Shown here: piece after piece, positions 1-64,000 of the stretch | How the letters are laid out: the number at the start of each line of letters is the position of its first letter | Position numbering within the stretch: the stretch's first letter is position 1 | Origin: Protonemura montana | Taxonomy: Eukaryota; Arthropoda; Insecta; Plecoptera; Nemouridae | Length of the DNA: 64,000 nt | NCBI GenBank assembly: GCA_947568835.1 | Contig: OX387604.1 | Coordinates: 4,196,001 to 4,260,000 of the forward strand | Reading direction: 5' to 3' | Program-made: the position numbers and the translations under genes | The notes under the pieces: generated by a model | What the model saw: the letters and a program-made list of their open reading frames with translations, nothing else | The model's database searches: none | What the model was told of the DNA's origin: nothing

Positions 1-1190
1 GTTACAGTAGCTCTTCTCGATGAGCTAGCTGCTGTCAGTTAACCTCCACAGTTAAATAGTTACGACTCTAAATGTCAATGAATACCAAATGTGTACCAAT
101 CATTGAGGTTAGCTTAAATGAAGATTATGTATAATTAAGTCTCACATCTAAGAAGTCTGCAAGAAAAACAAAATAATATTTATGTTGTTTATTATTACAT
201 TTTTTTTTTGTATTCTTATTGTTATGTAAAATAGAATAAGACTCCACCTAGAAGCACCAACATCTACCATTTTCTTTGGCATAGTAGTGCTTGGTCAAAA
301 TGTTTAGCAAAGACAATGTGATGTAAGTGCTGAGACTCTGAACCTATAAACCTCATGGTATTTTACATGCGAGGTGTCAATGTCCTCTTACTACAGTGCA
401 ATAGCTTAATGCTGGTTCATTGGCAGAACTAAAATGTTTTTTACATTTGTAGCATTTCTTGAAAATCAGGTTATTTCCTTGATCTACTCTGCCAATCAAA
501 CACTGTTCCAGCAATTAGCAGATTCTTTTAAAATTATGTTTTTTATATCCAGTTTTATCTAAACCACACAATTAGGCTATATGTGAGCCATCAGAATCTT
601 TTATCAAAAGTTTCGTCTGATTTTCATTTGCTCAGTGGTGTGCAGCTGTGTCCAGTTAGCATTCCTAATGTGGTCCATGTGAATTATGGATGTGCAGTGA
701 ATTGCAATCAAGTTGAAAAAATGGGAGTCATTTGCATTTCAAGTGTCACTCAAATTAAAGTACACAAGGATTTTACTTTTTTTTGCATTGTGCAATATAC
801 ACGTTTGAATTAAGCACAGTTTGCTGTACAATATATGTTTGGTTCAGTGGAAAATTGGGTTCCTCAATGCGTAAGTACAAATCCAATTCAAATACTTGAT
901 TTCCATTCTTGGTTACTATAGGCTTAGCCATATATTTTGTATTGATATGTTATGTGATTGTTCAGGCTAGGCTTAATAAATAAACTGAAATTCCATCCAC
1001 AGAACATGCTACATTTTTGTTAGTTTACCAATGCCTTGGTATCCTTACTATATCTTGTGATTATTCTCACTCCATCTCATCTTAAACGACAATTTTGATG
1101 ACTTAACCAATGTTTGTAAATGTTCAAAAACACTTTCAGTGAAGGATTCCTATCAAGTGAGAACCAACATTGAGTATTTACCAGTGACCC
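1..1190. other. Non-coding AT-rich stretch
   Basis: No ORF with recognisable protein character and no clear repeat. Only short homopolymers and scattered AATAAA-like words are visible. It may be intron or intergenic sequence of a gene outside the window. Confidence 0.5.
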
Positions 1191-1194
1191 CCTA

Positions 1195-1505
1195 AACAAG
1201 GACCAACACCAGTTTTCGTGAGATCACTATAGTTAGGCGACTCACCACTTGGTCAGGTGACCATCACACACTTGATCAGTTCTGTTAGGGAGTGAGACTG
1301 GAGGGGATGAAGTTAGTATAGCCACTTAATTTTCCTTGCGTTTCAACCTCTCAACAACATGGCTTTATCGAGGAATCCTGTTTTTTGGGTTGTACCGTCC
1401 ACCGCCAAGCAGTCGGTGGACCATTTGGTGCTCTTTGACAGGAGTCGAACTAGGTTAGGATTATCATCATCCACTCATTACCGAGACTTAAAACAATTTT
1501 CCAAG
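1195..1505 (-). repeat. R1 dispersed element, minus-strand copy
   Basis: Read on the minus strand, this matches the R1 copies at 36, 37, 47.7 and 59.5 kb along most of their length. Shared segments include the CATCATC run next to the head, the block that reads ...GACAGGAGT... on the plus strand, the GGAATCCTG block, the GGTTGAxA block and the tail with GTGAGATCACT. An 8-bp hairpin (1397-1404 with 1414-1421) lies inside it. The small ORF across it is an artefact of the repeat. Confidence 0.7.
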
Positions 1506-3130
1506 GAACTAAAAAAATTTTTTTTTTTCTCCAGTTGCACTTTTTGTGATAAGTCAGTGATAGATCAGTCTTTTAAATCAGTTTGAAACCTCCTCATCCC
1601 CTGCTCTTAAGAGCTGGTACTCAGGAAGCAAACCTGTTATTGGAATGGAAAATAAAAAATTGTGACTGTTGCCTGAATTTTTAATAGAAACTGCTTCGTA
1701 CCGGGATTCGAACAGGTTACAAAAAACAAAAATTCAAATTGTACACATGTATCTTTAATTTTTAAAAAGAAATTTTTATTCAGAACTTTCAAAGAATCTG
1801 CTTATGTATAGCTTATGTTACTAATCGTGGAATCAGTGCGACGGTGGGCACGCAGTGTGCGTTCAGCTACAGCTGGGGTGCCTAGCAAGGGCAAAGCCGG
1901 TACAGCCACCTCATTCACTGCTCGGCTTATCTGAAATTAAATCATGAACATGATCATTTGCCATTACAAAACGCTTTAGATTGTTAGAAAACAAAAGATG
2001 TGTATGCACAATGCGAGCGCCGAGTCTTGGACAGGACTGATGGGCAAATTAGCAAATGCCCTGTAGGACATAGTTCGCTGGCATTTTAAATACTACTATA
2101 AAATTACGACGCATCACATTTCGGCCGAAAGGCTGTGCTACTTCTATGCTCATGGCTCATGTCGCTGCACTGCTAAATCCATGCTGCTGAGCGTTTATTG
2201 CTAGATCGCTACAAGTCAAGGACCATGTTAATTTGCCATATTCAAAGCCGGTGCTAATTAGGTACTCACAGGCCGTGCTTATAAGATACGCAAGGACAGT
2301 ACTTGTTCGCTGATCAAGACCCGTGCTTGTTCGTTATCGAAATTCAGTGCCGAAGATCAGGGGTCCTGCTAGTTCACTTAGTTGCTACTCAAGGGTAGTG
2401 CTAGTTCATTTAGTAGCTACAGAGCCATGGAAGTTTGTGGCCCGCACTACCGAACTAGAATGTCGAAATGCGACAGGCAGCAAAAATTGAAAATCAATTG
2501 TCAAGTTGGGGCAAATCCAGACAAAGGAGCAATCTTGGCTATATTTTGACCCTAGAACTTTAGAGAAACCTCGGTGTCCAAAGTGTCTGTGTCCGAACCG
2601 CCATTAGATTAGGTATGTTAAGAAGAAACAGTTTTGATGTTCAATAACAGATAACTGGGTACCTAGTGGGTCAATTATATTTATCAGAAATATGTTCCTG
2701 ATTCGTTGATGTACGCCGGTTCAAATGATATTAGGAAGCAAGGGTTGCCTGGCAGCCATATTAATAACGTACCTTGGATAGAACCCAAAAGCATACGTAC
2801 GTAAGTGTAAAACCTACGACGCACACAAAGAGTTTCTTATAATCCCACTCCCCATTCTGGGGAATAATTGAGCTCATTACGGTGTCGTAGAAGCCCATTT
2901 TAAAGCCAATAGAATGATTTATGCTTGAAGTGACGCTGTCTTAATCTGGAACAAATGGCCGCTAGGGGAATGGTCGACGTAACAATCCGTGATTGGCTAG
3001 TCAGCGGGCAATTGACCTTGAATTAGCTGCTTGTAGATGGTGTTTATAGTTTACTGTTTTGGACGGAAATTGGAAATAAATTCGGTGGCTACTACTATTT
3101 TAATTTTAAATTTAAAACAAAGGAATATGT
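1506..3130. other. Non-coding, mixed decayed repeats
   Basis: No coding signal. A tRNA B-box-like word in reverse orientation (GGGATTCGAAC) sits near 1692, suggesting a SINE remnant. Text around 1885-1925 (GTACAGCCACCTCATTCAC) resembles the R1 interior on the minus strand and may be a further R1 fragment. Confidence 0.4.
2244..2425. repeat. Degenerate short tandem repeat, ~24 bp period
   Basis: The word GTGCT or GTACT followed by a TTxG/TTAG-like context recurs at about 2251, 2275, 2299, 2323, 2365 and 2396. The first three spacings are 24 bp and the later ones about 42 and 31 bp. Units are strongly diverged, so this is an old or decaying minisatellite. No coding potential is apparent. Confidence 0.45.
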
Positions 3131-3134
3131 AATT

Positions 3135-3262
3135 TCAGGAAAAGTTGTTCTTGTATGCATCTTGGCCGGTGCAAACTTTTATGTTAGGCACTTTTTAAGT
3201 TTTGAGAAAAAAATCCACTGTTCGCCAATGCATATGCACTGTTTTTATACAGTTAATATGCA
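3135..3262 (-). repeat. R2 element, minus-strand copy
   Basis: The reverse complement shows the same order of words as the tandem units at 6.3-6.8 kb: GTGCATAT, CATTGGCGAACAGTGGAT, a T-run, AAAAAGTGCC, GTTTGCACCxGCCAAGAT, then TTCCTGAAA. Similarity to the unit at 6520-6665 is obvious by eye. Confidence 0.65.
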
Positions 3263-3754
3263 CAGCCCGGTCGCGCAGCGTTCTGCTGCAGGGGAAAAGG
3301 GAAGTGGAATGTAAACAATTCTTTGTGTGAATAAAATGCTTGCAAAAATGTTCATTGCAGAAAATACTTGTAGGTAATTTCTTGTACTTGTCATACTCTG
3401 AGGCCCTCTACTGCTATTCAAGTTTCTATTTCCCCAAACGATACCTAAGACTCGTCTTGACGGCTGATTGAAAAGGTCGCTTTTTGTTATTCAGAAAGGG
3501 GCATCTGGAATATTAATGTCGCGAAATTGCAATAGGTAACGTGTCGAGTAATAAATCCGTTCTCATGGATTAGCTATCGTAGCTCTATTGGATGATCTGG
3601 GTTTACGGTACGAGAGGTATGCAGTTCAGCTCCTTGCGCCACTAAATTTTGTGACCCGGCGGACTCTATTGATGGGATGGCGAAAAAAGAGTCCGAACGA
3701 TTTTTTTAAACTATTTCATTGACAGAATATATATATAAACTAAACCAACCCTGC

Positions 3755-3860
3755 TTTACCGGGCAGATTGGTCCAAAGGTAACGATCCCGCATCGTGGCT
3801 TGAGTTGGGCTAACATGATCGAGTTTAAATCCGGGTGGAAACAGCGTTTTTGAATTGGTT
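3755..3860 (+). repeat. tRNA-like (SINE head) fragment
   Basis: An A-box-like stretch (GATTGGTCCAAAGGTA) is followed about 50 bp later by a B-box-like stretch (ATCGAGTTTAAATCC) and GGGTGG. The order and spacing fit a decayed tRNA-derived Pol III promoter. No clean cloverleaf forms, so it is not a functional tRNA. Confidence 0.35.
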
Positions 3861-5080
3861 TTTGGACTTTTTCGGGTACACGATTATAGGTAGCAGGGGT
3901 CAGTGTCAAAGTTGTGGTGCTTGAGTCAGAACCGTAGAAATTTCCGAGCAGTGTGATGAAGTGCAAAAATTTGCTGTGCAGCTGGCGGCTGCGGCGATGG
4001 TTCTGAACTACACGTGGTCGTAAGTGTAACGGCCTAGACTCAGATGAGTGGACCAATCCTGGTAAGCCTGGTAAGTACACATTTATAGCATTTTTGTTCC
4101 ATTGTTCTCTCGTTCGTTCATTTGATACCTCAGAGACTTGCGGTAGTTCCAGATTCAGCTACAAGCGGCGCTAGTTGACGCTTACACTCAGTACCGTGCC
4201 TATATACTTGATGCTAGACGTAGGAGCTGGTATAGGTGGAGTTTGGGGTCGTGGGAACGGCCCGCAAAACTGGCGGGCGCGATTGGCGCGAGGCGCCTGG
4301 AGCGCCCGGAAACTTTGCTACTGTCTTAACCGTACGCTCAAAAAATTGCAAATGTGTATACTTCATTGTGGAACGAACGTGACTTGAACCCAGTATTTAT
4401 ATAACATTATGACCAGGCAATCGGTGAATTCGATGCCTCGAACCGCATGTCCACGCGAATACGTCTTCCTCTGCATTTTTGTGATGGACAAGTTTCCTGA
4501 CTCCAGCTACCACTGGTTGATGTTGGATGTCGTATTCCAATGGTAAAATGGTTCTCCCGTCTTGTGGGTGCGATCCAGGTAGTGGATTAGTTGGACGTTA
4601 CCGGATAAATGTCAATTCCAATGAGCCACGGATACGGACATGGATACGGATGAATGGTAGAGTAAGATGAACCTATTTGAATTTCATGTTTGAAAACCCG
4701 GCCACAACATCGACTGCACCCTTTGTTCAGTTCGGTTTAGAACCGGAATCCCGTTCCGGAAATCTATCCATCAAAATTTTGTCCTCGCAAGCAAGAGCTA
4801 GACCCGGCTGCTACAAATAGCAGTGCAGAAGCACTCGGCAACTCCTATATTTGGTCTTTCACCATTTTCCACGATCGATCTTGAACATGCAAGTATTAGC
4901 GCCCGACTGGTGAAACGCCAGACGAAGCTCGTTGTGGGGCGGCAGGTCCCCCATTTACTCTTATTTGTAAAGTTTCACTGATAAGATGCACAGTGACCCC
5001 CAGCGCAATCTGTTGGATATCAAATGTACTCGATCGTTAATGCTGGACTGCGGTCGGTAACCCGGATATTGATACGCTTG
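3861..5080. other. Non-coding, locally GC-rich
   Basis: No recognisable gene. The patch at 4195-4320 is GC-rich with a short ORF of no familiar composition. Further TTCGA-type words suggest additional SINE debris. Confidence 0.35.
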
Positions 5081-5089
5081 ATGTTAAAA

Positions 5090-5160
5090 AAAATACAATA
5101 CTTTTATTCCTTGGCCGGGATTCGATAGTGGACCCTTCACTACATCGATCGGGGTTTTAA
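5090..5160 (-). repeat. tRNA-like (SINE) fragment, minus strand
   Basis: The reverse complement carries a B-box/T-arm-like block (CTATCGAATCCCGGCC). Only the 3' half of a tRNA-like structure is evident. It lies in a cluster of similar pieces. Confidence 0.35.
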
Positions 5161-5279
5161 CAAAGGGAAGAATTACATTTAATTACCTGCTTTTGACGCA
5201 GAATCCGAATCAGTAGCATCGAAGATATGTACCGAGTTTTAGATTTTCGATTACTCAAGGTCCCAGATCTTTTATCTAG

Positions 5280-5410
5280 CAGAACAACTGCCGTCCAGTG
5301 ACGGCGCCAGGATTCGAAACTGGTGTTCCGAAATTGGTCGAATCATTAAAGTCTTGGCCGGTACCAACATGATCACGTCGAACAACCGCCGCCGCCACTG
5401 CTGCTCGGTT
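5280..5410 (-). repeat. tRNA-like (SINE) fragment, minus strand
   Basis: The reverse complement contains CAGTTTCGAATCCTGGCGCC, a clear B-box and T-arm-like block. Overlapping short ORFs on both strands here look like by-products of this GC-rich repeat, not genes. Confidence 0.35.
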
Positions 5411-5587
5411 AAACCCGAGCACTGCAGCCTTGACACAGACCCCCGCCAAGTTGCCAACATGCAAGTGGAGAGGTATAGATCGTACATATATATTATTAAT
5501 AACTTAGTAAAAAAAATTGAAAGAACACCTTGGACTATTTTATATCCATCCCTTCAACAGAATATGTTCAATTGCTTTCAGTCTTAA

Positions 5588-5680
5588 AGACTGGAGGAGC
5601 CGGGAATCGAACCGCGGACCGCTCGCACCGTAGATTACGACCATATAATAGTTTTGCGTGGATGGGTATGTGTACGAGGA
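5588..5680 (-). repeat. tRNA-like (SINE head) fragment, minus strand
   Basis: The reverse complement reads GGTCCGCGGTTCGATTCCCG, an excellent B-box with a pairing T-arm (CCGCGG and CCCGG sides). The D-arm side is decayed. This is the best preserved B-box in the 3.7-6.2 kb SINE cluster. Confidence 0.45.
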
Positions 5681-6032
5681 TTTATTACTAAACACGTGAT
5701 GAAAATGGTCGATAATAATTAAGTCGAGTCAGCGATTTATGAAGAACAAAATACAGACTGGCTGGGAGTCCAACTCAGTACGGTCGGGCGTTGAGCAATG
5801 TGAAGCGACCTATTCAAACAGCCATCGAGTTAAGACGACAAATGGAGGGAAATAACAGATACTTGATTAGCAAATGAGGGCCCCATCATAAATTATGTGT
5901 ACACAAATAGCTGGAATTCATGTATTAAAAAAAATGTGCTGGAACTAGCTGAAAGTAATCTCTCTACAACGAAAATGTCTGCCAGCACACGGAAATTATT
6001 TACATTTTCCTTACCTTTTCACGAGAAGCTGA

Positions 6033-6180
6033 AGCTGCGCGACCGGGCTTCGAACCTGCGACCCACTTTTCCTGACACTAGGAGATCTGGGAGACATTGG
6101 GAGGTCTGGGAGCTTTTGCTAGGGTAGCAGAAAGCTGCACGACCGGGCTTTGAACTGCGACTCACTTTTCCTGACACTGG
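6033..6180 (-). repeat. Tandem pair of tRNA-like fragments
   Basis: A ~48-bp block (AGCTGCxCGACCGGGCTT onward to CCTGACACT) occurs at 6033-6080 and again at 6133-6180, exactly 100 bp apart. Read on the minus strand, the first copy contains AGGTTCGAAGCCCGGTCG, a B-box. The second copy has one deleted base in it. Confidence 0.6.
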
Positions 6181-6289
6181 GAAGAAGTTAGAACTTGGAA
6201 ACTGCCAAATGGCGAGAAGAACTAACTAACGAATTCCATGATAATGAAGTAATAGTATGATATGATGTAATAATGCACTTGAAAATTGC

Positions 6290-6830
6290 CAGTCGTTTTT
6301 AAAAACCGTGCATTTTAGCGCAGTGGTGAACTGCAATTTTTTTCACAAAAACACAAAGAGTGGCAAATAGAAAATTGTTTACTAGCTAAAATCTATTTTA
6401 CCAGCCAAAGATAAATTTTGCACCAACAATTATACATTCAAGAAAAACCTTTCCTGAAAGTTTACGCTAATTATTTGATCACAGAGCGTAGTTGTACGCT
6501 TGCAAAGAGTCAAATGTCCCTAAAAACTGTGCATATTAACGCATTGGCGAACAGTGGATTTTTTTCTCAATCATTTAAAAAGTGCCAAACATAGAAGTTT
6601 GCACCAGCCAAGATTCATACAAGAAAAACTCTTCCTGAAAATTTCAGCTAGTTATTAGAACATGAATTATAGTTATGAATTTCTAAACTCTCTGTTGTGA
6701 GCAAAAACCTTGCTCTTTTGACGCTTGGGTGAACGGTGGATTTTTTTTTCTCATGAACCTGTAGAGTACCAATGAGTAAATTTTGCAACAGTCAACACAC
6801 ATCTACAAGCAATGTTTACTACAAATTTTG
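6290..6830 (+). repeat. R2 element, three diverged tandem units
   Basis: Units begin near 6290, 6520 and 6700. Each has a GTGCAT or TTGCTC word, then GCxxTGGxGAACxGxGGAT or its decayed form, a T-run with TCxCA, and AxAGTGCCAA or GAGTACCAA. The first two also share CAxCCAAxAT, ACAAGAAAAAC and TTCCTGAAA. The minus-strand copy at 3135-3262 is the same element. A shorter match (GGCCGGTGCAAA) occurs near 7584. There is no coding potential, and the class is unknown. Confidence 0.55.
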
Positions 6831-6889
6831 ATCGATTTTGAAGACATTGATTTTTGTTATAGTCGTTTCAAAAAACATATATATGTATA

Positions 6890-7115
6890 CAACAATCTGT
6901 TGGGTTTTTCCAACATTTTAAGACTGTTCGCAACTAAGTTTTAATTTTCTTTCTATCACTGATAACCGCAAGTCTATAACTTGAATAGTTTTTTAGATAT
7001 CGGCTATAATACAAGACTGAGCTAGCCTGGACCGCTAAAAGAGTCAAACTTTGGAATGTCATATCTCCCACACTAATGAGCATAACATTTTCAAAAAAAT
7101 CCTTTGGTAACTTGG
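6890..7115 (+). repeat. R3 diverged repeat, first copy
   Basis: Shares collinear words with 10570-10760: CATTTTAAGxxxG/CATAATGTTAAGTGACG, CTTGAA..., ATATxxGCxATAATAC, GACCGCTAAAA, then AACTTxGGAAT and CATxTC. Similarity is patchy but in one order, which suggests an ancient duplicated or dispersed element. Confidence 0.4.
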
Positions 7116-9200
7116 GTAAAAAACGCTGAACATTTTTAAATAATCTGAGATTTGAATGTCTTTTTTTTTTTAAGTGAGCCGGTTTGATGTGGAATGATCA
7201 ATATAGAAGAAGCAGATGGATATATCAAAGGAAAATATGCCGCTTTGTTTGTCAGGCTCTATTAATAAGATAAGAAACCAAAAGATGCACTCTCGGGGGT
7301 GAATAGCAACGATCATCAAGTTCTCAGGTTCCGGTATTTAAGTCGCTTTCTGTTTCTCAACACCTTGTCTCTTGACTGCAAGACAGTGCTTCTTGGCATG
7401 TGCTTGACCAAGCCGTGCCGCTGACTTTGCAGCCAATAAGCAGACATTTTTCAGTCACGTGATAAGCGAAAAGTTCGGCCATTTTGAGCTCAAATGACAC
7501 ACCTCCTGTCTCTCAAAATCTCTAGTCTCAACTCTTCAGGCAATTTTATTCGAAGTCATTTGATTGCTTACCTAGAGTTTTGTGGCCGGTGCAAAGTTTT
7601 CAAAACTGCAAACTTTCTGAGTCCAGAATTTATTTTGCGAAACATCATATTTTATAAAAAATAAACACAATTTTTCGCAACATTTCTGTAGCGTCTTCGA
7701 CCAACGCCATTTTTTTCATAAAAAATGCTGCATTATGAGACCAATGAATTGGAAGAAAATGGCAACACTCAACGGTAATGCATCAATACTAATGCAAGAA
7801 CATGATTTTTTGTACGTGTTCCTATTTCCAGCTCGAGAAAACGTTTTTATATTTAGTTTTTGCATGCACCCATTGTGCACAACACAACGAGAACACAGCG
7901 AGAAGAGCGGCAACTGACATTTAATTTGCAAATTTTATCTTCGTATTCCTCATTCCCGATGATGAATTACTCGGAAATCATAGATCTTATCAAACATCAA
8001 ATCTGAATGATTGTCCTTTGCCACCCTCAGCAACCTCGATAGAACGTTTTTTAGCACATCACAAAATAAACGTACTATCGAGGCCCTTTGTCAGTGAGTC
8101 AGTGGGTCCCTAGGTTTGGGTGAGAATGTTGAAAATTTGACTGGTCACTAAAGTGGCTGGTGGTCACAAGGTGTTCAAAACGGACTCTGACCTTATTCAT
8201 ACATAATATATATATATATAAAATGATATATATTATTTTATTACAGCTGAAGCCAACGAGGCACTGTGAGCAGTGTAGCGGTGTGAGCAATATAGAAACT
8301 ATTTTGTTTGAAAAAAAAACAATTTCTTCTGGAACGGCAAAAAACACACGAATCCGGTAGTTTAGGAAGACAAAGGGTCAGTAAATATGAAACGATAAAA
8401 ATAGTGTTTTGTTCCTTGGATCCGCCAGAAAGAAAGGAAGCCACTTGAAACAAAAAGGAAACCCTAAATGACTGCAGATCTTTTTGATAGTTTTTAGACT
8501 CATGTCTACTTGATTTATCCTAAGCACTAGTTTTTACAAAAACTATTTGAAATGGGTTTTGAATGCTAAGTAAAGGACAACTAAATTTCCCGAAGTTTCG
8601 TAACATGTACTAGTTACTTCTTCAAGGGCTAGAGCAGTCCGGACAATTTTCCGATAACAAAAGAACCACATAAAATTATAAAAAGTACCTAGTTCACGCT
8701 TTCTAAATGCATTTAAATAAAATAATCAGGGTCAATAACTCAAAAACTAATGTATTTTGTATTTTCTGAAATAAAATCCCGAACACATTGGCGTTTTTTA
8801 CTAACCAGCCAATTATGTGTAAGGAAAAAACGCCAATTTTTCGAGGTTGTCCTTACGTTATGTGATACAAACAAAATTTCCTTGTTCATTACGTTTAGTT
8901 CTTAATCTACTTATCCAAATATTTTCTTTTGGATTCTTTGTGCTGACTTCTGTCTCCTTACTGATATTCTCTATTCCATTTTTCTGTTGTAAAATTGTTA
9001 CAAATTGTAACTATCATCTCTATTGAAGTTATTGAGTTGTTTCTTAATTTCCATTGCTTCTCTGATTTTTCTAGTGAATTTCCTATCATCTCGACATAAA
9101 ATCCTTACCGTGTCTATTTTAATGTGGTATTCAAACTCATTCCCGTGTTCTGCACAAGCTGATTAATTCAAGTGTCTTTGTTTTTCCCCAACACTGCAGA
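7116..9200. other. Non-coding AT-rich stretch
   Basis: No recognisable gene. An (AT)n run lies near 8208-8235. Short ORFs on both strands overlap each other and resemble nothing. Confidence 0.45.
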
Positions 9201-9206
9201 TCTGAT

Positions 9207-9248
9207 AAAAAAAAAAAATATATATATATATATATATTTTTTTTTTTT
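9207..9248. repeat. Perfect 42-bp A-(TA)n-T palindrome
   Basis: Twelve A, nine TA dinucleotides, then twelve T form an uninterrupted palindrome able to extrude a hairpin. It probably grew by microsatellite expansion, or it is a scar of a TA-targeting element. Confidence 0.75.
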
Positions 9249-9842
9249 GGTCACCTTAGCTGTCATAAAAACGCCAACTTGTACCCATAATTACCAATTA
9301 TCAACTGGGCTGCACCAGTGCGTGTTTAAAACATGCCCTATGACGTCATTGCACTGGTCCCATGATGAACTGCTCAAACCCGATCAGGCTGTCTCTGTCA
9401 GTCCATGTATTTGTAACCATTGCACCGCCAATCATTTAAAAGCAAGAACAATTTCTCGGGATTGACACGAGAGCGAGCATCTTTACCAGCCGAACTGAAG
9501 CGAATGCTGTACTGGGACAATGTAACATGCCCAGCCGTACAGCCAGATTGCCTAGACGTGAAAATGCAATAATAGTGAAAACTAAGACAGTAGTTTCTTG
9601 AAAGATGAGTTACATTTGCACAAGAGTAATTAATAAAATTCTAGTAACTTACCAGGGGTGCTAGTGAATATGCGCATCCAAGAAATCTCAAGCCAGCCCT
9701 TCAGACATTGCGTAACACAAGATTTAAGAAAAATATGGTAAAGACGAGTGTTAGGAACTATATTAACTTGATGCGAACCGCGGATAGATCGCTTTCCGGT
9801 GCTGGGTACCTCCCCTGGGCGGCTCAGTGTGAGGAGGGGCGA

Positions 9843-9858
9843 GGGGGGGGGGGGGGGG
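9843..9858. repeat. Poly-G tract (16 G)
   Basis: A homopolymer of 16 G follows a GAGGAGGGGCGA context. Its true length is uncertain because sequencing is error-prone in such runs. Confidence 0.7.
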
Positions 9859-10569
9859 CTACTACACGTTGTTCTTGGTTTTATGGCTATTTGATTGTTG
9901 ATACGTTCGTCATCCAATACATCTGACGATGCCGATGTAGCGCCATGTCCCACGTGGTACACACCAGGGGTTGAATCCACTTAACATAGTTTAGGCCTTA
10001 AGCTCTTAGCTAAAAATAAATGAGCTTATTAATAAATTAACAATACAAAATAAGGAATGAAAAAATCTGACTCTTAAGGCATAAAACCCCCTGAAAATCT
10101 GGAAACACCGTCTGTGATTGGCTGATCAACTTACTCCAAGGATTATACTTAAAACTCTTTTTTGTGGGTCCGGCCCCTGGTGCTACCAATGCATTCTAAT
10201 CTAAGTAGAGGAGAAATAATTTCCCAAATTGACTGCCCGGACTGCCCAAACTGCCCGGACTGCCCAGACGTCACAAAATTGGAGCGATAAAAGAATGAAA
10301 ACAAATCTGACACAAGTCGTCAATGATGCCTTGGCTCGCTACGCTCATAAAAAATGCGGGTATCGATAATACTAAATATGAATATTGCTAGTTACATTTT
10401 TTGACCCGATTGATTCCCCTGTTGATATATACACCAACACTGATGAAATGCCGACAATCTAATTTTGCAGTAGTCAATATAACGTTTCCAAAACATTTTA
10501 ATGGTGCTTGTTAAAGTTGTTTAAAAAGACGGATGCAAAAGGTGTACCAAAGAATGGGTTATGCTTTTT

Positions 10570-10744
10570 CCAAAATTGTTTCCATAATGTTAAGTGACGG
10601 CTGTTTACTTATATCTTGTAATGCTATTTTCAACGCTGAAATCTGTAGGTCTGTCTCTTGAACTTGTAAATATAAGCAATAATACGGAAATGTGCACGCG
10701 CGGACCGCTAAAATAAGCCCAACTTAGGAATTATATTCATCTCC
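10570..10744 (+). repeat. R3 diverged repeat, second copy
   Basis: Collinear with 6890-7115. The best words are GxxCCGCTAAAA and AACTTxGGAATxxxAT followed by CATCTCC. Confidence 0.4.
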
Positions 10745-10835
10745 ATAAGCACTTCACCAACTCATTCACCGACTCAGTAAGACGCAGGGCTCGTTTATAA
10801 AACAGTGCGTCGTTAAGCACCGCAATTCATCCAAA
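10745..10835 (-). repeat. R1 dispersed element, 5' fragment on minus strand
   Basis: The reverse complement reads GGTGCTTAACGACGCACTG, then a TTTT/GAGCCCTG segment, then GTCGGTGAATGAG. This matches the head of R1 as seen at 36861 and 59461. Only the first ~90 bp of the element is present. Confidence 0.65.
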
Positions 10836-12468
10836 ACCTTAAGTTCTTATCGTTATTTATTCTTTAATTAGTAATTTTTCCACGAGTTTTTTTAGACTGA
10901 ATGTGCAGGCTGCTGCAGGTTGCCTGTTTCGAGCGGGCAGGTGGAGGTTAAGCGGAGTGTGAGGAGGGAGGGTCGTCACGTGAGCTCTTCTCTTGAACAC
11001 ACGTGGGTTCACTTGTAAGATGCACGGCGCAGCTCTGTCATGACTGTCTTGCAGATCTCCTTTCCACTCACTACTCACTACATACATTTCTAGGTCAAGG
11101 TAATGGGGCTAACAACTTTTGTTCCACTTTTTTCAAAAAATTACTACATTTAAAGTGTTGTCTTAGGAGCTCTAAGCAATATAAGAATATAACGGAATAT
11201 TATTCTTCATTGGAAACCAGTCGAACGCAAGCGCAACAAGAACAATGATCTCATTACTGATAATGTGCAAAGTGCATTAAAAAATAAAAACCACACATTA
11301 TCAAGAGTGAATGTAATTGCCATTTTGAACGGATGTTTAATAAAATTTAATTGAGTTTGATTTCGTTTTGATCATTTGTTCCTCTAATTAGGCATTTTTT
11401 GTTTATTCAGCAACCTTTCTAAACAGTAAATTAACAGCTTTGTGAGTGAAATGAAAAAAAATAGAAAGATATAAAATATATATCAAATCCTACCACAAAA
11501 CGCTTCTAATGTGATCAGAGTAAAGCTGGAATTTAATTGTGTGATAATGGTGGGAAGTTCCTGACAAATGAAGATAATGGATGTAGGTAATACAATATAA
11601 AAATTCAAGTCATATTTTAGTGGGTAATATTTTGCAACGCCATGCTGTGGACATGAAATTACATTGATGTATCGAAGTATTTTGCTTAGGGGATAATTAC
11701 TCTTACTTTGCACAGAAATCAATCAGATTTTTGGTAAACAAATATTTTATTACATCATGTTTCCTTTTCAAAAAAAAAAATGTGACAAAACTGTTATCTT
11801 GTATCAGGGTCTAATTACAAAACGTACACAAGTTTCGTTATTCTAGGGATCGGCAAAACGACAACTAGTTACCTGATTGCGCAAACAACTACTTAACATT
11901 TCTACACGACTCTTCTTAAAGATGGTGACAAAAGTGCAAATGCGACCAAAACTACAAGATCGAAATATAGATTTCCAACATTAATTATTTGAACAAGGTA
12001 TTTCAACATAATTGTGTAAATTATATAATAAATAATAATTTATGTTATTAATTAGAAGAGCGATAAATAAATGAAATCTAATTTTGTTATGTCGGGGACG
12101 GAGGTGTGAGTAGCGGTTTATAAATAAATTAAATAAGGGGGGATGGAATGTGATGTGATGACGATGATAATGATGATACATCCAATAAGTTATGTCTAGG
12201 GGTAATTCGTGACGCTCCAACGCTTAGACACAGCTATTCCTTCACATTTAAACTGCAAAGTTTAAACATAAGTCTCTTTTCGTCCAGGCTCTTTATAAAC
12301 TGACTTTACCTGACTAACTCACCAACTTTTTCCTTTTGGATAGAGTGTATGCTACTAAAGTCTCGCTGAAAGCTCACAAAACCTACTGACTTTTGATTGA
12401 TTGGTAGCCAACATTGATTGACACGGTAATGTTGATTACAATTGGATAATATTGCGTTCAACGAAATA
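10836..12468. other. 3' flank of the dusky-like gene, non-coding
   Basis: AT-rich sequence with no recognisable ORF. It may include distal 3'UTR sequence of the minus-strand gene ending at 12655. Confidence 0.45.
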
Positions 12469-12474
12469 TTTATT
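12469..12474 (-). terminator. Candidate polyadenylation signal AATAAA
   Basis: TTTATT on the plus strand gives AATAAA on the minus strand, about 180 bp past the stop codon of the dusky-like gene. It is the first canonical signal I find downstream and would give a short 3'UTR. Cleavage is inferred only. Confidence 0.5.
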
Positions 12475-12654
12475 ACTTTTTGTCTTCTCGGTTTTAAGAA
12501 ATCGTAATACCTGGATTCCGAAAACCAAATAAAGTAAAAAAATTCTCAGTGTACGCAACACTCCTTCAACTATTTACAGTTCAATATTTTAGTTATAGGA
12601 GCGCATTGAAAATGCACACCTACAAACAACAACGAGTGCGTGGCGAGACCGTTG

Positions 12655-14204
12655 TTAATTGGCTACTTTCACGAACTCTGCGTTCTCGTACCCACGGTGA
12701 ACGAAGGATGTGGCGACTCCTTTCCTGTCGATCGCTCGGACTCGGACGAACAGGAAGGCTGCGACCAGACAAGCTACCACCAAAACCAGCAGAAGCATCA
12801 CGAGTCCAGCCACGAAGCTAGGCACGCTCATGCAAATGTTCTCGGCGTCGGCGGTGCTCGACGACTGGATCACCACAGTCTCGTTGTTGACGGCGCCATT
12901 AAGTGCGAAGTTGACATCCCCGGGCGACACCACCTGTATGATTCGCGATGTATTTACGTCAGTCATCTCCTGAGCCTCACGCTTGTAGATTCGAGTAACA
13001 ACCACGGTGGGACTCCTTCTCCTTCGCGCTCCTTGCAGCTCGACATCGACGGACCGCGGGCGTCCTCCAAGTGTGGACAGGTTGCTGTCGATCTCGTCAA
13101 CAACGCCTCCCTTCCTCTTGACGGTAGTGTACAGGCTCTGGTGTCCTGGCAGTGGCGGCGGCGGCAGGTGAATGTCGTTGACGTTGTTATTGTTGTTATT
13201 ATTGTTAACGTTGGCGTTGGCGTTGGCGTTGGCTGGTGTGGGCGGCGACGAAGGGTTGGGTGGGTTAGATGTGGATGTTTGCGCCAAAGGAGCGGGAACA
13301 ATGTCGGGCTTCGGCTCTGAGTACGCTCCGGATGGTCCTGAAGGATGACGGGGATCGGGGAAAGCGGGCGCTCCGTATTCCCCAGAGGGTGGTGGTCCGT
13401 ATTCAGCGTGGAGATTTCCTCCCAGACCCAAGCTGGCACCGCCGATCTGTGGGGGTCCGTATTGATCTCCAAGCCCCAAGTTTGGCGCTCCGTATTCTTG
13501 GCCCAAGCTTCCTCCGCATTTCGGTTCAGGGCAATGATACCTACACACTTGAATCACGCACTGGAAGTGCACATTCATCGAATCGGGGAACTTGAAAGCC
13601 TGGAAATATGCGTAACTGACTACAGACGCTGAGGTACCGAAGTTGGTCATCTTCTGGAACTTGGACATGATCTTTGGGCGTACGACGCAGCCGTATTGGT
13701 CGACCAACTGGATAGGAGCGCGCTTGCCGTCGTGGGCGACGCAGTTACGAACGAGCATGTCGAACTTCTTCTCGTCGTCTTTGATAGCAAGTACCATTGT
13801 CATCGTCTGTCCAATCTTCACAATTCCAGTAACCTCTGAAGCCCACGGTCCTTTTCCGACTTGAATCTGCATCCAGCATTGCAAGTTGTCTCCCAGGAAG
13901 TTGGCGGTGACAGCGTGGAGCATATCGACTTGGAATGGGCGGAAGGTGACTGCCTTCTCGTAGAAGTCGTACCACGTGCATCGGAGCTTCCGGGCCTGGT
14001 CCCATACCTCCTGTACGTACGGGTCGTACTGGATGATGATGGTATTCTCCACGTAGCTGCCGCTAGGGGTCGGTCCTCCGTAGCCTCCAGACTGGTGGTT
14101 GGCAGACGAAGACATGCCGCACGAGTTCAGGAAGATCTCGAAGGTCGCGCTCAAATAGCCTGTGCCAGGCTTCAGATGCACGCAGTGGGGGTCACTGTAG
14201 AATC
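12655..14204 (-). CDS. dyl: dusky-like coding exon 3 (most of ZP domain to stop)
   Basis: The acceptor is TGTCCACAG before GATTCTACAG. The exon completes a split glycine codon (G103) and runs 1,550 bp to a TAA at 12655-12657. It encodes residues 103-618: most of the ZP domain, the linkers, the RRRR site, the membrane helix and the tail. Most of the domain lies in one exon. Confidence 0.93.
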
Positions 14205-17200
14205 CTGTGGACACGTGACACTCATTAGGTTTGCTTCCGGTACTGTTTAAAGACTTGCTTGTAAATGTGCATGTAGAGTGAATCTACTATGGTGAGATGA
14301 GACATATTTTTACAATGTAAAGAAACCGAGTAGGCAGAGCTAAGATTAAACATTTTCACAAAAGTTTTGGTTTTTCCCTGTTTTAAATTCAATCAAAATG
14401 TCCTGAATTAAATTACAAAAAAAAAAAATGGAATCTGGTATTATTGCATTTAAAAAATTACAAAGATTTTGAAATAGCACAGGAATGCTTAAAACAATAC
14501 ACATTGCTTTGGTTGACATGTCGCCATATGTTATGGCGACTTCTTTTGCGTACCCAATTTTGTATTTGTTGATTTATCTAGACAATTTTTAGCAAACGTT
14601 TCATTGGGCAACATTATTTTTCGTTTCAAAATTAGGCCTAAACGGTCAACAGAACCCTGCTTCTGGGAGATATTTTTACTTCGATTCGAATAGGATAGTA
14701 GGCATAATTGTTGTCAGAATAATAATACCGAGAATCAAGGCTTCAGTTTCCTTTTAAAACTTCTAAAACTAATTTAAACCATTCTTAGTTCTACTAATTA
14801 CTATAGGTACTCGTTATACCTTTGCTGAAGATCATTCCATAGAAGGGTCGGTCAAACTCAATATTGACCCTCATGTGAGTCTTCTCACACTGAACTTGCA
14901 AGTGCTTGATCTGGGGCATATCCGGGGTGGCAAGGGGCCAGGGGTCGTCGCCACCTCCCGGACCAGGAGGAGGCCCATAGACCGGCGCCTGCAAGGGGGC
15001 ACCATAGACTCCGCGGTGTTCCAAAGGGAGCGAAGCAGAGTCGAGAAGAGGTGCGTCACCGACAACCCCCTAGAAAAAATAGTCAAATTATTGTTAGAAA
15101 ACTTGCGAAGTTGCGGGTGTGATTTTTATACGATGCTAGTATCTTGTAATAAAAAACGCCAAGGCATCCTGTATTTTTCTTAAAGTCTACACTGCGGTTT
15201 CATTATTAGTGCGCAGCTTTCAATAAAACCAACCTAAATTTGTCATACAAGGTTAAGCTACAGGATCGTGCGATAGTAGGAATTAATATTTAAAAAAAAT
15301 TATCACCGTTTATTTTTCATTTGATGCCTATCGGTAAAATTGCAGAGATGTCAAATAAATTTAAAGTTATTTGGGTACTGTTTCTTTAGACTCGCCCATC
15401 AATTCTCACGGATTATCATTGATGGTTTATTTTCAAACTTTTTTGCCCTTTTTTCAAACTTATCTACCGTGAAAGATCGAAACGAAATGTAAATAAATTT
15501 ACACCATCTATAAAAGTTGCTTAAAATACGAAGCGCCAGAAAAAAACGGTGAAAAGATTTTTATCTAAAATTACAAGTTCGATTCACTTATCCTTCAAGA
15601 CTATAAATTATAAATTCGAAAATTCTCATTGATTTTCAAATGTTTCATGGCCGAAATCTAGGTAGAAATAAATGCGTAAAACAGTTCGTGACTGTTTTTC
15701 TTCATGTTTCTCGACGAAAAACATGGAGAAAGTTTTTGAAGTGAATTCAGTGAGGCAGAACACCAGTGCTTCACCGGTGTAGCACGGCGGTCAAGGATGG
15801 CGATCCTCGAAAGCCCTTGCCCTTGAATGCCACACACCGGCCCAAGTACCGGCACAAACCTTCCAAATCACTGCCTGCCACCGCCTGCTATTACGATCGC
15901 AATGCACTAATTTTATAATTTATGTGTGTGTGCACTGGCCATTTACTGGAATGAAAGTAGGTATCGTGGTCAAGTTAGCCTAAAATACCACAATACTCAG
16001 CTCCGATACATAGACTACTGGCTAGTCATGAACTCGATTCAACCGACTGGCACTGGCATTGGCAATGGTAGTAGAGAATAGGGAACTAACTTTCATCAAG
16101 GTCTGCTCGCGTTCACAAACCACAATAATGACCCAGCCTTAGCTATTTTATTACACCTTGCTTGCCCCAAAGAAACAGATTAAATGAGATGACATCGCCA
16201 GTTTTATCTGATCTAATAACCCCGTATGAATCCAATTACCGAAAAACATCAAATTTTTTTTTGAAAATTTTAAAAATGTTGCGATTGACTCATCACCTGA
16301 TCGCATTCTCAATATTTCAAGCACATGCTTTTTTGTTATTTCATTTCACACAAGAAACAGCTATCTAGCTTCCGTAGTAAGTGTGCCCACATCAGGTAAG
16401 TAATAATCAACACTTGGGCTAGATTGGAGATATCACGTATTATACCAACTTTATTGCTATCGTATTTCCTTTTAATGACTAATAAATATATATCTTAGAT
16501 CTTATTCGCCTTCTCGAAGTGATTAAGGTCGGATTTGATTGCTCGGGGCGGAATGAACTTGTGAAAGGTATCTTCATTAGAGGAGCTTGTTTAGTTTATT
16601 TATTAAGCCTACTGCATTGCACTGGGATTGAGGGGCCTCAACATTAGCCAACTAGCACCATACTATTCTACTAGGTATCAAGGTGTGGTCTACCATAATT
16701 GCAAGGCACTTCTTAATTATCCAATTTTTTTTTCCTAAGCCTAAAGGTAATGAATGAGATATATCTTGTGCAAAGTAGGTGGCCTTGGCATTGCTACTTA
16801 CAAGTGCCAGTGACTTCGTAAAATTACCATAGAACGTGTAAGGTTCATTCATGATATTGCGACACTCTGAATAGGAAGCTAAGAAGGCTGCTAAAGTCAG
16901 TCAGGAAGGCATCATAGTTGAAGTAGAGTGATCTAAGAATTTTAGACTAACCTGAATGAAACTTTATTAAGCACATGGGTATAGAGAAAATAATTAATAT
17001 TGTTGGGTCGGCTCTTTCGCACGTTTTGCTGCTACAATGGTTGGCCTGAGAAAACTTACATCTCGATTTTATAAGGTGACATCAATTCGTCTGTATAATG
17101 TACCTGCGTGAACGCGAAGAGATTTTTGTTTACATGAATTGGTACACATATTATTAACATGTGAGATAATAAAAAGCAGAAAACGAAGAGAAAGAACAGA

Positions 17201-17987
17201 ACGTTATGAATATGATCTTGACTTGAACAGAATTGTTTAAAGACAACAATACGCGTTGTTTTATGGTGGGATTTTTTTCTTTCACTAAATTGTGTCGAGT
17301 TTATATTTGTGAACGTTGATGACAGACTTTGAATGGAAATAACGGTGCCAGTATTATGCAGATTTTTGATTGGGATAATTTCAACATATTTCAATGCTGA
17401 ATGGCTATTTTGCCCACTACGACAAATTGCACCCCCAATTCATGCAATAGTGAAGCGGTTGTAAGGGGCAGCAACAGCAATAAAAGATAACCGGCGCCTT
17501 GGCCTCAGTAATCAGTACATTTTCAAAACAGCTATGAATTGTCATCTGAGCTATAAAATTGGGCAGGACAACATGTTTTAGTATTTTTACTTCCTTGTGT
17601 GCTTTGACAGCAAGTGACTCATATCTATGTGTTTTGACAAACCTAGTTGTTGGATTATTTTACAGTACGCTTATTTTGCTGCGCTGCCAACCAGTCTATC
17701 TTGCGTGCATTTAATGGAGCTAATTGAAAGGTAATTGACAGGTACCCATGTGCTCTCCTAGACAGGTCAGGACTGGGAAAGGGAAAGGCTGTTGACAAAG
17801 ACCGTCTTGTCCTGCCTATGGGACATTTTTGGACACCTTCACAATTTTTGCCACTCCCGTAAGGACGCGTATCTGGGGCGTTGTACTCGTAAGCAACCAA
17901 GCATTATTCGTTGTAATATTTAAGACTTACGGAGAAAATTAGTCCGAAAAGGCATATCGATGCGAATAGCTGCTTCGTTCTCTTCAT
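12655..17987 (-). CDS. dyl: Dusky-like ZP-domain transmembrane protein, three coding exons
   Basis: Exons at 17931-17987, 14820-15069 and 12655-14204 join in frame into 618 residues (GT donors and AG acceptors, introns in phase 0 and phase 1). Residues 1-23 form a signal peptide with likely cleavage at VVG-DA. A Pro/Gly-rich linker follows, then a ZP domain at about 77-332, from VQCEKTHMRVNIEFDRPF to CRYHCPEPKC. Then come YGAP/YGPP repeats (~338-382), an Ala/Asn tract (~427-445), RRRR at 496-499 as the likely furin-type cleavage site, a transmembrane helix (~566-589) and a 29-residue tail. Motifs such as GKGPWASEV, GQTMTMVLAIKDD and RNCVAHDGKRAPIQL are typical of the Dusky/Miniature/Dusky-like group, and Dusky-like fits best. 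In insects this family shapes apical extracellular matrix during cuticle and bristle/denticle formation. The length is normal and no defect is seen. Assignment among the three paralogs is inference. Confidence 0.93.
13176..13235. repeat. Coding microsatellite (Asn/Ala-Asn tract) in dusky-like
   Basis: On the minus strand a run of GCC/AAC and AAT/AAC codons encodes ANANANAN followed by eight consecutive Asn. The trinucleotide register is kept, so length variation would change only the linker between the ZP domain and the RRRR site. Confidence 0.8.
14820..15069 (-). CDS. dyl: dusky-like coding exon 2 (pro-region, start of ZP domain)
   Basis: The acceptor is TTTTTTCTAG before GGGGTTGTC and the donor is AAAG/GTATAACG. 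The exon is 250 bp (83 codons plus one base). It carries the end of the signal peptide, VYGAP and VYGPPPG motifs, and the first ZP strand with Cys80. Confidence 0.92.
15070..17930 (-). other. Intron 1 (between coding exons) of dusky-like
   Basis: Defined by GTAAGT at its 5' end and TTTTTTCTAG at its 3' end. I see no nested gene. A short ORF near 17655-17900 has no recognisable product. Confidence 0.75.
17931..17987 (-). CDS. dyl: dusky-like coding exon 1 (signal peptide)
   Basis: It encodes MKRTKQLFASICLFGLIFS, a basic n-region plus hydrophobic core, and ends at TTCTCC/GTAAGT. The frame continues into exon 2 to complete a signal peptidase site. A polypyrimidine-rich acceptor (CTATTGTTACAG, ending at 17998) sits only 10 bp before the ATG. 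The transcript must therefore have an upstream untranslated exon. The intron to exon 2 is 2,861 bp. Confidence 0.88.
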
Positions 17988-19230
17988 TTTTCTATTTCTG
18001 TAACAATAGAAAGAAAATGCAATTAGATCACAGTTTATAAAAAGATTACACGGAGTAGATTATATAATAATGTCTTATGCTAATATGATTTGATCTGATT
18101 TCGGTAGTAAAACCCTACTATTCTTCGAGAAATCAGAACAAATCATTCACCGAGAATATTAAAAACTTAAAACACATACGGAGACCGTTTGATACTTTTA
18201 AATAAGTTATTAATATTAATGTTGCGTGATAGCTGGAGAGAAATTTATAATGTTTCTCCGAAAAATCTGACTGTATGAGTTCAGTTTTGAATCCAATTGA
18301 TTAAAAGATTAAACTAATAATTCCATGGATTAACACTAAAAGACGAGAGCATTCCTCAATGACAGGCAATGCGCTCGCGTGCTTCTATCTAAACCACCGC
18401 ACACCTCAATTAAAAACGATTCAAATTTACGGTTTGGCTAGTCCTGGAGAAAATAGGGCGTTCCCAACTTTCATCAAATAGTGCACCATCGATTGTCCTC
18501 GAGCTACGGTTTCTTGTGACTACAGTCTGCTGACCTATTGTTCGAGAGTCGCTTATTATAGTTTGTAGTTTCTCAAGGGGAAACAAAACTAAAGCCAGCT
18601 AAGTGGAACCTCATCCTTCTATTAAACAATCACCCTAACCGAACGAATCCTCGTCACGCACTTTACCTTTCTTTGCCCTTTATGTTTTAGAATACTTAAG
18701 AATTGAGATTCATTTCTATACCGTCGCTTTATCTTTGAAGTTTTGACTAAAGATCCCCTGATATTCATATCGGGAGTAAGAGGTTAATCGGCATAACAAT
18801 TGCAGTTATGAATATTTTTTTCTTCTTATCATATTAACTTATTTCCATTGTTTTAGACCTTATAGTGTTACACTTTGAGTTTAATTCTTTGAATCAGGAT
18901 GTAGTTTTAGGGCAGGTGTACTCGTTATCTTTACCAATGTAAATTTTGAAAACATGCCCAGATAAGAAAAACAGTTGTAGCAAGAACATTTTTTAGGCTC
19001 GACAATAATTCTGCGTAGCCAAGAGATGAGGCTGATTTAGAGAGGGGTTGATACAGGAAAAGCTTCAGGCTTAGCAACTGTTTCCAAAGCTCTTCGACAA
19101 AAGATCAAATTAAATCGTATCAAAAAAAATGCTGTTTGCTATTACTGTTTTGATTAGTTATCAATTTAAATTTAAATTATCACTAAATATTTGATATTAT
19201 ATTAAAAAATATGTAGATAGTTTTTATTTT

Positions 19231-19520
19231 TGTTCACCGTGCTCGCTTTTTAGTATCCAATTGGTTTTGTCTTTGGTATCACTATATCATCCGTCACTGC
19301 ACAATTATAAACCAAAAATCACTCACTCCTAATTTTTTAAATATATTTTAATCAAATAAAAATTTTCAATTTTCAATAAAAACTTTTTCTTGACGAAATA
19401 TCCATCACTGACACCAACACTCACACACGCACAAACTAAATCTAAATAAACTCGAAAAGTCGTAAAAAAAAATCGCACTGCATCGGTATTGACTACGTCT
19501 ACGCTATGTCCAGTCGTAAA
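19231..19520 (-). promoter_or_regulatory. Candidate proximal 5' exon/promoter (weak)
   Basis: The minus-strand sequence is GT-rich (GTGCGTGTGTGAGTGTTGG) and includes an arthropod initiator-like GTCAGTGA. It could splice at GAGCACG/GTGAAC near 19239. No good TATA box is seen. Its style resembles the two stronger candidates at 29.3-29.6 and 31.2-31.5 kb. Confidence 0.25.
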
Positions 19521-22202
19521 TGGTAGTGAGTGCTATGAACAGCCAGCACTTCACATCCTAGGCTCTACTAACCTACTCTTCTGATAGTGGTAAGCGGCAA
19601 AAGCAAGCCGCTGCGGATGGCATAGGTATTGCCGGTGCTGGTGGTAGGGGTTTGACCTACATTTTCAACCCATTCCCCACATGCACCAAGAGCCTTGCTT
19701 GCTTTGCTATGCTGCTTACCTATACGCCGGGTAAGCATATTACGTCAAAATTTACCGTTATACATCTCATATGCGTTGTGAAGAGAAAGAAAAGAAAGAA
19801 GGATAAAAAAACAAGTCGAAAAGCTAGTTATTTCGCCGGAAGTTAGTAACCGGATACAGAAGTTTCAATACTGTCGCTTTCAGAGAAGCGTGTGGGTACC
19901 GTTGAGTCCCTGGCAGAACCCCCGCATTTGGCAGGTTCTCTGTCATCTCTTTGGGTCATCTTTAAAAGAGAATGATCAAATAAAATTATCGGAAATATCT
20001 TTATAATCAGAATTTGCTCTAGTCTCTACAAATAATTTTTTTGTCTCTTCGTTGTCGTTATTCGTAATACAATCACGCTTGGTTTTTAATCGAAAGTGAT
20101 TGCGAATTTGATATTTATGTGTCTGCAAACGCAAGCCTGACAGTTTGAAAGATAGAAAGTGTGCCCTTATCATTGTATGTACCCCTATGTGAATAATATT
20201 ATTGTCACATTGTATGAATTTCACCTATTGTGTTTCAATACCTTCGTACAGTATTTTACATAGTGACAGCACCATTTTTGTACTTAGAAAAAATTGTAAT
20301 TATTTTACTCGACTATTGTTCGCAAGTAACTGGCAACTATTTCACAAGTATTCAAACAACATGTGTGCTGGTCCGCAGTATGCAGCACATACATAATTGT
20401 TTTACCAGTAATATTATACGCTTTTCATTGTGAATTGTCTACAAATTACAAATTACAGGCTCATTAGTGGATTGCTGTTGCTTTTCGACTCAATGCTTTT
20501 TTAGTTTATTTTAGGGATATTTATCTGGCTATTCTTGTAATCCCCGGGAATCGAGAATTTGATTGAATAATCAACTTGATTTTATGATAGTTTGAAATAT
20601 TTGCATTTGAAACAAAGTCGGTTTGATTAAGAACACATTCGTGTATTTAAATACATTTTTGAGACGCCCATTTACTCACGTAAGTTAGGAAAAAAAATCT
20701 GTACATTTTGATGATATATTAAAAATAAGTTGTGCCTTTGGTTGTGCCCGATGAAAATTGCGAGTCACGGTTTGCCACTGGTAACTAGTTTCCAAAATAT
20801 ACCATCTTCAATTTTATGGATGTAATCAAAAACGCGATCTTTGATTTTGCTTGATCACCGCAAATTTATCGGCGGCTACTAATTATGTCCAGTAAATTGT
20901 GGTGAAGTGGTGATCATTGCCGATCAATGTAGTTAATTTCAATTTAAATCTAGGTTAAAGATTAAAACTGGTCCATGAAAAAGGAAGTAAGTTAGTAGAT
21001 CAGCAACGAACTGCTTAGCTACAGAGCTGCTGTTTGATTGGTAGAATGCCTCCCGGCTATTATTTTCATTCTCTCAGATGATGCTATCCATAAGCTTAAG
21101 GAGATGGACTCTACACCACACCAAGATGCTTTGCAATCTCACCGCCGCCTCGACGGAACGCTTTAAATTTGATTACGATCATTGAAGCGATAGCGCTATC
21201 ATTTCCCTCTTGGCAATCCGATTCGACCACTGCCTGCTCTAATGGAGAAAAAGCCAAATAGCTGTAAGCAAAGATAAGTGTAATTAACTGACAAATAAGG
21301 AGTGATCTTTGCGGGGAAGATAACTTCCTTTCGTGTTCGCTACGAATTGTGCGATGAAAAAATAGATCTATCGACGAGTGGAATACAGTGCTCGCCGGTT
21401 TACGGTGCCGCCCCCTCGGGCTCGGCTCTGATCTGCTATTTTCATTTGGAGATGTTCCGATAGTTGATGCAATGTGATGCAATTACCGTGTTTTTTTTAG
21501 AGCTCACGTTTCAACTGCCGAGCGGAGACAATTAAATGATAGCCGTGCTGCGCAGGTGATGACGGGCGAATTATCATCACGGAGGTGATTTGTGAGAAGG
21601 ATGACGAAATATCCTCTGAAACCTTATTAATGGGTATACTGTACAAAAAGACGGTATGATTTGATGTTCCCAATTGTACGAGAATTGGTTAGAATGATTT
21701 ATATTTGGTTTCTCGAAGCAGTTTTCATGAAAATGGTGCATCGCTAAGTTTTCCATAACTTTCTTTAGCGTTTCCCCTTGTGACAGGTTTCTGCAAACGT
21801 TGATTCGTCGCGACAAGTCCGCGACGAATGATTCCTTTCATCAAATCGGTGCCAAATGCGCCATAAATGGCATTCTCACCAATTTCTATTCAAACCATAC
21901 ATGACTTTTATCCATAGTAGCGACTTGTTTTATGACATGTTATTACTACCGAGTTTCCATGAAATTCAAAGTCAATGACAGCGGTATCCGATGGCCTGAG
22001 TCTTGAGATGAAGTATTTACTTCTACGATACTATATGATAGTATAATAGTAAAACCAGTCGATCTTTCGCATGAACGACTAGCTGGAAGGCTGCATCAGG
22101 TTGTCCTATGCACCGATATATTTGAAGTGGAAACTCTGCCTACTACGTCGCGGTCCACAGTAGCAACTTGCATGTCCAATCACTCGATGCCGATGCGATT
22201 CC

Positions 22203-22245
22203 TGACGTCACTTGAGTCACAACATAAAATGCGACGCCGGCGTCG
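22203..22245. promoter_or_regulatory. CRE + AP-1-like + GC palindrome cluster
   Basis: TGACGTCA (22203-22210), TGAGTCA (22213-22219) and a perfect 14-bp palindrome CGACGCCGGCGTCG (22232-22245) lie within 43 bp of otherwise AT-rich sequence. The first two are consensus bZIP-factor sites. The position, inside the probable dusky-like 5' intron, suits an enhancer. Function is inferred. Confidence 0.4.
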
Positions 22246-25200
22246 TTTTCTAAACAGCATTGGATTCCAAGAATAAACGAAACGAGCTTTATTGTCCCCT
22301 ATCGTACGGACTGTGGTTTTGAACTATTAAATTGTTTCCGCTTTCTAGCCTCATACATGACTGTAGTAACTTTTCACAAGGACATTGTATTATTTATGTT
22401 GCACTTTTCTTAATTCATATTGTGTCAGGTGTCTAAATGGTACAATCCATGGTACGCCATATCATTGTGTGACTAAGGAATGGCTTCATTTTTAGTTGGC
22501 TTCATTGTTTTTTGAAGAGACCGTGTAAGAGCGGTGAACGCAATTTTCGATCTTGCTTTCTGTAACTCTTAGACAAACGCATATCAAAAGTAAAAATAAG
22601 GACAACAATTTGCGTAGCGAAACTTGACTACCTATTGTTGTTTTTTTTTGTTACGTTGGTAACAAATGGAGGCAGGAGGTTTATAAATAGATAGGAATTG
22701 AAATCACAATGCCACGACGGTAGGTATTATTATCAGTCACGCAGAAAGAGATCGAATTAAATGAAAGATCACGAATTCAAGTGAAGGTGTTTAATCTATG
22801 GCACAGCGAGGATCTTTCAATTATTTAGGTGCTCAACAATCTGAACAATTTCACAGAAGTTGCTATCATTGAATAATCTATATGATTAAGAAGATGTATT
22901 AGTAATGTTTATTTCACGTTTTACTTGACCACAGGGTAGATAGTGTGCTTGGAAATCTCGTTAAAGGAGGCAATTCAATGCATTTAACTAACTGCAGCTG
23001 CAACTGCGCTTGCCGACAACGTGCTGAGATGCACTTCTCGATTCCTCGACGTTACGAGTATCATTTTAGAACTTGAATATCCACTCTCATAATATATTAT
23101 AGTAGGTATATGTAATTTGGACAAAATATGTTACTTAAGATACACACGAATAGCTACAAGTTACAAGTATTGATACATCTGCAAAATGGTTGAGCGTCAT
23201 TGGCGTCATGTAATATTGCAGTCAATTGATTGTTTTGACACTTAACATGTTTAGAAAGTGCGTCGTTAAGCTCATCTCAGAACTCTAATAGGCCTATTAT
23301 CTTACTGGTGTGATTTCTAAAATTAAATGCACATTATCTTAATTGGTTCTTAGTGTCAATTGAAACTATTTTCTTTTCGAAAACCAACTCATTTAATTGG
23401 AGAAGAGTATTTAATAACGTCTACCGTCTAGCATTCTATTCATTTTGGCAAGTGCTAGTTACCCATTTTGTATGATAATTTCGTTACACAAATAATATTC
23501 GCTCGATTATTTCAGCAGATTCAAGATCAGATCTTCACGGTAAGACGCGAATATAAATTCAAGAGCATGAAATCAAATTGGTACACTTTGTGAATTCTCG
23601 ATCGTCCATGTAATAAGAAAAAAGAAAGACGTTTAAACTGCAAAGAGATTTATGCTTGATTAACGGTTGGTTTCTGATCGGGGAAACCTGTCAATGAAGT
23701 CGTCATGCTCACTTAATTCCGCTTAATTTTAATCTGCATGGAAATGTACCTTTAAAAGACCTATAGCTAAGGAAGGTATGGTTACTTGTTAGGAACCAGA
23801 AGACGTATTTACACTCTAATTGCATTTAAAGGTGTCACAACACACCCAAAAATATTTGACCAAAAAAAGAGGCAGAGCCTAGCAAAGTTTTATCCAATAT
23901 AGACTTCCCTAATTATGTGGTATGAATAATAATATATTCATTACCCACTTACGTACGCGAAAGTGCAGAGCTTAAGCGATCAAAAAATTTACCGTAATTT
24001 CATAAATAATTTTCTGTGGTCCTGCCAAACGATACATTTTTTTATATAAATATCGTCGTGGTCCAAAGTTTCATTTTTTTAATTTCGCATCGATATGATT
24101 CATAAAATGAGATAATTGTGGTCAATTCTAAACCAAAAACCTTCAAATATTTCACATCTCGTACGAGGATCTCTGGTGTGGGCCTCCAGTTCGTGCCCTG
24201 TTCGACATGTGAGTGTCTTCTTGTTATTGAGAACACAATATACCTATACTATGCTGTATATGTGAGTTAGTAGACCAAGTCACACTGGAGTGTTAGCTTC
24301 TGCCATCCATGCCATTCTCTGCGTGCCAAGCACTCAGCCTGCCTAGCCGGGCAAACCGAAGAGAAGATGGCCACTACATGGCGATAGGCGCTAGTAGCTA
24401 CAACCAGGCCACAACCTACATCCACAGAACCAATCCATGTCCAGAAAATCGATGCATGCTAAGATCTAATACCACTAATACTACTGAAAAATGTATACCA
24501 TGCCCATTGCAAGTACCTCAGAGAATATAACTTAAGCTTCACTAAAATAAGTCAATTTTAATAGACTGCTGTTGAGTAATTATTATTAATTGAGAAGTAT
24601 TATTCAAATTGTGACTTGATGGATCCACTAGGTTAGTTATACATACATGGTTTTTTTATTTGATGATGCATGCACTTTTTGGCTTTATAAAGAAAATGTT
24701 ATAACGCCTAATTACTATTGAAGTGTACAGCTCGTGTAGTTTTCTGAGTATCTGTGTAAGCTTAGCGGAGGAATGCTTCAGTGTATTGTATTGGATTGCT
24801 ATTGTTTCCGACGGTAAAACTTGCAAACAATGACCGCGAGAATATGATTTTCTTTGGTAGGTATGAATGCAAGCTAATGGAATTGTGTTGGTTTTAAAAA
24901 AATCTGCATCTTTTGATCAGAACAAAGTTGTTGCTATGTGTTTCTAGGCTACGGTGTGAACTGAATAAGGCGTCCTGTGATGCATGCATTTTTGTTGCTA
25001 TCTGATTATTTCATTATCATATTGCAGTTTATAGTTTAAGAGAAAACATAGATATGGAAATTTTCGCACCAGAAACCGAATTTGAAATGCAACCCAGTTT
25101 GTATAACGCTTGTGGAATAATAAATTGGTTGTCACTGTTACAATTTGTACATGCATCTGATGAGAATATGTAGGTAAAGGGCATAATTAGTACGAAACCT

Positions 25201-25910
25201 TGCCGATATGATGCACTGGGAATGTTAAGGGTGTCACAAGGATATTTTTAATCTGTCTTGTGATGCATCCAATAACGGCCACCACGACGCATAAAATATA
25301 ATAATTTTATTAGTAAATTGATAATGACCTTGTTATCGATCAGGGAAAATAAACCATTTCAATCAATCTCACACAAGTATCAGTGAGAGTGATTACGTCC
25401 TATCCGTTATTTGGAGGGACTAATATTTTCCTTGAAACTCTTACAATCATTTTCAGAAAAAAAGGATGAACAATTTTTAACCGTAATTATTTTTAAGCAT
25501 CGCCTAAACATTCTCACTACATCCATGCTTAAAACAAATTTAATATAATTATAATAAATACTGTATTATTAGGTATTACCTTCTCTATTATGAAATAACG
25601 GTTGATGGGCAAGTAATTAGCGCAATTGGTGCGATTTAGTTGATGAAAGCCGAAGGAAGCCGAATTTGGACAACGTGCAGCCTGGACAGGTGAAGAAACG
25701 ACCTTCCAAAATGGTGAGACGTAAACCGGTTAGAAATAAGAAATTGATAAATATGCTTATCTGAAGAAGAAAGAAAAAAATTTATTATTTGTTAAACGGA
25801 AGTTTTAATAGCAACTGACATACTGGCTTCCTTTCGAATTGTCTAACAGGCCGTTCGGTGTGCAAAGCACTGTAAGACACTGCAAGATACACGAAGAGCA
25901 GCGGTAGGCA

Positions 25911-25992
25911 TAGTGATGAGTTAGTGATTAGCTAGTGATGCGTTAGTGATGCGTTTATGATAGCTAGTGATAATAAATGGGCTAGTGATGAT
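25911..25992. repeat. Degenerate minisatellite, TAGTGATG units
   Basis: TAGTGAT recurs about seven times in ~80 bp at irregular 8-22 bp spacing (TTAGTGATGCG-like units). Confidence 0.6.
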
Positions 25993-28900
25993 ATTAATTG
26001 TAGTAAATCTCACGGATATCGTCTAACAGCGTATTGTGTAACCCTCTACCGAACAAGTGCAGCGTTCATTTCCGAGTTGAATGGTTGAGACGTGAACAGC
26101 TGATAATTATCCACACGCAATTCCAGTTCGCGAGCAGACGTCTTTCATTCGTACACCTTTTTTTACTATTTTTTTTTGAGCACACGGGTACTTGCACTTG
26201 GGCGCGATTTTATTTAACTAATGGGCTCCGATTATATCAAGATAACAAGCAATTAATCTCTTCTTGATGTTTTATAAGAAACCAGAGTCTACTTTTCGAC
26301 TAGAGCACTTCTCCCAATTTGGAGAAAGTTTCTAATTTATGACACCACATGTTACATGCAAATGTGTTATAAAAATGAGCCAAATTTTCGTGTTCAAAGG
26401 AACAGTATTTCGAACAGCTGTTTTTTTTCAGTGGCTTGGTGTGTATCACTTCGTGTCTAGTTCTAATGTATGTCGAGATTTGCGCCAAGTACGTCTACGT
26501 AGCTACTGATATTACGCTTCTGAGCAGTCTGAGCCCATCATTCCTGCGCGAGCTGAGAATGGAACAGATGCACCATGTAGTCGAACTGCGAAGCAAAGTC
26601 TATCTGACACGTAGTGTTTTAAACGAAGGTGACTTCACTGGCCCACATATCTACGGGTGAATAATTATGAGATTTCCACGTAGGTTCTTTCTTAAATTGA
26701 AATAAAATGCAGAACGCGCAATAATTACATTCTTTCAGATCGACCGACAATCGATAGAATATGTTCACAGTAGTTTTTCATTGCTTTAACTTAGAGGAGA
26801 ACAGTTTTGTGATTGTATAATTAACTAATGAGTCATTCATTAAAAAATTAGCTCAAATCGGTTACAGAAAAAAAGGTTATAAACGCACCTTCATCCCTGT
26901 TCTGTCACGATATAGTTTCAATAAATATCTCACATATAACTTTAAAATCCCATTAATTGCTATAATAAACAATTTAATTGCACTTGAAGCGTGATGTGCA
27001 ATCTATAATACATTGCATTTAGAGAATGCACTGGGCATCGCGCGTTCGTTGCAGTGTCAAAATGAGTGCAAGCTTCACGCGCTGGTGTACCGGAGATCGG
27101 TCGTTATCCACGCATCGAGTGATATCATAAGGGAATTGCCTATTCTGTATTAATTGCTCTACTCAGGTGCCAGCCATGCGGTAATAAGAACATCAATAAT
27201 CTTACAACTATATATATATGTACTGGTGAGTACAACTGGTACAGCTGCAAACATGTTAAAGCCTAATTTTATGTAAGGTTTTATAGGTTTGGTGTAATTT
27301 CAATGATATATCTTGAATTTAACCTGGTTCTTGTATGGATCTTTATGTAACTGTGTAAATTACGGCGTAAGATGTAAGAAAATCGATATGAGAATTACTT
27401 CAACGAAAACCTATTGATTGACTTGTTGTTACCAGAACAGAAACGAAAATGCATTAAGATTGAAGATATGAGGAATTTTCAAACGTAAAAAACATTTTAA
27501 GGTATAAAGAAAAAAATAAAATACGTTCACTCTTCAAAGACATCGAGAAACAGTAAAAACGTACAGAAAATTGCATGATAATTTTCGATTCGGTTTTATG
27601 GCTTAATGGTTTTGTTTGAATAAATATATTTACGGTCAGTTGTAGTGTTACGTTTTTAGCTCTCCGCTACTACTAATAATAATACTAGGTTAAGTCGGAA
27701 TAGAGGAGCACCGAGGTCCTGCCACCATCCTACCGTCCATTCCGAAGGAAAACTGTCAAAGAATTGACAAAGAGTTGAACATTCCTCCAAATTATGATCA
27801 CTTTGAACTGGTCACTTTGCAGATCAAATGACGTCGATCTGACTCAAGAGCGTGTGAGTTTTTAAACAATTTGCATGACAATTTGCAATGAACGGATGAC
27901 CTTCAAAAAAGTATCTAGATTATTTCAGGTCTATACGTGCAATCTCTATACCGATTTGTAGAAGTAAAGTTAGTATTTTTAATGTGGTTGTTGCTGTTTT
28001 TCCTATGTAAAGTCGCTTTCTGTGCTTTTATTTCCGCAATTTCTGTATCCTTTTAACGTTGCCACTGGTTTTTAAGCTACTTTTGGTTCTCTGCATGTTC
28101 TCTGCGTAACAACCATAAAAGCTAGCCAAGATAAATGTGTATTTTCGAACCACGCCTAAGGCAATTCATAGCTCAAAACCTCTGAGGGGCTGTTATCACC
28201 GAAAAATGAAATCGCTGCTGATTGTGATTGACTGTACAGTAAATAACCTCAGGGTATGTGGTCCCGTTTTCTGATCAACCCAGACCGTCTCAAGTTAAAA
28301 TTGTGCAATTGCAATCTCTGATTTCCACCACACGTATATGGTATCTACGATTAGAAATCGCCAATGCGGGTTGTTTGAGATGGTTCGATTGTCTTGAGAA
28401 TATCATAATGCAATTCAGAACGTGCTTGTGCTATAGTCAAATCCTGTTCTAGTTGCTTAATGTTTCGTCTTTCTCTGATGTGCCAATTACGCCCGAAACT
28501 TTTCCGGATACTCTCCTTTGCCGATTTATTACTGACCTAATTTTCAAATTTACTTTTTAAAGTTGTGAGATAAGTCGAAAAATGATCACTTTTGTGTGAA
28601 AAATGTATATGCATAGTAATTTTGGATGAAACATAAATTTTAATTTTTCTTAAACGATTTTCACCGTATTTTTTTCTCTCCTTGTGAATCGAACATCTCT
28701 TTGAATGAGAGTTCTGAAATGATTTGAAACTTTTTAATGGAAAAGAATATGCACCATTTTGCTTTATTTCGTTTTGCTTTTGTAGAGATGAAATCAATAA
28801 ATCTCAAGATATTCGCTAGCGGAGATTACTAAAGAGACTAATTGCTGTGGACACACTTTTTGCAAGCTCAGTAGAATCATTCTTTCGCAAAAAAGTGATA

Positions 28901-29330
28901 CATTTAATATAATTTGTACAAAACATTGTTTCACTAATGTGTGTTTGGTATGTGAATACCAAAATAAGTCTTTATTTTCCAAATGTGTATCCCAAAATCC
29001 AGATTTTCAATCTCGCGATCTATAAAAATGATTTAATATATTCTGAACGAATGTTGCGATGTGGATTTCCCGTAACCAACAAATAATTCCAGACAGATAT
29101 ATTAAAACGGGTGATTTTTGTTTGAAGCTACACACACAAATGTCTACATAAAATGCTAACAGAAAATTGACATAAAATTGTTTAAAATTTTGTGATTTGA
29201 TATTTTACTCTCACCACTGACTTATCTTCTGAAGTAGATACTGTATTATAACTCCTGTAGTTTAACTATAGCTTAGACTTAAACCGGCAAAAATATTAAT
29301 ATTGTAATAACTGAATTATTGTACACGTAC

Positions 29331-29615
29331 CGTAAATTGTGTTTAATATCTATAGATATTTCCCATATAATTCCACACTCACACACAGTTATAACTCACT
29401 CGCAAAAACAATCCACCACTGCACACTTTTAGTAGTGAAATAGCACAAGTCAAATTGAAATAATAAAAAAGAAGAAAATTGAAAACTTCACTCCGATTAA
29501 TCCGTGAGGTGTTTGGAGACGTCAGATTAAACACGTGGTAGAAGCCGGTAAGAGAGAGCGAATAAGCTAACAGCTGAGCGATGTTGTGATACCGAAGACC
29601 AAGTCAGAACTAAAT
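29331..29615 (-). other. Candidate non-coding first exon, alternative promoter 2
   Basis: This runs from a predicted start about 30 bp below the TATA box at 29646-29638 to a donor TTTACG/GTACGTG at 29330. It is GT-rich with no long ORF, as expected for an arthropod 5'UTR exon. Dusky-like, on the same strand and needing an upstream exon, is the most economical target, but another gene is possible. Confidence 0.38.
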
Positions 29616-29637
29616 GCAGGTCACTAGATTACCCTCT

Positions 29638-29672
29638 CTATTTATATCTCGCCTAGCTCCATTCTGACGTCA
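29638..29672 (-). promoter_or_regulatory. TATA box with upstream TGACGTCA
   Basis: The minus strand carries TATAAATAG at 29646-29638, preceded 18 bp upstream by a perfect TGACGTCA palindrome (29665-29672). The spacing fits a regulated core promoter firing toward lower coordinates. Confidence 0.45.
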
Positions 29673-31236
29673 CTTTTAGAACATCCTTTCACGGAATATG
29701 TGTACTGTAGGCTTTCAAACGGAGGATTGTATTTTCAGTACAGCCTATTTCTCCTCGAAAGTTGAAGTGTAACAATAACTAAAGATTCATATGCAACCAA
29801 GCCCTCTTAATTAACTAAGAGGAACCATTATTAGAGAAACGCATAGGATTTATAATGTTTTAGGCAGGCATCGTTCGACATTTGAGCTAATTTAAATTTT
29901 ATTGTTGAATTATCACATCCGGAAATGATTTGAGCTCGTTGTCATTTTCATTTGCCCTTTGACATAAAATAGATTAATGTAAGACATTTACTCGTCATAT
30001 TTAGGTTTAAAAATTAAAAAGAATCGTGGGACGCTGTGTATTTATTCCCTTTATCCGACAACTTTTTCAAGAATTATAATAAAAATATACTGGCGATGAA
30101 TATTGGACTTTTTAACTAACACAGATGTGATTTTAATTTTAAATTGTTAAAAATTTCTTTACAAGCTGAATAGATATTTAAAAAAAATAAACTAATGCAT
30201 GACGTAATGGTCAATAATAGCCGATACCGTTACATATTATCAAAATTTTGTCGCGCCATGGCAAATTGTGTCTGCATTTTAACAAAAGCAATTTTGGCCA
30301 ACTCGTGTGAGAGTGTAAAATCTACATTTTCACGGGAACCTCGGGAAATGCCTTTTCATTTGAGAGAGGAAGCATATTTATCGGATTTTCTGTCCGATCA
30401 TTGCGGCATCAATGAGCTCTGACTGCATGGTGAGTTCAATGCGTGAATAGCACCCTAAGGTAAGTACGCCTCAAATTTGCACGATCAAACTAATTTTACG
30501 TCTCGAAATTGAGATAATCACTAGAACATTTAGACCAAACTCATTAAAAAGAACGCAAAAAGGAATAATTAAAAATATAATTGATAAACGCCAATGTAAA
30601 GGTAATGAGATAATATAGCTTCATAAAAAATAATGCCAAAAGAGTATTTCTTTCCTCTTCTCTTCGCTGCTTTTTTTTTGCTTACTTGTATATGTTCTTT
30701 GCAGCATTGTGCTTGAGCAATAGAGGCTAATTCATCTCAGACTAGATCTTAGAAAAATAAGTAGGCCCAAACAAATGCTAGAGCACATGGGAAAACGTTG
30801 CTTAGAGACGTTCCTCCTATTCACTAACGACTTACGTGATATAGTTATTCAGTCGTAGAACGTTTCTGTTTTAGTTGTCGAGACCGCTCCTTAACGTCAA
30901 TTATCTATTTGGCGTATTGTAACTTAATTATATGGTTGATCGTCATTAGACTTTTTACCGTTTCCGATCGTTACGTTGGCGGATTGTTAGCTGCCACTAC
31001 TTGCTTCGACATAGACTTATTGAATAAAATATATGAGAAAAATAGAGCTTTAGTAGTAAACTTCCAGTTTACGCTCGGAACCGGTTAAAAAAAAATCTAA
31101 ACAAGCAAATTAAAACTAAAAAACTTAAGGTAAATATAAGCAACCAAGCATCTACTCCCACTCTAGTCATAAAACATCAGAATAAAATGTGTTCCAAAAA
31201 AAAGAAATCATCTACACCAATATTAACAAATCTTAC

Positions 31237-31482
31237 CTCAAATTGTATCACTGCTGGATAGACAAAATAATTATCAATTCAATCCCGAATTGATAACTTT
31301 TCTCTTGATTACACCGAGATAGCAAGCTAGCTCACAAACACATACGAAACACAACACACAATAGAATATCACTTAAATTATACCGGTACCGGTACTAAAG
31401 TGTCACACTAGTCACACTAGCTGCTCTGGTACGAGACCACGGCGTGCACTATTCACTCCAAATAACCGAACAATACAATACT
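31237..31482 (-). other. Candidate non-coding first exon, alternative promoter 1
   Basis: It starts roughly 28 bp below a strong TATA box and ends at a consensus donor, TTTGAG/GTAAGA (31237/31236). The sequence is GT-rich (GTGTGTTGTGTTTCG) and has no extended ORF. It could splice to the acceptor at 17998, giving a ~13 kb intron. The partnership is inferred from strand, order and the missing 5' exon. Confidence 0.42.
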
Positions 31483-31502
31483 CGAAAACTCTCTCCACTT
31501 TG

Positions 31503-31510
31503 CTTTTATA
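31503..31510 (-). promoter_or_regulatory. TATA box (TATAAAAG)
   Basis: A canonical TATAAAAG on the minus strand, with TCGAGT, a loose match to the arthropod TCAGT initiator, about 27 bp downstream. A TGACGTCA lies ~245 bp upstream at 31753-31760. Confidence 0.5.
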
Positions 31511-34500
31511 CCGCGAAGAAATTCCACTGGTATATAGATGACACATCCATGGCACCGTATACCATGAGCGCACACCTTCGCTTTTCTTTACTGTCGTCCT
31601 ACCAATACCATCCCACCCATACCATTATACTTCCGTTATAAAATATCCCCACACTTTTGAATAATCACTGGAAATATTTTCTAAAATGGAACACTACTTT
31701 CTTCTGTGGTTAGTCGTCCCTCGCGTGGAGCGCTAACCTAAGCTTGATGGCTTGACGTCATGGTGCATTGGGTCTGGGGCATGTGGTGAGACTACCACGA
31801 TACTATTGGGATGGTCAGCGTAGGTTTAACCCGGTTAGACGAAATACTTGTTGCTTTTCGCTCCACAGTCAAGTGAGTCAATATCGGAAACAAACATATC
31901 CAAATATTTTGAGTTGGCGTGATAGCAATTACTGTTTCAGGTATGGGTGATTTTTGTTAAAGATTAAATTTCGTTGAAATTTACAATTCAAGCAGATCGC
32001 AATGAAATAAAGTTAATATATACAATTTAATATCCCGATATCACTTTTTTTGATTTTTCGTTTAACATCAAAATATTGAAAACATAGTATTTCAAGATTA
32101 TTTTTTTCATGTTGAAACGAGTCAGACATTTAATATATCATCCCTGAAAAGAGATGGCCTTTCGTAAAATTTCTACATTTTTCATATATTTCACTATGGT
32201 TACCGTCTTGAATTGAAAAACCTTGATAAGTTAATAAACAAGTATTGTACCTTTCCCACACACAAGCCAAAGCTTATGTGGGTATTTATTCAAATGTTTT
32301 GTAGAATAGCCGAGCTCCCCGGACTGGCAATTCGCACGAAAATTTACGAAAATTTCGTGCGAATTGGCCGGCCTGAAAAAAAAGGGAATCGAATATCGAT
32401 TATTCGTGATTTCCCTGCCTTAGATTTTTGTAATACTTAAATTTGCTTATTTTCAAATCTCATGTTTAATTCCTTGTCCGGTAAACATAGAGTTTAAAAA
32501 ATAAAGACATTTTAATATTTGTAATTACATATCGATTAAACATATGGACAGTCGCCAATATCTCGTTTTGCAGTTCTAAGGTGGGACATTTTCATGTCCT
32601 GATTTAAATGATGTAAGTCTTATTGACGTCAAGACGCAGTTAGTGCCTAGAAATACTTGTGCATCGTCTTACTGTGTGGAGCTTATCAAATGACCTTCCC
32701 TCTAATGAGATTTGCAAAATGCTTCGAACTAGTTTGAAAAAATCCAATGGTAAGGTGTGATCATCTATATGGGTGATGTTCAATAGCCTAAAAATGAGAC
32801 TCATTTTTATTTGCAACTAGGAAATGGATTCTGCTAGAGAACTGGTCCAATGAATTAATGATCACTAATGAACACATTCACACATCCTGTGATCTATTTA
32901 ATAAATATATGTACCCCATCTTTATTTAGTCTTCAATTATTTGCGTTGTCATTGCACTGTACTTTTTCTTTTACCGACAAATCTTTAAGGAATTGTTTTC
33001 GATCATATTTGTATTTTATATCGTTTTAATCGTAACAAATACCTAATTCTTTTGGGTCCTTTATAGTAACTAGTTACTTCGTGATTTCACTTGTTTTAAA
33101 GTAAAATTGGGACCAATCTTCCTGTTGAAATGGACTAACATATGTGAATAAGTATTCAGCATTAGCGAGAAATCGTAGAAGTAGTTTTAAGTTCATATTG
33201 AGCTTGGTGACAGCCACTGTTTTACAAAATAATTGCCTATAGTGTTCGTTTCAGCCAGGATTTCCCTAGAATAACACGTGTTTTTTTAAGAGTGACAGTT
33301 TTAGAGAAGATTTCGCTTCTACTTTTTTGGCAAGTCACAATGAAATATTTAAAACTATTAAAAATACTATAATACTACTACTACTACACTATATACTTTT
33401 ATATTATATACTCATATATTTTTTATCGATCTCCTCGATGAGTAAATGTGATTTTTGGAAACAAGGCAGTACTTTACACTTTTTTCTGATATCCTGGTAA
33501 TGTATAATGGCATTTGGAGGTGAACACCGACACACTAGAATATCTATTCGGCTCATTTGTTTCAGATATTTAATTTCTTTAACGAAATATCAAATTTGAC
33601 TAAAGAAATATGACCTGTGATTGAGAACGGACGTGAGATATGATACTTCTCTTGTAAACTATAGCAAATCTATAATCAAATCATACAAGATTGAGCAATC
33701 AAATTCGTAATGAGCATTAATCATTTTCACACCTTGCTGTTTACTGTTGACCCAATCCCAAAAGCCGTTCGAATTTGAATATTTATTGGCAGTTTCAGTT
33801 GAAGTAGGATGAGACAATGGTTCTACTTTCTAGCGAATCATCTAACAGAGCTCATAAATACAATTGCCATTTCAGCTAAAAACGCACCTGCAGCGTATTT
33901 CATTGAAATTTCAAACAAAGATTTCAACGGATTTTTTGTTCTTGTCAAAAAGTGTAAATGATGGTTGTAGTTGCTTTCATTGTAGTAGCAACGGTGAAAG
34001 TAACACCTTGAAAATCACTCTTTAAATTTTTCGAGTTGGGGTGTAATTTGACCATTTACTGCATTCTAGGCTAATTGTGACAATGTTCAAGTTCACGAAA
34101 ATTTTGTGAATGCTGATAGGTGTTCGTTGCTGGGAACGGAAAGAATACTTGTCAGGGTATACTTAGTCTTGTTGAAAAGACATTTTTGAAAGTCGAATGG
34201 AACTCTAAAGAAATGTAGCAAGATGTCAGGTATATGGTTAATTTCAGTAATTCTAGAATATAATATAATCGTCTGTCTTTATTTGTGTTTATTTATGCAT
34301 ATATTTATTGATTTAGAAATGTATTTGTTTATGTGAAATCATAAGTATAATAATTATAAAAATATATAATTGATTTTATTTCAACGATCGGAAGTTGGGT
34401 TCAATATTTCCCGTGAACTCGACGACAATGAATTGTAAATCAAGGTTAGTAATCAAGTGCAGTTGTCGAATCTTGTCAAATGGTTACGGGTAAAAAAGGG

Positions 34501-35580
34501 TAAGACTCATAATTTTGATTTTGTATAGTAAGTATCCATACATTCAAAAACATCTTTTCTTGACAAAACCCAATTCAAATAGTGTTCGTCAAAACTAGTG
34601 CTAAGGTTACATCAAGTAGACATGAGTCTAAAAACATCTTTTCTATTTCAGTTTCGAATTCATACTCTCTTGGAAACGTGGGGCCTAGATTTCAAACAAA
34701 TCATCGATATCTCTTAGTAATTATTACAAACCACACGATGTATAGAAATCAAATCCTCAATTTGTAAAGTAGATCAACCTTCATTGAGGTTCTATTGTTT
34801 GTAGTCTTGACTTTGTTTGTATATCAAATATACGTTTTACCAATCTATAGTCGGAACTCGTAAATGTGAATCATCTTTGCGTGATGCGGCGAAAAGTAGG
34901 TCAGAGTAGCCCTATGTGTCGCTGTCTACGGAAGGAATTACTCGAGTAAGAGTAAGAGTGCCAGCTATCCAACTAGGTACCAATGACGTGCGAACGAACC
35001 GGATACGGTACGACAGTTATGTCAAAAAATGCTGGATGCTTTCACTTGCATTGTCCCATCGGTAAATATTACGATGAGCACGAAACGGATCTGACCGTTT
35101 TTGCGCTTAGCCGATGTCTGAGTCAAATAATTACGTCTTATTGTCGTTAGAAAGGATCTAGCTGAAAAACTAAGCTAGACCATTACGTGATCTATGCGTT
35201 CACTATGGATCGCGCAGAAAAAAATTTGGTATTCCCCAAAGAATGTTAACTTTCTGTTTCCTTGAAACAATGAATGAACATCATTGACGAAGAAAATTGT
35301 CAAACGAATTGAAATGGAATTCATTTTCTGAAAATCTTTGAGGCCAGAAAAATTAATTATTTGTTTGTTTGTTTTGGAAGCGTTGGTACATTTCAGTTAC
35401 AGTTAACCATGAGGCTGTGAATACTCACAGTCACTCTAAATACAGTCACGCTGTACTGCGTCACATCCATTAAATCTCTAGTAACTCCAAATTGACGTTG
35501 GATGCGTTTTATGCTCAGAAATCTGAGTTAAATTGCAAATTCTTGAAATGCTCAAAGTATTTTATTTTTAGAAACTCTAA
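31511..35580. other. Intergenic, no gene recognised
   Basis: AT-rich sequence. TGACGTCA palindromes are at 31753-31760 and 32624-32631. ACT/ATA-rich simple sequence is near 33360-33420. Small ORFs lack protein-like character. Confidence 0.4.
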
Positions 35581-35589
35581 TTACCTATG

Positions 35590-35734
35590 AAAAATTGGTG
35601 TCCAAACGGGAACATTCTCATCAAATGCACTTAAATCCTCTAAAAAATTACATATCAAGAAGCTCAATTGGTTAGAGCAACATTCGCGACAGGTGGAGGT
35701 CGGGGTTTGAGTCCTCGTATGGGCACCAATTTTT
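35590..35734 (+). repeat. tRNA-like element bounded by inverted repeats
   Basis: The inner part carries a D-arm/A-box-like stretch (GCTCAATTGGTTAGAGCA) and a T-arm/B-box stretch (CGGGGTTTGAGTCCTCG, a 5-bp stem with one G-T pair). The anticodon arm does not pair, so it is not a working tRNA. AAAAATTGGTGTCC at 35590-35603 and GGGCACCAATTTTT at 35721-35734 are inverted repeats with a single mismatch that enclose it. Confidence 0.5.
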
Positions 35735-36091
35735 GAGAGGTTATTAGTGTTCCTCATAATAAAATTATATCTTTATGCCATGTTTGCAATATTTACTTGT
35801 GAACAATTGATTACAAATGCTGACATCAAAGCCAAGATTAATCCAGATGAGTAATCACCACACCCGTGTACTGGAATCGCAGACACGGAAGATTTTCTTA
35901 AAAATCAAAACCCCATAATTAGTTAAAATCTTTAGAACGATGCATACTTTCATTGCATTACGATCGATACAAAAAATTCCTGGAATAATATCTATATATT
36001 GACAATTAGTATGCTTGTTACCAAAGAAACAAAATGTTTTAATTAAAGAGCAATGTAAAATATTAAATTTCACCACAGGAAGTAGTAAGAT

Positions 36092-36490
36092 AGATGATTG
36101 ATTGATTGATTATTGGGGTTTAACGACGAATTTTTTTGACAACGGGTCATGTAGTACTGGACTAAGGGTGTCAGTGAATAAGTGGTTGATGATGAGGATG
36201 GTGATGAACCTAACCTAGTCTGGATGGGTGGTGGGGAAACCTGGTGCCGGCACGTAGCCTACTCCTATCAAAGAGCACCTAGGAGACCACCGGCTTTACG
36301 TCCCTCCCGAAGGACGGTACAAAGCAAAAAGAAGAATTCCTCCACAAATCCATGCTGTCGAGAGGTTGATAAGCAAGGTGAGTTAATTTGTACAAACTTT
36401 CATCCCTCCAACTTCTCTCCCAAACGGAACTGGTCATGTGTATGATAGTCAACCATCTAATACCTAATCAGGTGCCTAAGATCACTTGAT
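36092..36490 (+). repeat. R1 dispersed element, near full length
   Basis: It starts with (GATT)n and GGGGTTTAACGACGA, then TTTGACAACGGGTCATG and CACTGG-like text. The body carries GTGCCGGCACGTAGCCTACT, GAGCACC, CGTCCCTCCCGAAGGACGG, TCGAGAGGTTGA and GGTCATGTGTATGAT. There is no ORF of its own, and no RNA Pol III boxes are obvious inside the body. Confidence 0.75.
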
Positions 36491-36860
36491 AATATGTGAA
36501 AATTTGCCATTTAAAAGCAACGTAAACCCAGTGATGAACAGTAATAATATAACGAAATGTTTTCTTCAACTAGAATCAGAAGTTGTTGGTAGTTGCCCTG
36601 GCATTGAGAGTGGTAGGTGTCTTCTAGCGGTGGAAGTACAACCGTTCACAAAAAAAGGGGGATATATTTGGGAAACCAAGCAAATTAACCCAAATAAGAT
36701 GGAGAACAAAATGTGGTGGAGGTTTATTACCTTTGGTATATCCATTGGCTTTACATTGGATTTCCTGCAGGCACCGAAATCTCGAAGTCAAGAAGCCGTT
36801 AGCCAAAAGATGCCCTTGAGCATTTTTTTTTCTTTTCTTAGAAACATCGCTGTACTAATT

Positions 36861-37293
36861 ATTGATTAATTGATTGTTGTGTTTAACGACGCAATGTTTT
36901 GAAAACGTGCCTTGTGGCACTGGTCTAATAGTGCGGTGAATGAGTGGGAGGATGATGGTAAAACTTACCAAGCCTAGAAGGTAGAAGGAGGGGAGGTGAA
37001 ATGGCACAAATCTTCCACTTGTCGAATACCACCCATCCAAGCGGTTAAATTCGTCCCTTCCGAAGGACGGTTCAACTCGAACAACAGGATTCCTTCACAA
37101 ATCCATTCTATCGAAAGGTTGATAAGCAAGGCGAATGAAGTTGCTGTACTAACTTTCATTCCTCCAACCTTTCTCCAGATCAGAACGGATCATGTGTATG
37201 ATGGTCACCTCTCCAATGCCTGACTAAGCGCAGTGTTAAATAACTTCGGTGAACTTACGTGAACTGGTGTTTCCTACACGCCAAACCGTTCGG
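36861..37293 (+). repeat. R1 dispersed element, full length
   Basis: A second copy in the same orientation ~370 bp downstream. It has the head GTGTTTAACGACGCAATG and the tail GGTGTTTCCTACACGCCAAACCG. An internal stretch is missing compared with the 47.7 kb copy: the CCGGTGCCGG...GAGCACC block is replaced by unrelated text. Confidence 0.75.
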
Positions 37294-38474
37294 AATTGCA
37301 TACAAACTAACTAGCGCTATCAATGAGTCACATAAAAAAGTGATGCTGTTCATATTATACTCTCGTCATAAATCATACCACTGAGTATTTACAGTGAAAT
37401 TATTTCGGTTAAAACGATTGATTAAGCGGCTGAACATTGAGTTCAATATCCGTTTCAAGTGGAAACATGTTATCTGTGATTTGCTTTGAATACACAAGGT
37501 ATCCAAGAGCGCCACAACGTGAAAACTGAATTCCGCTAATGAGTTAATTGCTCATTTTTGTTATATGAGTAAACCTAACACATATTACATCATTTGATAT
37601 CATAATTATGCAAAGAGTCATTGACAGTCTCTACACCTGACTATACTCTCTTTAGCGTTAAGAATCTAGATGGGTTTTACAGGAAACAAGCCCACCTGAT
37701 GTTATCCGTGGGCCTAAATGTCAATTCCATGGTATGTTTTGTGAACAGCAATTATGCATAGCATCGAAGCTTGGACACGGATTGAGTCGTTATGTTACTT
37801 TTCGCTAATTCCCAGTAGCAGCAACATTTGTAAGTGCTCAAAACCTCTTTCCATCTTAAAACGAAGTGAAGTATAGAGAATAAGCCTTCTCTAGTAACTT
37901 TTTCTGAATACCCGTGTACTACAGAAGCTAAATCGTATTACAGCAGGGCGATTACCTAGCCTGGAACCTGCAGTTTCAACACACACACACACACTCATCT
38001 TGCACTTGCACTGACACATATCAGCTGGAATTTGAAAACAAACTCATGCACTGCGCATTTTCTCAACCCTTGTGACCGTCAGTCGGCTTGTGGATTCGCA
38101 ATGGTATAGACGCATGTACTTTTCGCCGTGCGTATAGCTTTTACAATGTAAGGCCGTTTACTCCGGGGCGTGTGGTACTTATTATTTGATATATACGTGT
38201 GACAGTTTTCTAAAGTGACGAAATATTATTTTAATCTTTTGGAATTATATTGATGTACGATTGCCATTGAAAGCTGAATCATCCCAGCTGAGTACTAGTG
38301 CAATTAAATTCGTGCATCCATCTAGTTCGTTTGGGTCGTTTCCATACAACTATGTGATGTTTCTGTGGTTTTGGAAAGGCGATGTTTGTGCATAATAGTG
38401 TCGTTTTGTAGTAAATTAGTGTGGCTAAACTTGAAACAAATACATACCGCTGAAATTCTGAAACATAAACCACG
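37294..38474 (+). other. Upstream region of the cullin-like gene
   Basis: I find no convincing TATA box or splice acceptor next to the ORF. A (CA)n run lies near 37979-37993. The ATG context is CCACGATGT with A at -3. The 5'UTR probably lies in the last 100-300 bp but cannot be delimited by eye. Confidence 0.35.
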
Positions 38475-41400
38475 ATGTCTTCTAAACACGTCGCTAAACG
38501 TAAGTCTCCAGAAGATATCTTTGACGATATGAACCGATCATTTAAGCAACAGGCTAACTCACTGCAAAGAAGTGCTGCGGATGTCCTCGACTATATCGAA
38601 AGCATCGTAAAGAATTGGATCAGCGCAAATGATAAACTTTCTGAATACCTTTCGACCCTTCCTACCAACCAGCGCGAACCTGCGTTCAAGAAAATGCACA
38701 AGATTTGGCAACGTCATATGATCGAAAGAAAGCTCAAGTTTTTCGAGAAAGGATTCATTCAAATGCTGGAGGATGATTGTCAGTTTTGTTTATCAAAGTG
38801 CTTCCTCGTGATGCAAAGTGTTGAGATGGGACTTGCTAATATACCAAGCATGTTCGGTGATTTCATTAAACGCGAAGCAATATTAGCTATATCTGGACTG
38901 TCTGGTATTGACCACTTGGACTTCCAGGATTTTGTTACGAATCTGCTCGCTTTGAGAAATTACTTCTCTAAAATGGCGGAAAATTGTTTCCTCAGAGACG
39001 AGTCCATGTTCATGGCAGTGTTAACAGCATTTCACAGCGTGCTAAATAACAAAGACGAGCCAACCAAGGCCCGTGGGCCAAAACTTTTGGCGATGTACTG
39101 GGACAGCTGCTTGAAGAAGAAGAATGCAGCTATCGAATCCGGAAATCTCATTCCTGCCAGCTTGAAATTATGCGCGGTATTGTACAATGGACCCGAATAT
39201 GCTGAAGAAAATTTTAAATTGCTTTTTCATCGATTGATAAATGACTGCTGCAATTACGATAACTTAGAGTTGGGGCTTCTGAAGATGTTGATTGCAGCTT
39301 TGAATGCACCAAACAATGATCTTCTGGGTAGAGGAAAGCGAGCTTTGGAAGACATAACATTCAAGTTCAGCCTTGACGAAGCGTACCAGCTGTACAAAAA
39401 AAAATGTAAAACACATGCGATAGACGGCGTCTCCGCCACATTCCTTCTCCTCCAGGACCAACTCTGGACACACGTAGCTCTTTTAGACTACGAATCGGAG
39501 TGCGTGCTGCCAGATTTTTGCGAGGCATCAATAACTCACTTCACAAAGTTCTGGACCGTGTACACTAAAGGAAAAAGTCTCAAGTGGATGCTCCACTTAA
39601 GCACAGCCGAGGTGGACATACATCTCTCAGAAACGCCTTGTACTGTGAGAGTAACTTTGTTTGGCGTTGCTATCTTGTACTGCTTCCAGGATAGGGATGA
39701 AATGAGTCTCCAATTGATTAAAGAAAAAACTCGAATGAAACCGTTTGTTTTGATACAAGAAGCAATGCTGTTAATCGACTTCGGTTTGCTCTACAAGAGC
39801 ACATCTGGTAAGCTGACAATGAGTGCAATTTTGACACTTAACCGAAAATTTCCCGAAGAGAGAATCCGCTCTGGTGTATTCTTTTCAGGAGAGAAAAATT
39901 TAGAGGTGGAACGGCAAGCATATAAGAGGTTAAAACTTACTGCGGTACGAAAGATTGATCGCGCTGCCCAGTGCAAGGAGCGTCGCAAGAAGGAGCACCT
40001 AGAGCTACGCCATCCGAAAATGACGCTGAATCAGATATCTGTGCCTGATGAAGCACACACACCTGCACCACCTGAACCTAATTTTACGCTGTCCTCAACT
40101 CTATCGGCCCATGGACCTACTGCTGCAGGTGATTCTCAAACCGTGCATGCCACAGAGAGCGTCAAGTCAGTACCTTCGGTGGATGCCGAAATTCCAGAAA
40201 ACATGAAGAAGAAGTCTGCCGTTAAGCAACCTGTGAAAAAAAACATTGGAGCAAAGATTGGTGAGCCGAAGGTCGTTCCTCAACATGACCCATCCCGAAA
40301 ACCGCTACATGAAACAAGATCTATTCCAAGCGAACCGAATGACAGCTATGTTGGTGATCCCATTGGTAAAAGAGAAACAAATTTGCAAGAAACCCTGAAT
40401 GCGTTTCATGATCTGTCTATTTCAAATGTGATAGTACCAACTGTGATGCTTGAGAGCCTTACCACGATAGTGGAGAAGGGTTCTGACATTAACAAGGCAT
40501 CAGAGAATCGCATTCAAACGTCGACAGGCACCGTTAAAAAATGTTCTGAGGTAAACATTGCGAACCCTAAAGCATTACATGAAGAGATACCTCAGAAGTC
40601 ACGCGGAGCCATTCCTAAAGTAAGCAAACCAGCCGGAGAAGAATGCAATACGCTCACTGCAGAGAAAGCCTCGAAAAATGTTTCGTCTGATGAGATGATA
40701 GCTTGCGAGCTCGACGGACCAAACTTAGTGCTAGAAGTTAACGAAATGTTCGACATATTTAACGAACTCCGCTTGGGAAAAAATGTGTTCGTCACATATT
40801 CTGCTGAATCTTTATGGTTGCGGGACGTTCTCGATATACCACTCGATGACGAGGTTTCTTTGGAGTTCTGCAGAAAGAACCTTGAAAAACACGTCGTCTT
40901 GGTAAGCATGTCGTTTTTAGAACTTCTAGCACAACAAGAGCGTGAACTAACTGAGGAATCAGGAGAGGAGGAACAGCTTAGTGAGCCCTTTGCAAATATA
41001 AAAACAAAATTGCAAGAAACCCTGGATGCGTTTCGTGATCTGTCTAAATCAAATGAAAAAGTACCAACGGAGACGCTTAAGCGTGAACTAACTGGAGAAG
41101 CAGGAGAGGACGAACAGCTATTTGTTAGTGAGCCCATTGCAAAAATAAAAACAAATTTGCAAGAAACCCTGGATGCGTTTCATGATCTGTCTATATCAAA
41201 TGTGATAGTACCACCTGTGACGCTTAAGAGCCTTACAACGATATTGGAGAAGAGTTTGGACATTAATGTGGCATCCGAGGCTCGCATTCAAAATTCGACA
41301 GGCGCCGCGAAAAATGTTTCGTCTGATGAGGAGCTAGCTTGCGAGCTCGCCGAAACAACCTTGACGCTAGATGTTAACGAGTTGATCAACATATTTAACG

Positions 41401-43223
41401 AACTCTGCTTGGGAAAGAATGTGTTCGTCAAAAATTCTGCTGAATCTATATGGTTGCGGGACGTTCTCGAGATACCACTAGAAGACGAGATTTCTTTGGA
41501 GTTCTGCAGAAAGAACCTTGAAAAACACGCCGTCCTGGTTAGCATTTCGTTATTAGCACTTCTCTCACCACAGGTGCGTGAAATAACTGCGAAACTAGAA
41601 GAGGAAGAGAGAAGAGGAAGAGACCAGAGAGAAATTCCTCACCACCACTATGTTACTCCCAGTATTCAGAGAGCAAAGTGTGTGTTCCAAGAAAATTTGC
41701 CAGAAACAGTCTGCATCGCAACCCAGCTTGAAGATCTTCCAGGTAACTCGGAACTAAAACCAAAGCGAAATTGTGAGGTACGACAGAGAGAAAACTACAG
41801 AAGCAAACCAAACATACAAAATGAAAATTTAGCAGGTGACTCAAATGTCACACCTCCAAAATCGTTCTCGCTGCCATCTGCAAAGACTTGCGAGTCTGAA
41901 AACCATATCCCCTACTCCAAGATTTTCCAGCCACTGGCTGCTAGCAGGTTCTCAAAGCCTAAGTCCTCAAAGTCAAAGTCTCGCAAAGAAACGAAGTTTA
42001 TGGATTCCGTGTCCGAGAATCGCACAGCCGACAAGATTACCCACACAGATCCTTGTGCAAACAGTTTAATAATCGAAGGCAACAAACACAAAACTCGGTC
42101 TGAGAGTTCCATATTCACAAAAGAATGTGCATTGTTGGACAATACACCCTCAGCACCTTATTGGTCTGAAGATGAACCACTTCCAAAGGAGACCCAGAAA
42201 AATTGCTGCGAGCCGTTTTGCCACTCGAGTCACTCGAGGCAGAAACCACAGTACTTTGAAGAAGGAAACTCGGAGTCTCGAAAATCGGTCGAGGTGTTCC
42301 GTAACGAAGAGCCATACTCTGAGGATGTTGCGAGCAACTCCAGCCTCCCCATCACGACGCTCCATTTGGAAGGCAGTGAAATATGCTTCCCAGGAATGCC
42401 CTGGGATGCCCTGCCTTGCCCCATGGTACGCAGGCGTCACCCTATTCTGCAAAAGAAACCTCTTGCAGAAGGGGAGTCTGTGGCGGAGTCGAATAAGATT
42501 CAAGCAATAGAGAAGATTCAAGTAAACGAAATTCCATCAATCGAGAAGATTCCAGCAATCGAGAAGACTCCAGTTATCGTTTCTCTGGTTCCCCAGGCGT
42601 TGGGGAACTATCCGTCTACAAATCCACCAGAGAAGGGCGCGACGGCAATGGAAAATTCTGAAAAGGTGGACACTTCCACCATGGATGAGGATCTAGCTGT
42701 GAAGACTACTTCTGAGCCACCTGAGATTCGTTATCCAGTACTGGGACTTTCCCTGTTAGGAAGCTGTGTTATGAGGAAGTGTTGCATTTTCAAGAAATGT
42801 GGTTCACCTCGAAAACGTTCAGCTGCAGGAGGAGGTTCCGCACCAGCGAAGTATTTTCCGTCGTCGAAACGGGGCATATTCGCAAAGATTTCAAAACTTA
42901 TCAAGATCTCCACACTATCAAACAGTTCCGTATCGGAGAAGAAATCCACGCTATCCGAAAAGTTCACATGCACCAAGGTTTCTTCTCCGTCCTCTCCGCT
43001 GACACCAGTAGAGAAAACAATGTTCTCTTCGGCGGATAGTTCCTCAACGGTGAAGAGTTTTGAGGTGGCGGCCAGAGATTCCGTGGCAGCGTTTCCATGG
43101 CCTTCCGCACCGGAGAATGTGATCCCATGCCCTGTTTGCGATGAGACAACCTGCCCAACAGCTCTGCTCCGACGTCGGCCCCAGCATCCCAGAGTCCAGG
43201 AGTTAAAGAGGGAAAGAATCTAA
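38475..43223 (+). CDS. Divergent cullin-like protein with giant repetitive C-terminal tail
   Basis: One uninterrupted 1,582-residue frame. Residues ~105-170 resemble the end of the cullin-repeat region (IFGD-type helix, FVTNLLALRNYF). Residues 170-310 follow the cullin core (FLRDESMFMAVLTAFHSVLN, KLLAMYWDSCLKKK, EENFKLLFHRLIND, FKFSLDEAY). Residues 320-440 follow the region that pairs with the RING subunit (LLLQDQLW, TKFWTVYTKGKSLKWMLHL, VRVTLFGVAILYCF). Residues 453-510 look like the linker to the neddylation segment (LNRKFPEERIRSG, ERQAYKRLKL, AVRKIDR). Normal cullins are ~750 residues with three N-terminal repeats, an IVRIMK-type Nedd8 lysine and a winged helix. Here the N-terminus is short, the Nedd8 motif is degenerate and the winged helix is absent. 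From ~511 a Ser/Lys/Glu-rich tail holds a duplicated module (628-1037) and a final C-x2-C-x4-C at 1552-1560. Role as an active ligase scaffold is doubtful. A decoy or structural role is only a guess. Confidence 0.82.
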   Translation: MSSKHVAKRKSPEDIFDDMNRSFKQQANSLQRSAADVLDYIESIVKNWISANDKLSEYLSTLPTNQREPAFKKMHKIWQRHMIERKLKFFEKGFIQMLEDDCQFCLSKCFLVMQSVEMGLANIPSMFGDFIKREAILAISGLSGIDHLDFQDFVTNLLALRNYFSKMAENCFLRDESMFMAVLTAFHSVLNNKDEPTKARGPKLLAMYWDSCLKKKNAAIESGNLIPASLKLCAVLYNGPEYAEENFKLLFHRLINDCCNYDNLELGLLKMLIAALNAPNNDLLGRGKRALEDITFKFSLDEAYQLYKKKCKTHAIDGVSATFLLLQDQLWTHVALLDYESECVLPDFCEASITHFTKFWTVYTKGKSLKWMLHLSTAEVDIHLSETPCTVRVTLFGVAILYCFQDRDEMSLQLIKEKTRMKPFVLIQEAMLLIDFGLLYKSTSGKLTMSAILTLNRKFPEERIRSGVFFSGEKNLEVERQAYKRLKLTAVRKIDRAAQCKERRKKEHLELRHPKMTLNQISVPDEAHTPAPPEPNFTLSSTLSAHGPTAAGDSQTVHATESVKSVPSVDAEIPENMKKKSAVKQPVKKNIGAKIGEPKVVPQHDPSRKPLHETRSIPSEPNDSYVGDPIGKRETNLQETLNAFHDLSISNVIVPTVMLESLTTIVEKGSDINKASENRIQTSTGTVKKCSEVNIANPKALHEEIPQKSRGAIPKVSKPAGEECNTLTAEKASKNVSSDEMIACELDGPNLVLEVNEMFDIFNELRLGKNVFVTYSAESLWLRDVLDIPLDDEVSLEFCRKNLEKHVVLVSMSFLELLAQQERELTEESGEEEQLSEPFANIKTKLQETLDAFRDLSKSNEKVPTETLKRELTGEAGEDEQLFVSEPIAKIKTNLQETLDAFHDLSISNVIVPPVTLKSLTTILEKSLDINVASEARIQNSTGAAKNVSSDEELACELAETTLTLDVNELINIFNELCLGKNVFVKNSAESIWLRDVLEIPLEDEISLEFCRKNLEKHAVLVSISLLALLSPQVREITAKLEEEERRGRDQREIPHHHYVTPSIQRAKCVFQENLPETVCIATQLEDLPGNSELKPKRNCEVRQRENYRSKPNIQNENLAGDSNVTPPKSFSLPSAKTCESENHIPYSKIFQPLAASRFSKPKSSKSKSRKETKFMDSVSENRTADKITHTDPCANSLIIEGNKHKTRSESSIFTKECALLDNTPSAPYWSEDEPLPKETQKNCCEPFCHSSHSRQKPQYFEEGNSESRKSVEVFRNEEPYSEDVASNSSLPITTLHLEGSEICFPGMPWDALPCPMVRRRHPILQKKPLAEGESVAESNKIQAIEKIQVNEIPSIEKIPAIEKTPVIVSLVPQALGNYPSTNPPEKGATAMENSEKVDTSTMDEDLAVKTTSEPPEIRYPVLGLSLLGSCVMRKCCIFKKCGSPRKRSAAGGGSAPAKYFPSSKRGIFAKISKLIKISTLSNSSVSEKKSTLSEKFTCTKVSSPSSPLTPVEKTMFSSADSSSTVKSFEVAARDSVAAFPWPSAPENVIPCPVCDETTCPTALLRRRPQHPRVQELKRERI
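40356..41585 (+). repeat. Internal duplication in the cullin-like tail
   Basis: Residues 628-825 and 886-1037 are two copies of one module: NLQETLxAFHDLSISNVIVP, SLTTIxEK, ASExRIQxSTG, KNVSSDE, IFNELxLGKNVFV, SAESxWLRDVLxIPL, SLEFCRKNLEKHxVLVS. A third partial copy (839-869, KTKLQETLDAFRDLSKSN) lies between them. The first copy has ~44 extra residues in its middle. Nucleotide similarity is high, so the duplication is recent. Confidence 0.88.
42500..42580 (+). repeat. Short in-frame IEKIP-type repeats
   Basis: Codons for IQAIEKIQ, IPSIEKIP and IPAIEKTP occur in succession with an ~18-bp period inside the cullin-like ORF. This is a small tandem repeat in the disordered tail. Confidence 0.75.
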
Positions 43224-43243
43224 GGTAAAGCTCACATTTTTGT

Positions 43244-43312
43244 TTAGTTGATAGAGCACCCGAACGGCAATTGGGAGGTCTCGGGTTCGTGTTCCGGTTC
43301 GGTTGCACATTT
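43244..43312 (+). repeat. tRNA-like SINE head just after the cullin-like stop codon
   Basis: It contains TAGTTGATAGAGC (A-box), an anticodon-like arm CCCGA-ACGGCAA-TTGGG with a 5-bp stem, and a T-arm TCGGG-TTCGTGT-TCCGG (B-box). The acceptor stem does not pair and the D-arm is shortened, so it is a tRNA-derived element and not a tRNA gene. It begins about 20 bp after the stop codon and would lie in the 3'UTR. Confidence 0.6.
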
Positions 43313-43380
43313 TTACAGTCTAACTCCACTTCTATTTGTCAAAATACTCTCTTTCGTTAAAAACATGAGCCGACAAAAAT

Positions 43381-43386
43381 ATTAAA
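43381..43386 (+). terminator. Candidate polyadenylation signal ATTAAA
   Basis: ATTAAA lies ~160 bp past the cullin-like stop codon. A canonical AATAAA follows at 43900-43905. Which is used cannot be told from sequence. Confidence 0.35.
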
Positions 43387-43564
43387 AAAGAGATTTACAG
43401 TTAACAGCTATGGCTATTGCGAAAGTACTCCATTTCGACTTAATGTGACTAGGGTGAAATACATCAAAATTGAGTAATTGTGAAGTTTTTGAGCCCGTGT
43501 GTGTTTTATTTCTCATTTTATTCACAAATTTCCGGCATAATTTTGTCAACGGCTGTTTTGCTTT

Positions 43565-43668
43565 GATCTATACTATACTATGCTATGCTAATGGACAACA
43601 AATGCTATGCATGCTATGCTATGCAATGCTGTGCAATGCAATGCTAAAAGATGCTATGCTTTGATCTA
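43565..43668. repeat. ATGCT pentamer-rich minisatellite
   Basis: Irregular repetition of CTATGCT, ATGCTATGC and CAATGCTGTGCAATG units over ~100 bp in the 3' flank of the cullin-like gene. Confidence 0.75.
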
Positions 43669-43800
43669 TAGGTATGTGGCTTCACATTTTATCACTCGAA
43701 AATATCGCTACGCTCATCCTACAAAGCAACTCAAATTGCGTTTGCGAGGCCTTAGTTGTAAATAATACAAAAAAATGGAACATGGCTGTAAATATTTGTA

Positions 43801-43821
43801 CCCCCCCCCCCCCCCCCCCCC
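43801..43821. repeat. Poly-C tract (21 C)
   Basis: Homopolymer of 21 C as given. The length is uncertain in real DNA because of sequencing slippage. Confidence 0.8.
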
Positions 43822-44020
43822 AAACTCTGACGGAAAATCACAGTTTTTCCCGCTTTTTTATCAGTATTATAAACACAAACAACATGTTTGTGTGTATCAA
43901 ATAAAAAGCACAAAGATTTGCGATCGTTCCCATCTGGAGATTAATTACGGTACTTATTTTATTGCAGAACATTCCATTTTGATCATTGCATGATTTGAGA
44001 TATCGTTCTTTATCCAATGC

Positions 44021-44097
44021 GTCCTTGTTCCGGTAGTGAGAGGATCCCGGGAGGACCTTTTCCCGGGAGGCCATGTTTCGACCAGGCAACGATGGCG
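44021..44097 (+). repeat. tRNA-like module, GTAGTGAGAG family
   Basis: CCGGTAGTGAGAG and a decayed B-box (CATGTTTCGACCAGG) match the modules at 47.7 and 51.7 kb. TCCCGGGAGG is directly repeated at 44045-44054 and 44061-44070. Confidence 0.5.
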
Positions 44098-46235
44098 ACG
44101 GTTCTCAGGCGACGTTCGAAGATACAAAACGGCAAGATAGCAAATTGTGCTCAGTTTTTTTTACATATGTCTTCGTTATCAGAGTGTTATTATTTAGACC
44201 CCTATTAATAATATAGCTTCCACTGCCAAGTGAAAACTCGTGTTACTTTGACCAATGTGGAATATTAATTACGACTTAGTCAATATTTTATTTTGAGAGG
44301 TTTAATTGAATGTAGCGTGATTAGTTGGTACACGACTCAGATAATTTTTTTTGCTGTCGGTAGTTTTAGGTTGATAGTTTTAATTTAGGCAGTAAACTAT
44401 GCCAAAATCAGCCCCTTCTACCAGAGAAACTATCTAGTGGAAGAAAGGTAATTTTCCTCTGGTGGCTACAAGTTACCTATACTGATCACAAACTGAAAGA
44501 GTTGATTGCTATGAAAAACTTTTTTCACATGGAGGAAATGGAAACAACTGTTCTAGTGAAAACCATGTACCGCACAAAAAGAAAACCCAAAAATAATCAG
44601 ACAATATTGTGTAACTGATTCAAGAATTTGTAAATGTTTAACAATATCGGTCACAATTGTTGGGCATTCGCCATTAATTATTTTAGATTAAAATATGATA
44701 TTTTTCCTTGTGCCTTTTACAATCTAGAAAAACTGATTTTAGAATTTGTCTATTCACCAATTATTCCATTTATACATTAGCATAGATTTGTTATAATTAC
44801 TTAATAATATCGTTAGCATTCACGGCTCAAGGAATGTAGTCTTAGTTTTGTGAGGCAAGGAAGAAGCAATGTAAACCTGAATTAAGTGTCGTTATTCAAA
44901 GTAATATTTAACCACCGTATAAGGGTGGTTATTGAATTCATGACGTTCCCGATTTGACGCAAAAACATCAACTTATCCATAAATCACGTTAGAAACTCAG
45001 CCAATTTCTGAAGAAAAAAAGCTGTGCTACAAATTTAACGTATTTTGACGATAACTAAAATTAAACTAGGTCTAATTGAAACCATTTTAGTAAATGAGAT
45101 CCGTCAAGGTTACCTACGCCATAAACCACGATATGCTAGTTCCATGCACCCATGAAAGGCATACTTTCTAGCTGGAGTGCAAATGTACAAGACTCCAGTG
45201 CGTAATCGTGCAGCATTTAGTCCGTGAAAATAACTGATCTTGTTTGAAATCGTGCGTTTGGCTATATTTAAAAGTATCTCAGCAATTAAAACATCGAGTT
45301 TTACGTTGCAATTGGCCTTTCGTTGACTTGTCAAGTTTTTTAGAGAAACTTATGTGATTTTATGTGTGGCTGTTATCTACCATAAAATGTTCAACCCAAA
45401 TGTTAAGTGTCTTAAAAAGTGCCTTAAAGAAGTGCCTTAAAACTGGGACCATATAGTGACATAGTCAACATTTTGACTATCTTTCTTGTTTAAGATTTTT
45501 ATCTAACATTATGTATTATGTATTTATTGTATATTATGTATTAGATATTTATTAGATAAATAAGAAAAAAAAAAAAAAATCACAATTGGTGCAATGTGCA
45601 CATAATTGTCACAGTTTATTTGACTGGCGATGAGTTTTTTTTCCATAATTTTCAGTTTAATTCGGTAACAACTACATTTAAAAATGTTTATTTTACTAAT
45701 TGTTTTTTAATTGTGTTACGTACAGATTTTTTTTTTGGTTTTGTAGATTTGTATTTTGTGACTAAGCAATTAGTGGAGGGTCACTTTTACATATGAGAAC
45801 ACAAAAATTAAAGCGGCAGTTATGACGTCATAGAAATTGACTTTTTGTCCGCCTTTTTGTCCCGTCGAGTCGGTGCTTATGTTAGAAACACAAGGATCGT
45901 TGGACCCTCCACTTTCTGCGCTTATTATTTGATTGAATTTAAGATGATTGTAAGAAAACGATCTTAAAAGTAGAAGTATCATAGTATCTTTGTATCTTAG
46001 TATCTTAGTAGTATTTACAATGTAAAAACTAGCCTGGCATGGTATACCTCACGGGCATTTGACTATGGCCCAAGAAGAGACGACTATAGTCGACGAACAG
46101 ATCAGTTGTTCGTAAACATTTGAAATTTACCCCTAAATTTTCAAGATTCATGAAGAAATAGAGGGGGGAAGGGGGGCTAGAACATCCGTCCCGTATCAAT
46201 GGGCTTTTCTTTGTAAACTTTTATTAATATTTTAT

Positions 46236-46266
<31 letters not shown>

Positions 46267-47620
46267 TTAACATCAATGTTTATCATTTTCATTGCTTATC
46301 AACGAGACTTTTGATTCTCACGTATTTGTGTATGAAGGATATCTGTTCCGCAACAGCCTTAGGTGTTGCAAAGAAGTTACGGGCACATAGGACACAGGTA
46401 CAAAATATGTACCTGTCATTGAAGTATAGTTTTCAACTATTGGTTTGTAACCTAACTTTCAGTAGTCCATTTGGTCCCTCGTGCCCAAGCTTTACGCACA
46501 CGCTTTTGTTATTATTATTATATCACTTTTATTTTTATTGTATTCATTATATTACGATATTATTGCTTTTAGTATTATTATTACATTGATTTTATTATTA
46601 TTTTATCGCTCTTATTATAATAATTATTATGAGTTTTTGTTTCTTTATATTATATCGCTTATATTACAACTGTTTTTTTATCGCTTTTATTATTATTATC
46701 TCGTTTATTAAAATTTTAGGCACAGTTATTTTTAGCTCAGTGCCAGCAATCGATATAAAATTCTCTTAGTATTGTAATTGCGGGCGTAATTTTTCGCTCC
46801 TTGTACCATTATGAAAATTATAATCCAGCCGAAGCTTTGAAATTTGAACTTTACTTCTCAAAAACTTTAACTAAGAACTTTGGGCCAAAGTAAACGCGGA
46901 CATTTTTTTAAAATGTTTCTTTGGCCGTCAAAATTAATTTTCAGAATTCATCCCAACAAAATTACCCGCAAAGAAACTCAGACCTCAACCAAAACATAAC
47001 CTCAAAATTTAAAAATGCTTGCGGTTTTGTAGTATCATTTCTACTTACATGCACTTTTTATTTAAATCTTTCCTAAACCTTAGCTGGGATTTGAAGGTTA
47101 TGTTAATTTTGACTCTTATGAGTACTGATCCCTTATGAAGTTTCACTACGTAACAAGATGAAACGCTGTTTAATCAAATTTTTGTGATTCCTTGTGATTA
47201 TTTATGAATTATAAAATTGTTCAAAGTTCTCGGTTGAGCTGTTGCAAAAAATTGATTTAATTTGTGTGGCACGATACTAAAGGAACGTTCTTCAATAATA
47301 TGATGATTTTTACTAAAATGCTTAAAATCTTTATTATCATTTTATTGTTTTTCGTATTGTTTTTTTAATTTATGTTGCCATATCTTAAATACAATAAACC
47401 ATAGTCTAGAAAAATACTTTTTAATTATTACAACTTTCGAGCTGAATTGAAAATTCATCCTCAATATTGAAACGAAATGTTCAAATAAGCCAGACTAAAT
47501 GTGTTTCAGACTGAGCAACCTGATTGGTCCTAATTTTCTCCTTTTTGACGCTCCTCAATATCTTAACCTATCTCACCTCACGTCCTTGCACTAGACATCA
47601 GATAAAGGGGGTGGGGGAGT
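44098..47620. other. Intergenic, no gene recognised
   Basis: AT-rich. It holds a TGACGTCA palindrome at 45823-45830 and a long TTA/TAT-rich low-complexity stretch at about 46495-46715. ORFs inside that stretch are simple-sequence artefacts. Confidence 0.45.
46495..46715. repeat. TTA/TTAT-rich simple sequence
   Basis: Imperfect (TTA)n and (TTAT)n with interspersed TCGCTTTTAT. Six-frame reading gives only Leu/Tyr/Ile-rich artefacts. Confidence 0.7.
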
Positions 47621-47624
47621 AACA

Positions 47625-47737
47625 CACTTCAATCGAGGGGTCCCAGGTTTGATCTCGACGACCGGCTATATCCTAGTAATGAGAGCGCCATATCTGCCTG
47701 GCATTCGGGAGGTCCTAGGTTCGACCCTGACAGCCGG
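47625..47737 (+). repeat. Two tandem tRNA-like modules
   Basis: A partial unit (GGTCCCAGGTTTGATCTCGACGACCGG in two pieces) is followed by a fuller one. The fuller unit has CCTAGTAATGAGAGCGCC as D-arm/A-box-like text, GCATTCGGGAGGTCCTAG, and GTTCGACCCTGACAGCCGG as B-box. The second unit runs directly into R1. Confidence 0.55.
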
Positions 47738-48155
47738 CTTGCCTAGCTGTTTTGACAACTGGCCCTGCGGCACTGGTCTAATGGCGTCGGTGAATGAGAG
47801 GCTGATGATGATGATGATGATAAACCTAGCCTAGCCTAGAAGGGAGGAGGGGAAACCCGGTGCCGGTATTTAGCCTACTCCTGTCGAAGAGCACCAAGGG
47901 GACAACCGGCTTAACGTCCCTTCCGAATGACGGTACAACTCGAACAGCAGGATTCCTTCACAAATCCATGCTGTCGAGAGGTTGATGAGCGAGGTGAATG
48001 AAGTTGCTGTACTCACTTTCATCCCTCCAACCTCTCTCCCAAACAGAACTGGTCATGTGCATGATGGTCGGCCATCCAATACCTTACTCAGCGCAGTGTT
48101 GCTTAACTTCGGTGATCTCATGAGAACCGATGTTTCTAACTCGCCAAACCGTCCG
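47738..48155 (+). repeat. R1 dispersed element fused to tRNA-like head
   Basis: Begins at GCTGTTTTGACAACTGGCCC without the GATT/TTAACGACG head seen in other copies. It then follows the full consensus (GGCGTCGGTGAATGAG, (ATG)n, GTGCCGGTATTTAGCCTACT, TCGAGAGGTTGATGAG, GGTCATGTGCATGATGG) to CGCCAAACCGTCCGG. Confidence 0.75.
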
Positions 48156-51100
48156 GTTTCTATGGGGACTTGAGGAAATATAAGTATTTGTAATATTGAA
48201 TATCTGAATATTATATCTGAATTTTGAAAGTGCAATAAATTGCACCAGAAACTGGAAGATACTTTGAATCTAGCTGCAAGGGTAAGTATCGAACAGTATT
48301 CCAGAACCTTTGTCACGTGTCAAATCAAGGAAATGATTCGATGTGAATTCGTTTCTCTGCGGTATTTTAGCAATTTGAACACTCTCTCCCGAGTTGCAAC
48401 AAAAAAAAAACTGTAATTTCCTCAAGGAATGTTGGCTTTTCATTGAAAGTTTTGAGGGCCTAGCGTTTACCCTAGTTTACTTACCAAGTGGCGGCTTAAG
48501 ATGTTCGAATTCTTAACAATCCTAACAATGCAGCTGGATTCGATTGAAATTGAATCATGTACGCTATCATACAATTGTTCACAAACATAATAGTAGGACC
48601 TTCACGCTAATCATAACAAAAAAAATGTGTTTCTTGGGAAGATAGAATAAATTATACGGTTTGAACTTTATATTAGATTCAGTGTTGTAATGTTTTGAGT
48701 CATGATTCTTGAGAAATACTTTTTAAATTGTTCTTTTTTCTCGAACCGACGACTTTGATTGTAAATAATATGAAAGCAATTTGGTCAATGCCAAGGTCTA
48801 TGATCGTCCTGAAATGCACTTATTTTTCGTACTTTTCAATTGTATTCAACTCTTAGCGCAGAAAACGATTTTATGCAAATTTGGACTGAATGTTTTTTCC
48901 ATCGTGTTCTTTTTCTCATCATCGTAACATTTTAAAACATATTAAGATTTGAAACGAGGGCAGTATTATTTTGTTCCCATGGGAAATAGGGACTCAACTT
49001 TTTTTTTTAATTTTTTATATTGGTTGTTCAAATTCAATTCTTAATTATATGATCAAAACTTTATCATAGTAATTAAGAAAATCAATCTATAACATGAAAA
49101 GAAATCCCAATAATGACACACGTTTCATTGCACGTGCTCAATTTTGACCGAAATTCATGCATCGTAAATACATTTCTATCATTAACTTATCGGAGAAAAT
49201 CTCTTCTAAAATCTGCTCCAATGAACTAGAAAGAATCTTTCAATTTCGGGTATTAAATTACAGGTAGGCTAGGAGTAGGAACATTTTACAGTATGAATGC
49301 CGACGAAAGTTTCAAGGTTGATGCAAGCTGCATGAAAATTATTCTTCAGTCGCGTTCCGGTCTGTTTCTTGTCTCCGTTGTCAGCTGAGATGTAGTGAGT
49401 TTGCATTTGAGTCTAGTACCTCTGGCTAACGAGCTTTCATACAAATCAATGTTCAAACATAGACCATGACCACTAAAATAAGGTCTCTCGTGCCAAGTTT
49501 TCAAACTTAATTCAATTAAATGTAATTGATGGTTTATTTTACTGAATAAGATGAGAATTCTGATTGCAATGACACTCACCTGAGAACTGTTTATGAAGGC
49601 AACAGATATTTTCTTAGGAAAATTGGTGTGATAAGTTAGTCATCTAAATCAGACTCAAAAAATATTTCGGATTTGCGGTTGGATGTCTTTAAATTCCTTG
49701 GTGCAAATAGAAATTTTTAATTGGAGTTTAATTGATTTTTTCTCTAAATTCACAGTATTCCCATATTTTGGCCAGGGTTGATAGATTCGCAATATTTTTC
49801 ATTTTTTATTTTTTTCTTGTGCAACCGATGAATGCGAAAAAATTTCGACGGTCGGTTGGGGAAGATTTAGTACCCGGCAACGTTTCGTAGGCTTACCATA
49901 CACAACCTACAAAATATATTAAACATAGACCACTCCAAAAGTGTATGATTATTTTCTTTGTTGCTAGAGTTAACCATTTCCCAAACTACCTACGGCATGA
50001 TTCATATCCAAGACATCTGAACCTTCTTCTAGTTAGCTAAACGAAACCCTGGAAGAGTTGTCCGTTTCTTAGCTGTTCGCAGGATCAACTGCGTGGATTT
50101 CATACAGGATCTAGATACGCCCAAACAACAATTCCAATCGACGAAAGCAGAAAAAAATGTTCTCGAATATAATAGCGACAGCAGGTCTGTCCCGCAATCA
50201 GGGGTTCCGTTGGCCATTTTTTCCTCCTTTGCTGGCGACAATCCTGCCTAATTCCAGGCAAAAGCCATGCAAACATTTGAAGGATAAATCGAACCGTATC
50301 GAACCGGGGCTGAGCTAAACCCTTTCTTTCCATCGTTTGGGCCAAATTGACAAAAAAGCTTTACCCCTGTCACTTCAGTTTTCACGCGGCCGCCGTTTCG
50401 GTCAGGTGCTATACGGAAATTGGCACTGACGACGCACGACCCTATGAATCTGTTGTCATGGAAATAATTAATTACTTCCCCTAATAGGAGTTGTGAAAAG
50501 TTCGAACATTTTTATTGGTAAAAAATATTTTTGCTTATTTTTTAGCACGTGAATCTCTGAACAGATATCACTTAGATATGCACCAAACATTCAATCAAAA
50601 TCGACGCTGCCAATTGACTGGAAGAGCACGAACAAACACATTTACACATACAAAGCATACAAGAAAATGTAGTTTGAATGAGGGTTTGCTTTGCAGGCTA
50701 CGTTCATCAGTATTTGAATCCTATCAGACAGTCCTACGTTCTAAGAGCGTTCCAAATGTTCCAAAATTTTCCAAAATACATTTTGAAACCTAAAAACTCG
50801 CTCATACCTGCGGTAGATAGCAAAAATTACACGATCTGTCAGGCTATATCAGAATATTCAAGCTACTAAACAAAGAATTCACTCATTGAATCGTTTATGC
50901 TTCATCGATTTTTTTTGTTTTTCAAAGTTGACAATGAAAAAAGCGATCTAAAAAAATGTTGGTAATTAAAATTGTATTGTCCTACACGTAAGGTAATTCG
51001 CATCTTCCGATAAAAAGTTTCAAGTCCTACAACCATACCTGAAGGTTATCAAAATTATAAGCAGTTTTGGAACTAAGCTCGTAACAAACAGCAATTGGGC

Positions 51101-51339
51101 ATTCTTTCATAAGTGCAAATTGCGAACTCCTCACTTTCTTAACATGAAATTAAGATTTTGTATGCTAATATAAAACATCCTATTCTTTTCTCTTAGGTCC
51201 TAGGACCTGATCTACAGTTAAATGATAAAAAACCGACGTGTAATAAAGTACCTGCTGATAAAATGTCTTGTATATCTGGATGAGATTACGCTAACTATCA
51301 AGCAGATAACAATTCTCGCTGCCAGGTGCCTATGGTCAC
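48156..51339. other. Intergenic, no gene recognised
   Basis: Mostly AT-rich. 50029-50345 has two overlapping minus-strand ORFs of 70-80 codons with no familiar motif. They may be a transposon relic. Confidence 0.4.
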
Positions 51340-51560
51340 GTGATTGAGCGCTGCACGTTGCACCTCACGAGCACGATCCTTTGATCGGCCTGCGCGCGCC
51401 GCTGTCTCGAGCCGCCTCTTGGCCAGTCACGCGCATTGACCTGGTGACATCAATTCTAGTTCCGGTCCCGGTCCATCCGCGAAGACCGTCCGCGACGCAG
51501 AGAGACGCCGCCGCGAGTCGCGAGAGCCGGCGTCTTGCTCAAGTGAGACCTCCCACTCAC
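51340..51560 (+). promoter_or_regulatory. GC/CpG-rich island, possible promoter and first exon
   Basis: This ~220-bp segment is strikingly GC- and CpG-rich compared with its surroundings (CCTGCGCGCGCCGCTGTCTC, GACGCCGCCGCGAGTCGCG). It begins next to a GTCACGTGAT E-box palindrome and ends near CTCAA/GTGAGACC, a usable donor. No TATA box is seen. It could be a TATA-less promoter with a 5'UTR exon of a plus-strand gene, or an unusually GC-rich repeat. Confidence 0.35.
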
Positions 51561-51654
51561 CCGCCAGAGATTAGCAGCTGACAGGAACCTAGAGACAGAT
51601 AGGAAGGACAAACTATTCTGTCTGGAGTCCGATGATCCTTTGAGGTCTTGATAA

Positions 51655-51855
51655 AGTTTTCGGTTGTCCTGGTAGTGAGAGTGCCATGTCTGTCTTGCAT
51701 TCGGGAGGTTTCAGGTTCGATCATGGTGGCCGACTGCTCTGGTAGTGAGAGTCCCATATCTGTGATGTATTCACGAGGTATGAAGCTCGAAATAGATCAA
51801 AAGGCCAGCTCTGCATTGCACTCGGGAGGTTTCAATTCTCTGGTGGTTCGTTCCT
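51655..51855 (+). repeat. Tandem tRNA-like modules (about three units, ~70 bp)
   Basis: CTGGTAGTGAGAGTGCC and CTGGTAGTGAGAGTCCC recur 70 bp apart, with CATTCGGGAGGTTTCAGGTT and its decayed versions between. The first unit has a clear B-box (AGGTTCGATCATGG). The third (from ~51800) retains CACTCGGGAGGTTTCAATTC. Same family as 44.0 and 47.7 kb. Confidence 0.6.
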
Positions 51856-54800
51856 TGTGGCCGAAGAGAGACTTGTATTGCAATCGTTGTCCCTAAATTA
51901 TCGGCTAATAGTTATTCTACAGTTTTTTCTTGTGCTGTTGTTATTTCCCACTTCGCGAGTCTCTTTTACCTCTGTCTGATAGCCCTGGTCAATAATCGAA
52001 TTTTGTAACTTTGTAACTTAGGACCTCACGCACTTGGTGATTCCACACATTCGGATATGGCCGGGATTTCGGCCATCATCTTAAAACATTCTTAAGCAAT
52101 TTTAAAGTAATTTTGAAGACAATCTTAAAACATTATTTGTAGAAAATTGTTTTTACTCAACGAATGAATTTTATAAATGGAAATCAAATAGATTTAGGTA
52201 TATTGCTATGATTACACAAATAATTAGTGTAGGTAATGATCTCATGAAAAATAAATACAAACAAATACAAATACAAGAGCGCCCTGTGACTTTCAGGGTT
52301 ATTCAGATGTTTCCCTTTGAACTTTCTGAACATGTAATTGAACATGTTATTGAACAGCATGGTTTGAAATTTCAACGTTTATTTAATATTTACTACTAAT
52401 AAATATATTTTAATATGCTTGCTCCGTACTGGACAAATTATACCATAATTATATTAACTTGATAAGTTATTGATTGGGATTTTCAAAAATATGCATTGAA
52501 GGTAATTTGTTTATGAATCCGCTTTTTGAATACGTGGAAGCTTTTTTCTTATTATTTCATTAAATTTATTTGGTAGGCTGAGATGAGATATGAGGATGTG
52601 GTCAGGATTTAGGGTCGGATTTGAATACGTTGTGGCTATTTCCCTAACATACTTTTCTTGATAGGAAAGGTAAAAAGTAAACCACACACGTCCGCGGGTT
52701 CGGTAGTCTAAATATGCCAATTAATTCACTGCAATAAGATTGTTATCCTCAAGGTTCATAGCGGGGGTAATTTGTCAATGTCATGGCATGAATAATACAC
52801 GATAATACCACAGATAGTACAATGTCAAGGAGATGTAGTTATATACCTAAAATCTACCTAGTTGGTAATGTGAGTCAATTTAATTGTTTGTTTGTTTATC
52901 TTCAAAATGAAGATTTTATTTGATCTTGTACAGCATGTAGATGTTTTAGTGAATATTAACAAGAACTTTTGTATCCATGCATGTAATCGACCACAAAGTG
53001 TATGTAGTATGTACACGTTTTTTAACTTGGAAACTTGCAAATATGAAGAAAAAAAAACCCGACATAACTTTTCCTTATCATAATTATTACGCAAATGCAT
53101 TAATTTTCATGCAAAGAGGCGTGTCTATGTCGCTTGAAGCTGCAATTGTTCTATGCGTTGATATCTTCTTCTGTATTTCAGTTACCTGGTATTACAACCA
53201 TCCTAAAACAACTACTCCTATCCCACAAATTATTTTTTTCAATACAAAGTCAAAATTAATGATTAGATGCATCCGGATTTTTAAAGCACATATTCCACGT
53301 CCACAATAATGCATTCTACTAGGATGTGTTTTCCATGCATTTTCCGTGAAATCTCGTAACTTGGTTGTATCACTTCGCCCAAAAAAATGTTCTATCAGAC
53401 TGATAATACCGTGAAAATCACATAAACATATTTTATTCCAGATCTAATTTACCACTGAAGATAATGCTAAACGCAATTACTGCCTGTTTTTAAAACTGAC
53501 TTATAGACTCAGCAATTAATCATGTAATTATCGCCGACATTTTAGATTCAGTCTAACACGCATACTATAGTTGATTCGTGAAACAACTGATGTTGATACA
53601 ATTCCTGATTGCTGCGCTATGAATCTAATGTCTCATACCTTAACCATAAAATAACAACTGAAATATAGCTATATTTAAAATAACCATTGCTTAACTTTTG
53701 CACCTCACTTAATCAATTTACTGCACTTGTAGGCATTTGAATTCATGAAATTTAACAGATCTTAACATAATATTATCATTAACCAGTACCTCATGGTCCA
53801 CCTTTTATCAACGTATGACTTTCCCATGTCTCTGTGCGCAATCTCTGGGCCCATAACCCATTACTCACATAATTATCTGCTATTGCACAATAATGTGCAA
53901 GGGTATTGATCACAGCTCGATGGATGAAACTACATCCGGGCTTGGCTTTAGCACACTTTCTCACACATGACAATAAAGGTATGTATATGACTAGTCATAA
54001 GTCACTAAATGAACATTTTCTATCAGCAGTGTCAGCAGTATGAACATTTTACTGCAACTTTGCACTAGATTTTAAATGTAGATCAGTTCAGTATTTTGGA
54101 AGAACGTTTGATTGTATTGCAACTTTTTGTATTCGTGTTTCAGATAATTTTTAACAAAAGCTAAGTAAATATTTAATGTCATGTTAATATGTTAAATCGT
54201 TATGCTAATCAATAGGTACATCTAAGTTCAATTTCAATTTCAGTCTTTTTCCTGACTACTTCACTAAAATATATAATATATGTGTCTCTGTGCAGCCGCT
54301 TCTTTCAGGGTTATTTCTGGAGTTGCGGTATAAAAATCCAGTAATAAAATTCCTCGCCACCAGCCAGCAACGCTTAATGATTTTTTTTTATGAGAAGCCG
54401 TCTGCTCTAATTATAGACATTTTGCATGAGACGTAATTAGGTCTTTTAGGTATTTTATAGGCCAAATAGTTTTCCCGAAGGAATATGTGATTTCATTTCT
54501 CTCCAATCTGTGAATGTTTTTGTCGAGGACATCTAAGTTTTGAAGTCAAGAACCTAGGCAACGTTATTTTCTCGACGTGGGGTTACATAAATGTACAATT
54601 AGCAAGGTCATTACGTAGCCTGGTAACGTTCCTGTCGCCTCATTCCGAAGCGTTGCTGGCCGCCACCGAACAAGATGCACACAAATAAAACGAACAAAAG
54701 TACTGTACACCATCATTGCACTGCGTGGTTGTAAGCGACCCTGTAGCATTGTGTGCAAAATTTGAATTATGTTTACTGTGTTTTGACGGTTATTTATTAC

Positions 54801-56925
54801 CACATGACCCCTATATTCTGTTTGCATTGGTTTCATAGTTAAAAGTAAAACACCATTCATTTGTTTAATGAAAATAGATTGATTGATTGTCTGTAAATTA
54901 GAAAGTTCCACTTATTACAGACAGTATGTTTCTTTCTCTGTAGGTACTAAAAGAGATATACATTCTTTTTAGATTTATATGGTTATGGATCGCCCTCAGA
55001 GAAGTCAATATTTATAGGTCAAAATTACGCAATAATATTTCTGTTTGAGTTTTGAATGTAATTTGCGCTGGATAACGAGGCGAGTTTCACCTCGCCGTTG
55101 CTTCGTTGCAAGAAGAGCAAGCCACGGTGCTATTCCAAAGTCTAGAGACACGCCTAGCTATTGCCAAGCCTAGCCTTGACACTGAAATTTGCCGGGTGAT
55201 GATGCCAAGTGCCAACGACCAACACCTTCTTAATATTCGCATTTACAACTCTAGAATTTGTGTCATACGAAAATATGTTATTCAAATTATTTGGCCTAAT
55301 TTTATTGTCTATAATTACAGCCCACATTGTTTAGCTTAATATTTCTTGGTAACTCGTAATTAGTTGAAATGTTCATGTTAATCAATTTGAGGTATTCAAT
55401 TTTCCAGACGAGATGGAATCATTGTAATGTGTCATCAACGGTACGTTATTCTTATAGTTTCATGCTGAAAAAAATCGCAAAACCAAAAAGGAAAAATATT
55501 TCAACAGGAAACGGTAAATGAAAGAATGTTTTCCTAAAAATCTATTAGCTTTGTTTTATACACAACGATACCTACTTTTAACTCTGTCAGTTTCTTGTAG
55601 CAATAAAAATAAAATGCACTTAGTAACTGATTACTCAGCGTTCAATAATAAAAAATAGAAGATTGAAATAGGGTGACTATTTCAACATGGAAAGTACGCA
55701 TGAGGATATATATATATATCACATCAACTGTCAAAAAAAAAGAAAATGTTAAGAATAAATCAAAGAAAATAGTCGTTTTATTTTAGTTTTCACAACATTT
55801 TCTGATGTTGATCGTGATCTTGAATTGATTGTGTCCCGAACTGTGAGACGGTAATTAAATCGACACTTAGTTGGGAAGACTGGTACGAGATCACCACTGT
55901 AATGCGTTACGTTAGGTGATCACACTCGTGAAAGAAGCTACTCATTTAAAAATCTGAATTCTGGTTCAACGAATATAATAAATAATCTCAAGAATTAATT
56001 AACTCATTAGGAGCCGATATATTTAAGAATTTAGGCAAGCTAAATTTGTTTAAAATTTGTGTGAAACAAGTCTTTAAGACATACTTTCTAAAAACCATCA
56101 AATTAATCTTTGAACCACCTCTGCAGAAGCAACCCGAGAACAGGTTATCAAGCTGTAAGACAGAGTCAAAGGTCAGTCCATCCTCCATCCTCCAACATTC
56201 AACGTAATTTATTCATAAACACATTTTATCTGTATTTTTTTGCAATATTCTATTAAAGACTATATATTTTGCGTGAGCCACGCATTATTTTATAATGTTC
56301 GTTTAGTTTTCCTGTTTGGACACGGCAATATCCTTACCTATCCACGCCTATCAATAAGGAAGAATTGGTTTTTATTTCAACTTCAATCATGTTTCACATA
56401 CCAACCACACCATAATCACTTACCATAGATACGATCCCATACCATCTACCTACCACACATTCGTACAAATGAGCAACAAAAGTTTCTTCACCTTAAAATA
56501 TATATATATATATATGTTTTTTTTATATATAGCTCTGAAGGTTGTTGTTAAATGCTATGCCAAATGGTAATGAAAACACTATTCAGCCTAGGCAAAAGAG
56601 TAGGTCATGTGCAAGGTAAAGCATAGGTATGAGAACAGCGACAGAAACGTAAATGAGCTAGTCGCTCTAACCTAAACCTAGGTCTACCGTCTGCTCCGAC
56701 TTACATCGTCTGGCCAGTCTGGCTAGCGTACGCGAGTATGTCTGAATCTACACCCATGTCCTATACGCTTGCAAATTTATTAAATGTGACCATTATAGGT
56801 AAGTAATCATTACAGCTGTCAAAACTAAGTGCTAACAGCTTGCACAGTGTGATATCAGATTCGTCTCGTGTTAACAAGGCAAGGAGTGTGATTTACTTCA
56901 TAAATATTGAAACGTTGAATATAAA
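51856..56925. other. Intergenic, no gene recognised
   Basis: AT-rich with (AT)n runs near 55708-55720 and 56498-56516. The plus-strand 110-codon ORF at 52977-53309 has no recognisable domain and begins in AT-rich sequence without a convincing context. Confidence 0.4.
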
Positions 56926-57071
56926 TTAGGAATATATGTTATGTTTGGCTAAAGGCAACACAATTGTGACACAATACTGATAGGTACGTCCAAAAATGCA
57001 TACTGTAATGCACTTCTGGTGGCATCCGCATCTGTATCCGTATCCGTAAGATTCATATTGACTTCCGGCTC
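56926..57071 (-). CDS. Possible last exon of a small Cys-rich secreted peptide
   Basis: On the minus strand a good acceptor (TTTGTTATTTTCAG) opens a frame of ~48 codons to a TAA at 56926-56928. It contains SYGYGYRCGCHQKC, then ITVCIFGRTYQYC and a hydrophobic VTIVLPLA segment. Tyr/Gly repeats followed by closely spaced cysteines (C-x-C-x3-C-x3-C-x8-C) suggest a processed extracellular peptide. I could not find a matching signal-peptide exon upstream, so this may be chance. No family is recognised. Confidence 0.28.
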
Positions 57072-59460
57072 CTGAAAATAACAAAAGATTGGGCCCATTT
57101 TTATCCAATGAGCTTTCTGTCAGTCAGATTTGATAAGTCGAGCCAGTGAGCTGAGAACTCCTGGCATAATTTGGGATATCAGACCGAAATCACTTTCAAA
57201 TTTCAATGAACCCATGCTCCAAAAAATTTGACTGCACAACAATGAATTCAGTTGAAAGTAACATTTATTAATTGGTCGTTTATCTTAATTGTCCTCAATC
57301 CTTTTCTCCGTCCTAAATATTCATAAAATCTGTTATCTTTGATTAAGATCGTAGATAGTTTTGTAGAAATGCATGGCTATCGGCAACTGTCTATTGTTCC
57401 CAGCCAGAAAGCATACAGCAATCGGTAACAGCGTCTGATACTCCACAGACCTGATCTAGGCATGCAAGCAGGTTTGTGCTACTCTTACCCACCTATATGT
57501 TAACGACTTGCACTAGTACAGTGCTCTCCTCACGTGGAAACAGATGTTTCACTGGCCAACTCGCCGACGCCGACTCCACGCATTCATGAATCTTACACAC
57601 GCAATTATCTTTCAGCTTGACACCGATAGATTGAGATTTTCGTAGTTCAAATAGAGTGAAAGGGAATATACTCTTTTGGGCTTCAGTACTAAGGTGCTTT
57701 TTGAGGTTGACCATTGGAACGATTTAAAGTTTCATGCCAGTGAAATTGGTCCACAATACAATGACAAGTGCCGGCATGCATGCATTTGGATTTGTAACCA
57801 GCTTTTGGGCAATGACCGATGTTGTATACAAACAAAAAACTGGCCATTTAATCATCTTCAATTTAAACAGAATTCTTAATCAAGGATCATTTAGATTTTG
57901 CCTCGAGTGATTTTTTTACATGTTTCCCCTACTTCCGAATAGGCCATGTCTACTTCTCAAGTCGCTCCCATCATCACTCCATAACTTGATCGTAATAATC
58001 TGGGTTTAGAACTCAGCCACACACAAACCTAAATTTCTTGCTTCATAGCAAGCACTTGAACACCGTTTCCCAAGCATATGATTGCAAAAATCATCATGAT
58101 TGTTGATTATTTAATTACATATACGAACTCATTCATTCCTTATTTAGCATCTTTGTGATATTTGCATTGTGTGAATGGAATGTTTTATGAGTATATGTGT
58201 TGCACATTTTCTGTCAATTTGGCTCCAGTGAGGCCACATACAAATCTGTCCTAAATCAGAGACGAAAACATAGTTGTGAAGTATAACGAACATAGCTGTC
58301 GAAGGACAACAGGTAATTGAATTTGTGTGATTATACTTCTGCAATTGTAATTCATACCAGAAATGCAGCTCAGAACGTTTGTTTTAATCCAGTTACTTGT
58401 CAATTTACATACCTTCTGCAGTTAGAATAATTGAATTACCTGTAATATCGTTATGTCAATGCGATCTTCTAAATCGATGTCATTGACTTGCCACAACAGC
58501 TTTTACCTGTGCTCTTTCTACATTTCATCTTGAGAAGAAGAGTGATATGGCATGTTAAATAATAACGTCTCAGTGGGTAGATGAACCAAAAGTGTCTAGC
58601 AGGCAAGCTAAATGTCCAAGTATGTCCAAGTAAAGACAGGTATCATTGCAGTTCGAAAAACCACACGCAGTGAAACGGTGGAACGTATCAGTAAATACCG
58701 TCTCAGGTTGAAATGGAGACTAGTTGAACGGAGTAGACTCAAGAAAGGTGTTCCAATTGTATGTGGCTCATGTTGAAGCCGCGAGTCTGGCCTCGAAATT
58801 TCTGCAGCTATCCCTGATCTTCAACGACCATGTGATAGTCAGGACTCAGGACTAACCTTATCGGGACGACAGGACGAACCACCAAGTCCCTAAATTATTG
58901 GTGTGAACACGAATCCATTCAGAATCAGTATTTGCGAACCGTCTTGACTTGCCTATCGGTAAATTCGCGTTCATTCTCTGAATATGATGCATCGATTTTA
59001 CTCTAATTTTTGGGGAATATTTTTTTTTATTGTTTCTTTTCAGTTGATGGGTTGGTGGTGAGCAGGTGAGCTTTTAAGACGCTGCAAGGCAAATATACTC
59101 AAACCCACAGTTACTATAACCGACAGTTACTACTCAATATCAAACGAAATGAGATAATAATAAAAATAATAATAAATCATTTTTATTCCTTTTGATTACA
59201 TTATACATAATATAGGAATGTCAGTAAATAATAGACAAATATTCATCAATGGTCCAAAAACAGTTAGGCAAAGCGTTAGTCGTTAAACACATCATTAAAT
59301 TACATACAAGGCATTGTTTTCCAATCTTTTTCAAATTTCCTGGGACACAAGAGGTAAGCTGCATAAATGGTAAATTAACAAAACATTTACTTGTGTTTGT
59401 TTAAAGGTGCAAATCGACAGCTGGAAGCGTATTGCAGTTGTTAATTAGTGCTGTAAATTG
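57072..59460. other. Non-coding, no gene recognised
   Basis: AT-rich. A minus-strand ORF at 57493-57714 includes NCVCKIHEC but lacks supporting features. Nothing else stands out. Confidence 0.4.
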
Positions 59461-59865
59461 ATTAATTGGTTGATTTGTGATGTTTAGCGACGCGCTGTTT
59501 TGACAACTTGCTCTGTAACAATGGTCTTATGCCATCGGTGGATGTGTGGGTGATGATGAGGACGATGGTGAACAAAACTTAGTCTAGAAGGGAGGAGAGA
59601 CTCGGTCCCGGCACGTAGCCTCCTATTTTCGAAGAGCGTCAAGCGGATCACTGACTTAACGTCTCTTCCAAAGGAACAACGCGAACAGCAGGATTCTTTC
59701 TCAAACCCATGCCGTCGGGAGGCTGAACGAAGGTGCTGTAATTTTCATCCAAATATCTTTAAAATGACTGGTCATGTGTATAATTGTCACCCATCCAATA
59801 CCTGGCCAAGCGCTTTATTGCTTAACTACAGTGATCTCACTAAAACCGGTGTTTTCAACGAGAGA
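59461..59865 (+). repeat. R1 dispersed element, near full length
   Basis: Head TTGATTTGTGATGTTTAGCGACGC, then TTTGACAACTTGC, GGTGATGATGAGG, CCCGGCACGTAGCCTCCTAT and GAGCGTC. The tail has GGTCATGTGTATAATTGTCA, CAATACCTGGCCAAGC and GTGATCTCACTAAAACCGG. It is more diverged and has small deletions. Confidence 0.7.
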
Positions 59866-60669
59866 GAGGGTGCGGTTGGAGAGGCGAGGAAGTCTATTCC
59901 AAAAAAAAAACACTATCAATTTTAGAGCAAATCTGTGGGTTTCAGATAAAATCTGCGCCTGAGGTTGTGGTTTCAAAATTCAGCTCTTAATTGGAATTTC
60001 AAGAAAGTTTGAGATTTCCTAACTGAGAAGCAAACATCTTAGTTCAAGATCATTTGTCTTGTAATGGGATCATCTGACTGTGTAACAGCAGCAAAGAAAA
60101 TATTCTGCTCAGAGTACCTTCGAAAACCTTCGACACAAGTAGGATATTTTGGCTAACAAAATATTTTTCCCTAATGAAACATAGAATTGCAAACAATCTG
60201 TCCACCACAATAGTAATAATACTAATATAATCCATCGCCATCTCCGTTTATTTCAATGTGGGTCATGCAAGCGGGTGGACAAGTCCACCCGCGTGTATGA
60301 AGTTTGTCTGCACTCCTTTTGAAATTCCAATGTGACTACAAATCTGTTGATTATAAGCCTGTACAGCCTGTACTAGGAGAGGGCAGCACCCCGAAAACAA
60401 CGACGCAAATAGGTAAGAAATCGGAAGTTGTTGTTAATGTTAAGACTGTTTATTATCACTGTTACGTTTGAAAATTCCACAAATCCTCCCCCCCCCCCCA
60501 TTTTTTGGGGTTTACTAAAAATCCCCGTATACCAACCCTTTTTTCAGTTTTTTTAAAAACTATCCCTGTAAAGCTGTTCCCTCTGAAAGTTCCTTCCTGT
60601 GTCCCTCAATGAGACTTGAATTTTTTTTTTTTAATTCCAACGATTTTTTTATGAAAACAAATCAGAAAA

Positions 60670-60746
60670 TGATGCCATAATTTCAGTGTCACAAGGCCCG
60701 TTGTCAAAAAAGTGTGTCGTTAAACACCGCTAATCAATCATCAAAG
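60670..60746 (-). repeat. R1 dispersed element, 5' fragment on minus strand
   Basis: The reverse complement reads TGATTGATTAGCGGTGTTTAA, then CGACACAC, TTTTTTGACAACGGGCCTTG and TGACACTG. This is the R1 head, truncated after ~75 bp. Confidence 0.65.
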
Positions 60747-60766
60747 ATCCGAATCGAGCCAGGAAA

Positions 60767-61051
60767 ATGACGACACAAACATGTCACCTCTTTTTAGTGG
60801 TGCAATTGAATTCACAAAGAAATGTGTCAGTGGAGTGGCCAGTGTACAGGCGACACAAAATCAAGCGATTACAGGTAAATATTAGAGATTTTCCTTGTTT
60901 GAATTTTCAAATCTATGTTTACCATAATACCAAACACGCCAAACCAACCGACAATCCTGACGTGACGAACACTCAAGCAGGCTTAGAAATCGATTTGGCC
61001 GAGGAAAGGTCGAAGACATGGCTCAGGAGACATGATTCAAGTTCATCTTGA
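60767..61051 (+). CDS. Unrecognised 94-codon ORF (doubtful)
   Basis: The frame ends in a hydrophilic, protein-like stretch (GLEIDLAEERSKTWLRRHD). An overlapping frame at about 60755-60871 also looks protein-like (SPLFSGAIEFTKKCVSG) and ends at a donor-like ACAG/GTAAAT. I cannot choose between them, and neither matches a family I know. It adjoins a truncated R1 copy. This may be chance. Confidence 0.15.
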   Translation: MTTQTCHLFLVVQLNSQRNVSVEWPVYRRHKIKRLQVNIRDFPCLNFQIYVYHNTKHAKPTDNPDVTNTQAGLEIDLAEERSKTWLRRHDSSSS

Positions 61052-61059
61052 CCTATAGA

Positions 61060-64000
61060 GAGGCTGTGGAAATCAAGGCTGTGCTGCGTGGGCGGATGAT
61101 CGAATCTCCCAATCCCTGCAATATCAGCCTTATATGCCAATTTTTAGTCAGCTGTTTTTGTTAGTCGCTTTTCATATTTGAGTCACGTGCCATTTTTGGG
61201 TAGGAAATTTTGATTTTTTCCTAACGGATCTCAATGTGATCGTTGTAAATTGATTGATGTTCAAAACATGTTTGCTGAAGAATATAGCATTTTTATATTT
61301 GTCTTATGGCTATTTTCTTATTGCGGCCACAATTTTGTTGCAAAATCGATGTAGTTTATGGAGTGAGGGGAAACAAATGTCATGATTTCTGCATCTCTGG
61401 ATTTGCTCAAAATAGTAATGAGTGAAATGACTTTCTTGATGACACATGCCGTAATTTTCAGATATTTTCACCTTAGTATTGAACACCTGCGTTATTCTCA
61501 TTAACACGTGCAATGTTTATTTGAGAAAATCAGTATAGCACACACATAGCTATGGTAACAACAGGCAATTGCCAAAATTGATTGATGTTATGCTATACTG
61601 CAAAGCAATTATGTAACAAGCAAACACTAAATTATGAATGCAATTTTGCTTTATATTCTGATTTACCACTTCTATTAAAATTGGTTATCAGCGCTTGGAT
61701 TTTGAACCAGATCCCTAGATATTCCGTTGCTTCACATGAGTTTGTTTAAATCAGCTGTTGTTCGTGTGGATATGGAATTGGATCCAATTCCATGGTGTGG
61801 GTATTCTCTAAATTACTAAAAGTAACTAAAAGTTCAAGATGAGCTTTGCTTCAGGTTTCTAATAATATAAATGTTTGGCACAACCATACTGTTACATTCT
61901 GTTGTTACTGGCTATTCTTTGCTGGGAGGTAATTATGTAAACCGCTGAGTGCTGTTAACTCATATATAGGACATGTACGATCCCACTATTTTCCATATCC
62001 ATCCGACCTTAATATCTCCGTGAGCATTGAGTAGACCCATAAAACTAGTCGAAAGCGTTTTAGTTTAAAAATAATTAAGTCAGAAAAGATCTGTTTCATT
62101 CGTGAGTTCACCCAAACATGAATGTTAAAGGTTGTCTTAAATTTATTTTTACCCAGTTATTACGAATTACGAAGTAGGCTATCATAGATATGATTTTGTC
62201 TGACTTTTCGATCACGGCATAATATAGATGGACGAAGCTATAAGACTTGGTATGCATTGTCCTCATTTCGGGCCGATTTTAAACGCACGAGTTGTAGCCA
62301 TCAACGATCAACTTCAGATTCCACGTGAGATCTGATCCCCCGCGTCGGAATAAAATCAATTTTAACTTCTAGATAGTAGATACATACACTATAAAGATTA
62401 GAAAGTAAACTTTGCAAAATGTCAATGAGTCTATTTCACATTTGTCTTTGTCTGAGTGATTTAAGTTGACAAAATAAATGTTTTGCTCGTGGTAAAGTAA
62501 GCTGTGCTAGATCCGTCTATTCCCAGTAGTAAATATCAACTATAAAAGGTAGAAGAGTCTCAGTAGTAAATTAATTATACAACATCCTGATGAGGTGTGC
62601 ATACCTCATTACCATAATCATGAACATCCTCATATTCTTGTGGATGGTTCGGTACGGTGATCATGATTCTAGTTTGGAACATTTACACAAAACCGAAATT
62701 TGCAGTTTATGTGGCTCAATTTTTATTTAAAGTTACTAACAGAGTAGTGAAGAGATATTACAGCCAAAATTCTTTGCGTGGCATAATCTTTGAAGTATTA
62801 ATAATTTTTGTCACCTTAAATTGGTTCACTGTTGCTCTTTGACAATGAATAATTTACGTTGATTGCGAGACTGGGTGCATGGGAGATGACACAGGACAGA
62901 ACACTAAGTTAAAAAATACATCATCAAGTATTAGAGCCGTAAAGCAATACGGCACAAAGGTCTCAATGTACCCTTTTATTAATTACATGATTGTAACATT
63001 TTAATTGTGCGAGAACCATAATGCCAGATAACGGACATATTCACATTCAACAAAAACAAATCCAATTTGGTTCTGTAATTAGATTTCCATCCTCATTTGT
63101 TCTTATATAAGGTTAATTAATTATATGTGAATGGATGTAATACTATAACTAGGTGCACATACAATTTAGGTTACTTCTAATGAGTACCATGGGAGAATGA
63201 AATAGTAATTATTATCATTGCCTCCTTACAGCCTACCTATCTGGCTGCTTTGTAGCCACTACCTTTTCTAGCCTAGTGCAAACCTAGTCGTGTTTATGCA
63301 CTAAGCAATCAACACCGACATCATTAATGACGTTCATTGTTGTTGTCTAAAGTACGCAGATTTTAGTAATCAAACCTGAGAAGGCATGGCCACTAGCCAT
63401 GGGAACTATGTGAGATTTTCATAAACGCGGATAAAAGTTAATTTAAGCATATCCTGCAAAGGGATAAAAAAAGCATTCCTTTCTCTAAGCTTTAGCCCTG
63501 CAGTCTTTGTAGTATGAGAGTACATGATTCACAGGACTTCAAGGGGAAGTGATGGTTGGCCCCCTCCCCAAACCAGACAACCCCATCACCCTCGTGGTTT
63601 TCGTTTCAGGGGTCGTTCAGGGTTCCAGCTCTCAGTGGATCGACATAGAGACCGCCAGTCCTACAGAGCAGAGAGAAGTCGGTATTGCAGTTTCTCAAAC
63701 AGCGGTGAAATCGCACAGAAAGTGAAATATTTGGCAAGGTGCTGCGACTCAACGTTCGTTTCTCGAACTAATTTCGCTAAAATAATTATGCTGTATTTGT
63801 CGCCTTGTTTTTCACGATACAGTATAATTAAACTTCGAGGTTCATACACATCTATTCATGAGTGGAAGAATTTTATAATTCACACGGGAAGACGAAACTT
63901 TTAACGATTGGAAGACAATTGTCGTCAAATTAACGAAAATAAGTACACTGGACACTTTAACTGTCATTGTAGTGGAAGTGATTCTAATCAAACATCATCC
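61060..64000. other. Non-coding to window end, no gene recognised
   Basis: AT-rich. A 126-codon plus-strand ORF at 63524-63904 has an acceptor-like TTTTCGTTTCAG inside it and an Arg-rich start, but no recognisable product. Confidence 0.35.

Follow-up and report, generated by a model that had tools for sequence, protein, structure and literature searches.

Animals have, to our knowledge, a small and well-conserved set of cullins, in which departures from the layout of an adapter end, an RBX end and a NEDD8 switch are rare. The RBX-facing half of an ordinary cullin holds the RING protein, and other parts take adapters and NEDD8. In CUL7/PARC (CUL9), a cullin core is fused to CPH, DOC or RBR domains. 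CACUL1 is a human gene which, as far as we know, has no tail like that of the gene described here. The available text of a survey of the family describes five cullin groups across animals (CUL1-CUL5), a diverged extra cullin specific to Drosophila (CUL-Dros) within a broad CUL1/CUL2/CUL5 group, Plasmodium cullins without a Cullin_Nedd8 domain, and the CUL7/PARC fusions (Marin 2009, PMC2785787). In the accessible part of a Drosophila testis study, CG11261, presumably the CUL-Dros gene, is among the cullin transcripts. The available text on CACUL1/CAC1 describes a presumptive cullin domain, co-precipitation with Rbx1 and Cul3, and attenuated ubiquitination of Nrf2 (PMC4523873).

The Protonemura montana gene analysed here, gene A, is most like animal CUL2 (and CUL1), with a collinear cullin-homology match and CUL2 as its neighbour in the tree. 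It differs from CUL2 in that identity is only ~20%, CR1 is not recognisable, the WHB/NEDD8 domain and the acceptor lysine are missing, the coding region has no introns, and a tail of ~1,100 residues is present. By description, it resembles CUL-Dros in being a strongly diverged additional cullin, possibly limited to one lineage, that falls outside the principal cullin classes of animals, although no long tail is mentioned for CUL-Dros in the available text (PMC2785787). CACUL1, as described in the accessible part of its paper, offers a precedent for a non-canonical, cullin-like regulator, and the Plasmodium cullins and CUL7/PARC, again by partial description, are precedents from other lineages in which the NEDD8 domain was lost or the architecture became large. 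Given CUL-Dros, CG11261, the Plasmodium cullins and the CUL7/PARC fusions, a fast, lineage-limited cullin duplicate is nothing new in kind. Within the available portions of these sources, what appears new is a headless, NEDD8-less and intronless core joined to a tail of ~1,100 residues, present in two long copies and a tail-only one. A search of the open-licence literature found no paper on such an architecture.

An intact frame with a cullin core

The window (the whole 64-kb stretch of DNA that was analysed, C16:4196001-4260000) belongs to an assembly of 258.5 Mb in 34 contigs; features are given in window coordinates on the plus strand unless marked otherwise. Gene A is by a wide margin the longest open reading frame of the window (38475-43223), and the runner-up, on the minus strand, encodes 519 aa. 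It starts with an ATG at 38475, ends with a stop codon at 43221-43223, and encodes 1582 aa without an intron in the coding region and without a single internal stop over 1582 codons. A preliminary description had proposed this intact frame, a cullin core that extends over the part which in ordinary cullins contacts the RING subunit, and a remainder unlike known cullins, and all three proposals were borne out. It had also placed the cullin match at residues 100-510; the profile search did return a significant match to the Pfam Cullin family (PF00888, E 3.6e-37; score 128.9 bits, with the cut-off at 33.2), but the matching span was aa 18-459 (38526-39851), aligned to profile positions 182-620 of 620. 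Its view of the surroundings as repeat-rich did not hold, since the neighbouring DNA was just moderately repetitive in the searches made. It had noted neither the loss of the adapter-binding and neddylation parts, nor the small family to which the gene belongs, nor the contrast with the intron-rich ordinary cullins of this genome. A phmmer search of gene A against the PDB found 38 distinct sequences at E<=1, with CUL2 chains at the top (best E 1.4e-19) and CUL1, CUL4 and APC2 at weaker scores. Gene A is also more than a chance frame, since its core and tail recur in another intact copy (copy B, below). The gene is real and intact, but as a copy of the scaffold gene of a ubiquitin ligase it is strongly altered.

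We then compared A and B with six aligned cullins, to each of which they are 18-20% identical, using columns that are hydrophobic (or invariant) in all six and approximate domain borders. In the alpha/beta region that forms the RBX groove, as aligned to CUL2 (approximately aa 291-396, 39345-39662), all 24 hydrophobic columns were kept in A and 23 in B, and in the WHA-like end of the match (approximately aa 397-465, 39663-39869) 21/21 were kept in A and 20/21 in B. The four-helix bundle kept 20/24 (A) and 19/24 (B), and CR2b-CR3 kept 34/41 (A) and 33/41 (B). Only 6 of 33 columns in A and 7 of 33 in B were kept in the N-terminal part, and in the WHB region 4/15 and 2/15. Invariant columns were altered more freely: 6/11 were kept in the RBX-groove region of A (5/11 changed) and 8/11 in that of B (3/11 changed), and 7/17 in the four-helix bundle of each. 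Judged from sequence, the RBX-facing half is retained in both proteins.

The predicted proteins A and B lack the WHB/NEDD8 domain and the acceptor lysine that it carries. WHB queries found nothing near either gene below E 0.6, and the same queries recovered the CUL2 control locus (CUL3 E 7e-9, CUL4 6e-7, CUL5 7e-6, CUL1 4e-12). PF10557 (WHB, Cullin_Nedd8) was not found at E<=1 in any of the proteins scanned with Pfam. Lysine 689 of CUL2, the NEDD8 acceptor, is replaced by alanine in A and B, at a position where the alignment is poor. A recognisable adapter-binding N-terminus is apparently missing as well. The cullin profile match begins at position 182 in A and 193 in B, which leaves the N-terminal repeats outside it, and no piece of the adapter-binding cullin repeats was found near A or B in the whole-genome family search. 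In a search for an upstream N-terminal exon, neither the N-termini of the five other genomic cullins (tblastn) nor a CUL2 query gave anything near A or B at E<0.05; this search is weaker than the WHB search, since the N-termini of other cullins reach the CUL2 locus itself at E 0.007-0.77. An in-frame stop lies immediately upstream of the ATG of gene A, so any additional coding exon would have to join within the opening codons, where the AG at codon 13 could in principle serve as its acceptor. A far-diverged exon spliced in from upstream is conceivable.

The tail (aa 466-1582, 39870-43220) matched no Pfam family at the cut-off; the best sub-threshold E was 0.088, while one copy of the tail module reached 0.086 and copy B 0.032. 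CPH, DOC and RBR domains were found by Pfam in none of A, B and C, and no substrate-binding domain was recognised in the tail by Pfam or by a profile of its module against the PDB. Internal comparison showed that the tail is partly built of repeats. One repeat of 192 nt occurs at 40349-40540 and, with 86% identity, at 41123-41314, and a partial third copy of 104 nt, covering its first part, lies at 40978-41081. A module of 300 nt occurs at 40668-40967 and, again at 86% identity, at 41304-41603, with Ka/Ks between the copies of about 1. The best PDB match of a profile of four module copies, TBK1 with an E of 0.18, was taken as chance. At the C-terminus, A and B have in common a motif CxxC..TxCPT..LRRRPQHPRVQ (aa 1543-1582, 43101-43220). 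Structure prediction for aa 1-515 of gene A, made without a deep alignment, reached a pLDDT of 37.4, and that for the tail module with its second copy 45.4, both too poor for a fold search. Among IMG/VR viral contigs, a search for relatives returned 11 pattern matches, none of which was a relative.

Copies, origin and placement

A genome-wide family search found 41 cullin stretches, which correspond to five intron-rich genes, two intronless genes and a weak match on C4. By spliced alignment, the intron-rich genes encode nearly full-length proteins with 9-15 predicted introns each; the query was human CUL2, and some very short predicted introns are probably spurious. The cullin at C16:18.58 Mb scored 1889 against CUL2, and the remaining four, which we take to be CUL1, CUL3, CUL4 and CUL5, scored 687-1118. 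The second intronless gene, copy B, lies 0.45 Mb from A (C16:4682455-4686471), encodes 1338 aa in an intronless coding region, and matches PF00888 with an E of 1.3e-39 over profile positions 193-620. A and B are 64% identical in the core (462 codons) and 43% in the tail (814 codons). A third relative, copy C, is a tail-only frame of 380 aa on the opposite strand (C16:4694893-4693751), so that one chromosome carries both long copies and the tail-only one. The 5' flank and start context of copy C match those of gene A, and its first residues weakly resemble residues 8-22 of gene A (E 4.9), which suggests that copy C probably lost its core by internal deletion.

The DNA flanking A and B is homologous for 0.64 kb on the upstream side and, in separate blocks, for about 3.9 kb on the downstream side, indicating that the two copies arose by DNA duplication. 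The upstream part (37838-38474) is homologous to the flank of B, and the 450 nt next to the ATG can be aligned with copy C too, with identities of 72% (A-B), 68% (A-C) and 63% (B-C). In 40 random noncoding pairs aligned in the same way, the mean identity was 47% and the maximum 54%; the identity expected for the 5' flank is 59% at dS 0.6 and 50% at dS 0.83. The best-conserved block of 30 nt (38319-38349) is identical at 24/30 positions in A, B and C. This conservation hints at a retained promoter or 5' UTR. Separately, a repeat of ~90 nt was observed at 43244-43335, just past the stop of A; beyond the stop of copy B it occurs twice, once inverted, with 83-86% identity (around 6540-6630 and around 7206-7293 of L037).

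The intronless state of A and B, as against 9-15 predicted introns in each of the other cullins, points to an origin by retroposition before the DNA duplication of A and B. The ancestor would thus have been a retrocopy of a cullin mRNA that was later multiplied as DNA. At gene A, we found downstream A-runs of just 6-7 and no poly-A tract; at such divergence, a poly-A tract and a target-site duplication are expected to have eroded. In a tree built on core columns, A and B stood beside CUL2 with support of 89/94, and their stem measured 3.5 changes per column. Grouping them with CUL1 (p-AU 0.134) or CUL5 (p-AU 0.106) was not rejected, and grouping them with CUL3 (p-AU 0.019) or CUL4 (p-AU 0.018) was disfavoured. 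The long branches make the placement uncertain. A and B appear to be a cullin paralogue that has diverged strongly and belongs somewhere in the CUL1/2/5 group.

Selection on the core and the tail

Selection was assessed with pairwise codon models between A and B. The core gave an omega of 0.506 (2dlnL 20.55 against omega 1), and aa 1-383, which lie outside a tract of low Ks, gave 0.519 (p 5.9e-5); wrong-frame controls on the core DNA gave 1.47 and 1.28. For the tail, three choices of reliably aligned blocks gave omega values of 0.83, 0.89 and 0.89, in no case significantly below 1. A whole-tail estimate of 0.715 (2dlnL 10.81) was set aside as unreliable, as it includes blocks with A-B nucleotide identity down to 0.32, and the A-C comparison (omega 0.665, 2dlnL 6.95) rests on an equally doubtful alignment. 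Between the tail-repeat copies within gene A, omega was 0.98 (bootstrap 0.54-2.13), with a second estimate of 1.11-1.21.

We also simulated the neutral drift of one lineage 2000 times with the observed transition share and counted the stops that arose. The expected mean was 6.0 stops in the core (7/2000 simulations stop-free), 14.8 in the whole tail (0/2000) and 7.8 in the reliable part of the tail (1/2000), and no stop was observed in either A or B. Gaps in the protein alignment of A and B number 2 for the core and 25 for the tail, all in frame by construction because both frames are open. Taken together, the stop-free frames and the omega values of core and tail indicate that the core of A and B is under purifying selection, whereas the tail frame is maintained while its sequence changes almost freely or under mixed pressures. 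The earlier argument that so long a frame implies selection therefore stands for the core (omega 0.51-0.52); for the tail it stands as regards the frame, but not the amino acids, which evolve near neutrality.

The low-Ks tract covers aa 384-463 (39624-39863), where 40-codon windows had Ks of 0.05-0.23 and A and B have exact runs of 39 and 32 nt in common. Other core windows were mostly at 0.4-1.3, the neighbouring windows 324-383 were at 0.22-0.30, and a few tail windows were also low (0.24-0.30). The tract looks like the result of gene conversion between A and B across 0.45 Mb. With silent sites so alike, the high A-B identity of this tract is by itself no sign of constraint, and the A-B conservation of the RBX region was dropped as an argument for it. 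The match of the aa 384-463 region to ordinary cullins is independent of the conversion-like tract.

Possible roles of the altered cullin

Our preferred reading, which we put forward tentatively, joins these observations: A and B would descend from an old, diverged CUL1/2/5-group retrocopy which, without its adapter and NEDD8 parts, still binds RBX and acts as a competitor or as an unneddylated scaffold. It is drawn from the anatomy: in ordinary cullins the RING protein is held by the very parts that A and B keep, and adapters and NEDD8 are taken up by the parts that they lack. The same anatomy is what speaks for the decoy or regulator role suggested in the preliminary description. The product would bind the RBX RING protein through the alpha/beta groove; this step is suggested by the kept hydrophobic columns, but a core only ~18-20% identical to any cullin and the changed invariant groove columns (5/11 in A, 3/11 in B) speak against it. 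RBX would then be occupied, yet the usual assembly and switch-on would be impossible, so that the product would either tie up RBX or serve as a scaffold that is not neddylated, and the fast-changing tail may bring clients or add other contacts. A more specific version, which we consider unlikely, is that the free RBX-binding half brakes cullin-RING ligases, with the tail as a targeting arm shaped by conflict and copy C as an antagonist or partner; the conflict behind the repeat-built tail could be with a pathogen, with a transposon or between the sexes. If the RBX half alone is indeed under selection, the locus would be a natural test of what that half does and of whether competition for RBX regulates ligase supply, with the tail-only copy C as an internal control.

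The near-neutral tail can also be read in another way, to which we assign a smaller but still appreciable probability: the genes may be duplicates with germline-biased (e.g. testis) expression, under weak constraint, with a minor or redundant scaffold role and a disordered filler as tail. Omega near 1 both in the reliable tail blocks and between internal tail copies, and the 25 tail gaps against 2 in the core, are as such duplicates would predict, and CG11261 is among the testis transcripts in the available part of the Drosophila study. Neutral filler would hardly be expected to keep its frame, however, which stayed stop-free in 0/2000 simulations for the whole tail and 1/2000 for the reliable part, or to retain a C-terminal motif common to A and B. 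If this reading were correct, the locus would be another case of rapid cullin duplication as in Drosophila. A decaying retropseudogene that is open by luck, or an assembly artefact, would account for the missing introns and the near-neutral tail, but two independent intact copies, both stop-free and with a core omega of 0.5, make this very improbable.

The remaining readings accept the genes as functional and differ from the preferred one in what the product does. The retained RBX-facing half, and a large tail that is present in A and B and alone in C, would suit an active though unusual cullin-RING ligase, RBX-bound and independent of NEDD8, whose tail takes substrates directly. We regard this as improbable, because the tail has no recognised substrate-binding domain and unneddylated cullins are normally weak. 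It is also doubtful, and marginally more so, that A and B are cullin-fold proteins that have left the ubiquitin system, with core and tail in some other structural role. The extremely long stem (3.5 changes per column), the loss of the WHB domain and the tail-only copy C would fit such a departure, whereas the purifying selection on the core and a hydrophobic pattern best kept in the RBX-groove and WHA regions argue against it.

Several other features were observed in the window and the genome. A ZP/cuticlin-like gene with a transmembrane-like C-terminus lies on the minus strand at 12655-14214 and probably also at 14794-15069 (Pfam matches to ZP-C at E 7.3e-10 and to the cuticlin C-terminal domain at E 2e-8); a further upstream exon is guessed by eye from the list of open reading frames. 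An interspersed repeat occurs at 36134-36465, 36868-37293 and 47750-48156, and also in L038 at 8815-9799. It contains a 5S-rRNA-like stretch at 48038-48156 on the minus strand (RF00001, 46.1 bits) and looks like a 5S-headed SINE family. Among six contig ends inspected, the start of C16 carried the arthropod-type telomere repeat (TTAGG)n. Repeats of other kinds were seen at three of the remaining ends, another tandem array at a fourth, and the fifth read N.
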